Below are positions 1 through 64,000 of a stretch of 64,000 nucleotides of DNA, one piece after another. Source of the stretch: Daphnia pulex (Eukaryota; Arthropoda; Branchiopoda; Diplostraca; Daphniidae); contig NC_060025.1 of NCBI RefSeq assembly GCF_021134715.1, positions 9,362,001 to 9,426,000 on the forward strand, read 5' to 3'. The stretch's first letter is position 1; every line of letters begins with the position of its first letter. Both the position numbers and the translations under genes were made by a program. Below the pieces are notes generated by a model. The model was not told the origin of the DNA and ran no database searches. It saw only the letters and a list, made by a program, of their open reading frames with translations.

Positions 1-754
1 ACACGTCACACTCACACACTCACGCAGCCACACTGTGTCCGGATCGGCTGTCGCTGTAGCAATGCTCCTTAAAAGCGACACGCACGCCAGTATTATAAGG
101 TATAGTAGTAGATAGATATAGTCGACTGGAATACATAGAGGAGGAGGATGATAAGGGTGGGGGGGGTGCATATGTCAGACTCTCCCCTCTTGGCCATCTT
201 ATATATCTAAACGTATAGTCGTAGTACATACCCTTCTTTCTAATGCAGTTCCCGCCCACTCCTTTGCTGGGCGCTCCTCGGCCACGCCTCCCATTGATAT
301 CGATCAAATAACTCCCCTCCCCCGTTTGCCTGCCTCCAGCAGGAGCCGTTTTTCTTCTTCCCCCTTTTTTTTCTTTTCACTCCTTTCAGGAGCTGCTAGA
401 GGGGGTAGAGAAAAAATCGATGGCAGCCCAGGAGCGTTGGGCTGTCATTTCGCTTTAACCCACACAACGGGGGGGGGGCCGGCTCCTATTGTGTGATCTA
501 GTTGGCGAAATAGAGAAAGGCTGATGTCCCAGTGCATAGCTCTGATTCGACAAGAGCCAAAGAAAAGATCCATCATCAAATAAAATTCCGGCACGTCTCT
601 CTCTCTCTCTCTCAACTTGCAATGGCCATCATTTTATGCGAGTTGCAACCACGTCAAATGTCCGCCTCTGTACAAAATTGTATTGATCCGTCTCGTTTCC
701 TTCGCAGGATAATATCAAAAAACATTTTGAATCAAGTTGAGAGAGAGTTGAGAG
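1..754. other. Non-coding flank with simple-sequence tracts
   Basis: No convincing gene is visible here. The stretch holds G-rich and T-rich tracts, a run of eight or nine G at about 470 and a short TC microsatellite at about 598-612. The open frames on either strand are low-complexity and match no family I know. Part of it may be the 3' untranslated region of the minus-strand gene that ends at 755. Confidence 0.5.
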
Positions 755-2163
755 TTAAAGAGAAGCACCGAGAATGGTGGCCAAAATGAAGACGATGATG
801 ACGATTGCCATGACAACACAAAGGCAGCGACGTTGATTAACTACACTACTGGAATCCTCCTCCTCCTCCTCTTCCTCCTCTTCGTGGTAGGAAGAAGACG
901 AGGACAATGAACCGATCGAATCGTCGGCGACATTGCAATAGCCGCCACTAGCGCCGCCACTGTCGTTGCTGTTGTAATAATAGCAGGTCGTCGTCGTCGT
1001 TGATGTTGTTGTTGTCTGGTTGTTGATGATCGATCTATTGTGTTGTTGGCACACGGCCGATGAGGCCGAATCACAGCCCAGTCGTTCCAGTGGATCTGTC
1101 ATCGTCAGATAAGATTCAATCTCCACTACGTTGTAGTTGGTACGCAATTCTTGCAGCGCTCCTTCCAGTTCCTCAATTTCCCTTTTTTTTAGCCACGATT
1201 TTTCAAAAAAAAAAGTGGTCGAGAAAAAACGACAAAAATCAATATTGATGCTGCAAAACTATATGAATGGCTCTATTCTTACTGTTGGAGTTGATTGATT
1301 TCGGCCCTTTCCAGGCTCAAGAGATCCGCCAGTGGGACGTCGTCGTCATCGTCGACCAAACAACTCGACTCCATGTGATTTTGCAACCGACGATTGTTGG
1401 TCCGATTGTTGTTGCTGGCTTTCGGCTTCTTCTTCTTTTGTTTCTTTTGTTGCTGCTTGTTGGCCGGTTTCATTTGCTGTTGCTGGACAACCACCAGCCC
1501 AGTGTTGATGAATCCCGCAGCCGGATAAAGGGCGAACGTGCACTGCAATTGCAACGTCCTCTGCATTTCCAGTGCTGCAAAAATATCAGAAACTTGATCG
1601 TAACTTCAAAGTATCAATAAGACCAAATGCTATTCACAAACCCAGGACGTAAAGGCAGCAGTAGAGGAGACACCACAGCCGGCCAGACGACTCACCACCC
1701 ACATTATTATCCAACCTATTTTTAAGAAATAAAAATAATTGTATTAATAACTGGAGAAAGCAATTGTTAAAAAATGTTTACGTGAGGATTAACCGTCGAA
1801 CGATACTGGCCAGCTGACGAGCTCGTCGCCTGGTGCGTTTCAGTCGGCCGCGAAGATTTTGGCCGTCTCCACTGGATGTGCCCAAAGACGTGGCCAATTG
1901 ATGATAGGCCGATACCTGGCCATTGAGTTCCCTAAGCAACTTTTTTTGGGGGTGTTTCAATGTCAATCGAAAAATTAGCAAACAAAAATGTCATTTGTAA
2001 TTGATTTGATGAAATTGATTTTTACCTTGAGACATTGAACGGGATCGGATGTTGTCAGTGACGAATCGACACAATGTTGTTGCTGATCCTGGCCGGATAA
2101 CCAAAATGTAGACGTGGCGATCCTCCTAGTGGTGATGGACGATGGCGATAGGGCAGCAGTCAT
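755..2163 (-). CDS. RGS7/RGS9-binding-protein-like membrane anchor (R7BP/R9AP family)
   Basis: Five exons on the minus strand can be joined in frame: 2163-2026, 1939-1782, 1715-1696, 1574-1283 and 1181-755. The second exon encodes LRELNGQVSAYHQL and LRGRLKRTRRRARQLA, which resemble the N-terminal helix of vertebrate RGS7BP/RGS9BP. The fourth contains LQLQCTFALY, then a Lys/Gln-rich linker and an acidic stretch. The last exon has Thr/Ser/Glu runs and ends in a hydrophobic anchor (CVVMAIVIIVFILATILG), as in R9AP. Family members tether R7 RGS proteins to membranes and speed G-protein deactivation in neurons and photoreceptors. The start is uncertain: Met at 2163 is preferred, and an in-frame Met lies at 2244. 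The family call rests on pattern similarity seen by eye. Confidence 0.7.
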
Positions 2164-3020
2164 TCCTTCATTCAAAACCAAAATTCCGATCCGCACACAA
2201 TTGAGACTGGCACCAGCAGCAAATGAGACAAAAATCCACAACAATTTCTACTGGACGTGTGAGGAGGAAAGTTCATCCATTCCATCAAAAAGTGACGACA
2301 ACTGGGATCCTGCTGCTCAGCATCAGATCTGTCAAAATGTGTGCCACCAACAAGTTTTTGCAACAAGCTCCAGAAAACGTCGATATGTTATGGACTGCTA
2401 CACACAAAAGGTGGTGGTACCACCTCTATATCTCTCCCTCCTCCTCGGCTTGAGAAGAGAGAGATGATAAATCTAAAAAAAAAAAAAAAAAAGAAACCAA
2501 CCCCACATCTGCCAGGAGGAGCTGCTCCCGCGCGCGCAGCCGCGACTCGACCCACACACACACATCCATCGTCTCGGGGCGGAAGGGATTTTTTCTTCTT
2601 CATCTCCTTTTTCATTTCGGGCAATGTCTTACAGCACCCGGCGCGTGTAGTATCGATCACCTCCTCCTCGGCTCCTAACCCAGCAGCAGCAGCATCGAAA
2701 TGCCATACGCTAAAAGCTAATTAGGATCCCCGCGTAATTGGATATATCTCCTTCTTTTTCCTATGTAATAATGGCGCGCCGATGGAAGGGCGGAGGACAA
2801 AAGAAGATTCCGGCTTTTATCTTGTATCTTTCTTTTTTTTTCGCCAACCGATTATTTCAGATTATAATAAGACATATATTATTATTATTAGAATTATAAT
2901 AATGATGATAATAAAGTTATCTTATGAGACATAAACAGTTGCCGGATTCCGAGTATTTCCAAATTATGTAAAATACACAAATATTTGATAGGGGCGTGGT
3001 GTAGGAGACTTCCGATTTGT
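2164..3020. other. Intergenic region between the R7BP-like gene and ARMC8
   Basis: It carries a poly-A tract at about 2475-2492, CA and GC-rich patches and an AT-rich end with ATT repeats near 2870-2900. It should contain the promoter of the R7BP-like gene and the 3' end of ARMC8. No gene is supported. Confidence 0.45.
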
Positions 3021-5689
3021 TTAGGAGAACTGCTGCAGTGCCGCTTTGACCCTGTTAAAGACAAGGAAACGTTATTATGCAACGTCAAGGTCAATGAAAT
3101 TCTACGTTTTACTTTTCGAAGAGTGTGGCGTCGTTGGTGCAGAGGAGTTGCTGCAAAATTCGATAAACGCCCAATTCCCTCAGACGCGCCTGACGTTCGA
3201 GGCAGCCGTTGTCTTCGTTCCACGCCAAATTGCCGATGCAAAACGTGGCGGCCGTCTGCAGTTTGACATTCGAATGCGACTGGAAGAAAATAGAATTGAC
3301 GTATTAAACTTGGGAGGCGATGGATGGATTTAAAAATATTAGATACCATGTAATTGGTGAGTTTGCGCAGGACGTCCTCATTGGACATGATGAATTCCTT
3401 GGCCGTTTCACCGTCAGCGATATTGGCCAGAATGCACAGGGCCTGTTCCTTGACGTCGGGGCTGTGCTCGCCCTCCAATATCAGAATGACGGCCTGCATG
3501 ATCTGACGACCGTGCTGGGCCATAATCAAATCAATATGCGGCTTTGTCGATAACAAATTCCTCAATAAGCCAAGCGTTTTCATGACGACGCCAACTTCGT
3601 GGTCAGAGAGGAGCCGGAAGACTTGGTCCGTGCCCAGCGACGACAAGATTTGAATCTTGATTTTCTGCTCGGCCTGGAACGCCATGTTCTATATAATATA
3701 AGACGGGGGTCAATTGAATCAATTTTGTTGTCTTTGGACTCGATGAACAAATACCATCAGGGCCCAAATGCCGTTGAGTCTCAGAGCGGAATCTTCTCTA
3801 CGCGTCAAATTGCATAAAAGTTCCACGGCACCAGACTCGAGGATGGGCTCCTTGGACGGCGAGAATTCCAACAGCAAATTGCACAGCGTCGACGACGCCA
3901 CGGCCAAAATGTCTTCGTCCGCATTCTGCAATAACTTCATCAGCGGCTTCCACACTGAATGATCCTAATTGAATTGAACGTCACCTTGTTACAGACCTTG
4001 GCTCAAATTTGTTTGGGGGGGTGATTGAATTACTTGAAAAGTTGTTCGTAGTTGCTGGACAGATCGAGACAGAGAATGAAGGCACCGGACGGCAGCCAAC
4101 TGGACTCTGTGATCCCCACATTCCGTCAATCCCGTCACCACGTGATCCATCAACTGGTCCGTCTCAATGATCCTTTTACGGATGTCTTCGTCATTGGCGC
4201 CCAACGATGCAAATGCCTTTTGACAAGGAATCATATTAAGTATCTCTTTCTCGTTTGAATGGAATTGAATGAATTACCCGGAGAGCGGCTTGTTTCAGAT
4301 TTTGAACTTCTTTGGCGCTGGCAGGAGCGTCTTCGTCAATCGACTCGACTCCAAGTTGCTGCACCGACGAGTTATCTCGAGTTTTAGCCAAAAATAGCGA
4401 AAGATTTTGAATGAGGTGGTCGGAAATGGAGGCCACTCTTTGCAGTTCCGTGTCAACTTCTATCAGATAGGCCAGTGTTTCCGCACCAAGAGCCTTTTCC
4501 GTTCGCCTGTTCTCTTTCCGGCACATCCGCACCAGACAAGGCAATGTCTTGTACAAGATCTTGCCATCGTCAGCACAGATCGCTCCAGCTCGATGTAGAT
4601 AGGTCAGACAGCGGGCTGCTACAAGCTGCATGGCCACCGGCCTGTCACGGGCCATCAAAGTCACCAAGTGGTCCGTCACGGATTTGCCGCCGAAGCTGGA
4701 GACAGTCAGAAGGGCCGAAACGCGTTGGTTCTGATAGCACAGGGAAGCGATAGCGTCCAAAGTGGCTAACTGAACATCGCCTACAGGAGAATTGAGCAAA
4801 GCGGCCAGGGCTGGAACGGCTCCGTTGGCGCAGAGAATCGCTTGGTGTTCAGACGTCTAGGTTCAAAAAAGTTGAAATGTATCAATCTTTCAGGCATTAT
4901 TGACATTGTACTATCCACCTTGCAGGCATTGGTAAAGATGGAAGTGACAGATATTTGGTTGCAAACTGACAGTGGCATGAGTTTCAACAGCTGGGGCACC
5001 AATCTTGAATCTGCAAACAGGAGGTCAGTCTTTGTCGCTTCGTTCTGAAATAACTGTTGCAGGGCTCTGAGGGCAAATTCAATAACTTGAGGATTTGTTG
5101 ATGCGCAGACATCTGTCACATGAAAAAGAAAAGTTTCAGATTTTAGTTTCAAATTAGCTACAAAGGAAATCACGTTACTGTTTAGTAGGAAAGGAATAAC
5201 TCCCGCTGCTGTTAGGGATTTAATGTGGTTTTCATCTCCTCGTGCAAGGGATCCAATCACTGCTATCACTAAAAATCAACAAAGAAAACCGATTGAATCT
5301 ATTGTTGTGACACCCTATTTCTGAATGTGATATTTACCCTCCAATTTGAGATCATCACCACCAATAGGATCGTCGAGTAACTGAATCAATCTTGGAGTAA
5401 TACCCTGTTGAATGATCATATTCTTGGCCTTGTTGGAACCGATAATCATGTTTTTGATGTATCTATGAAAAAACAACTGTTGGATTATCACTTTCCTTTC
5501 TTGGAATACAAATACAAAAATATTTACATGACAGCATCTAGGCATTTTGCACTGTCTACATCGTAAAGGTTGTCAACGTACGAGTTACAGCTCTCAACGT
5601 CCTAAAATGACCAAATAATTGATAAAAATAACCAGAATGGAAAAATGTCCCGAATTCTTTACCATGATTGAATGAATTAGTTTAGTCAT
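3021..5689 (-). CDS. ARMC8: Armadillo repeat-containing protein 8 (CTLH/GID E3 ligase subunit)
   Basis: Eleven exons join in frame: 5689-5663, 5601-5528, 5462-5338, 5268-5179, 5112-4919, 4856-4278, 4216-4034, 3964-3755, 3688-3347, 3279-3113 and 3051-3021. The product follows animal ARMC8 over its whole length. Highly conserved blocks include [69 protein letters not shown] and the C-terminal [10 protein letters not shown]. It is an armadillo-repeat scaffold, the counterpart of yeast Gid5, that helps place substrates in the CTLH ubiquitin ligase. Met at 5689 is preferred because the known proteins begin shortly before the YVDNLYDVD block. An in-frame Met at 5785 would add 32 residues. The last coding exon is only 31 nt. 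Nothing appears broken. Confidence 0.95.
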
Positions 5690-6236
5690 TTTTCTTCCCA
5701 AATGAAAATGCGTCTCTGTTCGAAAATGGCTCAAGCCGGATTGTCTGCTAGCAGACGCTACTAGTACATAGTGCAACTTTTTCACTTTAGATGGCGTTGT
5801 AAAATTGAAAAGGGCGCCAGTTTTCGTTTTTCATAAAAATCAGCTGCAGGGCAAGAGTTTTCACTTTTCCCGCGCCCGCAAAAATGGGGAGGGGGTAAGT
5901 AACAAAAGGCGGTCGCCATGTCAACTGAACCCCAGTAGCCAGTTTCGTTATTCTATTTCACTTGCATTCATTCGCCATTTCGCTTGCAAACGAGAACGTT
6001 GGTTCGAACTCCTCCACGAGACTTTTTTCCTTTATAATTTTGTCTTTGCCAAGGTAATTGATTGTTCAACGTTAATTTACACTGTCATTTGAGTAGAGGG
6101 TTAATATTTGTACTTGCCAATTGAATTGTGAATCCTTGTTTAAACTTCCTTTGTTGGAATTGATCGTGACGAGGACCACGCCTGAATTCATGACGTAATC
6201 TTTTTATTGATCTTAATCGATTAGGTGTCTACAGCT
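5690..6236. promoter_or_regulatory. Divergent promoter region of ARMC8 and stathmin
   Basis: ARMC8 (-) and stathmin (+) start about 550 bp apart and face away from each other, so this stretch must hold both promoters and 5' leaders. It contains AGATGGCGT at 5789-5797, a CTCF/YY1-like core that recurs near other gene starts in the window. No TATA box is evident. Confidence 0.55.
5789..5797 (+). promoter_or_regulatory. AGATGGCG-type motif (CTCF/YY1-like) near the ARMC8 start
   Basis: AGATGGCGT differs by one base from the insect CTCF core AG(A/G)(G/T)GGCGC. It lies about 100 bp upstream of the chosen ARMC8 start. Factor identity is inference. Confidence 0.3.
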
Positions 6237-7366
6237 ATGTCTAGCCCTATTGATCAAGAAGGTATGTAGGATTTCATTGGTCAATCTTTTGTGGTTTAGA
6301 GTTGCCTAACTCTTGGTATTATGGTGCTTGCAGTTGCTGCTATTCGTGGGGAAGAGAAATCCAAGGGAGGATTGAGTTATGAGGTAAAGTCTTGCCACAT
6401 GTTCACTGAAACATAACTTCATGGTTCATTGTCAACTAGGTTATCTTAGCAGAACCAGTAAGCGATCGCCCCCCTTCACCACTCACTGTTTCAACACCAA
6501 CTCGTCCTCAGCCCTCTGAAGAAGAGATTGAGAGGAAGCTATTGGCGGCCAAGGAAAGGCGTGAGGTTGGTCAAAGAAGCAAATTAACTCGTCACAGTTA
6601 CTTAGGGGTGTTTTGTGATTTCTCCAGGCTAATAGGTCCATCAATGATGTGGATGAGAAAATCAACCAAGCTGTGCAAAAGAGGCAAGAGATTGTCTCAA
6701 CTTTTGTCACCAAAACCAAAGAAAATTTAGATGCGAAGATGGAGGAATCTCAGGAGAAGAGAGAGGCTCACTTGAACTCTCTCAAGACCAAGTTGAAGGA
6801 GCATGTAAGTGTATTTCATTGTAAAGATAAGTTATCTGGTAAACTTATTCATCGTGCCTAGTTGGAACGAGTGGAAACAGTCAGGGTGACTAACGATACC
6901 AAGCTTCAAGAGATCCAAAAGCAAATTGACGAGAAGCTGAAATCAGCTGATGAGAAGCGTGACGAAATCATCAAACAACTTCAAGAGAAGCTACGCCTTC
7001 ACGTAATAATGTCTTTAATTATTCGCATGGAAACTAGAAATTAATTTAAATTAATTTATTGCAGGAAGAACATATCAAGTCTGTCAAACAGAGCAGTGAA
7101 GAAAAGACCAAAGCCATGGAGGAGCAAATCCATTCCAAGATTCAACTGGCGGCTGAAAAACGCGAAGAGATTGAAAAGGAGATGCTGGAGAAGCTCAAGG
7201 AACAGGTAATTTGTTATTTTTGTTCATTCCTAATGTAAAAGATGCCGTTAACAATAATTGTGTGCGGTTGTAGGATCGTCGCGGTGAACTTGCTCGCCAA
7301 AAGAAGGAAAATCGTCTGTCTGGTGGGGGCCAATGTGATGAAGGAGAGACTGCCTCATCCGGCTAA
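6237..7366 (+). CDS. stai: Stathmin (microtubule-destabilising phosphoprotein)
   Basis: Coding exons are 6237-6261, 6334-6383, 6440-6565, 6628-6804, 6862-7002, 7065-7205 and 7274-7366. The protein has the stathmin layout: a short N-terminal region, the segment GLSYEVILAEP, a proline-rich Ser/Thr stretch (SDRPPSPLTVSTPTRPQPS) with likely proline-directed phosphorylation sites, then a long charged helix made of repeated KREE-type heptads such as KLKSADEKRDEIIKQLQEKL. Stathmins bind two tubulin dimers and promote microtubule disassembly until phosphorylated. The start is the first ATG, just after a CAG splice-acceptor-like site. A non-coding 5' exon between 5800 and 6230 is likely. No palmitoylated N-terminal extension is seen in this model, though an alternative first exon cannot be excluded. 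Confidence 0.93.
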
Positions 7367-8329
7367 CATTCCGATGAACTTGCCCATAGAATCGCGAAGA
7401 CGTTTGAGCTTTCTTTATTAAGTTACCCCTTTATTTATTGAATTTCATTTGTTCTGGTCAACTTGGGGTGGGTCTTTGCTATTAATTGTTTTAACGTTTA
7501 CAATACGTTAAAAATTGCAGCTACAAGCGCACATTGAACTCTTTTTTCTCTGTTTGCCTTTTCCTGTACGTTGGTTTGTCGTTTCCAAGCCATTTTGCTA
7601 TCTCCCCTTTCTGGTAAATTGAAAAGAGTTCAACCATCTGTTTTAAGGTAGTCCATTTTGCTCAAATCGGTTACTATATGGTGAATCATATTTTCGGCAC
7701 GCTATTCAAAATTATTAATTCGTCAGTATTATTTAATAAAGAAAATCTTCGCATTACCTCCGTCATTTTAATGTCAGCTATTTAGAGAAAATTGTTGTTT
7801 GAGAGTGGTTAGTTTTTAGCGAGTTCGTTTAGATGATGGCCATTCGAAATTTACATGACTGAAAATTCATTTCCATGGTAAGTTAGTTTTCAGATTTTTT
7901 TGTGTTATAATTATAAAGTATTCATGAATCTTTATCGTCAAGGCAGTACTTTGCGGTTATAACCCTATGGTTATTTTATGCTAATCATGCCAAACGTGGG
8001 GCAACCGACAACGTTGGATACGACTTCAAGACGAATGTTTCAACTTCCTGGATTTTTCTACAGAAAATAAATGGGAACTTCAGTTTATTCTTAAATTAAA
8101 AGCGGAACCTGTGAGTATAAATAACTTATTAATTCTTAGCGCTAATTATCATTCCATTTTATTTGATGGATTATATAGTATATGTAAAAAAATGGAATGA
8201 TATCAATTTTAAAATGTTATTCTATAGTAAGATTAGAATTAAACTTGTATTCAACAGATATTCAGATTAATGCAGTCGAAAAGTTATACAACATGGAAAA
8301 GGCAGCAATATTATTATTACGCATGTTGA
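7367..8329. other. Stathmin 3' UTR and spacer before the peptide gene array
   Basis: The first part is the stathmin 3' untranslated region, with an AATAAA at about 7736. From about 7960 to 8290 the sequence resembles the spacer downstream of peptide gene 2 (9180-9430), including the shared word ACATGGAAAAGGCAGCAA, so the tandem duplication extends beyond the coding parts. No further gene is seen. Confidence 0.5.
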
Positions 8330-8803
8330 TCAACCTATTTTATTTTTTAACTTGTTAAAAAATTGTTTGGTCTTCATCCCGGCTCTGTACCACAAATTGT
8401 TTTCGTCACGTTTTTGTCGTTCTTCGTCAGCAGATGATTCGTTGGGTGTTCCAAATCTCCATCCATAAGGATTCGATCCGTACCTTGGGCAAGGCGACCT
8501 GAAGCATCTTGTCGAACGATTGTTAGCTTCATTTTGGTGTTCATCTTGAGACTTCAAGTCTTGATTGACTGTCGAATTATTGCAAGTTTTTTTAATTTGG
8601 TTTTTTAATTGTTTTATTATGTCGACTTACGCGATGATTCTGCGTTTTCCAAACTGACGGGATTGGCTGAAGCACCTGCAAGAATTAGTATTTTTAAATT
8701 TAATTGGATTACATTCTTATTCGTAGATTAAAGTACCTGCGATGATTGAAACTGTGGCGGCTAAAAGAAAGAAGTAAACGACCTTCCGCTTGTTGGATGG
8801 CAT
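8330..8803 (-). CDS. Small secreted peptide precursor 1 (candidate amidated host-defence peptide)
   Basis: Three exons: 8803-8737, 8675-8631 and 8568-8330, with both introns in phase 1. Exon 1 encodes a signal peptide (MPSNKRKVVYFFLLAATVSI then IAG). Exon 2 adds ASANPVSLENAESS. Exon 3 carries a polar propiece, a segment with two cysteines (RCFRSPCPRYGSNPYGWRFG), an acidic stretch ending DEERQKR, and a basic C-terminus that includes KTKQFFNKLKNKIG just before the stop. Cleavage after QKR followed by Gly-directed amidation would release a peptide of about 24 residues and net charge near +4. The architecture matches secreted antimicrobial peptide or neuropeptide precursors; I recognise no named family. 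It is the first of four tandem relatives and the only one with the two-cysteine segment. Confidence 0.72.
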
Positions 8804-8960
8804 TCTGTCGTGACCGTCCAGGTAGGTCCGCTCCAAGTTTCAAAGTGAATAGAGTTAATAATCTATGTGGCCTTTATGCAAGCTCTTGCGTTTTTAACTC
8901 ATTTATATTTTTGGCCTATCACAGAATTTGACTGTTTCCTGTGGTTGTGTTAATTGCAAT

Positions 8961-8975
8961 GAGGAAACTGTGGTT
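8961..8975 (+). promoter_or_regulatory. Conserved upstream element of peptide gene 1 (GAGGAAACTGTGGTT)
   Basis: It lies about 160 bp upstream of the gene 1 start, inside a longer block shared with gene 2 that includes GTTGTGTTARTTGCAATGAG. TGTGGTT matches the Runx/Runt core and TTGCAAT resembles a C/EBP half-site. Genes 3 and 4 have GGAAATTGTGG upstream. Factor assignment is inference. Confidence 0.45.
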
Positions 8976-9453
8976 CAACATTTTGATTTCCTCTTATTTA
9001 TATCAACACCTTAATAATTGTGGTTGGAAAAAAATCTTATTATTCTGGGATTGTTGTTTTTAAAATTATTGTTTTGAATATCTCTTGTTTCAAGGAGAAA
9101 ATTGTTGTCGCCACGGGTGAAACTTGCTGACTTATGCGGATGGCAACATACCAGCGAAAGGTCTCGCTTATTCATGGAAAAATTTAACCGAGTTCTAATG
9201 TGTTTTTACCCTGTCCTACGATAGGGGTATTTATCCGGCAGAAAATTAATGGTAACTAAAGTTTACTCATCCTTATTGATTCTTAACGCCAATTTGAATT
9301 CCATTTTATTTGATAGGTTGTTAAACAAAATAGTGATATGAATGAATGAAGGAAGACGAGAATTTATATTCTGTTGTCAACAGATACTCTGATTAACTCA
9401 ATGGAATCGTTATGCAACATGGAAAAGGCAGCAACTTTATTAGCGCGTGTCGA

Positions 9454-9861
9454 TCAACCTGCTCTATACCCATTTATAAAATGTTTGACGTTCACGCCGA
9501 CTCTGTGCCAAAATGGCTGCTGCTGTCGTTGTAGTCGTTCTTCGTCATTAGATGATTCGTTAGGTGTTTCAAATTCCGATTTATTTTCCCATCGTTGTTC
9601 ATCTTGTAATTCCAAATCTTGATTGACTGTTGAGTTATTGCAAAGTGTTATTAATTTGGTTGATTAATTTTTTATCATGTTGACTTACGCGATGATTCTG
9701 CGTCTTCCAAACTTACGGGATTGGCTGAAGCACCTGCAAGAATTAGTATTTTTAAATTTAATTGGATTACATTCTTATTCGTAGATTGTAGTACCTGCGA
9801 TGATTGACAGTGTGGCGGCTAAAAGAAAGAAGTAAACGACCTTCCGCTTGTTGGATGCCAT
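9454..9861 (-). CDS. Small secreted peptide precursor 2 (candidate amidated host-defence peptide)
   Basis: Three exons by direct homology to gene 1: 9861-9795, 9733-9689 and a last exon from about 9627 to 9454. The signal peptide is nearly identical (MASNKRKVVYFFLLAATLSI then IAG) and exon 2 gives ASANPVSLEDAESS. Exon 3 reads through FETPNESSNDEERLQR to QQQPFWHRVGVNVKHFI then NGYRAG and stop. The two-cysteine block of gene 1 is missing, by a deletion that keeps the frame. Removal after LQR and use of the terminal Gly for amidation would give a peptide of about 22 residues, basic with several His. The acidic propiece and final Gly match the other three genes. The function is inferred from architecture only. 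Confidence 0.68.
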
Positions 9862-10019
9862 TCTGTCGTGACCGTCCAGGTAGGTTCACTTCAAGTTTCA
9901 AAGTGAATAGAGTTAATAATCTATAGCCTCTATATACTAACCCCTTGTGTGTTTATGCAGTTATGTTTTTTTAATCACAGAATTCGACGACTGTTTTCTG
10001 CGGTTGTGTTAGTTGCAAT

Positions 10020-10034
10020 GAGGAAACTGTGGTC
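10020..10034 (+). promoter_or_regulatory. Conserved upstream element of peptide gene 2 (GAGGAAACTGTGGTC)
   Basis: It has the same word and the same distance (about 160 bp) from the start codon as in gene 1, within a duplicated promoter block. It contains TGTGGTC, a Runx-type core. Confidence 0.45.
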
Positions 10035-10565
10035 CGCCTCTTGATTTGGTATTTGAATCTCTTGTTTATCAACACCACAACATTTATGGTTGACAATTAA
10101 TGATATTCTCCTCTTAATAAGAAAATTGTGGTCGCCAACTTATTTTGTTTGAATTGTTAACTTGTCGAGATAAAAATAATCTCTAATTTAATTGAAGGAA
10201 ACCAAAATGAAAAATGCTGACGAGATGCCGATCGCGACATTCCATCTTAGGTTTAATGGAAAAATTTCACTTTAAGTTTTAATGTGTTAATACCTGCCCT
10301 ACGATGGTAAAAAAAAAAGTCTTATACCTAAGTTAAGGAAGGGACATTTCGGAATTGGATATAAGCAGTATAGTCTATTTGAATGAAAATTGTATGTATA
10401 TGCTTACAGGCATACGAGTTCAACATCCTTACAGATTTTGAAAAATTTGAAGAGAGATTAGGAAAAATGGCTAGCCGGAAAAAAGTTTGGATCGTCAAAA
10501 TCACGAACAACAATGTGCAAATAGACTTTTTATAAATCCGGGTAGATAGCATTTTCGTGAAAAGA

Positions 10566-10915
10566 TTAGCCCAAAAATCCACCTAAGAAATTTTTGATGT
10601 GTTCCCAGAAACGCTCCTCTCGTTCGTAATCTGTTGAATCGCTTATTTCTCGTTCTATTCCACAAAAATATTAACAAATTATTTTCTTTCAACAATGTGA
10701 AATTGACTTAACAAAATTGCATACCAGCACGTAATTCGCCTTCAGACAAATCGAACGGACTTCCCAGGACACCTGTTTTTAATGAAAATCTCAATTAATT
10801 TCAAATTTTATTTAGTAAACCAAATTAATTTCTTAAATTTCAAACCTTGAAGGATGAAAAGAGTCATCGTAATGAATAGCCAATAAGCGAAGATCCCGGT
10901 GGAGGAGGCCATCAT
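10566..10915 (-). CDS. Small secreted peptide precursor 3 (temporin-like architecture)
   Basis: Exons 10915-10846, 10772-10725 and 10654-10566, again with two phase-1 introns. The product is about 68 residues. It has a signal sequence (MMASSTGIFAYWLFITMTLF then ILQG), a short acidic propiece (SPFDLSEGELRAEREISDST then DYEREER), and a C-terminal peptide FWEHIKNFLGGFLG. The layout of signal, acidic propiece, basic cleavage site and a 10-14 residue amphipathic peptide ending in Gly parallels frog skin temporin precursors. That is likely convergence, not homology. Genes 3 and 4 form a closer pair, yet they share exon phases, exon sizes and the (D/E)EER propiece signature with genes 1 and 2. Confidence 0.66.
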
Positions 10916-10998
10916 ATAATTTCACGTCTGAACGGTGCTGGATTTCGAACAAGAATACGAAGAAAGTTTGTTCCATTTTAGAATTTCTCCGTTTCAAG

Positions 10999-11012
10999 TG
11001 GAAATTGTGGCC
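10999..11012 (+). promoter_or_regulatory. Conserved upstream element of peptide gene 3 (GTGGAAATTGTGGC)
   Basis: GGAAATTGTGG lies about 85 bp upstream of the gene 3 start, the same distance as in gene 4. It corresponds to GGAAACTGTGG of genes 1 and 2. Confidence 0.4.
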
Positions 11013-11423
11013 GCCAAATTTTGGTTATGTTTGTAAATCTTTTACTTACCCAAATCAAAATAATCTCTAATCACTGAAGGAAACCAAAATGAGAAATGCT
11101 GACTAGATGCTGTTTGTGTCATTTAAGCTAAAGCTCTCATTTATTGATGGAAAATTTAACTTCCAACATTAACTTCTAAGTTCTAATGTGCTATTTACCC
11201 TGCCTACGTTAAAAAAGGGATAATTTGGAGGCGGGTTGAAGCAGTAGTATATTTGAATGATAATTGCGTGTATGTATTATTGATTGTATGGGATAGGAGT
11301 TCAATATTCTACCAGATTTGGAAAAATTGAGTAGAGTTTAGCAAACAGATTGAATCGTCAAAATCACGAATAGCAATGTCCAACAAAAATCTTGGAATTC
11401 CAGGTGGATTTAACTTTAAGCGA

Positions 11424-11764
11424 TTAGCCAAAGAGGAAATCTTTGATGTGTTTCCAGATACGCTCCTCTCGTTCGTAATCGGTTGGATCGCCTACTTGTC
11501 GTTGTATTCCCCAAAAATGGTTTTATAAATTAGACTTTCTTTAAACAATTAGAATTTGACATTTTTAAAATTATACATACCAGCACGTAAATCGTCTTCC
11601 GAAAACTCGATCGGACTCCCCACGACACCTGTTTGTAATGAAAAATTCCATTTACTTTATTTAGTAAACCAAATTAATTTCTTAAATTCCAAACCTTGAA
11701 GGATGAACAGAGTCATGGCAATGAATAGCCAATTAGCGAAGACCCCGGTGGAGGAGGCCATCAT
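11424..11764 (-). CDS. Small secreted peptide precursor 4 (temporin-like architecture)
   Basis: Exons 11764-11695, 11628-11581 and 11494-11424. The signal sequence differs from gene 3 at only a few sites (MMASSTGVFANWLFIAMTLF then ILQG), followed by VVGSPIEFSEDDLRA. The splice acceptor used in gene 3 (AATAG) is AATAC here. An AG nine bases further on (AACGACAAG) restores an in-frame junction and shortens the propiece by three residues. The peptide after YEREER is IWKHIKDFLFG, so the predicted mature form is about 10 residues with a terminal amide. If the alternative acceptor is not used, this copy would be a pseudogene. Its intact exon 3 frame argues that it is functional. Confidence 0.6.
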
Positions 11765-11849
11765 ATAATTTGACGTCTGAACGGTCCTGTATCTCGAACA
11801 GGAATATGCAACAGGTTTATTCTAATTTAGAATTATGTCTCTGATTGAA

Positions 11850-11864
11850 GAGGAAATTGTGGTA
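11850..11864 (+). promoter_or_regulatory. Conserved upstream element of peptide gene 4 (GAGGAAATTGTGGTA)
   Basis: It lies about 86 bp upstream of the gene 4 start and matches the elements at 8961, 10020 and 10999. It contains TGTGGT, the Runx-type core. Confidence 0.4.
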
Positions 11865-13606
11865 GTTTGATTTCGGTTAATTTACGAAAGCCACCTTTTA
11901 TTTTGCTTGCCTTGTTATTGATTTATTCCAAATCTAATCATCAGCGGAAACCAAAGTGAAAATGACGTTTCGAAAAAAATATTGAGATCATCCGGATGTC
12001 TAATATATTCCCGGATGTTGAGGAAAACCCCATCTGCATATTCGTCTCATTCTTCTCACGGATGTTGTCCTACCTTTACTGGTACCAGCAGCAACTTTCT
12101 CTTTATCATTTTGGAGGTGACCTATTCCTTTTGAGTTGCACAGAAAGAGGAGGAGTAGGTTATTAGTACGGGGATCCGTTTTCTACAAAAGTTGGATTCC
12201 CAGTGGGTTAATTTCATTGGAAATTTCTACATTAATGAAATCATTTTACAGAATTTAAACACTACAGTTTGTCGCGGCAAGATTTGGTACGTTTCGAAAT
12301 TTGTATCACAAAACGAATAATTTGACCGCTAGATGGCTTCCCTGTATAGAAAGAGGTGATATAAAATTTGCATATGAATCCTAGTCGAATTAAAAAATGC
12401 AAATAGCATAGAATCGACTTAACATATCGCGTCATAGAAATATTTATTAAATTCATTACTCGAAGGATGATGAAGCGAATGTTTTGCCAATCCCCGAATG
12501 ATTGCAATTTCACCTGAAAACAGTTGCGAAAGAGACATATGCGCCGTCAAAACAAAAAAAGAGTCTGCCCACACGCGCCATCTACGTACCTGCCCCGTTA
12601 ATACCGAATCGCCCACAGGTGAAATGGGCATTCAGTTCAGTCTCATTCCTGCCGGCAAAGTGAACACACTTAAAATTCCCTTTGCGTGGTGAAAAAGGAA
12701 TCCATTTTCTTTAGTGTGATTCAGCAAAAATTAACAACTTGGTCTGTGGGAGAAACTTTTATTTGGTGTAGGACGTGTCAAGTTATATAATAAGCAGCAG
12801 TCGTTTAGGATTCGTTTCCATTCGCGATCGTGTGCTAAATTGTGCGAGTGTGTTCGTCTTGGCGTCGTTTAGCAACTCTTTTGGCCACGGGTATGTTTGT
12901 GTGAATTCTTTTTCCAAATCATTAATATTTTTAAAAGTGGTTCGTCTTATTGACCTTGACAAAGAGGGGAATGTTTTCTTGATATTTTGTGTGTGTGTGA
13001 ACGACTTGTGTAGCCCCTCTTGACTATAAAGGCCTCGGGGCTACTATACCCACAGAATTCTCTTCTCGTACATATCTATTCCACCTGCAAACGTGCAACA
13101 GGTTGTTGTCTCTCTTTTTCTTTGTAGTTTTCAAAGCAGAAAAGAAAAAAAGATGTGTGGTTAAAAGAGAGGAGGACTTCCGGCATGCGAAAATTTTTCT
13201 GACTTGTCACTGGGCATTTGCTTAGTCCCCCCCGGAAGTTGAGCCAGGAAAAAATACCCGTTTCTTTTTCTACCATACAAAACAACCATAAAATGAATCG
13301 GGAAAAAGACATTGCGGAACCACACCGCTAGCTTGCCCTTTTTCCTTTTAGAAAAATCATTTCCACTCGTCATTGGAATTTTCCAGCTTGGTCATCTGCT
13401 GCTGCTGCTGTGGTCGGTGACTCCAGCAGAAGTCGATTGGAAAAAACGGCAAAGTCCAAATTTGGCGTGAAATAAGAGAGAGAAAGCGAAAGGCAAACTG
13501 AAACCCGTTTTTGGTTCGGTTTCCAATTACAATTTAACACAAGTTTTTCGTTCTCGGGATCAAATCTATTGAGTTTGGCGTGTGCTGCCCTATTGTTTAT
13601 TGAAAG

Positions 13607-13614
13607 TGACGTCA
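13607..13614. promoter_or_regulatory. CRE/ATF palindrome TGACGTCA
   Basis: A perfect 8-bp CRE about 140 bp upstream of the TEP start codon. In the predicted spliced leader it lies in the intron. Confidence 0.4.
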
Positions 13615-13745
13615 TCACTGTGTGGGAAATATGAGGGTCGGGTAAAAAGGTGTCAAGCGGAAGTGGAATTTCTCTCTTTATTTAGTGATTTGAATGTCTT
13701 TTTATTGCGTCATAGGTCGGAAAAGGATCCCACTCGCGACGCCTG

Positions 13746-13753
13746 TGACGTCA
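13746..13753. promoter_or_regulatory. Second CRE/ATF palindrome TGACGTCA, 3 bp before the TEP start
   Basis: A perfect CRE immediately upstream of the ATG at 13756. It could be chance or a leader-embedded site. The pair with 13607 makes it worth noting. Confidence 0.35.
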
Positions 13754-13755
13754 TC

Positions 13756-16700
13756 ATGCTTCTCAGACTGCTCCTGGCAGTTGCTTTCTTCACTTGTACA
13801 TTGGCACAAAATGACGGGTGAGTCTTTTCTTATATATACCATTTGATTGATCGTTAATTACTAAAATTCTTTGGGTGTTTTCAGGACGTATACGATTGTG
13901 GCCCCCAAAGTTCTGCGACCGAGTTTGGACTATCACGTGTCCATCAGTTTACACGGTGGGGCTCCATTGACCAATCTGGTGGTAGCCATTGAAGGACAAC
14001 AGGACGGCGGAGGGCAAGTCCGCAACGCCCAAAGTGCCACTGTTGAACCCAATTCCACTCAAGTCATCAAGTTCCAGGTAAAATTATTCAAAAAGTAAAA
14101 TGTTCAATTCTTATTTGACCCATTTATTCTTGGCAGATTGGCGAATTGGGACCCGGTAAATATAATTTGACAGCCCGTGGATCTGGTGGATTGACGTTTG
14201 TCAACACAACGGAACTGGAATACTCTGAAAAGAGTCACTCGGTTTTCATCCAGACGGATAAGGCCATTTACAAACCGGGACATTTGGTACAATTCCGCGT
14301 CATTGTCGTCAATCCTCAACTCAAACCATCTGTCGTCGGTTCTTTGGATGTTTACATGACGGTATGTTATTTTCACATTTTATCTCGACCAGTTGGAAAA
14401 CTTACCCTTTTATAAATGTAGGACGGCAAGGGAAACAGAATCAAGCAATGGAATCGAGTCTTCACCAAACAAGGTGTGTTTGCATCAGAGCTGCAATTGT
14501 CGGATCAACCCGTTTTGGGTGACTGGAACATCACGGCCGTCGTGTCTGGTCAGAGTTTCTCCAAACATTTCCAAGTTGCCGAATACATTCTGCCGAAATT
14601 CCAAGTCACCATCGACCTGCCGACGTATCTGACTTTTAACGAATCCAAAATGGTGGCCACCGTCAAAGCCAAATACACGTACGGCAAACCCGTCAAAGGA
14701 AACGTCACCATCGCCGCTTACCCGCAGTACAGAGTCTCGTACATTCAGCCGTTTTTCACGGAACCCGTTCGTAAAACGGTTCAAATTGACGGCACAGTCG
14801 ACGTTGATTTCAATTTGTTTAAAGAACTCAAGTAAGTTCTCGTCAAATTTGTTATTTGTTTATTTATTATTTCATTTTTCTTTTGTATTTTAGACTTGTG
14901 GATGATTTTGAGCGAGACATCCGGTTCGACGTGACCGTTATTGAAGGTTTGACTGAACGTAAACAAAACATGAGCTCATTGTTGACTCTGTACAAGTACA
15001 AGTATAAAATGGAGTTGATTAAGACGTCAGACAGTTTCAAGCCCGGTCTCAAGTACACGGCCTTTGTAAGTCGTTCTTTTATATTTACAGAACAATGTTT
15101 TATAAAACTAATCATATTTTCTAAAATAGTTGAAGCTGGCCTATCAAGACAACACGCCCATTCAAGATGCTAACGGTGTCGTTATAGTCAAGCACGGATT
15201 TTCGCACAATCAAGACGAATACAATCGCACCGAATATCCCGTGCCACGTAACGGAATTCTAGAACTCAACTTTTACCCGCCAGTCGATGAGAACGTCTAC
15301 ACTTTGGGCATCGAGACTCAGTACCAGGATTTAGTCGAATGGTTTTCCACCATCAATCGAGCCCAATCGCCCAGCAATTCATTCATCCAAGTGATTTTGA
15401 AAACCGAAAATCCTAAAGTCAATGAAGAAATTGCCATCGAAGTCAACTCGACGGCCCCGCTGGATTCTTACATTTACGAGGTGATGGGTCGTGGGAATTT
15501 GGTGGTGGCCCGCACCGTTCAGGCCGGAAACCAAAGGTACACACTTTTCTTCCAAGTGAAATGTCGGATTTCTTTTTGGCTAAATTTTGTTGTTTCACCA
15601 TCTGGTGATAGGTCACACACTTTCCGGTTCCAAGCCACGGCCGCCATGGCTCCTGTGGCTCGTGTTGTCGTCTATTACGTCCGAGCCGATGGAGAAGTTG
15701 TGGCCGACGCCCTCAATTTCGATGTCGATGGAACTTTCCAGAATTTCGTACGTCTCATTTCATTAATTTTCCAATGAAACAAGTTAACAAATGTTATGTC
15801 GTGTAATAAAGGTGGACATTCAAGTGACGCCGGATTCAGTCGAGCCCGGCAAAGCTGTCGATATTGTGGTGAAAGCTAAACCCAATTCCTACGTTGGCGT
15901 CCTCGGCGTCGATCAGAGCGTCTTGCTCTTGAAAACCGGAAACGACATTTCTCGCGTAATTTTTTTTTCTAAATTTTTAATTTTGTTTGGTCTAATGAAA
16001 ATTTAATTTAATAATAGCAAGACGTTTTGGATGAAGTGAAATCTTATGATTCTACCCGTCGCCCAGATTTCGAATCTTGGCTACCAGAAGTTGGAGGACG
16101 TTCGTTTTGGTGGCCTTCATCCGCAACAGCCGGCGAAGTTTTCAGCGTAATTCTTTTTTTTTTCTTATTCTAATTTTATATTACAACATTAGTCATAGTG
16201 GAAAAAACAACCGCTGCTCTAGCTGACTCAACCGTTATTTCATCCGCCTCCTTTTTTTTTCTCGGTTGTCAGAATTCCGGCACTGTGGTTTTGACTAATG
16301 GATACATCCAGGAGAGCATGCCGTTCGGTGAGTGACCTTTTTTCCATTTCTAAGTTATTGAAGAAAATATGAAAAATAGCCTTGAGGGTAGTAGTGGATA
16401 TGTATTCAGATTATGTGTTTGATTGTAATTACGAATTCTGGAGAGGAAATGTAATATGTAACCACAGGAGGTGTGGAGGTAAGTGGACAGCGTGTCGAAT
16501 GTTCAGCTGTAGGCTATTTTCACTTGCACTTAATCCCCTTCTCGACTTGGCAACTGATCTAACACCAACTCTTTTTATGCTAACGGTACATTTTTCTGGT
16601 ATTTTTAACCGCCTCCTCTGTTCAGCAATAATGTGTGAGGAATTACAACTGGCCGCACCTTCCGTGGATGTTTCTTTCTCTAAGAAGGTGGAGGAACCGA

Positions 16701-19700
16701 TCGCCTTGCGTCAACATTTCCCAGAAACTTTCCTCTGGCTTGATATCACCAACTTGGGGTACTTAAAACAGTTCACTTCTTCTTTCATTTTCTCAACATG
16801 TCGTGTGGTTATCTGTTTTTTTCTCGCTTCATCGCCAAGAGATTCTTGTCGTGTCAAATATGCTGGTCGTGCCGGATGAGCCACTATTGTATTAGTAGTA
16901 GAAAGTTTCCAGGCTCCTTTCTTTTCCGAACGTAAATGTTTTGAGTGAAAGTTGATGGGTGTAGTTTTCCATTTGACACGATATGGATATTCTCGGTCGA
17001 CTGGTTTGCACGATCTCTTTTCTCCTTTTTTTGATCTTCCCATTGTTGTAGCGTTAAGCTTTTCATTTAATGCTTTATCGATTTTTCTTTAACAAAAAGA
17101 ACTAATCTTAAAATACCCGTCAAAGTTTATTACCGTGCTGCCTTCGACACGATCACCACGTTTCCCTCGGCTGATCCTCGTCATCCTGACGTGTTGTCGT
17201 CCAGTCGGGTTCGCCAACACTTTCCCGAGACTTGGTTGTGGCTTAACGAGATGACACAGTACTAATTTATCACATATATCTAATTGTAGTATAATTGTTT
17301 TTCAATTTTCCAATTTCAAGCTATTTGGCTGTTTAGGGGGTTGCGACCAATTGAGTCTATTAAGACGACGACGGTTTGACATTTGGGGGATACTGATGAC
17401 TTTTTTGGACGTTTGTGTTGTTTCTTTGTTGTCTTTCTCCTTCAGTAGTGACGTATCGGGCGGACGATCAGAGTGCCCCATTGGCAGGTGCTCCGGCTAA
17501 TGATCCATTATCGGATTCCTCAAAGTCGTCGTCTCTATCTAATCCCATACGGACGAGAACAAATTTCCCCGAGACGTGGCTTTGGCAGAATTTGCTAGTC
17601 AATGGGTACCACCCCTACATTTCTATACACCACCACCACGTTGTTTTTCTTTCCTTTTCCGGTGGTGGACACAAAACAAAAAGGTGGAAAGAACTAACAG
17701 CTTTTGCCAAGGAAAGAATGTGTGCTGGACGAGTGTTTTTATTTGTATTGATGTGTGATCAAACTAGTTTCTTCCTTCTGCTATCTTTTCCCTGCAATTT
17801 TTCCTAAATTGAAAGGCGAAATTTTTTTAAAAAATGTCTGAAATGGTCGTACAAAAGTTGCACAATTTTTTTAACTTAAAAAATAAAATAAAAATGTAAA
17901 AAGGGAACGAACAAACGACGTTGCGACCGAAAGCGGTGAATCGACCGACCAATCGGCCCATTCCGGCTCGCGGTTCCGCCACGGTGGCCGTCGACAAGGG
18001 ACCGGCATTTACTTTGCCTATCCAGATCCGTCCTCCGCTAGAGGGACCGTACGCATTTTCTCGTATTCCAACTCCAGCGGATGACAATCCTAAAATCTAT
18101 TTACTACGCGATCCTCCCCCGACTTGGATTTTTTCATCCGTCGACACCGGGTACATATTATACCAATGCACATCGAATTTCACATCGTGTTCGTGTTGAA
18201 CATGAACCGAAATTAATCCATCTCTCTTTTAATCGGAATCATTTCGCCTCTCTTTTTATTCATCATTTTTTTAATTTTAAGCCACTAAAAATGTTGTGTG
18301 CGTGGATTAATTTTGTCGCTAATCCACTGATCAACAATTTCTGTAGCCTAACTCCATTTGCAAACTAGAGTTTAATCATTATTGTATCGCGTGCGGACGT
18401 TTATCAGCTTCTTCCCTTTTCTGTCCATCTTTCCATCGGCTTGAATATTTTATTTAAAAAGACAATTTTTCTCGGTTAATTTTTTGGGAGGGTTTGTAGA
18501 AAACAAAAGAAAAATGTGACTTTTTAAAAAAATGTAGAAAATTGAAATTTGTTGTGCTTATTATCCAAATTAGTGACGTGGCGTAGTTTGGACTCGATAG
18601 CTCTTGAAAGCGGTACCCATTTGAAATCGGTAACTGTCGACGACGATGCCGATCCATCCGCGACCAACATTCGCGTCCGCCGCCTTTTCCCAGAAGTTTG
18701 GCTCTTTAACTCCACCACTGCGGGGTTGGTTTTTCGCTTGAAACAAAAAAAAATCTTCCTTTTTATTTACAATTTTTATTAAAAACCATTTCACTTTCTT
18801 AACGAGACTACCACGAATGAAATTTTTATGAAAATAAAAAAAAAATTCGACTCATTTTCGCTAACTAATTCGGGGCTTTTTTGCTTTGAATTGAGGCGCG
18901 GGGAATGTGTGTGTGTGGCATGAACAACAATTAATTTTGTGTGTGTTGGTTCTCTACGTTCCTTCCAACTTTTTCTCTCTTCTCCCACCAGATATTTACA
19001 AAGAAATTTGACTAATAATCGCGGTAATGCTTTTTTTATAAAAAAAGGACTGACGGCACTGCCCGTTTCGTTAAAGAAGCCCCGGATACCATCACATCCT
19101 GGGTGATTACCGCCTTTTCTTTGGATACATTCCACGGACTGGGCGTCATTGAACAACCTGCCAAGGTAAACAAATAGCCAAGCCCAAAACAAACCAACGC
19201 CAGTTATTAATAACTCTTGTGTGTTTGTTTTTTCATCAGATGCAAGTCTTCCGGCCATTCTTCATCCAACTGAATTTGCCTTATTCGGTTATTCGCGGTG
19301 AAGTCGTCGCCATCCAGGCTGTCGTCTTCAATTACATGAACAAGGAAATTACAGCTGAATTGACTTTTGAGAATATCGGGGATTTCCAGTTTATCGACAA
19401 TGGATTGGAAGATAACGAAATTTCTAGTAAGAAACTTATTAACTATTTTCCCCGATACTTGAACTAATAAACTCATTTTGACAAAGGCGAGGCGATATTC
19501 CGCAAGAAATCGGTGCGAATTCCAGCTCAAGACGGTACGCCCGTCTCTTTCCTCATCCGTCCCACCACATTGGGGAACATTGATCTCCGTTTGACGGCCA
19601 AAGCGGCCACGGCCGGTGACGCCATCGTCAAGAAACTCCTCGTCAAAGCCGAAGGAGAAACCATTTACCGCAACAAAGCCTATCTCCTGGACCTGCGCTC

Positions 19701-21810
19701 CATTCGAAACTACAACAAAAACGTTTCCGTCACCATCCCTTTCAACGCCGTGCCCGGATCGGCCGCCGTTGAGCTTTCGGCCATCGTCGACATTATGGGT
19801 CCCAGCATCAACAATCTCAACACGTTGCTGCGGATGCCGTTCGGATGCGGAGAGCAGAACATGTTGCTCTTTGTGCCCAACATTGTCGTCACGGAATATC
19901 TGAAGAATATCGGCCAGTTGACGGACGCCATCAGTTCCAAAGCCTTGGGTTTCATGGAGACGGGCTATCAGAAAGAGTTGACTTACAAACGGGACGATGG
20001 ATCCTTCAGCGCTTTTGGGTAAATATTTAATATTATCCCCTACGTCCAGTCTTTTAATTCATCATTTGAAATGTTAGTAAAAGTGATGCCGCTGGTAGTA
20101 CCTGGTTGACGGCTTTTGTGGCCCGATCCTTCCGCCAAGCTCAGCCTTACATCACCATCGAGGATCACGTCATCGAAGACTCTCTCAAGTGGCTGTCGGC
20201 CAATCAAGCGCCCAATGGATCATTCCCCGAGGTGGGCAAAGTCTCTCACACGGACATGCAGGGTGGATCCGGCAAAGGTGTCCCTCTGACGGCCTACGTC
20301 CTTTTGGCATTCCTGGAGAACAAGGCTGGACTCAGGTACGGACCCAGTATGCAGAAAGCGGCCGAGTTTCTCGTCAAGGAACTGCCTTCCATCACGGATC
20401 CTTACGCCCTGTCCTTGGTGACCTACGCCCTTCATTTGGCCGAAGTTGAAGAGAGGGATGCGGCCTTTGATATGCTTCAGGCTAAAGCCAACACGACGGA
20501 AGAAGAGTTTCGTTTCTGGTCGAAACCCAAATCGGAAAAGGACAAATCCAATCCTTGGTCCAGCTTGACGACGTCTGTCGACGTGGAAATGACGGCCTAC
20601 GCCTTGTTGACTTTCCTCCAACGTGGACTGGTGATTGAGGCCCTGCCCATCATGAAATGGATGGTAGCCAACAGGAACTCGAACGGCGGTTTCTCTTCCA
20701 CTCAGGACACGGTAATTGGTTTGTACGCCCTGGCCAAATTAGCCGAGAAGATTACAGTGCCCAACACCAACATTAACGTCAAAATCAAACACGACACTGG
20801 TGCCGAGACATTTTCTCTCAGTCGTGAAAACGCCATGGTTCTCCAAAAGTTCAAGGTAAAACCACTAAACTTTTTTCTGTTTCCATTTTAACAAGTAATT
20901 CATTTGGTTTTTCTGTAACGACAGCTTCCTCCCAAGACCACCCATGTGGAAATTTCAGCCGTTGGAAGTGGATTCTCCATTATCCAAGTGTCAACTTCTT
21001 ACAATTTGAATGTCACTGGAGAGTGGCCGCTATTCACGCTGGATCCTCAACTCTTTAAGAACGCCAATCAGAACCGCATGCAGTTGACTATCTGCTCCAG
21101 GTATCAATTGGTGTCTAATTATCGTCTTGAATTTCATTTTTAAACTTATTCAAATTGATTTCAGTTTCGTCGGTGAGGAGAGCAACATGGCCGTTATGGA
21201 AATTAGTTTGCCATCGGGTTACGTCATGGATGAGGATTCCCTACCGAGTCTCAGAGCCATCAAAGATGTCAAGAAAGTTGAAACGAAAGAAGGTGGCACT
21301 GGAATTTCCCTGTATTTCGACAAGGTAAAAACCCTTTTTTAATGCGACTGTTTTCCTTATTTAACGAAAAGGTTAATTAAAATTTTAGATGACGAGGAAT
21401 ACGGTTTGCCCAACTGTTCAAGCGTATCGCGTTTTCAAAGTGGCCGAGCAACGTAAAGTGCCCGTCGTCATGTACGATTACTACGACAGCTGTAAGTCTC
21501 AGATTGATGATAATTAATTTTATTGATTTCGGTCGACTGATTTCCACCCCTCTTTCCATTATTAGCTCGACGTGCTCGAGTGTTTTACGAACCTGTTCCA
21601 GCCAACGTGTGCGACATTTGTCAGTCAAACGACTGCAAAAATCAATGCTCTTCTTATCCGGGTTGGAGTGGAGACGAAGAAGGAACCAAAGGATGGGGAA
21701 CGCTGGACGGACGTAGCAATAGCCGCCCCACCAGTGGCCAGCAGTCATTGCTCCCGACGTTACTCTGTTTTGTTTTGTCGGGTCTCACAAGTGCTTTACT
21801 CTTAATTTAA
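13756..21810 (+). CDS. TEP: Thioester-containing protein (TEP/CD109-like, complement-related), GPI-anchored, with alternative bait exons
   Basis: Constitutive exons: 13756-13817, 13885-14077, 14137-14361, 14422-14831, 14894-15065, 15130-15536, 15612-15747, 15812-15955, 16018-16146, 16273-16327, 19048-19165, 19240-19426, 19487-20018, 20078-20855, 20925-21100, 21165-21324, 21389-21491 and 21566-21810. One of five exons between 16327 and 19048 joins the two halves. The protein has a signal peptide (MLLRLLLAVAFFTCTLAQ), macroglobulin domains (for example FIQTDKAIYKPG), the GCGEQ thioester at 19843-19857, and SHTDMQGG, whose His (20247-20249) aligns with the C3 catalytic His. The alpha/alpha barrel includes GGFSSTQDTVIGLYAL. 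Next come a receptor-binding-type domain, a Cys-rich tail (CDICQSNDCKNQC) and a hydrophobic C-terminus typical of GPI signals. TEPs are cleaved in the bait region and bind covalently to microbes. Confidence 0.93.
16626..16758 (+). other. TEP alternative bait exon A
   Basis: A 133-nt exon that enters in phase 1 and leaves in phase 2. It encodes AIMCEELQ, a variable middle and RQHFPETFLWLDITNLG. The FPETxLW motif marks the end of the bait region in the alpha-2-macroglobulin family. It carries a cysteine absent from the other four variants. Confidence 0.75.
17126..17258 (+). other. TEP alternative bait exon B
   Basis: 133 nt with the same phases. It encodes VYYRAAFDTITTFPSADPRH then a Ser-rich link and RVRQHFPETWLWLNEMTQ. 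A branch-point-like ACTAAT lies at 17101, about 20 nt before the CAAAG acceptor. Confidence 0.72.
17446..17605 (+). other. TEP alternative bait exon C
   Basis: 160 nt with the same phases and a strong TTCTCCTTCAG acceptor. It encodes VVTYRADDQSAPLAGAPAND, a Ser-rich stretch and RTNFPETWLWQNLLVNG. Confidence 0.75.
17630..17668 (+). other. Intronic stem-loop after TEP exon C
   Basis: CCACCACC (17630-17637) can pair with GGTGGTGG (17661-17668) across a pyrimidine-rich loop of 23 nt, directly downstream of exon C. It could influence splicing choice. That role is speculative. Confidence 0.3.
17904..18150 (+). other. TEP alternative bait exon D (divergent)
   Basis: 247 nt from the acceptor before 17904, or 217 nt if the AAAG before 17934 is used. 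Both lengths are 1 mod 3. It encodes a long Arg/Pro-rich variable part and ends LRDPPPTWIFSSVDTG, so the FPETW motif is degraded to PPPTW. It is the least certain of the five, but its frame is open and its donor (GGGTACAT) is intact. Confidence 0.6.
18574..18724 (+). other. TEP alternative bait exon E
   Basis: 151 nt with the same phases. It encodes VTWRSLDSIALESGTHLKSV, an acidic stretch and RVRRLFPEVWLFNSTTAG. The opening VTWR resembles the VTYR opening of exon C. The FPEVWLF motif sits in the expected place. Confidence 0.72.
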
Positions 21811-22365
21811 CAACAACATAACAAAAATTATTATCTAACTTGTCTCTCATTTATCCTAAAAATTTTTCATTGATTGTTTGTTTTCTCTCTCTTTTTTTTA
21901 AAAAATAATTTGATCCCTCATTTTTCCATGTGCTGATTGATCCGGCCCCGTCAAGGCTGTATACTGTTGATTGTCGATCCAGTTTTAAAGCAAAACAACA
22001 AATTTTAAAATAGGTGTGTGTGGTTTATTTCGCGTTTGCATCTTTTTGCGTCCAGGAAAATGTAAAATTGATAATACACGTGATCTGAGTTGATCGCTTG
22101 ATAACATATGCTTTTTTAGTTGAAACAATCAGCAGACCGCAGTTTCATTGATTGTAGGCTATCTCGATTTTGCTTCCACATTTGAATGCTAAAATCTGCA
22201 AGGTGTGTTTATTTGTTGATAGATGGCGTCGACTGTGTTTGTACATGCAGACGAATTGCCGGTTGAGAATTGCGAGGCACGCAACTTAAACTTGATGCTA
22301 GTTTTGCACGTGAATTTCCGTTCACGTTCGTAAGTCATTTGAAGGAAAAGTAAAACTACTTCGCG
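21811..22365. other. TEP 3' UTR and OXA1L promoter
   Basis: T-rich TEP 3' untranslated sequence is followed by the OXA1L upstream region. AGATGGCGT at 22221-22229, about 140 bp before the OXA1L start, is the same core seen upstream of ARMC8. No separate gene is visible. Confidence 0.5.
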
Positions 22366-24246
22366 ATGATGATTTCACAGACGACTCGACTCCTCCTCCT
22401 TCCTTTACGGAAACAGGTTACAAGTTTAAATTGTTGCCTTCAATTAAATTCTGTTCTAAACGGTTTCGTGTTTCTCATTTAGCTTACTTGCACGGTTCGT
22501 GCATCAGCAGTAGTGATCCCAGTAAAATCGTATCACACTCCAGCGTTTTCATCCATTTTCATCAGCCAGAGCAGAGTATCAAAGCTTATCGTCAAAGATT
22601 TCAATGTGAAATTTTGTAGTTCAAGGCAGCTGAGCCTTTCGTCTTATTCAAGGAATGGGGCACCACTGGGAGGAATTTCATCTGCAGCCGCAGTAACAAC
22701 CACCAACTCTTCAGTAAATTTCTTTAATTGTTAAAGGTCCCAAAAACGTTTTAACCTTTTTTGTTTTGTTTGACAGGAATTCATTGATATACCTGCTCCT
22801 CCAGTGCCAACATCAACAACATTAGAGACACTGTCAGATGCAGTTTCCTCAAGCAGTTTAGCAGAGCCCGCTTTTACAGAAATCGGGTTGGGAGGAATGT
22901 CCCCAAGTGGTCTGATCCAGAGTATTTTGGAATGGTTACATATTGGTGTGGACCTCCCTTGGTGGGGTTGCATTGCCATAGGTAAATTTTCTCAACTGAG
23001 TGGTACCATGGCAAGGATGATAAACTAAATACAACAATACTTGTAGGAGTCTTTACTGTCCGTACACTCATGTTTCCCCTGGTAATTAAAGCCCAGAGAA
23101 ATGCAGCCAAAATGACAAACAACATGCCACAACTGCAAGTCCTTCAGCAAAAAATGACTGATGCCAGACAGGCAGGAAATGCCATGGAAGGTATGTTGTT
23201 CACTACACAGGTTCCAAGTTTTTTTTCTCTCTATTTAGAATTTTCAAATTATTTTTGCGTCGTTTTGAAGCTGCACGGATGGGTTATGAAATCCAAAGTT
23301 TTATGAAAGAGAAAGGACTCAATCCCTTAAAAAATCTAATGGTGCCTCTTATTCAGGTAATAACTTAAAGTTTGTAAAATTGTAATCATCAATATATTTC
23401 ACAAAGACTTTTTTCTTTACAGGCACCAGTATTTATGAGTTTTTTCTTTGCCTTAAAAGGCATGGCCAATGCTCCAGTAGAGAGCATGCAGTACGGAGGA
23501 TTGTTTTGGTTTTCCGATCTTACAGTCTGTGATCCTTATTACATACTCCCTATGCTAACTAGCGTTACAGTGTGGGCTACAATGGAGGTATGTCTTCGTT
23601 TTGTCTTTTGATTCGACAGTAGAATTCTAAATCTTTTTGGCGTATTACAGTTGGGAGCGGATTCCGCCAAACTCTCGTCTCAAGGCTTTCCCCTGTTAAT
23701 TTATTTCTTCCGAGCCATCCCATTCATCATGTTCCCCATCACGATGAATTTCTCAGGAGTGAGTTGTATTAGTGCCTGATTTTTAAAAGGAGAACCAGAT
23801 TTTTACCACAATTTATTTCTAGGCTATTCTGTGCTATTGGTTGACGACTAATGTCATTTCACTCGTTCAAGTCGGTTTCCTTCGCCTTCCCAAAGTCCGA
23901 AGCTATTTCGATATCGATCCGATAGTTGTTGTTCAGCCAGTTAAAGGTGCTGGACCCAAAAAAGGATTCGTGGAGGGAATGAAAGAAGGTAAGTGCCGAT
24001 TTATTTTTAATGCATGGTTTTGTTGATGAATTAAAAATATTAAAACATAACTTTTTAAACATTTCAGCTTGGAATAATCAGAAAATCACCGCCGAACTTA
24101 ACGATCGCCAGCGTCTTATTGATTCAAATTTCAGACGTGCGGGTACTGGTCCAATTCAGAAAACTTATTCCTACAATCCAACAGCAGCACCGAAAGCACA
24201 GGAACTAGTCCAGAAAGGTTTCAAACAAACGAAGAAATCCGTGTAG
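22366..24246 (+). CDS. OXA1L: Mitochondrial inner-membrane insertase OXA1L (YidC/Oxa1 family)
   Basis: Exons 22366-22416, 22483-22713, 22777-22981, 23047-23190, 23271-23356, 23423-23587, 23651-23758, 23823-23988 and 24068-24246 join in frame. The N-terminus is rich in Arg, Ser and Leu with few acids, as expected for a mitochondrial targeting signal. The Oxa1 core follows: [35 protein letters not shown], then a coiled matrix loop, [20 protein letters not shown], the segment [19 protein letters not shown] (typical of the family), and further membrane helices. The C-terminal tail is basic ([10 protein letters not shown]), in line with ribosome contact. It inserts mitochondrially encoded proteins into the inner membrane. 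The ATG at 22366 is followed at once by a second one at 22369. AATAAA at 24353 is a likely poly-A signal. Confidence 0.94.
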
Positions 24247-24604
24247 TTTGAATTGTTTGAACGAAACAATATTTAGCTATTGAACTTGTTTATAGTAGAC
24301 TCTTTGCAATACAACACATTCGCAACCCGGTAGCGAATGAATGACCATCAAATAAAAACATTTTAGTTTTGTTAATGCCCTGATCAAATCCAAATGGACA
24401 ACTTCAACTGGTAGGAAAAAATGTATTTCTATTTTTATGTCCATCAACCGAAGGATTCACCTGTGAAAATAAAGTAGGTACATCCAAGGATAAGATAATA
24501 ATGTCGTTTTGATCAAGTGAAAAGTGAAAGCAAGTTATTTAAGTATTGGTTTCATTTGCTACTGTATTGGTAAAAGATTTGTAAGAATGTAGATTTATAT
24601 TTGT

Positions 24605-24736
24605 AAAGAATTTATTGGAATTCTATTGTCGCGTACTGTTCTATTGTATTAATATTATTAAAAATACCGGACAGTAGAACTCCAATAAATTCTTTAATTA
24701 TTTTCATGCCCGACAATAGAACTCCATTGAATTTTA
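24605..24736. repeat. Short inverted repeat with a third related arm
   Basis: 24605-24630 and 24670-24695 are reverse complements over 26 bp with two mismatches, separated by about 39 bp. A third degenerate arm in the same orientation as the second lies at 24711-24736. It can form a hairpin and may be a decayed MITE end. Confidence 0.6.
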
Positions 24737-24863
24737 AATATCTCAAATGTCCGACAATCCATCCACCCTTTATTCCTTTCCGTTCAGTCAAACATGGAAA
24801 TCGTGGAGGAATCTTTTAGCTCCGTCAGTAGGTGGCTAAAATCAAATTTGTCCCCCAGCCGCC

Positions 24864-24872
24864 AGGTGGCGC
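24864..24872 (+). promoter_or_regulatory. CTCF-type core AGGTGGCGC
   Basis: An exact match to the insect CTCF core AG(A/G)(G/T)GGCGC within CCGCCAGGTGGCGCGAG, in otherwise gene-free DNA after OXA1L. An insulator role is inference. Confidence 0.3.
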
Positions 24873-26745
24873 GAGTGTCGCCGAGAGCAGAGGACGAAAC
24901 ACGAAAGTGAAACGCCAAGTGAAAAGGTGTTCCAAATTCGTTGCGGAATTGCGGCGTCGATCTAAATTTTCAGCATTGAAATTTAATGGGTAAATTTTAA
25001 TTTTGATTTCTCAAATGTAATTAATCCTAGACGTTGCTGTGTGATTTTACAGGCAATCTGGCGTATTATTTCCACTTGGTTGATGGCAGGGGAACAATCG
25101 ATCACGTGGGCTGAAAGTCTGAAACTGCTTTCCATTTTGCCAAAACGTCGTCCTTTGTTAGCTGTACGGAAGTACGTCTCATCTCACGCAGAATCACTAC
25201 AGAGGTATTATAGCAATTTTGTTGGTCAATTTCCCTGCAATAATGCTAAAGATTTTATTAGTTGGTGTTCAGGTTGGAAATCCCGTTGCTTAACTGTTGC
25301 AGAATGTCAGACCCCGACAACAGCTGAGTATGGCTGGATCATTGCAGTGGTTTTGTTGCAGCCAGCTGGTGAAAGGTGTGATCGAGTCAAGTTGAGCTGC
25401 TGCATGCAGTTTATCGAGCTGGTGTTATCCTGAAGTGTCATTGCAGGAAGACTTTTGGAATGGTAAGTTGATTGAATTTATTGGTTGTAACTTGGGAAGT
25501 CTTGCGTCTTTTTTTTTTTAAATTCAACTGACAAGTAAACTGTGATGTGATGTAGACATTAAGTGGTGCTATTTCTTGCTTCCAAATTATAGTTTTCGTC
25601 AAAGATATCACATAGCGATCAGCTTCCTTTGATTTAACAAATTTCTTCTGATCAAACTAGAACAAAAATTTTCACTTTGTATTACCAACTTTTTCTAACA
25701 CTTAAGAATTAGATGTACAGAATTCTCTTTTCCTGGGATTTTATCTTCATTTAAAATTTCATTTGTCAATGGAATCTTGGAAAAATGTCATTTGTTTTAC
25801 ACGATTTATTTTGCATCTTAAGTTTGATCACGGAAAATAATATTCCTTTTTTCCCCATAGGACTTGGTGATACTTACACTATGCCTGTGCTGTTCAATGT
25901 GCAGTGGTTTTGCAGCCTGTTTCCAGTTGAGAGATGTGATTATGCAGCAGATACAGGATTACAGAAAAAGAACTGAAGTAGCTGTGCTGGAGTTCACCTG
26001 AAATTGCTGTGCCACAAGTGTTGCAGATAGTGTTTTGTTCCTCATAGAAGTTTATTTAAAGAGTCTGGAGATGATCAGCTACTTCTGCCTTTTAATTATG
26101 TAAAACTTCAAAGTTGTAAGAAATATACAAGTCGAGTGCTAAACATGATTTTATTATAAGCTATAAGACACAGCAAACAAAAAACTTGAAAAGGAATTGC
26201 TTTATTGTCCCACCTCCACCCACAATTCCACCACTTTTTACAATAACACATATATATACATACATACACTTAAGTTAACCCGTTGGCTGCCACGCCACAC
26301 AACCCATAGGTTGTTCTCTACTCTCTACGCGCCATGTCTGAAGGATCCATGACCAAGGTGGGACTTGCCATTGCTGACAAGTCCGGGCTGACAGGGAAGA
26401 TGGAATGCACGCATTTAGGAGGCCTCTAGGAGGCCCGTGCTAAGGAGGTAGGGGAGAACAAAGGCGTGGCAGACAACGGATTAACTAACACAAACACAAA
26501 TATTACCAACAATAAATGATGATCCGCGCTGACATTTTGGAGATAACGGAGATGTTTTGGTGTCCATCTTCTCGTCGTCTCCTCTGCATTACCTGAATAA
26601 ACACAAAACAATTGTTATTAAGTGAAATGCCAATAAAAGTTACATAATACAGATAGAACAATAGTCAGGTTTTTTGGCTCAAAGATTTGAAGATGCAATT
26701 TTTAGAACTTAAAATCAAGCTTGCAATATTGAGAATTGTAAACAG

Positions 26746-27134
26746 AACAAAGCTCACTTGCTAGTTTTTTGAAAATTTTCCGGAAGTATACCGGAAGTAA
26801 CCACAGCACCTCAACCATAGAGCTGTCGTCAAATTAAACCACATATTCGTGATCTCCATAAAATTTGGGGTCGATTAGATGTGATTTAAACGAAATCCAA
26901 AATTTGGGCAAAATCGAGAATTTTCCTGAACTATAGTTCAGGAAAATTCTCAAAACCGGAAGTACGAAAACGAACAAAAGAAAACATGAACTTTACCACA
27001 AATTTGATGAGGATCACGAATTTGTGGTTCTTTTGTGCGTGGAATGAATATTTACTGAACTACTGACTGAAATCAGAAAACCGGAAGTAGAAAAAAAAAA
27101 CACATTATTAAAATTCTAACAAGTGAACTTTGTT
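26746..27134. mobile_element. Foldback/MITE-like element centred on a 36-bp perfect palindrome
   Basis: The ends AACAAAGCTCACTTGCTAG and CTAACAAGTGAACTTTGTT are inverted repeats with two mismatches. The arms stay alignable inward: ACCACATATTCGTGATC pairs with GATCACGAATTTGTGGT-like sequence, and CCGGAAGTA occurs twice in the left arm and twice in the right, in the same orientation. The centre is a perfect palindrome at 26916-26951 (left half GAGAATTTTCCTGAACTA). The element has no coding capacity, so it would depend on a transposase elsewhere. Target duplication is not evident. Confidence 0.62.
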
Positions 27135-30100
27135 GGGGGAATAGTTATCTTCAGTTTTCACTAAAAAATTTCCACACAACAGCTGCCGATAACTGGTTAA
27201 AGAGATTTTAAAGTAACTGAAACTGACTGTTTCAACAGCTGACTATTATCGAAAAGCCATCTAGCGTTAGAAAAAAAACGTCTAAGAAACAATACGTTTG
27301 CGCGCAAGTAGGGAATGATTTCGGAATTATTACAGACACAAGTAAGTATACTATTAGAATAGATAATCTACGAAAATAAGTAAATTGTCGGGTACCTGGG
27401 CATAATCCCGTGGTGAGTGACTGCAGGTGTGTAACACGGCACGGAAGCGACCACTGAGGTGTTCCAACTCGTCAGTGAAGTAAGACAAGTTGTATTTTTG
27501 TGTACGAAGCGATGAAGCAGAAGCTGGATGAGCTTACGCCGGAAGATAGGGATGAAGCAGAACGTTGGTCATGGACAAAAGCCAGCGTTGGCTCAAGAAT
27601 ATCCGTGCCAGGACAGCATGATTCCACAAAGAAACTGCGTGCCTGTAAAAACAAATGTTTTACATTAATGAAAATATAAAAATGAATAAAGCATATCAAT
27701 CTTTACCTTTTCTAAGAAGCACACTGAAAAGTTCATGATGACAAAACCGTAAAAACGGAATTCACAGAAACCAACAGCATTACTCCACATGTTGAGATAA
27801 ATTTCTTGATGCTAAAGAAAGTGTCATGAAGTATTGCAGTAGCATGGTGATAGGTGGTTCACTCCTCACTCTTCATGTCACTAAAAAACTCTAAGTGGAA
27901 ATGGAACAAGGAAATTCTCTAAGTTATTTACAAATTTACACAAATTTACCTATAAGAAATAAAACTCTACCTTTCTCTTAGCTGGGTTGCCTTCTAAACC
28001 AAAGTAAAAACAGCCATAACAACAAACATGCTGTTGCAGGGTACACCACCAAAATTGCGAGATTCAGAACAGATCCTGTGGTTCATACAAGCAAGAATAC
28101 CTATGTTATATGAAAATCTGAATTGTAATGGTCTGGTAGCAGTAATGGGGAAATACCTTATCTCGGCACATTTATATTCCACTATATGTGCTCTTCAAAC
28201 ATGAGTTTTAGGCTTTTGACAGCATGCTGAGGATCTAATGGATGGAAATTGACTGAGCACTAAGTCAACTTGTTGGAATGACTGACAGCATGCATTTAGA
28301 ATTTGAAGAAATAAGTTGGTACATTAAAATAAGAAAACTAGGTAAAGATAAACCTACTTAAGATACGAAGTTAAATTTGGTATTTGAAATCACAGGAATA
28401 AATTAGCAAGAATTTGTTTCGCTCATATGGTTTCGTTTCACCACGAAAGAACAACATCGGCGACACTAGCGACATCTAGTAATGAGTTTTGAACCTTAAG
28501 TTGGTTGCACAGTCAAGTCACATCACAAACATGGCAGTACACTAGGCGTCAAAAAGTTTAACAACGGAGATCGAGTAACAAGTTAACTGTTTTTAAGTAA
28601 TAGATAAAACAATCTTTAGCTAATAATTCATACTGCATTCTTGACTAAATGTTTTCAGATAATTTCAGCTGAAATTTTCATGTACCTTGCCAACTAGCCT
28701 GTGCTTGTGACAATAGAAATGAAATGGTCTAATCCAATAATGCAAGCTCACAACCTATGTTTTCTGAAGAAAAATCATGTCGGTTGCAGGTTAGTTATTT
28801 TACCAAAAATACTTTGAATTACTGTGTTCTTTAAGACAATAATGTTCACATTCACTTTTCCCTTTCAAGTTGGAAATCTTCAAGATATTGATGCCTTCGC
28901 CAGATCCAATTCTTTGTTGCTGATGAGAGAGAGAATTCATCATTTTGTGTGAGACCGTTTTAATTATATGTAAATTTTGCTTTAGATTTTGCATTTAGAC
29001 TGAATGAGAACCATTTTGTTGCCCATCCAAGGATAAGGAAACTGGAAAAGGCCAACACCACCAACACTGTCAACAAGGTTCTTTGTTTGTTTACCCCTTG
29101 GCTGGTGAAAGATTGTTGTGCATCAAGTTAACCTGTGTCTGTTCCTTGTTGCTGGTGTGTTACGGAAGTTGCAGGAAGTATTTTGTTCAATTTGCATTAT
29201 GTCTGTAGATTTACAGCTAGTTTAAGTCTTACCTTCTTCTTCGTTCCAGTCTAATTCACACATGTAATTTTTCAGCCAGTCTGTTGAATTTGATGTGTAC
29301 AATTTTCTTTATTGGTATAATTATGATTAGGTTTAACTCTTGTAAATAACGTAAAGTGAGATTTATTTGTCTTTTCATTGACAGCATTTCCATTGATGTT
29401 GAAGATTAATTCATTTAATTTTGGTTATAGGTTTAGCGTTTATGTTCGCGTAGTTGCTTTCCGATGTGGCACGTTGTTGCAGCCTATGCTGGTGTCTGGT
29501 GAGAGATCTTTCTGCATCAAGTTCAACTGGTTGTTCCTTGGCGGTGGTGTTGTGTTACCAAAATTGCATCATCAATCATCATATTGTTAAATTGTCATTG
29601 TGTCTGCAGTTATCGTTCAGGAGTTAAGAAGGAACAAAAACAAATATGGGATGTTTATGTCAAACAAATAATAAACAGGTTTTCGGGATTGGGAAAGGAA
29701 AGTGGAGGATGTTGGAGGGAGGGGGTAATTCAAGTTTGGATAAAAAATCAGTTAATCTATAACCCTACAAACATATCCCTACCAATTAATCTCCAAACCC
29801 CACAAACTTATACCTTCCAATTCTTCAAACCCCACAAACATACACCTTTTAATCCTAAAATTTATATCCTAAACCACATAAACTAATGTTAAACCCTAAC
29901 AATGTGATGTCTGTAATAAATAAAAATTTTAATACAAAAACTGTTTTTTATTTTTATTTTTTTATATGTACAAAAAATTCAATAAACAGAGCGTCCGGTT
30001 CAATGCGGTTTACTACTGCACGAGTTAAAACGCAACCCGCCACCACCGCTGCGGCAATGAGACAAAAAGCGATGGTTTAGTTTTGCGGAAATCTGCATCG

Positions 30101-30640
30101 TCTTTGTAACTTTACTGACGGAGATTTCCACAAAAAATAAACCATGGCTATTTGTTTCATTGGGTAGTGGATGCATTGTTTTAACTCGCACATGCTGTTA
30201 TAGGACATGTCTACGGCCCCCAGAGATATTTATCTGGACCGAGAAGAAGAGAGAAGTACGAGGCAAGTTTTTCCGGGGAGATGTAGTCATACTAGGATTC
30301 CGGGTTAGACTCATGACCCTCCAAAAGTTTTCATCGGATCATGCGCCTTCCAAGTCCCCGTTCGACCAGAGCCCTCCCCTCCTCCTGGTTTCACAGCGGG
30401 TGAGTGACCACCGGCGGGCGTTGGTTAGTGGTTAGTTAGGGAAACGGGGCCACGGAAAAGAAGGGAGCCCAGATATGCACTTGTAATTTAATCTTACTAC
30501 ACAATTCAACAGTCTGGAATGACAGCATGCTCTCGTCGGTTTTCAGCAACGGATAAAGTCCACGATAAGTAGCGAAGGATTTACCCTGTTAGCAGAATGA
30601 ACATTTATTAGGATATCAATAAGATTCAAACAAGATTTTA
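27135..30640. other. Non-coding region with degenerate repeats
   Basis: No protein gene is supported. Two similar blocks at about 29098-29160 and 29490-29556 share GGTGARAGAT and GCATCAAGTT. 29758-29900 is a C/A-rich degenerate tandem stretch based on CCCCACAAACNTA. 30010-30205 holds an imperfect inverted repeat around ATGGTTTAGTTTTGCGGAAATC and its partner ATGGTTTATTTTTTGTGGAA-type arm. Open frames are short and unconserved. Confidence 0.4.
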
Positions 30641-31400
30641 ACGACAGAATAAGCAATACCTCAAATTAAGATGGCCCGCTTTAGAGAGTAAAAAGGGAGA
30701 TTCAAGGGTAGCAGTCAACAGGTTAGTAAACAAGTGCCGTTGTTGACTTTCTTGAAAGGACATGACTTCTCATAAAGTCAGCCATGCAAATTTAGAAACC
30801 TGGAGTTTAGATCCTGTAAATAAAAAGAGAAAAATGTCACAGCATTGTTTATAATTTGTGTCATCGATGTGTTTGACGTCTATGATCTAAAAGAATAAAC
30901 AATTATCATTATACACTCAAAAGAGTGTCTCTTATTTAAACATTAGATAGACATAATTGGAGATCAATACTTTAAATACATATTAGGCTGCAACGGCAAA
31001 AGTTCAGTGACATAATAAGTGAACTTACACATGAAACCACAGATCAGTTATCCAACAACAATTAATCTGGATGACAATAATTTTCAAAAAATTGAAGCAA
31101 CAGAAAACAATACCTCAAATCAAGAGGGCCTGTTTAAGGAAGTAAAAAGGGAGAATCAATGGTGGCAGCCAACGGTTGGCAAACAAGGAATCGTGTTGAC
31201 TGCATAGTCCTGTGCCTTTTTCTTGAAATTACATATGACTTCTCATAAAGTCTGTCATGTCAATTTAGAAACTTGTAACTTAGAACCTGTAAAAAAAAAA
31301 TACATATTAGACTACAATGAATAAAGTTCAGTGACATGACAAGTGAACCACACATGAAACCACCGATCAGTTCTCCAAAGTTCTCTAGATGTCTAGAAGA
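30640..31400 (+). repeat. Direct duplication of a unit of several hundred bp
   Basis: The block starting AGCAATACCTCAAATTAAGA at about 30652 recurs at about 31106 with a similar order of words (AAAAAGGGAGA, GACTTCTCATAAAGTC, ATTTAGAAAC). A second block containing AAAGTTCAGTGACATRA and CACATGAAACCAC recurs at about 31000 and 31328. This is a diverged tandem duplication with no evident coding function. Confidence 0.55.
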
Positions 31401-32722
31401 TGAAATGAGAGATTGGTCAATGCTGGAGTTGGTAATCTAGCAAGTCCAATACAAACAGCAGATAATTATGATGAATGAGTCGAAGAACATATGTTTCAGC
31501 AATCCTGTAAATAAAGCTAGTATTGGTTGTTACCTGTATCATTTTGACAGAACATTCAGTAGGATGTAATAATATTTAACAAAATAGTTGACGGTAGACT
31601 GCACGACCTTTTCGCGTTTCCTCCTGTAATGAGAAACATTAAGGTTATCCAACATATACACGGAATAGAACACATGAGATAGTCACTGTGAGTCTGTGAG
31701 ATGTTAATGGAAATTACCTCATAAGATTACCTCATAAGATTATACAGGTTTTCTCTCTGCGTTTTCAAATGATGCATGTTCCAATTCCAATGATGAAGAA
31801 GTTTCACATAAATCTTTAACTCAGGTCATTTCATTGCACCTCTACACGGTCACATCATCACATCATTATTCATCAAGGAGATTTCCAGGAACCACAAAAC
31901 ATGTAACAGATCGACACCTGTCAACAGTAAACACCTTCGTCTGCTCATGTTTAACGTAAACAACTGCAAAAAGAATGAAAAGCAACATTGCCGATTCATA
32001 GTGTCAAATTTTTTTATTAAGAAATTCTTTTTTTTTCATATTCAAAACGGGATCTTTAATTTCAACGGAAATATTTCAACGGAAATAGTTTCTATGAACA
32101 CTGCTCTGCTCATAATATTCTTCATAGCTTTTTACTTTGAAGTTTGTCGGTTAGGGTAATAGGTATCTTATCTTTCGCTTCGCGCTAAAATTTAAAAAAT
32201 ACCAATACAGCAACAAATGAAACCAATACATAAATATCTTGCTTTCACTTTGATCAAAACAACAAGTAAGGTAAGGTAAGGTAAGGTAAGTAAGGTGTAA
32301 GTAACTTCAACAATGCTTTTCAAGTATTTATTTTGAAACATAATGTATACAAATATACAACTTTGGGGGAACAATCGAATCCAAGAAGATTTGAACAATT
32401 CGGTGATAGATGGTTTAACAGCCTAACCATGGGCATGGAGATGGAGAGTAAGAGACTCTCCATACTCCTGCCCAAACACAATTTGGTAAATCAAATGTGA
32501 TTGAATTTTTACTTGAAACTGCGTCTCCTAGCGATGAAATCTGGAACAATCGCTACGATATAGACTATTTTAAGCTTTCAACGCTTGCTAGAGTAGTATC
32601 TCCAGAGATTTCTCTTTCTCTGGGTGGTATATCTGCTTCAGTCATGCTGCTGCTTGGCTACAACGCCAACTGGCCAGACAAAAACATTGTCCTTTCATAC
32701 TGAAATTTCGTAAAATTCGAAT
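31401..32722. other. Non-coding region with a small microsatellite
   Basis: ATTACCTCATAAG is repeated in tandem near 31717-31742, and an (AAGGT)n microsatellite lies at about 32267-32300. No gene is supported. The 3' part is the upstream region of the gene starting at 32723. Confidence 0.45.
32267..32300 (+). repeat. (AAGGT)n microsatellite
   Basis: About five tandem copies of AAGGT, ending in a broken copy. Confidence 0.8.
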
Positions 32723-35700
32723 ATGAACATCAACTCTTATTCTCCGCTAGATTTGTCCTCGACTGAAGAAGTAGTCGAAACGCTACAACGCCACACTCGT
32801 CCATTGGGCAACGGGGCTGTTGGGTGAGTTAGTAGTATTGACATCTAACAATTGTTCAATTACAAATGCTGAATGCTATATTTCTGATCAAAAACACTTA
32901 AGTTAAATCATTAGTGTAGGTTGTTGTTTGGCAAAACAGGTTGCGTAACGGAACAAAATGTATATAGGTCTAACGATATAATCAATCGGTGCTAATTGTT
33001 TAAGTGATTAAAATCTGCAGGTAGTACTAATGCAACGTTGCGTAAGCTCATGTGATGATAAAATTAAAAAATATAATGAGTCATGATGGAATTTGTTTTT
33101 TTATACATGGAATATCGAACGATTTGGATTCTTTTCTCTGCCCCCGTATTCTCTTTTTTACACTTGGCGGTAGAAACAAATCAACTAGTAAGTTCTTGCA
33201 TTTATTGAGAGACGGCCAAGTCACCTCCTACTGTTGCCCAGCAGCGTTATTCATAATAGAAAAACCCATAGGCGACAGTTGCTTTGCAGCTAGCAACAAA
33301 AAACATTGACTAACTTCTTGCTGGTTCTTTGGATTGAATTCGTTTATCATTTGGCGTTTCTCTGATTCCGGATCGAGTTGAACAATACAGTGTCCCTACA
33401 GGAGTTGAGGTACAAACGTGAGTAAATGGCTGAAATTGAATTTGCTTTGTTGTTCACGAGAATTTATTACGCATACCGTTCTCAACATTCTTGTAGTGAC
33501 TGACGTGCCCAAAACTTGTCAACTACGAACGAATACTGTACGCGCAATTCTCTAGCTTTCAATAGCGACCGAAAAAGTTTGAAACCCCGACGGGAAAATA
33601 TTTAAAACAATAGGAAGAATTTAGTACAATAAGAAATTGAAAATGTGTTAGCGAGCGCTGTATAAACTGTTGTTCACGTGCTATCTATTCTAAATTTGGG
33701 GAGCCTATACGTATAGACGATAGGACATTGCTAGAGAATGAGTCAGGCCAAGAGAGACCTATAGAATGGTCGATTTCCATTATAAACCAAAGTTCCTAGC
33801 TAGTTAATAAAAAGGAAGGGGCATTAGTAGTTACGAGGTAGTGAGAGTCGCATCTATTTTTATAAGGAGGCTCGTACAAGTTTCGCCAGAGTTGGCTACT
33901 TACTATTATGGACATTGATGTAGCTTTGTATATATAATCTTGACTAAAAGTTATGTTTTGATATGAAAAAGATACGTACGGTGACATCTCCGTCGGGTTT
34001 TAACCCTTTCAAGTTTGTTTCAATCCGCTTTGACGGGCTGCCTCGGCATTTAAAAATAGAATCTGCAAAAGAATGTGACGTACGATTCTAGAGATGGAAG
34101 CACCACCTAACAAATAGTTTAATAATCGGATTATTCAGGGTTGATTTCAGATTGTTGTCGGTACCAAATTTGAAAAATTCAGAAGTTTACAAGATGCTTT
34201 CCGAGGAAGAGCCGCAACTACGTTACATGCACCGGCAACAGATTTCAGCGGTTACTTCGGAATTTTCAGGTAAATCAAGTCAACTGTTTTTATTATTTAG
34301 GGATCAATATTTGATTGGTATAATAGAAAGGAAACGTGTCGCTTGGCCACCGCCAGCCAATCCAATCGAAACGATTGAAACACGCAAGTACGGATACGAC
34401 AACGGAACGATTGGAATTCCGATCCAGCAGCAGCAGCAGCAGCCCAACCCTTATACAACTTTCCAGCCGCAAAATCAAGAAGCCTACATTTCTCCGCCGA
34501 CGAAACAACTGCCAAATGTTTTCTTTCCCCCGAAACAACAAGACTACGATTTAATCCCCCAGAAGCTGTACGAGCTGTATCAAAATCGACCGGAAGACTT
34601 GCCGCTAAATCAGCCAGTCATAAAGCAGCAAAGTCCTAAAGTTCCGCCACCGCCTCCGCCACGAGTTCATCGAAAACCGATTCTTCGTTCCTATTCGGAC
34701 GCCCAGGTTAGCTCGGTGTTGTTACATTTGCACATTTAGCCGCATAGTCCCGCACGCCCTAGTCTTGATATCAACCAACAGAGTTCGTTGGTTGGTTTTT
34801 TTCAATTTCCTGCAGCTAATTTAGGGGAAACTGTCGGCAGATGGATCTCTAATCTTGCTTATAGACTGGCTGTGTATATTATTGTGATGGCCCATCGTCG
34901 CTTCCGTCTATTTTTGTAACTGAAACATCAGCGTTATAAAATGCGTGGCCCTCAGTGAGGTGGCACTTGGCAAACGCCGGGAGCGGGAGGCGCTCGACAA
35001 CTACAGTAGCAGCAGCGAGAATTGAAAGAATATTCCCGAGACGTGAGACTGGCCCATGGAACCGCACTGCGATGCGTCACTGACATACGACTGGGGCAAC
35101 TAGGGGAGTTGTTGTTTTGTTTGGCTCCCAAAGATTTCGCATTGTTTTACGGTGTGAGATGAACGAGCTTAAAGCAATGCAAAGAAAATTAGCGTAACCT
35201 CAATTTTTTGTCAACCGTTTGATCGATTAACACCAACGAATATTAATTTACAAAATACCGCGCTACATGTTTGGTTGTTCTAATGTAAAAAAACAAGTTG
35301 ACAGAATTTATTTCTTACCTGATCTTCTGTAGAAGCCAGCGCTGTTTACACATTCGCTATTGTACATACAATAGATAAATCCGGTCAGTCTAGAAGTTAT
35401 TTCCGATTCTTTTTTTCCCCTGGATTTTCACGTTTCGTCGCAGTTGCAATCCCCCAGTTGTCATTTAGAAATAGGCCTTTTCCTGCAAACAATGGTGAAA
35501 TATTGCATCAACTGTCAAACGTTTATCAAGAAAAAAGTGCAAGAACTTTTCGTTACTTTCACATGACAGTCCATAGCTCCAAGGTATTAGTTTCCTTGGC
35601 CATGTAAACTACTCTATCCCAAGAATACAACGGCACAAGTGAGTCAGCTTCGCGAATACAGGTCACCACCTAAAAATGTCAGAGTGGGCGGCGTTCGATG

Positions 35701-37112
35701 GGACTTGGTGGAGTCGCCATTCAATCATCAACTGGATTTCATCAGAAATTAGCCTTCTATTTCTTTGTCAGTCAAGATAAGATAAGCCCAGTCAACGATC
35801 CGATTATTCTACCCCCCCAAAAAATTGGCTAGCGTTAACACTTGACTCTATCAGGGCTGCAAGTTATTTGTATATATATTTACGGTTGATAATTCAAACT
35901 AACCTGAAAAACTCCTGTGGGGAGTTGCGTGGTGAATTGGGAAACTAGGACAAAAAAAGTAGTAGTAGACGACGATCCAAAAGTAGATTCGGCGTTGCTC
36001 CGGATACGCCAAGGGTCTTCTTCGCATCGACTCTAAAGCGGCCGCAAAGCAAAGAGCAGCACAGACGCCAAATCGGTTGGGCCCCGGCCCCTTGGTCCAA
36101 CAACAGTCCATTGGAACGCAGCGGCCAAGGCACACATCACTTTCCTTTTCCCTCGTCGCCATTCCGCCAGCTGTTGTCCGACTAAATAGTGATTGAATCA
36201 ACAGTTTCGTCTTTTTCGTTAGATGGTGCGAACAATTAATTGGATACTTTCATTAGGGACGTTCTATTCTTTCCAAGGTCGACAACTCACACAGACTTGG
36301 TTACGTGGTTGCCGACCAATGTGAAGGGGAATTGTTTCAGAGCTCTAAACTAAAACAAATAAAATTAAAAGTTGTTTACTCTGAATTCTACATTATGGTA
36401 TTACCTTTTTCTTTTTTATCTCCTCCAAAAGGATCCATTTGTCACGTCGGGCGGAAGTGAATTCGAACGGTATTCTGACACCCCTCATCAGCAGCACAGC
36501 GCTACTCAACCTGAACGGGTAATCAACGCTCGTTGAAGCGTGTTATTAGCTGCTATACGGCTCGAAAATTTTTCAATTATCATACCTTGAATTTGTTGAT
36601 AGGAGCCAAGCCACGAGGAAAAATCAATCAGAATGTCATCACGCAGAATGCCAGAACCTTTCGCCTCCAACGAATTGGTCGGAGAAAGAATGTTGATTGC
36701 CAAGCCAGCTCCGCCATCGGGACTCTTGCTTCGGCCAGCCGCAGTCAAGAAATCGGCCGGTTCTTTCTACAAAGAAGCTCCTACCGTCAGAACAGAGTCC
36801 TTTTTCAGGCGGGGCACTACTCCCGTTCGCATGTTGGGAGATATGGTACAATGCGTTAATTTTAAAAATATATTAGGACAACTATTTTTACCTACCATTT
36901 TCACATAGGTGTGGCCTCCTAAAGGCTTAACCAGCACTACAGACGTGCAACAGTTACCTACGCGATCCCCTGGCGCAGTCCGTCGTCAACCTAAGAATTA
37001 CCGGGACTTTTTCTCGCAAAATCAGTTGCCCGCCAACTTTCCAACTTACCGTGCGCCACCCGGAACACAACATTTTGGATTAGAGGAAGGAGAGAATGCA
37101 ACACCTATGTAA
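32723..37112 (+). CDS. Proline-rich protein with two (V/A)WPP motifs, possibly a Zasp/PDLIM-like cytoskeletal protein
   Basis: Seven exons join in frame: 32723-32823, 33391-33417, 34151-34269, 34331-34706, 36434-36518, 36603-36845 and 36909-37112, ending in AATAAA-rich sequence at about 37,400. The product is about 385 residues with no signal peptide or membrane segment. It has VPNLKNSEVYKMLSEEEPQ, then KRVAWPPPANP, a Gln run (Q6), PKVPPPPPPRVHRKPILRSY, likely an SH3/EVH1 ligand, a basic Ser-rich part, and a second DMVWPPKG. The SEVYKML and WPP words remind me of Zasp/PDLIM muscle proteins. No PDZ or LIM domain is encoded here, so that link is weak. A PDZ-bearing upstream first exon could exist outside this model. 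I do not firmly recognise the gene. Confidence 0.6.
34707..36433. other. Long intron of the proline-rich gene
   Basis: At 1.7 kb it is the longest intron of this gene. Open frames inside it, such as the minus-strand ones near 35,900-36,200, are GC-rich shadows without similarity. It could hide an alternative promoter or exon. None is evident. Confidence 0.4.
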
Positions 37113-37849
37113 ATTAACTGGGGGGAAAAAACGAAAAAATTATTTTAATCATTATCTAACACTTTGCCGTCCTATCCAGTTAAAAAAAATTCTTCTTGAC
37201 GAAAATGGAAGAAAAAAGGGGATGCGTTTTTTAAAAATTTTGAATTATTAGATCAGTTTTTTCCGTGAAGCCCAGCAACAACCCGAGTGCTTTCTATACT
37301 GTTGTACGCTCAGAATTGTTCAATCCGGAACGAATTTTTATCGCATGAACCGTGCGCTTTGTGATACACCGCAAAACCAACAAAAAAATAAAAATAAAAC
37401 AAAATTAATAAAGAATTAATAAAGAAATAAAAATGTTCCTTAAAAAAAAACAATTATTTTCCAGGTTTTTCCCTTTCTTAAATCCTACTAATAAAAACTA
37501 AAGCGATTTTCCAATCTGCTTAATTCTCCCATACAGGCCTTGGTCCATTCGCCTTCATTAACCAATTCAATTCAAGCCTATTTTTTAATGTATTTTGAAT
37601 TTCATGCAAATCTTTAACGACTTTCAATACACCCACAAAATCTGAAAATATATAACCGCATATAACCGCTGAAAATATCAAACAGAATTTCACCCGAGAA
37701 TATAGGCACACTATTTTTTAAAGATTTGAAGACAATTTCAGGAAATAGAAATTTATCGAATGGAAGGAATGATAAAATAAATGGCTTGCTCACCCGAAAT
37801 CCAATGAGAGCAAGCATTTGACAAAAAGTATCAAAATATGGGTTCACAC
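37113..37849. other. Convergent 3' UTRs of the proline-rich gene and RUFY
   Basis: The two genes converge here. Several AATAAA signals occur on the plus strand at about 37,390-37,430. Nothing else is supported. Confidence 0.5.
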
Positions 37850-40800
37850 TTAAGAGGCGGCGGAATAGCGTTGGAGTAGACGAGTGTGGCAGGTGTCACA
37901 AACGCGGACAGGTTTGGCCGAGGACGCCAATTGTGCCTGTTGGTCAGAGCAAGCTGCGCAGAAAATCTCCCCACACGAACGACAGTGGTGCTATAATACG
38001 AGCAATCAATTGGTTGTGAAAGAAAGAAAAATGGTTCAGGGTACTCACTTTGCGACGAGCTAGACTAAATTCCTTCTCGCACAGTCCACAGTGGGTCACC
38101 AGTTCATCAGGAGCCCATTGGGCATCTCTAGAAACCCAAACTGTCGCTTCTCTATTGGGTAAAGGAAAATAATTAGTCAGAAATTTGATGACAAACAATT
38201 TCAAAATGTAAATCACTTTAGATGATCCGCCTCCAATTTGGTATCGCGCAACCGAACGCCAACTTCTTCGAGAGCTTTTTCTTGATCAGTGCAGAGTTTC
38301 AATAGTCGTTGATGTTTCCCTTCCAAATCAGCGTAATCCTACATAGCACAAAACATTTAATGAAATGTGAAAATTAAAAAATTATAATTTCAGTGAATTA
38401 CGATTCGGATTTCCTGAGTTTCCTCGAGTTTTTGTTTCAACTCTGCCATAGTCGTGCGATCGGACACGACGGAATCCTGAAGTGAAGATCGCCATTCTTT
38501 TTCAAGCCGAAGATCCTCCTCTAATGTTCGACATTGCGACTGCAATTCCATGTTCTCTTTCATTGAACGACGGGTATTGTCTTCTGTTCTTTTGGCTGTC
38601 AACTTCAACTCCTCGACTCTATAAGAGGACAAAGATGAATGAAGCTGAGGCTCTAAAAAGAGCTAATTAAGAATTGAATAGAATCAAATGCGTATTACTG
38701 TTCTTGGGCAATGCGTAGATTTTTCTTATTTTCACCATTTTCCGCTTCTAATTTGGCGATAAACTCGTTCTTGATATTGGCAGTTTTTTCTTGATCCTAT
38801 AAAGTCAAACGGAGAAAAATAAAAAATCAACCAAAGAGAGAGAAACCAAAAATACCAACAGGATCATCATAGAAACGCAAAAGGGATGACGACTGCGATG
38901 GCTTCTTCAAAACACATGTATTCAAACAACACAGCAAGAGACGCTGAGATTTGTACAAAGCCGAATGGATTATGCATCATCCTAACACGATACTCTAAAA
39001 ACCAGATTCCGGAATATGACACGCTGCAATGTTATCTTTAGCTAAAAAAAAGTGTACACGCTTTCAACCGGACCATGCAAAACACCTGTGATTTGCTACA
39101 CGATTGATATGCTGCAAATGATCCACGGGCATGAGGGGTAGGATGGTTAGTATGTCAGATCAATAGAAAAGGAAGTTATACAGTTGTTACAGATATCAAA
39201 GAAAATAGAGAAGAATAAAAGCGATGCCGAAAGTCGGTGGCATCGTTGCGTCAACATCAACGATCTGTTGTTGTTGTTGTGTTGGTGGCATTATGCGTCG
39301 GTGGTGGCGGCGGTGAGCTCGGATTAGGACACTGCTCCAGGTTGGTCAATATGTGAGAAATATGGGCGGCTTTAGTCTGCAGACGACCGACCATCTCCCC
39401 TTTATCTCGAAGTTCTAGCTCGCATTCCTTGACCAGCATTATAGTGACGAAGCGTTAGTTTCATCCGACAATGGTCGATCCTAACACTTTTAGCAAAAGC
39501 CTTAAAACTGCAAGAACTAAAATGCCTCTTCTAATAAAAGTAGGCACCATAAGCTATTGGGTTGTTCCTTATCATTCACACGATTACGTCACAATGTTGC
39601 TAATACCGAGGAAAAACGACGAAGAATTTAATTCAAAACTGCTGTAAAAAGTTGGAGCAATTATGCAACGACATGACGGCGAAAGAAGCCATGTATAGTA
39701 CCGATATAATAAACTATGCGGTGGAAGACTTTGAAAGGAAACCAGTACCAAATGTGACCCAATACATAGGAACCCTTAGGAAAGACTCACCTGAAGTTTA
39801 CGAAACATTTCCAAGTTGATGACTTTGATGTCCTCCAATTGTTTGCGGAGCGAGATAATGGTGTCCTGTTTTTCGTGGATGTCCTTCTCCAGCAACTTGA
39901 GAGCCACTTCCGTTTCCGCTCGCATATTCATCTGCAGTTCCAGTTCCTTTTCCAAATCCAATCGGTGGTTCTTCTCTTCAGCCAACTGGAGTTTCACCTC
40001 GGCAATGGCGTCCTCTGCCGCCATGTAGGTGCTGGAGCGATTGTTGGTTGAATTGGAATTGACCGACTCCATTTCTTGACAACCGGAATTACTTCCTTTT
40101 AAATTAATAAAATGTCATTTCTCTCAAATTCTTTAACTGTTTTTCAACGCATACTTTCTTTCCGCACATATTCCTTGAGGAGCGTATTTTCTTCTTGGGC
40201 TTTAGTCAGAGCTTGCTTGGTCAGTGCAAGTTCTTCTTTCATGAGCGTGTTACTCGTCGTCGTCCCATCCAATCGCGTCTGCAAATTAGTGATGGTTGCC
40301 CTATGGGAAACACAAACGTTTTACTAATAATGAGTAAACTATCTTTTAAAATCAATATCCTTACGACAAATGTCTATTGAGCTCTTCCACGTAATTTTTC
40401 TGGTCCAACACAGCTGTCATGCTGGAGGAGTCTACTGTGTCAGTAGTGGGATTCATAGAGTTGTTGCCACCTGTCCTCAAGTACAACGAAAAGTCAATGA
40501 CTCCTTGTTGACTATCAAGGTCTTCTTCCTGTGTGCGAAATCAAGATTTTTATTGTTGAACAAAATCGGCCTTCATTTCAAATGTTTACCTTTAAGCATA
40601 AATTGCAATCGACAACATTGAGACCCAAGAGGAGACCCAGGACAATGACGGCTTCATCGCACAATAAAAGTGCCCCAGGTTCGTAGTATTCATGGAGTAC
40701 ACTATCTCTTTGATCAATCAAAATTTTCAAATAGTCGGCAAGCTTTTTCTGCATCAAAGCAAGGCGGATCCACGCTCTAGCTCGACCTAAACTTGTTCTA

Positions 40801-41790
40801 AAAAAAGAAATGAATTTCTAAGTAACATCCCCATTGGTAGAAAAGTAAAACTAGTATAACCTACCTCACTGTTGGCAAGTCCCTTACACTTGCTGTGATG
40901 TCACAGGCTTCATTGGCTGACTTTTCGACAGTTTGTAAAAGGTCCCATAACTCTTTTTTGGGTCCAAGAAGTCCCTGTGACATAATAAATATGATAATAA
41001 TAACCCAAATTTTGTTAAAAACGGCTAAGTTCTAATCGTGTTGTACCTTTTTAGGTCGGAGACCATGACGAAGAGCGTGCTCTAAAACGATGAAAAAGTG
41101 TTGCAAGGGGACGAAGTCCGAGTCCAGCATGCGCCCATACTGGACCGACGAATCAATCAACTCTTTGACGATGAGTTTACACAAGTTGACCAGGTTGGTT
41201 CTCTCTACTTGAGCTGGGTCGCGTTCTGTAAATAGAAATGAAATTGTAGTTTTAGTTTTATTACTTTTCTTAAAACTAAAACTTGAGAAAATGAAAACAT
41301 TTAAGTATAATTATAATTCTACATTTATTTCTTAAAAGTAAGATCGACTTTTCTCCAATCCATGTTAAAACTTTTTCCGCACTCAATTTAGTTGTTAAAC
41401 ACTTGACGATCGGAATAACGGCCGTGTGGCGGGTACTTGTCAAACGGCTTCCCGGATTTCCCCATTAACGAGCAACAAAAACACAATGGAAAGAAATCGT
41501 CAAATGTAACAAGTAAATCACACGACAAACCAACCGTATTCTTCTCTGAGAAACGCAGGGCGTGAAGGATACTCGCAAGACTGCAACTCGTGCAGTTCTT
41601 TGAGGCAGAGCCAGTCGCCGTCGACCGAGACGCGGAAATTGCACAGGTAAATCGTGTCGTTGATGCTCGACATTTCAGACTTGATTCGACAGGGAAAAGA
41701 ATCCATTGAGATCATAGAAAAAGCTCGTTGGCTTCTCCCTGATCTGGTTTCCCGATGACACATTCGACTCAGCTCAAACGAGACCAACAA
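37850..41790 (-). CDS. RUFY: RUN and FYVE domain-containing protein (RUFY1/2-like endosomal adaptor)
   Basis: Exons, 5' to 3': 41790-41535, 41225-41047, 40974-40865, 40797-40590, 40528-40365, 40300-40155, 40095-39791, 38796-38699, 38618-38402, 38338-38217, 38151-38049 and 37990-37850. A RUN domain comes first ([53 protein letters not shown]). A long coiled coil follows ([37 protein letters not shown]). The C-terminal FYVE zinc finger has [20 protein letters not shown] and [14 protein letters not shown], including the RKHHCR lipid-binding motif. RUFY proteins bind PI3P on early endosomes and link small GTPases to motors. The start is ambiguous: the first exon contains Met at 41790 and further in-frame Met codons near 41,715 and 41,672. 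Confidence 0.92.
39257..39427 (-). other. Candidate alternative terminal exon of RUFY
   Basis: After the exon ending at 39791 in phase 0, an acceptor (GGTCAAG) before 39427 opens [20 protein letters not shown] and continues to a stop at 39257 through [20 protein letters not shown]. It keeps the coiled-coil register but ends before the FYVE exons. No in-frame donor was seen to connect it to 38796, so it reads as an alternative 3' end. Confidence 0.45.
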
Positions 41791-42937
41791 AAAGTGGAAA
41801 TGTGCAACTATGAAACGCTTTCAGTAGAGACCCCCGACCGCCCCACCCCACCATCCGATCAATAAAACCATCAATTTCCCCTTTGCGCATGATTGTTGTA
41901 CGCTCTTCTCATTGTCAATTTTCAGATTGAAATTAGAGCACCCATTAATTGTTGGGTCGTGATAGTTGGTATTATTTCAAATTGAATTCGTATTTCTTTA
42001 GTAAAATGTTATACCGTAGCGCGGCAAACGAAAATTTGAAAACAAAGCAACATTATAAAAACAAGCACTTGACGGTAAAACTAAAAGGATTACATAATAC
42101 TCCGCAGAGATTTCCTTGTGCACATTATTTAACTTTTATATCTGAGAATTTGTTCGTCTAATTTTAAATGCCTTAATTGTTATTTTGAAAACAAAACAAA
42201 TCGTTCATTGTTGAAATCCAACTGCGACACCTAGCGGTAAGATTAGATTCTATTCGTAGTCTAATCTTCCAATGATAGATGGCCAAGCTTGCATTTCAAT
42301 CAGGAAATGGAGAATTCTCGTAAAAATAGACATAACCAAAACAAATGGATGACAAGACTTGCTTCAATACGCACAATATCTCGATTGGCAAAGCAAGTTA
42401 AAAATGCAATGGATAAAATCAATCAACTCACTCGAAAATGGCTTCTTGTAGGCACTTGGAAGGGACGATCCATCAGTGGAAGAGACGACGAGAAAAACAG
42501 GCCATCTGATGCCTTTCTGCTCGTCAGTTGGACTTTGCAGAGGGCTGTTCATTTTTCACCACTCGTTGGCCAAACTAAAGTTTCAATCACAATGAGATGA
42601 CAGTTATTCAATTGTCCAATACACACAAAATTCTGAAAGCTGGCTAGCAACTCGACTGAACTAATCGACTCAAGCCAATGAGTCTTGAATCCCTTCAATC
42701 GCGAATACTAAACAGCAAGACAACCTGTTGTTTACTAAACTGAAAAACAACTGTCGCGACTAGCGGCCACTACTAGGAAGCAAATCTTTTTGCTTATTTG
42801 AAATGGGCGTTTTTTCTATTTTAATTTTTTCATTTCAATTGATTTTATTTTCAAAAATCTTTTAATTTAATTAATTTATTAAATTTGTTCAATTCTTTAT
42901 TTTGAATACGACAAGTCGCTTTATGTTATCCAACGAC
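41791..42937. other. RUFY upstream region
   Basis: Presumed RUFY promoter and 5' leader followed by AT-rich sequence. The open frames at 41,949-42,161 and 42,289-42,600 lack similarity to known proteins and are judged non-coding. GACACCTAGCGG near 42225 is another degenerate CTCF-like word. Confidence 0.4.
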
Positions 42938-43894
42938 TTTTTAACAAGCGATCCACGATTCAAGTAGACCGAAATCCCGGAGCGGCTTTCCAGATCTAAA
43001 TCCGGAAACGCCCTTAAAAATATATAAAAAATATGGTCATGTTCGTCTCTGCACGCCGGATTTACCTGCGTTTGCAGAAAGACGAAATTCCCGCCCGTTT
43101 ACGAGATATTAAGCGTTAAAGTGCGGGTTTTTTGAATTTTGTCAGAAATGGGGGGTGCTTTTACATCGCTTTTCGGAAAAGCGGGGGAGCTAGAGTAAAA
43201 ACTAATTTTATAGAAAGGTTTATTGCTATGTCAACCACCAAAATCCAAAAGGAATTTTCTTTCCGGATTTTATTGGTTGAGTTATGACTAATTTCCTGAG
43301 AGGCTCATTTTTCCCTTTTCCCTCTCTGTCTGGCAGCCATTTTTATTGTACTCTCCTCCGCGCCCCTTGCGGAAGCCAGCTTGGTTCCACTAAATATGAA
43401 GGCCGATATGACTTCTATGGGTCTAAAATGAAGGCCAACAGATAAAACCTTCTGCTTGCTTCCACAAGGAGCGCGGCGGAGAGTACAAAAAAATGGCTGC
43501 CAGACAGAGAGGGAAAAGGGAAAAATGAGCCTCTCAGTAAATTTGACATATCTTAACCAATAAAATCCGGAAAGAAAATTCCTTTTGGATTTTGTTAGTT
43601 GAGATAGCAATAAACCTTTTTATACAATTAGTTTTTTCTATAGCTCCTTCGCTTTTCAGAAAAGCGATGTAAAAGCACCCCCCATTTCTGACAAAATTCA
43701 AAAAACCCACACTTTAACGCTTAAAATCTCGTAAACGGGTGGGAAATTCGTCTTTCTGCAAACGCAGGTAAATCCGGCGTGCACAGACGAACATGATTAT
43801 ATATTTTTTATATTTTTAAGGCCTTTTCCGGATTTAGATCTGGAAAGCCGCTCCGGGATTTTGGTCTACTTGATTCGTGGATCGCTTGTTAAAA
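42938..43894. mobile_element. Large foldback (long inverted repeat) element, about 957 bp
   Basis: The left end TTTTAACAAGCGATCCACGA and the right end TCGTGGATCGCTTGTTAAAA are perfect inverted repeats. The two arms stay alignable over about 430 bp each: AGATCTAAATCCGGAAA with TTTCCGGATTTAGATCT-like sequence, and TACCTGCGTTTGCAGAAAGACGAA with its complement at about 43750. The centre is near 43415. The open frame on the minus strand at 43,305-43,610 comes from the arm sequence and is not a gene. This is a non-autonomous DNA element of the foldback/MITE type, fairly young given the arm similarity. Confidence 0.8.
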
Positions 43895-46800
43895 TCATGA
43901 CAGGTTTTAGTTATTCTTGGCGCTTAAACAAGTTACGCAAAAATTGGTTGTGCCCCAATCTCAAACGAACAAAAGGAAAATCAATATTTGCGGGAGTTCC
44001 AACATTTGCGGGAGTTCCAACAATTCTGCCGTTCATCATCCGCGACGGGAATTCGTACACTAATGGAAGTGCACGGGGTTTCTTTGCCTCTCGGGAGTTT
44101 TTATAATCAAAAGTTTGTCTTTTTTTTTTTATTATTTGCACGCCACACAGACAGCGGTTATTGCGTACCCCAGGAATGTTGTAGGTCATTTAAGAGTACG
44201 GCGGTACACCCGGGTACTTTTATGGTTAGACTTTTGAAATGTCGTTTGTCAATTTCCAGACAGAAAAGCCTGAAATGGTGAATGGGAAATTTATGAATGC
44301 TTCCCGACACGTGTCGCAGTATTTCCTGTATAACAGGTTTCGCCTCATATTTGCCTTTTATTGCTATTCAAATTTGGGTATAACCTGATTTGAAAGTCTA
44401 TAGCAAATGATGGGCTTGCGTCGGGACCATTTTCCAAGCCAACGCGTAGACATCAAATGGGTTTATGTGACGGGAAAATCGCACCCGAGAGTGGGCTTAT
44501 ATAAGGTGCTCTCTAATAACAGCTACAACAAAACATTCGCCTGGCAATTTAACTTTCTTCCGGCTCTTCCGGTACGTTGATTCTTAAACTAAAATTATTA
44601 GCATGTTTTGACATTTCACGTTCGGGCTTTGACGACATTTCGTTGACGATGTAAGCCTCTTTTGTCGTACTCTGAATTACCTTTTGAATGTCACTGGAGA
44701 GCTCCAAGTTCTTAAAATAACTCATCTCCTATCCTGCGTGGTTCACCACATAGTCAATATCCTTGGTACAATAAGCGTTCTGCAACGTATAACAGAAATC
44801 TGCATCTTAGAAAACTTTTATAGGCGCCTATACTACTTGTAAAGTTCCTTTTTTAAAAAATAGCTTATTCTTTTAGTCTATACAATTATCGAACGGTTCG
44901 GCATAAGTAAAATAGTTTTTCGCAATCCAACAGCAAGGCAAACATCAAATCAAATCCGGCAAATGCTTCGACAAACAGCCGAGCACACGCGCATTGGCAT
45001 ATTTTTTGTGGGGGCAAAACACTCAAGGTATAACAGCGACTTCGAGTGCGGTGAACGAATACTGCTGATACATTTGAAAAGAATAAACGAGTTGTCGAGT
45101 GAATCAACAATCGGCTCGACTTCAGACAGTTGTTAAAGTGCTGCTGAAAACTAAAAAGACAGTTGCCGAGCATCATTATAATAAAAGGTTTTCTACATGC
45201 GGTCTATTCATGTACCTTCACAATGCCTAGACTTTACGTAACCCACAAATAGTAACCGAATTAAAAATAAATGAAAATACGGGAGGGTTTGTTACGAATA
45301 CTGTGGAAACTTTGTTATGTGACCAACGAACCCAGCGCTGTTCTTTGTCCCTGTTGCATAAGAAACATTCCAGATTTATGTAATAAGGTTTTGTGCGAGG
45401 AGACTGTTATTGGCATGGCATTGTACTTGCACAGCAGTAGCAGCGCTGCAAGACAAACTTCACTGACAAAGTGTTGCTGATGTTTCCGATGAAATGATTT
45501 CCATTTGAATTTCGACCGTTTTGAATGAACTCTCTTTAAATTAGAGCCGAAAGTTGGGATGAACTTTTATTGTACACGTGAAGCGCGACAGGCCAAAAGT
45601 ATAAGTTTGAGCGTCGTATAAATAATAGTGGAAGACGGCCGGAACGCTAATACACACGAAGATAAAATAGTAGCGAAATAGCATTGAAAAACTTGGATTT
45701 GCGAATTCGTTGGACTGCTCCAACTCGATTGCTAAAGGGACTCGTTCACTCTGGTGCATATGATTAGAAATAGGATTATTGGAAAGTTTGATTCTTTGAA
45801 ACTTGTTGGATCGTCCTGTTTTTCCTAAACGGTTGAACTTTGCACCTCAACGCACTCAAAGTGTTGCCCATCTACGATCTTAGAAATCGATATTTTAGCC
45901 AAAGTTTTTTCCTCGCCGAGTGTGTGAGGACTGTGAGCCGATGAGAAACTGGCCAAAAGGAAAAAAAAAGTTATTTGATTTGGAAAGGAAAACTAATATT
46001 AGCATTTACTCGGAGCAGATTGCTATAGGCTTCAGTAGTTAAAAATAAAAAAGAAAGGCATTTGAAATGCATTCCGTTTTCTTTCTGCATTGGATTAGTC
46101 GTCGCTACCGCCAATTGCAGAACAAACAAACATATACTCGAGTGTCAATTGGAAACTGTTGAATAAGCTGGGCAGCATCTTATACAGTGAGCAAAAAAAA
46201 AAAGACTCTTGTGTGTATCTAAGTGTTACTCGTGTAACTAATTGGTGCAGAGTCACTTGGGAATTAAAAGGGAGACAAAGGACCGTGTCGACTCAACAAC
46301 TTTTGGTTTTCACTGTGGGTCGACGCTTCTTTTCCTATTAGGATTTCACTATTTGGTTGTAACTTTTATATTAGGTCGTTTTTCTTTCTTGCTTTCACTC
46401 GTATAAACAGCTCGGTAGTTTTTCTTTCCAAAGTTATCATTGTCAAACGTGGAGGCGTCTCCCTTCTGAGCCGTTCGTCTATCCGGTTGTCTGATCTTAT
46501 CTCGCGCTAGGGCGTTTATTATTGTTGCTTTTTATCTTCAAATCAAATCTGCAAGTTTGGCTATTACTTTACTCCGGCTTAGGTATAGTATTTGTCATCA
46601 TTATTCCGATTTAACCTTTGCTGTAGAGCCTACTGATTTTTGCGATGTACTGTACTGATGTGTACTGATCACTGCGAAGTATTTTTTCGTTGATAAGTCA
46701 GTCAGGGTTTATTGACTTTTGACTTTGTTCGCTATAACTCTTTCCGACTCGTGTTTCAATAAAGTTGGTTGCCCTGGAAACGTCGATGAATACATATGGC

Positions 46801-49800
46801 AATTAGTGTTTTATTCTTATTGCATTTCAACAAAAGTTCTTTGTTGTTGGCTATTGATTGTATGTCATAATCAAGGCCAAAGCCCTCAAAAGGACTGACG
46901 TTTAAGCAAAACTTAAATTTTTTTGTCCATTAAAAAAGTTATGCTACTATTTACTGAAGTAGAGAAAAAATAAAAAGGATTTTCACAAATAATTTGTTCT
47001 ATACTTTCATTATTCTTATTCTTTGCTTTGTAATTTTTTCCCCGTATATAAAGGAATCCTAGAAGGGAATAGAAAATTTCCATGCGTCTTTATTGTGAAT
47101 TGAAAGATGTAAATGGTCGACCATTATTTATTCAAAGTTTTTCCTCATGAAGGTTATTTAGTTGCGCTTAATTGTGCATATAGGTCACTTCATTGTTTGT
47201 AATTGTGCACTTCTTTTGTTCGCTTCATTGAATCAATTTGGTAAACACACACACCAGCACATTAGGTACACAGCAGAATTTTGAATATTCTAGAAGTGAT
47301 AATTAACGTGCCGGAGTTCAGTTTTTAGTAACTAGAGTATAACATTTCAAACGAATTAATTCTTTCTAACTGTCAGAGTTATTACTGCATCGTAGCCGGA
47401 TATGCGATTATCGCAATCAAATTGATTCATGTCTTAAACTTTTCAATATATACCCCAAGTATGAGCGTGGGAGCTACTCCTACACTCGTCCTCCCACACT
47501 CAAAAGATTTAGGTCTTTATCATTTTACCAAAGATGTGCAGTCGTTTCATTTGAACGAGCCGAATTGACTGTGAAACGGAGCTTATTATCAAGTAATAGC
47601 CTATCGCGCACGATGAATTTAATTGGCTATAAGGTGATCCAGGGGTGGGTGTTGCTTATATACTAGGACCTACAATCTAATTGAAAAATAGTTTTGCGCA
47701 GGACCGTTTTTAATTGCCCAACGCAATCAATGTTGGTATACTCGAAACCTTTTGCCAAATTTAATTGAAATTAGTTTCATATTTGATTGCTGTTCCACCA
47801 AAGTTTAGCGAGCGACAGTATATAGCTAATCAAGAAATCCGTATCAAATATTAGTCGTGTCAAAAGCAGATGTTTTTCCCCAGCATCTCCATAAGACTGT
47901 ATTAATTAGTTAAATCAAGTTGCAAACTAGTAGGAATATCGTGACAACTGCTGTGAGAAACTCTCTGCCCTTCTCAGCAGTTCAGCGACTCGTATAAATA
48001 GTTGGAGGCCAAAACTGCATTGCAATGGAAAGTTTATGGGCGAAGAACCTACGTAGTATATAACTATTTGGAAGAGAGAAGAACATACTCAAAGGAAAGT
48101 GGAGAAAGTGAGTGGATGGAAAAAATACGGGGGGTTATAATCATTTTGGCGCAATCACGTTATTAATGACGCACGACATCTTTTCTCGCGCACCTATCGA
48201 ATATTACAGAAACATCAAACTACGTGATGTTGGAATTCACTCAGTCATTTCTAGTCTAATCAAAAAATAGCAAATGTATTAAAGCTTAAGTTCAATTAAA
48301 GTTAGTTCGTGAATTTGTCGGAAAATCCCAGCGGACTATTAGGTGATTAAATTTCGAATGCTGCTGGTCTCGTCAGCTCTCCCCCTTGGGATTAAATTGC
48401 GGCTTATGAAAACAATAATGCAGCACAAACATATTACAATGTGGGCTTATTAAATCAACCGCGTTACATATAAAAGAAGGCGACAAAATCCCTCGGCTGC
48501 TTAGACGTTGGCAAAGATATTATACCATAAGATGTGAAATGAATAAGACGCTAATGATTGTCGTTATTCAACCTGTATAAATTAAGATATAACATGGATG
48601 TACATATTTGCCTGTACAAGCTTCAAGTTTACCCCAATTCCCCTTAGGTTATCCGTTATCTATTGTTAGAAGAATGTATAAGGCCTGGCTACTAAAAACA
48701 AAGGGGAAACGTGAACAAGTTTGACGAACTCGGCTCCTGATACATGAGTTGGGCTATGCCTACAAGGCCCCGTGCTGTTGCTTTCCCGTCCGAAATGAAA
48801 GATAAATACATGCAGCAACCTATACATACATGAGGATGCTGCCCAACGTATAAGCAGACTTGATATCGATTTTTTCTAATATTGGCTGAGCGCGTGCTGG
48901 ACCTGGGTCTTTGTTGTCTATGCTGAGAGAGTTACATTAAACAGCTACGTCGAAGCTAAAACCATCACTTGGAGAATGCGTGCGTAAATAAATAACCCGC
49001 GGGAGGTGTAAAGAAAAGGGGTTACGTACTCACTAAACTCGATAAGAGTTTATCATCTCTTAAAAATAATGTACAAATCGCAATGCATTTAAGTTATTTG
49101 GCCTGCAGCAGCTATGTATGTTACACACATCGTATAGACAGCAGTTTGCTCGCGTCTGTATAATATGTTATTCCGTCTATTCTCAAAATCGAATCAGAAG
49201 TGCAATCTGGAGATTTTCATTCTTTTCATTAGTCGTCGTTTTAATTAAATATAAGGGAAAAAGGACACCTGACGGGCACAGCAGATGGTCTGTTGTGCCG
49301 ACTGAAGCAACGACATTGCTGTCATCAGTGGTATACATTTATGTACGTTACTCGGAATGTGCTGGGTCAACCAGAACGCAACAAATCAACCGCGACTGAT
49401 GTGTCGTGCGCAATAACTTTTCGGCTGTCGACGGAGCAGAGACCTGAATTATTATTCCGGACTGACGGCAAGTCATCGGCGACGCACAGAGTTCCCAGAG
49501 ACCCTAATTATCAAAATCGTCAGAAATTTGTTTTTCCCTTTTTAAAAATTCACGGTTGGCTTTTCACTCTCAAAGAATTTTCTGGTCACAAAGTTTTTTT
49601 TAAAAAGGCAATGGTCGTGAACCGTGAACATTTCGTACTCTGGGAGCCGCGCTAATATCGTGACTGATGGCTGCAGCAGTTACGATCGCTGGCTGCTCAT
49701 CATTGTCAAGAATGTTGAGGCATACTACCAACTTGTTATTAGAGCCAGAATAATCAGACATATATAGATGACTATTCTTCTTTCGATCTTTTTTGTTTGG

Positions 49801-51561
49801 TTAAAATACAAATTTCTAGCTGCACTTTGCTTTCAAGTGTTTCAAGTAAATTATTTGTGAATGTTATGGTTCACAAAACAACAAGCCTGATCTGCAGTCG
49901 TTCGACAAATGAAATATTTAATAAACCCTAACTGAGTAGACAAAACAAAAGAGAATAAACAGTTACAGTCAAACCGCCTATATATAGCTCAGGAATAATC
50001 TTACTCCGTACTATGCTAATGATTTATAACCAACGTCACCACACAGTCAAAAAAGAAGAATAGAGATAAAGTTTTCCTACCTTTATAAGCCTGGGAAATA
50101 CTGCCAGGCATCCAAGAGTGCTCCATTCGCAGTTAAGTTTAATAATACACCAGGCGAGATGGGGACGTCCTCGTGAATAACCTCACAACTCACATGTACA
50201 CGAGCATATTGAAAGAAAGGGGAAGAAGAGATCCGTAACTCGGTTGGTAGTTTCTTCAATCAAAGAATATGCTGTTTATCAAAATAAAAAATGGGTTAAT
50301 GAAACTAATGACAACAAATGATAGAAGCAACTAATTAGGACAAGTTGAAAATGAGACAGCGTGGGTAAACCTTAAATTGTTGATAAATGGGAAAATTGAA
50401 TAGTTCCATGTATGACTGCATTACTATGCAAGTCACGTGTCATTAAATTATGTAGCAGGTGAAAGGAATAAAAGTAACGGAAATGATTACCCAGGTGATG
50501 AGACAGAGATTGTTGGCTGACGACAGATGCAGTACAAGCAAAACTTGCATATCTTGTGGTTACGATGGCTGGCAAAGCTGTGAAATCTGCACAAATCAAA
50601 AAAGGTTACATAGTGCAAGTTACAATTAATTGCCAGCATGTCTTACATGGCTTACATGGCCAATGCTAGTCAGAAAATATCATTTCACAAGTTTGGAATT
50701 AACTCTTCTATTTAAGCTCCAATAATCATCCTAATTGTAGTTCCAAGTTTTATTTACTGCCAAACAGCATGGAGTGTGTATGAATCGATTCCATCAAGAG
50801 ACGCGACCAGAGTTGACGAGCGACGACCACATGTTTGCAATTTGTTATTTGTTCTACCATTTTTCGTGCACTCACGTACGTTTCCAACCAAGTATCGTTT
50901 TCTTTATAATCTCAAACTTTTATTTCTCGAAACTTGTAAACTTCTTGTAAACGAAAAAAAAAAGATAGCAGACGACACTAAATTTTTAATTTGTTAAGAT
51001 ATCGATTGAAATCACGTCATTCAAAATTGACCCGCCAAATCCAAACCGTTTAAAAACAATAAAAGCGGTTACCTCATCCACGCTCGAAATCCGCGAGATT
51101 ATTTAAGTATCAAATAGTTTTAATTCGTCTCCACAAATTATTCTTAAGGTCCATTAACTGCAGACAAGATAAAAATAAAATTGTGCAGGAAAAACGCAAA
51201 GAATTACTTGGAAACGCCATTCAATGAGACCCTCGAGGACCCTCCTGGAGGCCAAGGAGGAATAAAGGAGAACTGTGTAGTCAGAGCTAATATAGAATAC
51301 TCTAATATTCTAAGCTCTCGTCGTCGACATCAATGAAATATTGTATTACATTGTTGGCAATTTCAAAGCGCATTACTATAGTACAGTTTATTATAAATAA
51401 CATTAAAGCGGATAGACGATATTTTGGTACACATGTCCAATGAGTCAGCATTCGTTTCTGTTATATCTCGTATACGGATTTCTACGAATCACAATCGGAT
51501 TACAACAGGAAGGACCCTGTCACATTTACTTTGTGAATATGTTGTACACGTTTCAAAGCGT
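43895..51561. other. Long gene-free intergenic region
   Basis: About 7.7 kb without a supported gene. A 17-18 bp tandem duplication, ATTTGCGGGAGTTCCAAC twice, lies at about 43985-44021. TATA boxes with orphan-promoter appearance occur at about 44499 (TATATAA, in GGGCTTATATAAGGTGC), at about 47990 (TATAAATAG) and at about 48470 (TATAAAAG). A short palindromic stem, GCCTGG..CCAGGC, sits at 50089-50109. The open frames have codon patterns unlike the flanking genes. It may contain regulatory DNA or ncRNA. Confidence 0.4.
44499..44505 (+). promoter_or_regulatory. Orphan TATA box
   Basis: TATATAA in a GC-richer local context, with an A-rich stretch about 30 nt downstream that could be a start site. 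No coding sequence follows on this strand, so any product would be a non-coding RNA. Confidence 0.2.
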
Positions 51562-54500
51562 TTACAGGGCTAAGAAGATTTTCTTGTGGTACAGCCAAGT
51601 CGCAGTGAGAACCCAAAGGGAAACTCCCCAAAGTGTTTCGACCAGTTTTTCAAAGTGCGTATTCATCGGACCGTATTCCCAGTGCCACGGGAAGAGGCTG
51701 TAGGCTCCTTGGTGGCCCAAGTACATCAGAATCCCGTTCATTCCTATTTTGTCCAATTCGATGAATCCGACAAGAATTAATGCAGCACTAACTCATAGAA
51801 AAACAAGTCAATAAAAATACCGGGGTAAAGAAAAGGGGCGCCATTCCACCATTCCTGGACGTCGATGAGCCAGTAGCAGACGCCCAGGAGGAAAAAGGCC
51901 AAGCTCGTCGTCACCAAGACAAAAGACAACGACCTATAAAAAGACAACAATTGGTTTGCGTTGGCAGTCAAGTATAATTAATTAGACCCATGCAATCCTT
52001 GTAGACAGTTAACAGAGTAAATTTCCGCACCAGAGATTTTTGTTGACTGGAATCCAGCCGTCGTTCTGCGACGCCAGGCAGAGAAGAGCGCCGATTAATC
52101 CAGTCAAGACGGACCAGGCCAACCAGCGGATGAGGCGCGACTTGCATCCGCTAAAGATCAAAAGCGTCATGCCGGCCTGGGCTCCTAGAAAAACTTGAAA
52201 AGTGCACAGCATCGAACCTGAATTTCAAATATAGAAAAAGAAAAGAAAAAGGAAAACATTATTCATGGCATCGGCGTAATAATCGAGCTAGACGATGGCA
52301 CTTCTGAGAAACGCTAAATAAAGCTCTCAGATCCTAGCAGGTGCTGGTTTTACATGTCGATTGTCGAGGAACTGACAATCTGATTTGGAGAAGAAAGAAG
52401 CAACAGTCAAAGAAAAGGATTATATAATAGCGGCCGCAATCTTTTTCCAAAAAGAGCCCAGTGATTTCTAATCAAATCAGAGACTTGCACCGATGAGCGA
52501 CGTTTCTATGACGATGAAAGAACAAGTCATCCATTTGGAATGGGGGAAAATAAAACTGCCAGATGTGGTTCGTCTCTCATCGCGCGCACAACAATAAAAA
52601 CAGAGTGACATGTTGCGTGATTAATCAGCGGGAAAACTGTCTAGATCTGCGCCCAACAATAAGCATCTCGTCCTTGACACTTGACACAAAGAAAATGAAA
52701 TCAAGAAGCCCGCTGGCGTGGAAGATGAAAAAGCCTGTTGGCCACACAAAAATCTGTGGCTCCCAGGAGCAATAATACAGATATCGAATTCTATATAAAA
52801 GGGAAATAAAAATAAATGTCTGGATGCGCGTGTGCGCGAAACCAATTGAGATTCTCTGCAGTGTTATAATTGCGTTTTGCCCGTAGTACACATTTTGGTT
52901 CTCTGCTATACATCTCCCGAAACACTTTCAATTCTGCTCGTATTTGTAGTACTTTACATTTTCCTCGTGACTGCCTTCTCGAATGTAATCATTCATGAAA
53001 TGTGTGTGCAATACATCTTCCTCTAGGATTTCCCATGTACCTCAACAGTCCAATGTTTCGGCTTAGTCAACCAGACAGTGGAAAAGGTCGAAAAGAATCG
53101 ATAAGTTAAAAAAAAGAATTCACATCGGGATTCAGGTCCCGTCTCTCTGAGACTGTTTGATCAATAGATCCAGTGATCAATGCAGACTGGCCTAGACCAT
53201 ACACATCTCTTGTTAAAAAAGCAAAGAAAGTTATACGAATACTCCCATTTTGTCAGGCAGAAACTAGACAGTCGGGAATGAGCACAAGTCTCATACATTC
53301 TCTCTATGCATAATCTACTCCTTAAATAATAAAATTCTACGCTGGAAGTGAAATAAGGTCTAATAAGAGGCGTGATTATAGATGCTGGACCGAAATGATG
53401 ATAAATGGCTTATACCTAGAATCCCCTCCGGGTCGTACGGTCCCGATCCGTACACTCCAATGGTAGTTGGTTTGTTGAAAATGTGCTGGACGCTGAGGAT
53501 CAGTCGGTCGATGTATCCCGCAGCGCCTCCGATGCAATGGCCGGGGTACGCATTATCCAAATGCAGTCCGGCGGGACCCAAGTAACCGACTGGGCAGCCC
53601 TCTTCCACCGGTAGGAAGAACGTGATGAAACAATGAGCCGCAACCAGGAGCAGGAAGAGAATCCACTGCGGCCAGAGGACGACGATATCCTGGAACATTT
53701 TTCTCACCTTACTCTGGCAGCACAACATTTCCAAAAGAAATAGAATTACAAAAATGGGAAATGAAATGAAATGTTCAATTAAATACTGATGGATGAGGAG
53801 CCGAGAGATCGGCTGGAGTCAAGAGGAGGCCGGCAGTGCCAACGACTAAGTAAGTGATGGCGAAGCGCTGGAGTACGCCTGGAACTCGCAACCGGCCCAG
53901 GTCGACGGGGCCGCCCAGTGAATTGTTCATGATGCCCAGGAAGAAAAGTAGACACGAGCGACGTAAAATTCCGGCAAAGATGGTCAGCCTACTCTCCTTG
54001 CGGCGCAGGGAGGATCTCAGAGAGATGGGCATGCAAACGCCCATGATCCACATAAACCTGAAATGAATGGCCTCATTATTATCCAACGAGTTGAATGGAA
54101 GATAATCATTTTTTAGAAGGCAGAATTTATACCAAGGGAAGATGACATCGGCCAATTGCAGTCCGTTCCAAGTGGCGTGCTGGAAGATGAAATATTGGCC
54201 GGCACCGTCGTTGACGAAGATCATGAGCACAATGGTGATTCTACAGGAAAAGAAAATGGCGGGATATTTGAAAATCGAGAGATTTATTCAACATTGGGCA
54301 AAGCGGCTGCTTATAAATCAGCACATATTTCGATATGCCGATCCGATTGATGATTTGTTGCCAGTAATACAGATGGCCACAAAACCTTTGCCGTGGGTTG
54401 AATATCGTCGATGATCGTGGGCTTGAGGCGGAATAACATTTTCTCATTATAGCAAAAATTGCATATCGCCCTGAATGTGGAAAATTTGAAAAGCCTCTGG

Positions 54501-57500
54501 GGAATGCGCCAGCCGAGCTCTGCTTAACAATCTGATTTGTTGCGTAATGAAATGTTTAGCCGCTATATCATCTCTGGTCGACTGGATGGGTGTCTGCCGC
54601 ATGGAATTCTCATTCCTCCCTATACAACGTATCGTAACATCGCCAGATTTCTCTATCTGGACTATTCCGTGCGGAAATGCTGCGGTGATCTTATAGGGGA
54701 AAGACAAATCAAATTGAAATCAATCCGATAATTAGAATATGATGAAAATGACAATCTGCTGGATTGAGACGCACATTAGAGCAATACGGTTTCGATAAGT
54801 CGGACCGTATAATCGTAAGGCTGCGATTCCCCAGAGGATCTTACATTTGACGCTATGTATTGATTCAACTTGCCAATTTGGGTCTATGGGAACGAGGATA
54901 GAAATGGCCAACACAGTCACTGAATTTACTACTTGTAACTTGCTATAGATCCTATAATATAGCTCCCATAGTTGCCTAGTTTGCACAGACTTTAGCTTAA
55001 AATGATGTCGGCCTCGGAGTAAAATGTTGTTATTATTATTATTGCTGTACGGAAGCCCAGTCATTTCTAGTGACTAGACAATCTTACATCGAGGCAAATT
55101 GAATTACCGGCACTTGACAGTATATAGAAAAGAGATGAAAGACGAGGGGGATCGGATGAACCTGTGCATGTGCACATCAATCGATTTTCGATATATAAAT
55201 AGACCCTATAGACTATACCATATCTCTGCTGCGCTGAATCAAATCTGATATGATATAGGAAGGAAAAATGGAAGAAAAGTTTGGAAATTGAATGTCTGGC
55301 TGCTGTGTAGTATATGGAAAACCCCTTTTGTTATTCTAATACCGTTTCTTATTTGCATTGCTATAGATAGACGGGGGTGAACGTGAGACTTTTAACGAAG
55401 TGATATGTCTTCGTCCAATCGGCGCGTCTTTCTATTTAAATGTCGGGCCAAAACATTTTTGGTGGGTTTTGCCTCAAAGGAGATCCATCTTTGTCAACTC
55501 ACCCGCGAAATGTGTCCAAAGATTTGAGTCGGGAGCTCTTCTTTTTCGGGACTATTTCATCTGCCGGCGCCGCCGGGACGATGGTGGGAGCGGCCAATCC
55601 TCCGGGATTTTCATTTCCTTCGACTGACGTTTTCTTTTGTCTCTTTTTGAACTTCAAAGCGCAGAGGCAACCGTCGAAATAGCCTCGTTTCAAAACGGCT
55701 CTGACGCCAATCCACAGAAAGGCCAGCACGACGTAGAACAGGAAGCAGGCCAGCAAAGCTAATAAAAACGTGTGTGCAATAAATATTTCCAGTTTCTTGT
55801 TATGATAATAATAATAGTAGAGTCTAGGCTTACGGGCGTAGATATCAACAGGCTCCTTGGCAGTGGAGAAACGACAGTCAATCCGGCCAGAGTCCGTCGA
55901 GTCCAAATTCACATCGTAGACTCCGAATTCTCCCATGGTAACGTGGACTTGGCAGAGCGTGTTATTCCTATAACATGTAATATAATAATCATTTTTTTCT
56001 GGCTAAACATCCAAGCTAGTTCTTATTGGTGGGTACATCTTTTTTGTAGACTAGACAAACTCCGACTGCAATGGATACAAAATCCGGATGGAATATTTTG
56101 TTACCTGTCACCAAGTTGAGGGGCGTAGGTTGAAGAGTTGTCGTCTCTGAAGCGCAACGTCAAGCCATGCGTGGCGTCCATTTTTAAACTGTTGTTACTT
56201 CCGGCACCAACCGAGGACAGCAACTTGAAAGCGCACTGGATCAACGTCAAAGAGATGGGGAAAAAAATAAAGTTAAATCATCTTTCTGCTCCGGATTCAA
56301 CATGCGTGTGCCAATGTTATCACAGTTTCATTTCTCTGCGCTGTACACGTTCAAAGATAAAAAGACATCACCGTATAGAGTCTGTCTGTATTGGAAAAAT
56401 CTACGGTCGGCTTATTTTATTCGATAAATTTCAAATTAAAGTTGAAACGCTGACATCATTTCTAAAGCTGATGAGTTGCCACGCAACTGTTTTGATTGCC
56501 TCAGCTAAATTGCCTGTTGTACAGGGTTTCTATAAAAAGATTTCTAACTTCAGCTTTCTTTAGAAAATAAAAAAAATATTCATTGACGTTGTCATCTTAC
56601 CAGAATTTCTATTCAGAAAATCACAAGTTATTATCGAAACGTATGCCGTTACAACGTAGAAAAACTTGTGGGTGGATGAAGGAAGAGTGATCAATATTTG
56701 AGACGGGAAGTCAAAATGATTATTTCACAAGAGCAGCAACGAATATCTAACAATTTCTTCTCGGAAGAAATAACAAAAGTTCTACATTTCCTCTTGGTTA
56801 ACTGTTGAGAGGGGAATAAAATAAGGCATTGCACGTTTCAAGAGTCTGTAGACATCTCTCTTTTTTCTCCAGAATCTTACCTTTCACTATCCGGCCGTTA
56901 TCGCGTTACAGCAGCAATGGTAACGAATAGTAGAGCGTATCGTATGATTCATTCGTCGTCAGCTGTTCGAGGAAAAGCGGAAGGGAAATGTCAAACAGAA
57001 AAATGACTTTCCCCAATCGCTACATGTTTTGTGTACGACAGAATTGTGTAATGCATCAAAGAAAAAACGAGATAACCCAAAAGAAGCCTGGCAAGACCTT
57101 GTTTGAGCTATAATAATAATAATGTTGTCATTCCGTTACAAGGAAAAAGATATTGGCTCTGTCAGAAGAGCAATTCAAACTTTCCGGGGATTTTTTTCCA
57201 ATTTATAAACTACTGCCGATGAAACACCTAACGAATAAACATCAGCTTTTTGGTCTCAATTTCAGTTTATCGTCATCAGCACAACGATCCCGAAGGGGGG
57301 ATGTCAAAACACGCGATTCCATTACAAAGTGAGCATCGTTTTCAAAGCGCGGGATTTTCGAATAATGTTTCTATTGGTGTCGATATCAGACACCCCAAAT
57401 AGACAATGTCAACATTTCCACGTGTTCCATTACGTCATTTCCTCAACATTCTTTAGTTTCTCCATTTGCCAGTTCGGCTCGTCTTTCTAGTGCATCACAT

Positions 57501-57883
57501 GAATAGTCGGGTGTGGGAGACTTAACGCTTAGCGTGATCGACATCACGACCGAAAGTTTACTTTACCGCCCCTACTATGTTGATTCAAGACACTCTCAAA
57601 ACAGGAAAAAACCAGGATCCAGTTGCCGTAAAAGTGTGACACGATCCGTACGGGAGAAAAAGTGCGCATTATCACGATAGGAAAATAGAGTTAAGTCAAA
57701 GTTAATCGATATAAATTGTCCACTCGAGAGACTTACTTGAGTGCAGTCATCCGACAGGACGTACAGCCAAGTCGGTCTGGGTAAGTGGGAGGTGACCACC
57801 ATCCAGGCCTCATCGATTTTCAGGGTCCGTAAATTCAATCCACGGAATTCGTCCACTCCAGGATCTTCGAAAAGCTTCGGCAT
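51562..57883 (-). CDS. HGSNAT: Heparan-alpha-glucosaminide N-acetyltransferase (lysosomal)
   Basis: Exons, 5' to 3': 57883-57737, 56235-56105, 55967-55834, 55758-55503, 54240-54133, 54057-53787, 53713-53416, 52217-52031, 51933-51821 and 51743-51562. A luminal N-terminal domain (GEFGVYDVNL) precedes the membrane helices. The core matches HGSNAT: LKSLDTFRGITIVLMIFVND, then HATWNGLQLADVIFPW with the acetyl-accepting His, RVPGVLQRFAITYLVVG, CPVGYLGPAGLHLDNAYPGH, GGAAGYIDRLIL, DPEGILG, NDGWIPVNKNLW and the C-terminal LYHKKIFLAL. The enzyme carries acetyl groups across the lysosomal membrane to the terminal glucosamine of heparan sulfate. The first exon found (MPKLFEDPGVDEFRGLN) has no signal peptide, so an upstream signal exon may be missing from this model. 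Introns in the 5' half are unusually long for this window. Confidence 0.92.
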
Positions 57884-58457
57884 TTTTCCGGTCGAGAGGA
57901 ACTTCCCACTAGCGTTGCAAATCGAGTTTTAGAACGACATTAAACTAAATTCAATCATTTGGTTTAGAAAAAAAAATGAAATAAAAATTTGAGTTTCGGG
58001 CCTTAAACAAGATTGTAAACAAGATAATATTTTGTTGATGATTCAGTTGTATCTTGTTTTACAACTAAATAAAAAAGTCGATAAACTAATTCCTAGTACA
58101 CACTGTACGTGGTTCAGAGTGTTGCTTCACCAACGACAACCAAGTGACTTGTTCGCATGGATAATATTGGACAAGGAAAAGTTTCTTGGGTTGTCTGAAA
58201 TGATACCTTTATCTTTTTATTCTCGTTGATCAGAGGCTAGGCCTCTGTCAACAAAGAAAGCTATATGTCTGCCTCTGCATTAAAAAAAAAAGACTTTGAT
58301 TTAGTTCCGAGTGTTTCTTTGGCTTCACCAAATAGAACCACCAAGTGACTTGTTCACATGGATGATGTTGGCCAAGAAGACTCTGAAAAGCCTGAAATAA
58401 TCATCATTTTCTTATAATTCGTCCCTGGCCTCTGTCAACAAAGAAAGCTACATGTCT
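57884..58457. repeat. HGSNAT upstream region with a diverged tandem duplication of about 200 bp
   Basis: A block with CCAAGTGACTTGTTCGCATG (about 58139) and CCTCTGTCAACAAAGAAAGCT (about 58242) recurs as CCAAGTGACTTGTTCACATG (about 58341) and CCTCTGTCAACAAAGAAAGCT (about 58429). The second copy is cut off at 58457, where the LTR begins. No gene is supported here. Confidence 0.6.
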
Positions 58458-58767
58458 GTAGAAAATGTAATAGGGATGTTCGGCGTGTCGGGCCGTTTAC
58501 TTACAGTTTCCAAGTTGAATAAATTAGACACGAACAAAACCGTGTCTTTTACCTCTCGTCTATTTTAACACACTGAATATTGTACAGTAAATTGGGGGGG
58601 AATAAACAATAGGGGGGTAGGGAAACAACGACTGAATTTGGGGACCAACGACTGAATTTGGGGCCACCTATCGGGGGCCCCCAAGGCAATAGTCGCGTAG
58701 GTGCGCCGGTGTTGTTGTGCGGCGCCCTGATCTCGTCGTCGTCTGTTGGAATGGAATATTCCTAACA
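58458..58767 (-). repeat. Putative 3' LTR of the BEL/Pao element (310 bp)
   Basis: On the minus strand it begins TGTTAGGAATATTCC at 58767, right after a purine-rich GGTGGGGAGTG that looks like the polypurine tract. It ends TTTCTACA at 58458, so it has TG..CA ends. Inside, a 20-bp direct repeat based on AACGACTGAATTTGGGG (plus strand) starts at 58626 and 58646. The partner 5' LTR is outside the window, so the boundaries are a prediction. Confidence 0.55.
58626..58664 (+). repeat. Two-copy 20-bp tandem repeat inside the LTR
   Basis: AACGACTGAATTTGGGG occurs at 58626 and again at 58646, with a 3-bp spacer (ACC). It may mark an LTR regulatory repeat. Confidence 0.7.
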
Positions 58768-61700
58768 CACTCCCCACCAGAGCCCGTAGCATCCGGCTCG
58801 ACATCTTCGACGACGTCTTCCGGTTCTTCGGGAGCTGGCATAGCGTCTCCGATAGCGAGATCGATTTCTGGTTCTGGCAGAGTTGGATTTGGATCCTCTT
58901 CCGGCTCCTGGATCGGTTCCGGATTTCCAATTTCGACGTCTTCGGCGAGATCTTCTCGCAGCTCTATAGGGTGAAGACATTGAATGGCTCTATTAATTAA
59001 ATTACCATTTGGAATCTTGAGCATGACAGAACGGATGAGTCCGTCGCGGCTTGGAATCAGTTCCTTCACTACTCCGGTAGACCACATGAGTCGTTTGGAG
59101 TGTTCGTCGTGGATAACAACGACTTCTCCTAGGCGGATCTTCCTTCCGGATTTTCCTTTGGAGTGGAAGTTGTCTAGTTGGAGTAGATAATCGTCGACGA
59201 ATCTAGCACAGATGTCAGCGACATATTCCCTCCTGTTCTTGTCCATCTCTTGTAGTACGATGCTGGTCGATGTAGGATCCAGCAAGTTAACGGCTGGCTC
59301 CGGATCGGCACGAGTAGAACGTCTGTTGTTTAGAAATTGGTTAGGAGTTATCGGAAGTGGATCGTCAGCTCCTTCCCCAATATAGCTGAGTGGGCGGGCG
59401 TTGATTACGCTCTCGATTTCTGCTAAACTCGCTTCCAGTTCCATGTAGTCAAGGCAGGCTCGACCGTTGGAGCGTCGCAGCAGATCCTTGACGCTCCTCA
59501 CCATCCGTTCCCAGAATCCTCCCCACCATGGCGCTAGGCTGGCGGAAAATATCCAAAGGGTTTTTCTGGACGCGAGAAAGTCTTGAATGATGGGATCGGC
59601 GTGAATAGTTCTCAGGAATCGGTCGACACATCGGAACGTTTGCGCGTTGTCCGAATACATCACTGAGACGGGTCCTCGTCTAGCTGCGAATTTTCGAAAG
59701 GCTAGTAAGAAGGAACGCGCCGTCATATCGGGTAGTAGTTCCAAGTGAACCGCTCGAGTGACTGCACACGTAAAAAGACAAACATAACTTTTAAGATGGT
59801 TCGTTTTCTTAGCTTTAGTTGTTGTTATTAAGATGTCTTGGATTTCGACATCTTCTTCGACTGAATCCTCTTCGCCTACGATTAGAGCTTCGATTGGAGC
59901 GTCTCCTTCAGCGGGTGGCTCCTCGATTCGCTCTTCAGTTGGATCGTCTGCTGGCGTCGGATCCTGGACGCTTGGTGGAGCTTTCCTTTTCTTCCTTCGC
60001 TGTGCTGGTTTGTACAGCAGTGGTCCAGCGAAATCGACTCCTGTAACGTGAAAAGATTGCGCATGTTTGAGTCGGTTTAAAGGAAGAGGGGCTGCTAGTT
60101 CTTGCTGTCGTCCTTTAACTATCCAGAATTTTTCTTTTAACTCGGATAGTGTTACTTTTGCTCCTGCATGTAGTAGTGACTCGTGTTTGTCTGTAATTAA
60201 GAAAGTGATTACTATATGTGATGCAGGAAGCAAAATTGGGGGATCGATGTTTCTATCTCTTAGGGCAAGTGATACTCTCCCATGGATTCGAACGAGACGG
60301 TCTCTGGCGTCCCAGATTGGAAAAAGTGCAGCGATTTTCTCCTTGGGCTGGATTGTGTTGTCTAACTGTAGCGATTCAAACGCCTTAGGATACCGCTCTC
60401 GTTGGAGCTGTCTGTAGATCGTTAGTTCCGCTTCATCCAGCTCCTCTCTGGATAATCTTGTAATCCGGATAACTTTTCCACTTCCTTTTCCATCTGGTCC
60501 AATTGCCTTTATCGACTCCATTCGTTCTGGACCGGGAGGTCTGAGCTTCTTTTGACTCCTGCTGAGGAATCGTGAGACCCAGGCTGTACGTCTTAACAGT
60601 CGATTCCAGGTGGAAATTTTGTCGAGATTCCAGTCGACGGAGGCTGTTGGAATTGCGATGGCTGCTGTTGTGCTGACCGTCGTACTCCTAGCTTCCGATT
60701 CCATTTCGGACTGGATTGTTTGTGGAATTTGGTCGTTGGGAGAATCTGGCCATTCCGTTTCTTCTCCTTTGAGCCAAATCGGGCCGTTCCACCAAAGAGT
60801 TGAGGTTACCAGCGTTGGCGCTGGCGCTCCCCGCGAGGCAAGATCGGCCGGATTTTGGAGACCTGGACAGTGTCTCCACCACTCGGGTTGTGAAAATTTT
60901 CGTATCGTCTCCACTTGGTTTCGGACGAATGGTTTCCATTTGTTCGGCTCTCCTCTAATCCATCCTAGTGCAACCAAGGAGTCTGACCAGTAGATAGTTC
61001 TCCAATACTGGACTTGCATTGCATTTTTTACGACTTCACCTAAACGTACGGCTAAAAGTGAGCTCAGCAATTCTAAACGCGGTAAAGTTACTTTTTTCTT
61101 AGGTAGAGGTGCAACTCTCGTCTTGCTGGCCAGTAGGATGATGAGTGGATCTTCTTGTCCTTTTTGGAGTCGGGCGTAGGCTACGGCTCCATACGCTGCT
61201 TCAGAAGCGTCTCCGAAGACGTGAATTTCGTGAGAAGTGACTTTTTCGGATAGTCCGATCCATCGTGGAATTTGTAGTTCGGTGAAATCGGCGAGACCAG
61301 TCATCACTATCTTCCAAGATTTTTGGATATCGGCTGGAGCTGCTTGGTCCCAACCTATCTCCTTTTCCCAGAGCTTCTGGTAAATAATCTTTAATAAAAG
61401 TACAGTGGGAGATAAAAATCCAATTGGATCAAAAATTCTTGCCGAGATACTGAGTATCTTTCTTTTGGTGATTTCCGTTCCCACTTCTTCCACTGCTTGG
61501 ATGATGGATGCTGGGTCGAATTTGAACGAATCGGATCCGGTGTCCCACCGGATTCCTAACACCTTCTGTTGGCCGTCCAAGGCTGGGGAGAGTAGGCCTA
61601 CGACTTGATTCGACAGTCCTTTCTCCTTCAGGTGTTGTTTGAGGTCTTCGTTGTTGGTTGCCCAGCTTCTCATGTTGAGTTGGGCGTCACTAAAGATCTC

Positions 61701-64000
61701 GTCCGTCTCATCGACTCTTTTCTTGGCGATTGATAAATTGTTTGCTCCGCCGAGGTAATCGTCAACGTACAAACTTTCTTCCAGCTGTTGAATAGTTTCT
61801 GGAAAACGAGACTTTAGTGATTTGAAATGTTTGTTAATTGTAACACGTAGGAGAAAGGGGCTAGAACTAAGGCCAAAGGGCACTCTCTTCCACTTGTAGG
61901 CAATTAGAGGCGATCCAGCCACTGCTGGATCCCTGGGCCATAAAAACCTGATTGCTTCGGCATCTTCCGGCTGCAGGGCGATGTTTAGAAAAGCCTTTTC
62001 AATGTCGGCAATCCAGGCAATCTCGTACTTTCTGAAGCGTATTAGCACTGATAGGAGATCCGGATTGAGATTTGGTCCGGTCTCCAACACGTCGTTCAGA
62101 CTTGGGCCGAATTTCGTTTTTGCTGCTCCATCAAAGACGGGTCTGATTTTCGTCGTTGATTTGTCGCCTCTGAAGATCGGATGATGTGGGAGATAGGTGT
62201 GAAGTTCTTCGTAGTCCATGTTCGCCTCCTCGACGAATTTGCTGTCGATGAGCTTTTGGATTTCTGCGTGGTAATTCACCAAGTCTCCTGGATTTTTTCT
62301 CAATCTTGTTATTGTGCTTTCCACTCTTCCGGTGGCCAACGGGAGATTTTTCTGAAGTCTCCACTTGTCAGTTGTCCAAGGGATCGGTGTACAGTATCTT
62401 CCATCTGGCCATCTCGTTATTTTTTCGTCAAAGAAATCGAAGCGATCATCCGATTCCACTGCATCAGCGCCTTCAAGGTTCGCAAAATTTTCTATTTTCC
62501 AGAAAAGAGAAAGGTCGAAATTAGCAGCAACTTGTTCTTCCTTCTCAAACCATTTACTATCTTCTTCTCCGCTGGATCCGATTGGGGCATCTGAGAATGA
62601 CGCTCCTATTGGCGTAGTTTGGGGACTGGCCGTTCCAGTCTCCTTTTCCATCGGAGTTTTGTTTGCTTGAGTTGAAAGGATTTTTCTTTTTTGGCTACTT
62701 GTCGCGAATGTTGACGTAATCTGTGGAATCGGGTAACTTGATGTTAAAATTAAATTTTGGATTACTTGAGTTCCTGTCTTCGATTTTGCTTCTTGAGATG
62801 GTCCAGCAATCATTCTTCCGAGTTTCGTTTGAAACGCGCGCAATCCGCATGGACTCTGTATGGCGGCTTCATTCGACATGATCTGGAACATCTGGTCCAT
62901 TCCGACTAAAATTCCAATTGGCTGATCTTCGGTGTGTGCCATCTCGAATCTGTCGTCGGCCAATTTTTCGTTTTGGATCCAGAGGCTGTTTGCAAATTCG
63001 GATCCTACGTACGGGCCGGTATCTGAAATGTGATCCGATTCTAAAGCCATTAGTGTAACTTTTGGGGCGCCTTGCCAGGTGCCCCTTACTTGCATTTCGA
63101 CGTTTTTTGTCATTTCGGGCTTGTTGGGTTCCTTTTTCTTAAACACTCTTGTGCTGATGTTTTCCACCGCTACTGTCTTCATGTTAAGTTGCGATGAGAG
63201 TGATTTCAGCACCCAAGAACGATGACTTCCGTCGTCTGCAAATAAAATCGCTCTTGTTTCGTTACCGTTTTGGCCGCTGATGATGACTGTTGCCGTTTTC
63301 AGCATCAATTGTCCAAAGCTGCTTGCACAGGCTGTGGTTGTCAAAGTTGGATCGCTGGCCACGATTATTGCTGCTGTTGTGGGATTGGTGACTCTGACGT
63401 CTCCTTTGTCGCAGAGAGCGGTGTGGTGCCTCCCTCCGCACTTGTTGCAGTTCCGGGCGGATGTGCAATCCTTCAGCGCGTGTTTGTCTCCAAAACAGTT
63501 GACGCACCTTTTCAAATCAAAGATTATCTTTTTCCTTTCCGTCAGCCCTTTCGGACATTTTGTCGGCCAGTGAATTTGGCTGCAGAAGATGCAGGGCCTT
63601 TCGCACACAATCCAACTTGGGTTAAATTTAACGTTTTTATTTTTTAAGGCGGATTTAACCTGAGGAGCTGGACTTGCTTTGGCTCCTACTGCCAATTGTG
63701 ATGCTGTTGCCGGCTGTGGATTTGCCGGTTTGGGCTGTTTAGGAGCTGGAGACGATTTCTCCTTTTCCACACCTTTGATTCGGTTGAACCTTTCGGCCGC
63801 GTCGATTTGATCTCCAATGAATTTGATGACCATCTCGATGTCCGTTGATTTGTTTGTTGGCGATTTTGCCCATTCTTGTTGGAGCCTGGTAGGAATTAAT
63901 TTGATTAATCTTGCTCCGAGGAGTCCGCCAAAGGAACTTGTGGGGACTCCTAACGTTTCCAACGCGCTAATGTGCGATTGGAGATTCAGCTGGAAGCTCC
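58668..64000 (-). CDS. BEL/Pao retrotransposon gag-pol polyprotein, 5' end beyond the window
   Basis: One open frame of more than 1,770 codons runs off the window edge. The upstream frame stays open (FQLNLQSHISALETLGVPTS), so the true start is outside. Order of parts: Pao-type gag, three zinc knuckles (CIFCSQIHWPTKC, CVNCFGDKHALKDC, CNKCGGRHHTALC; about 63400-63610), a retropepsin-like DUF1758 domain with ADDGSHRSW near 63240, reverse transcriptase with YVDD at 61758-61769, RNase H (GDAS, about 61203-61214; SDSLVALGW), then integrase with VDFAGPL, YSDNAQTF and WWGGFWERMVRSV. The integrase zinc domain keeps the His part but lacks the CxxC segment. A long acidic insertion lies between the first Asp block and KSYVCLFTC. 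The last 33 codons lie inside the predicted LTR. The frame is free of stops, which suggests a recent insertion. Confidence 0.9.
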   Translation of the reverse strand, partial: SFQLNLQSHISALETLGVPTSSFGGLLGARLIKLIPTRLQQEWAKSPTNKSTDIEMVIKFIGDQIDAAERFNRIKGVEKEKSSPAPKQPKPANPQPATASQLAVGAKASPAPQVKSALKNKNVKFNPSWIVCERPCIFCSQIHWPTKCPKGLTERKKIIFDLKRCVNCFGDKHALKDCTSARNCNKCGGRHHTALCDKGDVRVTNPTTAAIIVASDPTLTTTACASSFGQLMLKTATVIISGQNGNETRAILFADDGSHRSWVLKSLSSQLNMKTVAVENISTRVFKKKEPNKPEMTKNVEMQVRGTWQGAPKVTLMALESDHISDTGPYVGSEFANSLWIQNEKLADDRFEMAHTEDQPIGILVGMDQMFQIMSNEAAIQSPCGLRAFQTKLGRMIAGPSQEAKSKTGTQVIQNLILTSSYPIPQITSTFATSSQKRKILSTQANKTPMEKETGTASPQTTPIGASFSDAPIGSSGEEDSKWFEKEEQVAANFDLSLFWKIENFANLEGADAVESDDRFDFFDEKITRWPDGRYCTPIPWTTDKWRLQKNLPLATGRVESTITRLRKNPGDLVNYHAEIQKLIDSKFVEEANMDYEELHTYLPHHPIFRGDKSTTKIRPVFDGAAKTKFGPSLNDVLETGPNLNPDLLSVLIRFRKYEIAWIADIEKAFLNIALQPEDAEAIRFLWPRDPAVAGSPLIAYKWKRVPFGLSSSPFLLRVTINKHFKSLKSRFPETIQQLEESLYVDDYLGGANNLSIAKKRVDETDEIFSDAQLNMRSWATNNEDLKQHLKEKGLSNQVVGLLSPALDGQQKVLGIRWDTGSDSFKFDPASIIQAVEEVGTEITKRKILSISARIFDPIGFLSPTVLLLKIIYQKLWEKEIGWDQAAPADIQKSWKIVMTGLADFTELQIPRWIGLSEKVTSHEIHVFGDASEAAYGAVAYARLQKGQEDPLIILLASKTRVAPLPKKKVTLPRLELLSSLLAVRLGEVVKNAMQVQYWRTIYWSDSLVALGWIRGEPNKWKPFVRNQVETIRKFSQPEWWRHCPGLQNPADLASRGAPAPTLVTSTLWWNGPIWLKGEETEWPDSPNDQIPQTIQSEMESEARSTTVSTTAAIAIPTASVDWNLDKISTWNRLLRRTAWVSRFLSRSQKKLRPPGPERMESIKAIGPDGKGSGKVIRITRLSREELDEAELTIYRQLQRERYPKAFESLQLDNTIQPKEKIAALFPIWDARDRLVRIHGRVSLALRDRNIDPPILLPASHIVITFLITDKHESLLHAGAKVTLSELKEKFWIVKGRQQELAAPLPLNRLKHAQSFHVTGVDFAGPLLYKPAQRRKKRKAPPSVQDPTPADDPTEERIEEPPAEGDAPIEALIVGEEDSVEEDVEIQDILITTTKAKKTNHLKSYVCLFTCAVTRAVHLELLPDMTARSFLLAFRKFAARRGPVSVMYSDNAQTFRCVDRFLRTIHADPIIQDFLASRKTLWIFSASLAPWWGGFWERMVRSVKDLLRRSNGRACLDYMELEASLAEIESVINARPLSYIGEGADDPLPITPNQFLNNRRSTRADPEPAVNLLDPTSTSIVLQEMDKNRREYVADICARFVDDYLLQLDNFHSKGKSGRKIRLGEVVVIHDEHSKRLMWSTGVVKELIPSRDGLIRSVMLKIPNGNLINRAIQCLHPIELREDLAEDVEIGNPEPIQEPEEDPNPTLPEPEIDLAIGDAMPAPEEPEDVVEDVEPDATGSGGECVRNIPFQQTTTRSGRRTTTPAHLRDYCLGGPR

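Follow-up and report, generated by a model that had tools for sequence, protein, structure and literature searches.

Frog temporins and dermaseptins combine an acidic propiece with a short amidated helical peptide, as is predicted for the four Daphnia pulex genes described here (g1 to g4), but the frog propiece ends in KR, unlike the EREER or DEER found in these genes. Scorpion precursors, also unlike g1-g4, carry the propiece after the mature peptide, and cecropins are linear, helical and amidated peptides with a Trp near the start and without a Glu-Glu-Arg propiece. In spider linear-peptide precursors, as outlined in one account, the anionic propiece is followed by a processing quadruplet motif, with Arg at position -1 and Glu within -2 to -4, and most families end in a C-terminal Gly for amidation (PMC7889660). 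Scorpion short antimicrobial peptides of the IsCT and pantinin type are described as generally 13-25 aa long and amidated (PMC11289363, in summary). D. pulex is reported, in the part of the literature consulted, to be devoid of ALFs and crustins (PMC5437397); excerpts of published surveys leave its antimicrobial-peptide slot empty and report that Daphnia lacks PGRPs, and a phrase search of the open-access literature for Daphnia antimicrobial peptides found none.

Gene plan of the four loci

The initial annotation had described an undescribed tandem family of four minus-strand genes with a common three-exon plan in the window, i.e., the whole stretch of 64,000 nucleotides that was analysed. Spliced models of g1-g4 bear out this plan, with a span (8330-11764) exact to the base, and the label 'undescribed' was checked against open-access papers. 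Gene g1 (11424..11764, minus strand, 62 aa) is supported by its spliced model, its paralogue g2 and a Gly codon ahead of the stop; it consists of exon 1 at 11764-11695, encoding the predicted signal peptide, exon 2 at 11628-11581 and exon 3 at 11494 (or 11491)-11424, where the acceptor has a 3-nt ambiguity (CAAG or CAAGTAG, the latter judged by eye and in frame). The spliced models of the other three, also on the minus strand, are g2 (10566..10915, 68 aa; exons 10915-10846, 10772-10725 and 10654-10566), g3 (9454..9861, 94 aa; exons 9861-9795, 9733-9689 and 9626-9454) and g4 (8330..8803, 116 aa; exons 8803-8737, 8675-8631 and 8568-8330). From g1 to g4, exon 1 measures 70, 70, 67 and 67 nt and exon 2 measures 48, 48, 45 and 45 nt and, therefore, both introns are in phase 1 in all four genes, as had been proposed. 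The introns are 61-86 nt long and of the GT-AG type. An AATAAA lies downstream of g1, g3 and g4 and an ATTAAA downstream of g2, which is weak evidence in AT-rich DNA.

All four genes follow a prepropeptide plan, as previously claimed, with a signal-peptide-like exon 1 (called by eye from a hydrophobic core and V-x-G or A-x-A ahead of the cut), an acidic propiece and a short C-terminal peptide. The (D/E)EER motif ascribed to the propiece holds for g3 and g4, whereas g1 and g2 carry EREER. Moreover, all four genes end in a Gly codon followed by the stop, an amidation donor that had gone unmentioned and that precedes the stop in 5% of the background frames. Cysteines are absent from g1-g3, and the two in g4 both lie in the propiece, within a 60-nt in-frame extra stretch absent from g3 that also encodes an aromatic, basic segment. 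This stretch is what would favour a reading in which the frames are right but activity resides in the entire secreted protein or in some other fragment, such as the two-Cys stretch itself; since it occurs in g4 only, while each of the four genes has the C-terminal features, this reading is highly improbable.

Predicted mature peptides and their possible action

The predicted mature peptides are IWKHIKDFLF-amide (g1), FWEHIKNFLGGFL-amide (g2), LQRQQQPFWHRVGVNVKHFINGYRA-amide (g3) and (QKR)DENNLWYRAGMKTKQFFNKLKNKI-amide (g4). For a signal cut placed by eye, the net charge of the propiece is -6, -6, -11 and -3 in g1, g2, g3 and g4, respectively, and that of the peptide after EER is +1, 0, +4 and +6; the near neutrality of the g1 and g2 peptides before amidation counts against a host-defence role. 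Each of the four mature peptides shows amphipathicity at the periodicity of a helix, a property that the initial annotation had missed. The g1 peptide has a hydrophobic moment (muH) of 0.60, with its maximum at 95 degrees, and the moments at 100 degrees of g1, g2, g3 and g4 fall within the top 4.2, 5.4, 2.9 and 1.9% of a background formed by the 1319 stop-ended frames of the window. The angle of maximum moment is 95-100 degrees in the four mature peptides, and lies at 90-105 degrees in 13-15% of background peptides; for the propieces of g1-g4 it is 110, 110, 175 and 130 degrees. Compared with shuffled sequences, the moments of the mature peptides give p values of 0.077, 0.012, 0.067 and 0.025 for g1-g4, four tests that are not independent because the genes are related, and the best 11-residue stretches are no better than shuffles in g3 (p 0.45) and g4 (p 0.22) and marginal in g1 (0.077) and g2 (0.052).

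The four genes are candidate precursors of linear, amidated, amphipathic peptides that probably serve host defence in this Daphnia. The signal peptide of exon 1 would send the precursor to the secretory path, where the acidic propiece, formed by exon 2 together with the first part of exon 3, could neutralise it; an endoprotease might then cut after the Arg of EREER or DEER, and in g4 perhaps also after KR, and a peptidylglycine monooxygenase could convert the last Gly into the amide. The released peptides, of 10 to 27 residues, would form amphipathic helices on microbial membranes and disrupt them. Those of g3 and g4 would be longer and cationic (+4 to +6), and the short, weakly charged, Trp-bearing peptides of g1 and g2 may act jointly with them. 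Copper monooxygenase family domains, a family that includes the amidating enzyme, give 14 genome matches over the cut-off, a result that does not split the amidating enzyme from its relatives.

A signal peptide, a propiece, a single C-terminal Gly-ended peptide and the dibasic KR of g4 would also fit amidated regulatory peptide precursors, either neuropeptides or gut and tissue hormones, acting via a receptor. Nevertheless, the mature parts of g3 and g4 differ at 18 of 26 aligned residues, the four share little besides the Trp, K-x-F and the final Gly, the common cleavage site follows EER rather than KR, and the amphipathic periodicity recurs in every peptide; moreover, g1-g4 resemble no neuropeptide family known to us, and regulatory peptides are an improbable explanation. 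Host defence, as the initial annotation held, is the likeliest role that we infer from the Gly-stop, the amphipathicity and the EER cleavage motif; the RUNX-type sites of g3 and g4, a neighbouring TEP gene and the empty antimicrobial-peptide slot of D. pulex also speak for it.

Duplication, divergence and the case against chance

The genes are tandem duplicates, as had been suggested, forming the pairs g1/g2 and g3/g4. Both pairs can be joined in one family because an upstream block is common to g2 (11002..11123, minus strand) and g3 (10123..10241, minus strand), matching 10241-10123 over 124 columns with 77% identity (E 2.8e-22); this block scores 91.5 bits, and the best among 100 control blocks scores 29.2. 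The pairs had been said to differ greatly in the mature region while keeping the same frame logic, and the frame plan is indeed common, but so is more than that, as g2 and g3 resemble each other in their C-terminal parts (p 0.001, 2000 shuffles); similarity is unclear for g1/g3 (p 0.13), g1/g4 (0.16) and g2/g4 (0.09).

A very improbable alternative is that g1-g4 are decaying or never-translated tandem repeats, gene-like by chance. It would agree with the weak intron 1 donors of g1 and g2 (GTTTGG/GTTTGA), with the g1/g2 coding divergence, which is not clearly below that of the introns (12% vs 17%, p 0.16), and with exon 3 of g3 and g4 being as diverged as the flanking DNA (28% vs 30%, p 0.77), with dN about equal to dS. 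Against it stand the four open three-exon frames and a g1/g2 coding divergence of 12% vs 33% in the flanks (p 9e-9). Furthermore, the exonic length differences in the DNA alignments are all multiples of three (3/3; 60, 6 and 9 nt), as compared with 7 of the 26 that lie outside exons, a set that includes two at alignment edges. A pattern composed post hoc, once the genes were known, of (D/E)EER or EREER followed by Trp and finally by Gly-stop has four matches in the six frames of the window, exactly g1-g4, whereas 30 Markov controls give a mean of 0.03 and a maximum of 1 per 64 kb; when Trp is omitted, a fifth match appears elsewhere in the window (30243, plus strand).

The divergence of g3/g4 exon 3, equal to that of flanking DNA and with no significant dN excess, does not sustain the earlier description of the family as fast-evolving. 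In the mature region, dN and dS are 0.595 and 0.455 for g3/g4, a difference that is not significant, and 0.205 and 0.224 for g1/g2, and the claim of positive selection on the mature peptides was rejected for want of significance; the lack of a significant excess of amino-acid change counts against host defence. Exon 3 of g3/g4 is more diverged than the introns (28% vs 8% pooled, p 1.4e-5); the 5' half of this pair is unusually similar, a pattern expected from gene conversion or from exchange between the copies.

Relatives, genomic context and comparison with known systems

No named family had been recognised, and this agrees with Pfam, where g1-g4 have no match over the cut-off and three chance-level matches (E 0.064-0.2). 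Genome searches, which score the best candidates only and are no proof of absence elsewhere, found only g1-g4 as copies, on C9; weaker matches on C10, C5 and C2 (E 0.14, 5.1 and 5.6) have no (D/E)EER or EREER frame ending in Gly-stop within about 3.2 kb each. Pattern matches in IMG/VR with g2 (11) and g3 (27) and in GTDB genomes with the four-protein alignment (102) yielded none that was confirmed, and the PDB gave nothing at E <= 10 by sequence for g1 or the mature peptides of g3 and g4 and one chance-level ribosomal protein (E 0.27) with the profile. The low copy number of four and the lack of a relative in IMG/VR, GTDB and PDB count against host defence. Cecropins were rejected, as g1-g4 have no match to PF00272 and the two genome matches of this model (E 6.2 and 9.4) lie neither at the cluster nor over the cut-off. 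The conserved cysteine framework of crustins, ALFs and penaeidins is likewise absent from g1-g4 (no Cys in g1-g3, two in the propiece of g4), and Pfam gave no match to these families at E <= 1.

The 400 nt upstream of g3 (9862..10261, minus strand; with CCACAGTTTCCTCATTGCA at 10014-10032) and those upstream of g4 (8804..9203, minus strand; with CCACAGTTTCCTCATTGCA at 8955-8973) each hold three RUNX-type sites (RACCRCA), both strands counted, against a background of 0.22 per 400 nt; there are none upstream of g1 and g2, which counts against host defence. Regulation of the cluster by kB-type sites was rejected, the lone site being upstream of g1, with none upstream of g2-g4. The upstream motif CCACARTTTCCTCATTGCA, exact only at g3 and g4, was rejected as a mark of co-regulation, as it has 22 genome places at <=2 mismatches, 17 of them in one repeat on C10. 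The start of a TEP gene lies some 2 kb from the cluster.

Secreted membrane-active peptides could also serve non-immune uses, namely egg or brood-chamber protection or the deterrence of predators or epibionts, and sequence cannot separate such uses from immunity. We know of no venom or repellent gland in Daphnia, and the TEP neighbour and the RUNX-type sites point weakly toward immunity; such uses are not probable, even if the architecture is that of cytolytic spider venom peptides.

A broader reading of the host-defence candidates, which is possible but doubtful, takes g1-g4 as the antimicrobial-peptide arm that has been missing in Daphnia. They would form a family confined to cladocerans, with linear, amidated, helical peptides and a spider-like Glu-Glu-Arg maturation signal evolved on its own, and would fall into a short, near-neutral subfamily and a longer, cationic one, perhaps acting together. 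In this reading g3 and g4 would be driven by RUNX rather than kB sites and hence be constitutive in haemocytes, as would fit an animal without PGRPs. With defined exons and predicted peptides, the four-gene candidate opens to direct experiment the question of how microbes are killed in Daphnia.

Among secreted crustacean defence peptides, malacostracan ALFs and crustins are similar in kind but cysteine-based. Frog antimicrobial precursors are vertebrate, and no such Pfam signal or propiece family was matched by g1-g4 at E <= 1. Scorpion IsCT and pantinin-type peptides, in the summary consulted, are likewise short and amidated, a likeness of description. Spider latarcins and cupiennins, on the available description (PMC7889660), share the signal peptide, the anionic propiece, the Arg cleavage with Glu at -2 to -4, the amidation Gly and the helical peptide. 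All four genes have the Arg at -1, one or more Glu between -2 and -4 and the C-terminal Gly seen in most families of spider linear peptides, a resemblance overlooked in the initial annotation. However, g1-g4 are crustacean and simple, each yielding a single peptide, in contrast to the complex precursors of many spider peptides, and the likeness is one of plan. If true, g1-g4 would add an apparently independent example, from outside spiders, of precursor cleavage at a single Arg in a Glu-rich setting.

Gene models and precursors

The reverse strand between 11764 and 8330 carries a real, compact family of four genes, g1 (11764-11424), g2 (10915-10566), g3 (9861-9454) and g4 (8803-8330), each with three exons. 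Exon 1 encodes a stretch resembling a signal peptide; its final base, like that of exon 2 (45-48 nt), is the first base of a split codon, and exon 3 encodes the remainder of the precursor; the shared minus-strand plan described in the initial annotation was thus recovered in all four models. The spliced products comprise 62 (g1), 68 (g2), 94 (g3) and 116 (g4) residues, and a poly(A)-like signal lies downstream of every gene (AATAAA in three, ATTAAA in g2). The predicted peptide is IWKHIKDFLFG in g1 and FWEHIKNFLGGFLG in g2, after the last EREER, and LQRQQQPFWHRVGVNVKHFINGYRAG in g3 and QKRDENNLWYRAGMKTKQFFNKLKNKIG in g4, after the last DEER, in each case followed directly by the stop. Exon 3 of g4 also holds a 60-nt in-frame stretch (8467-8526) missing from g3, which encodes two Cys and an aromatic, basic segment; in a DNA search of the genome (133,188,837 bases, 13 contigs), its sole match was its own locus.

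The pattern at the end of exon 3 was defined post hoc, from the genes themselves, and including Trp it matched four times in the window, always in the g1-g4 region (mean 0.03 in 30 Markov control sequences). Without Trp there were five matches, one of them outside that region, and a looser pattern gave 14 rows, several nested and four outside (control mean 1.0). Moreover, the length differences between copies are multiples of three in 3 of 3 exonic cases versus 7 of 26 outside exons; thus, the reading frame has been kept between copies.

Origin and divergence of the copies

The pairs g1/g2 and g3/g4 are obvious duplicates (best DNA pieces 479 and 538 bits, respectively). Across the pairs, the units of g2 and g3 have an upstream block in common (124 columns, 77% identity, E 2.8e-22, 91.5 bits), and those of g2 and g4 have another block in common (35.6 bits); the best of 100 random 1-kb window blocks against the g2 unit scored 29.2 bits. 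The g1 unit gave nothing above control level in DNA against the g3 and g4 units (27.4 and 24.7 bits). Whole-length proteins are similar in all cross-pairs (p 0.0005 for g1/g3 and g2/g3, 0.001 for g2/g4, 0.026 for g1/g4). Minus exon 1, the values become 0.11 for g1/g3, 0.005 for g2/g3, 0.013 for g2/g4 and 0.029 for g1/g4, and when just the C-terminal part is compared, g2/g3 is the one pair that stays significant (p 0.001), the rest giving 0.09-0.16. The DNA blocks and protein similarity across pairs make growth from a single ancestral unit most likely, and the two subfamilies would later have diverged in length and charge.

In g1/g2, coding DNA differs at 22 of 189 sites versus 150 of 457 in the flanks (p 9e-9), and the introns (25 of 145) show no difference from coding DNA (p 0.16). 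Between g3 and g4, divergence is just 3-5% in exon 1, intron 1 and exon 2, 13% in intron 2 and 28% in exon 3, with 30% upstream and 29% downstream. Rapid evolution of the mature region, as initially proposed, is therefore only half right: exon 3 of g3/g4 is as diverged as its flanks, but the 5' half is too similar. The low divergence of this half (9620-9896 in g3, 8562-8838 in g4) includes introns and rises on both sides; the excess likeness would most simply reflect gene conversion or exchange between copies, and the stretch is likely a conversion tract. The mature region has dN 0.595 and dS 0.455 in g3/g4, where 18 of 26 residues differ, and 0.205 and 0.224 in g1/g2; in none of the six regions tested does the bootstrap interval of dN minus dS exclude zero. 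Across copies, the open frame, cleavage motif, Trp, K-x-F, final Gly and amphipathicity are kept.

Neighbourhood and other genome features

One flank holds an ARMC8-like gene with Arm repeats and a stathmin gene. The upstream DNA of g3 and that of g4 each contain three RACCRCA matches (background 0.22 per 400 nt); as the two genes are copies of each other, these count about once. None was found upstream of g1 or g2. RACCRCA is a RUNX-type motif, and the sites could bind RUNX factors, which have a haemocyte role. Among the four upstream regions, a single kB-type site was found, in that of g1. On the side away from stathmin, a thioester protein (TEP) gene on the plus strand (about 13756 to at least 21330) starts ~2 kb from g1, on the opposite strand; it has a GCGEQ motif as well as MG3, bait-region and TED domains, with MG2 scoring under its cut-off. 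TEPs are described among the immune genes of arthropods (in part of PMC2685406), and this adjacency is a weak pointer to an immune role of the array. Downstream of the TEP gene, an exon (22986-23303, plus strand) shows sub-threshold resemblance to the OXA1/YidC insertase family (29.6 bits; family cut-off 35).

On the minus strand, 58668-63998 is one unbroken frame of at least 1776 residues that matches Pao peptidase, reverse transcriptase and DUF5641, by its domains a BEL/Pao-type retroelement. Elsewhere in this animal genome, a GH7 cellobiohydrolase gene lies at G000:C11:2006746-2008422, with GH7-family matches also on C1, C7 and C8 (30 exon matches in total). One of its exons matches PDB chain 4xnn_A (1.8e-75, 112 of 117 aligned residues identical; next chain 2.7e-43), an enzyme of Daphnia pulex; the genome is taken to be that of a Daphnia, most likely D. 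pulex or a close relation. The sequence CCACAGTTACGTCATTGCA occurs in 17 copies on a single strand at G000:C10:8295343-8980431 and marks an array in which a gene or element is repeated; the distance between neighbouring copies is 5.8 to 16.7 kb, except for a single gap of ~516 kb.

Predicted peptides and proposed function

Against 1319 stop-ended frames of the window (at least 30 codons), the Eisenberg moment at 100 degrees places the g1-g4 mature peptides in the top 4.2, 5.4, 2.9 and 1.9%, respectively. Scanned over 60-180 degrees, the moment peaks at 95, 95, 100 and 100 degrees (90-105 degrees in 13-15% of background peptides), and in the propieces at 110, 110, 175 and 130 degrees. Shuffle tests of amphipathicity gave p 0.077, 0.012, 0.067 and 0.025, and those of the best 11-residue stretch 0.077, 0.052, 0.45 and 0.22; the peptide tests are not independent because the four genes are related. 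Gly precedes the stop in 5% of window frames. The g3/g4 peptides are cationic, and those of g1/g2 are short and nearly neutral, as temporins likewise are; the g1/g2 peptides could be weak when alone. Host defence via linear amidated helical peptides is, with moderate confidence, the most likely function. Its rivals are a hormonal action of the products, a membrane-active role other than host defence, and a lack of function.

No description of the family was found among the titles and abstract openings listed for open-access journal papers. In the portions concerned, the D. pulex immune gene survey of McTaggart et al. 2009 lists no PGRP (PMC2685406), ALFs and crustins are given as absent from D. 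pulex (PMC5437397), and the single 'antimicrobial' passage of a D. magna-Pasteuria transcriptome paper is about a different animal (PMC4551569). In a passage of PMC4833078, Ixodes and Mesobuthus are the only taxa reported with Defensin2 domains, and the small size of such peptides is said to hamper similarity-based detection.

Matches to Cu2_monoox_C, the family of the amidating enzyme plus its relatives, number 14 exons over the cut-off, on C3, C7, C10 and C12. From these domains and a spider-like plan, a maturation route is proposed in which the precursor would be secreted and cut after the Arg of EREER/DEER, and the released peptide would be amidated at its C-terminus and, as a helix, may insert into microbial membranes. 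Spider linear cytolytic peptides, as outlined in a section of PMC7889660, have a signal, an anionic propiece, a Glu-rich single-Arg site, a helical peptide and Gly; their Glu-rich Arg motif is recognised by a specific venom protease and the Gly serves amidation. The predicted g1-g4 precursors share this plan. As linear amidated helical peptides, their products would be of a kind already known, but one that had been reported as missing from this lineage.
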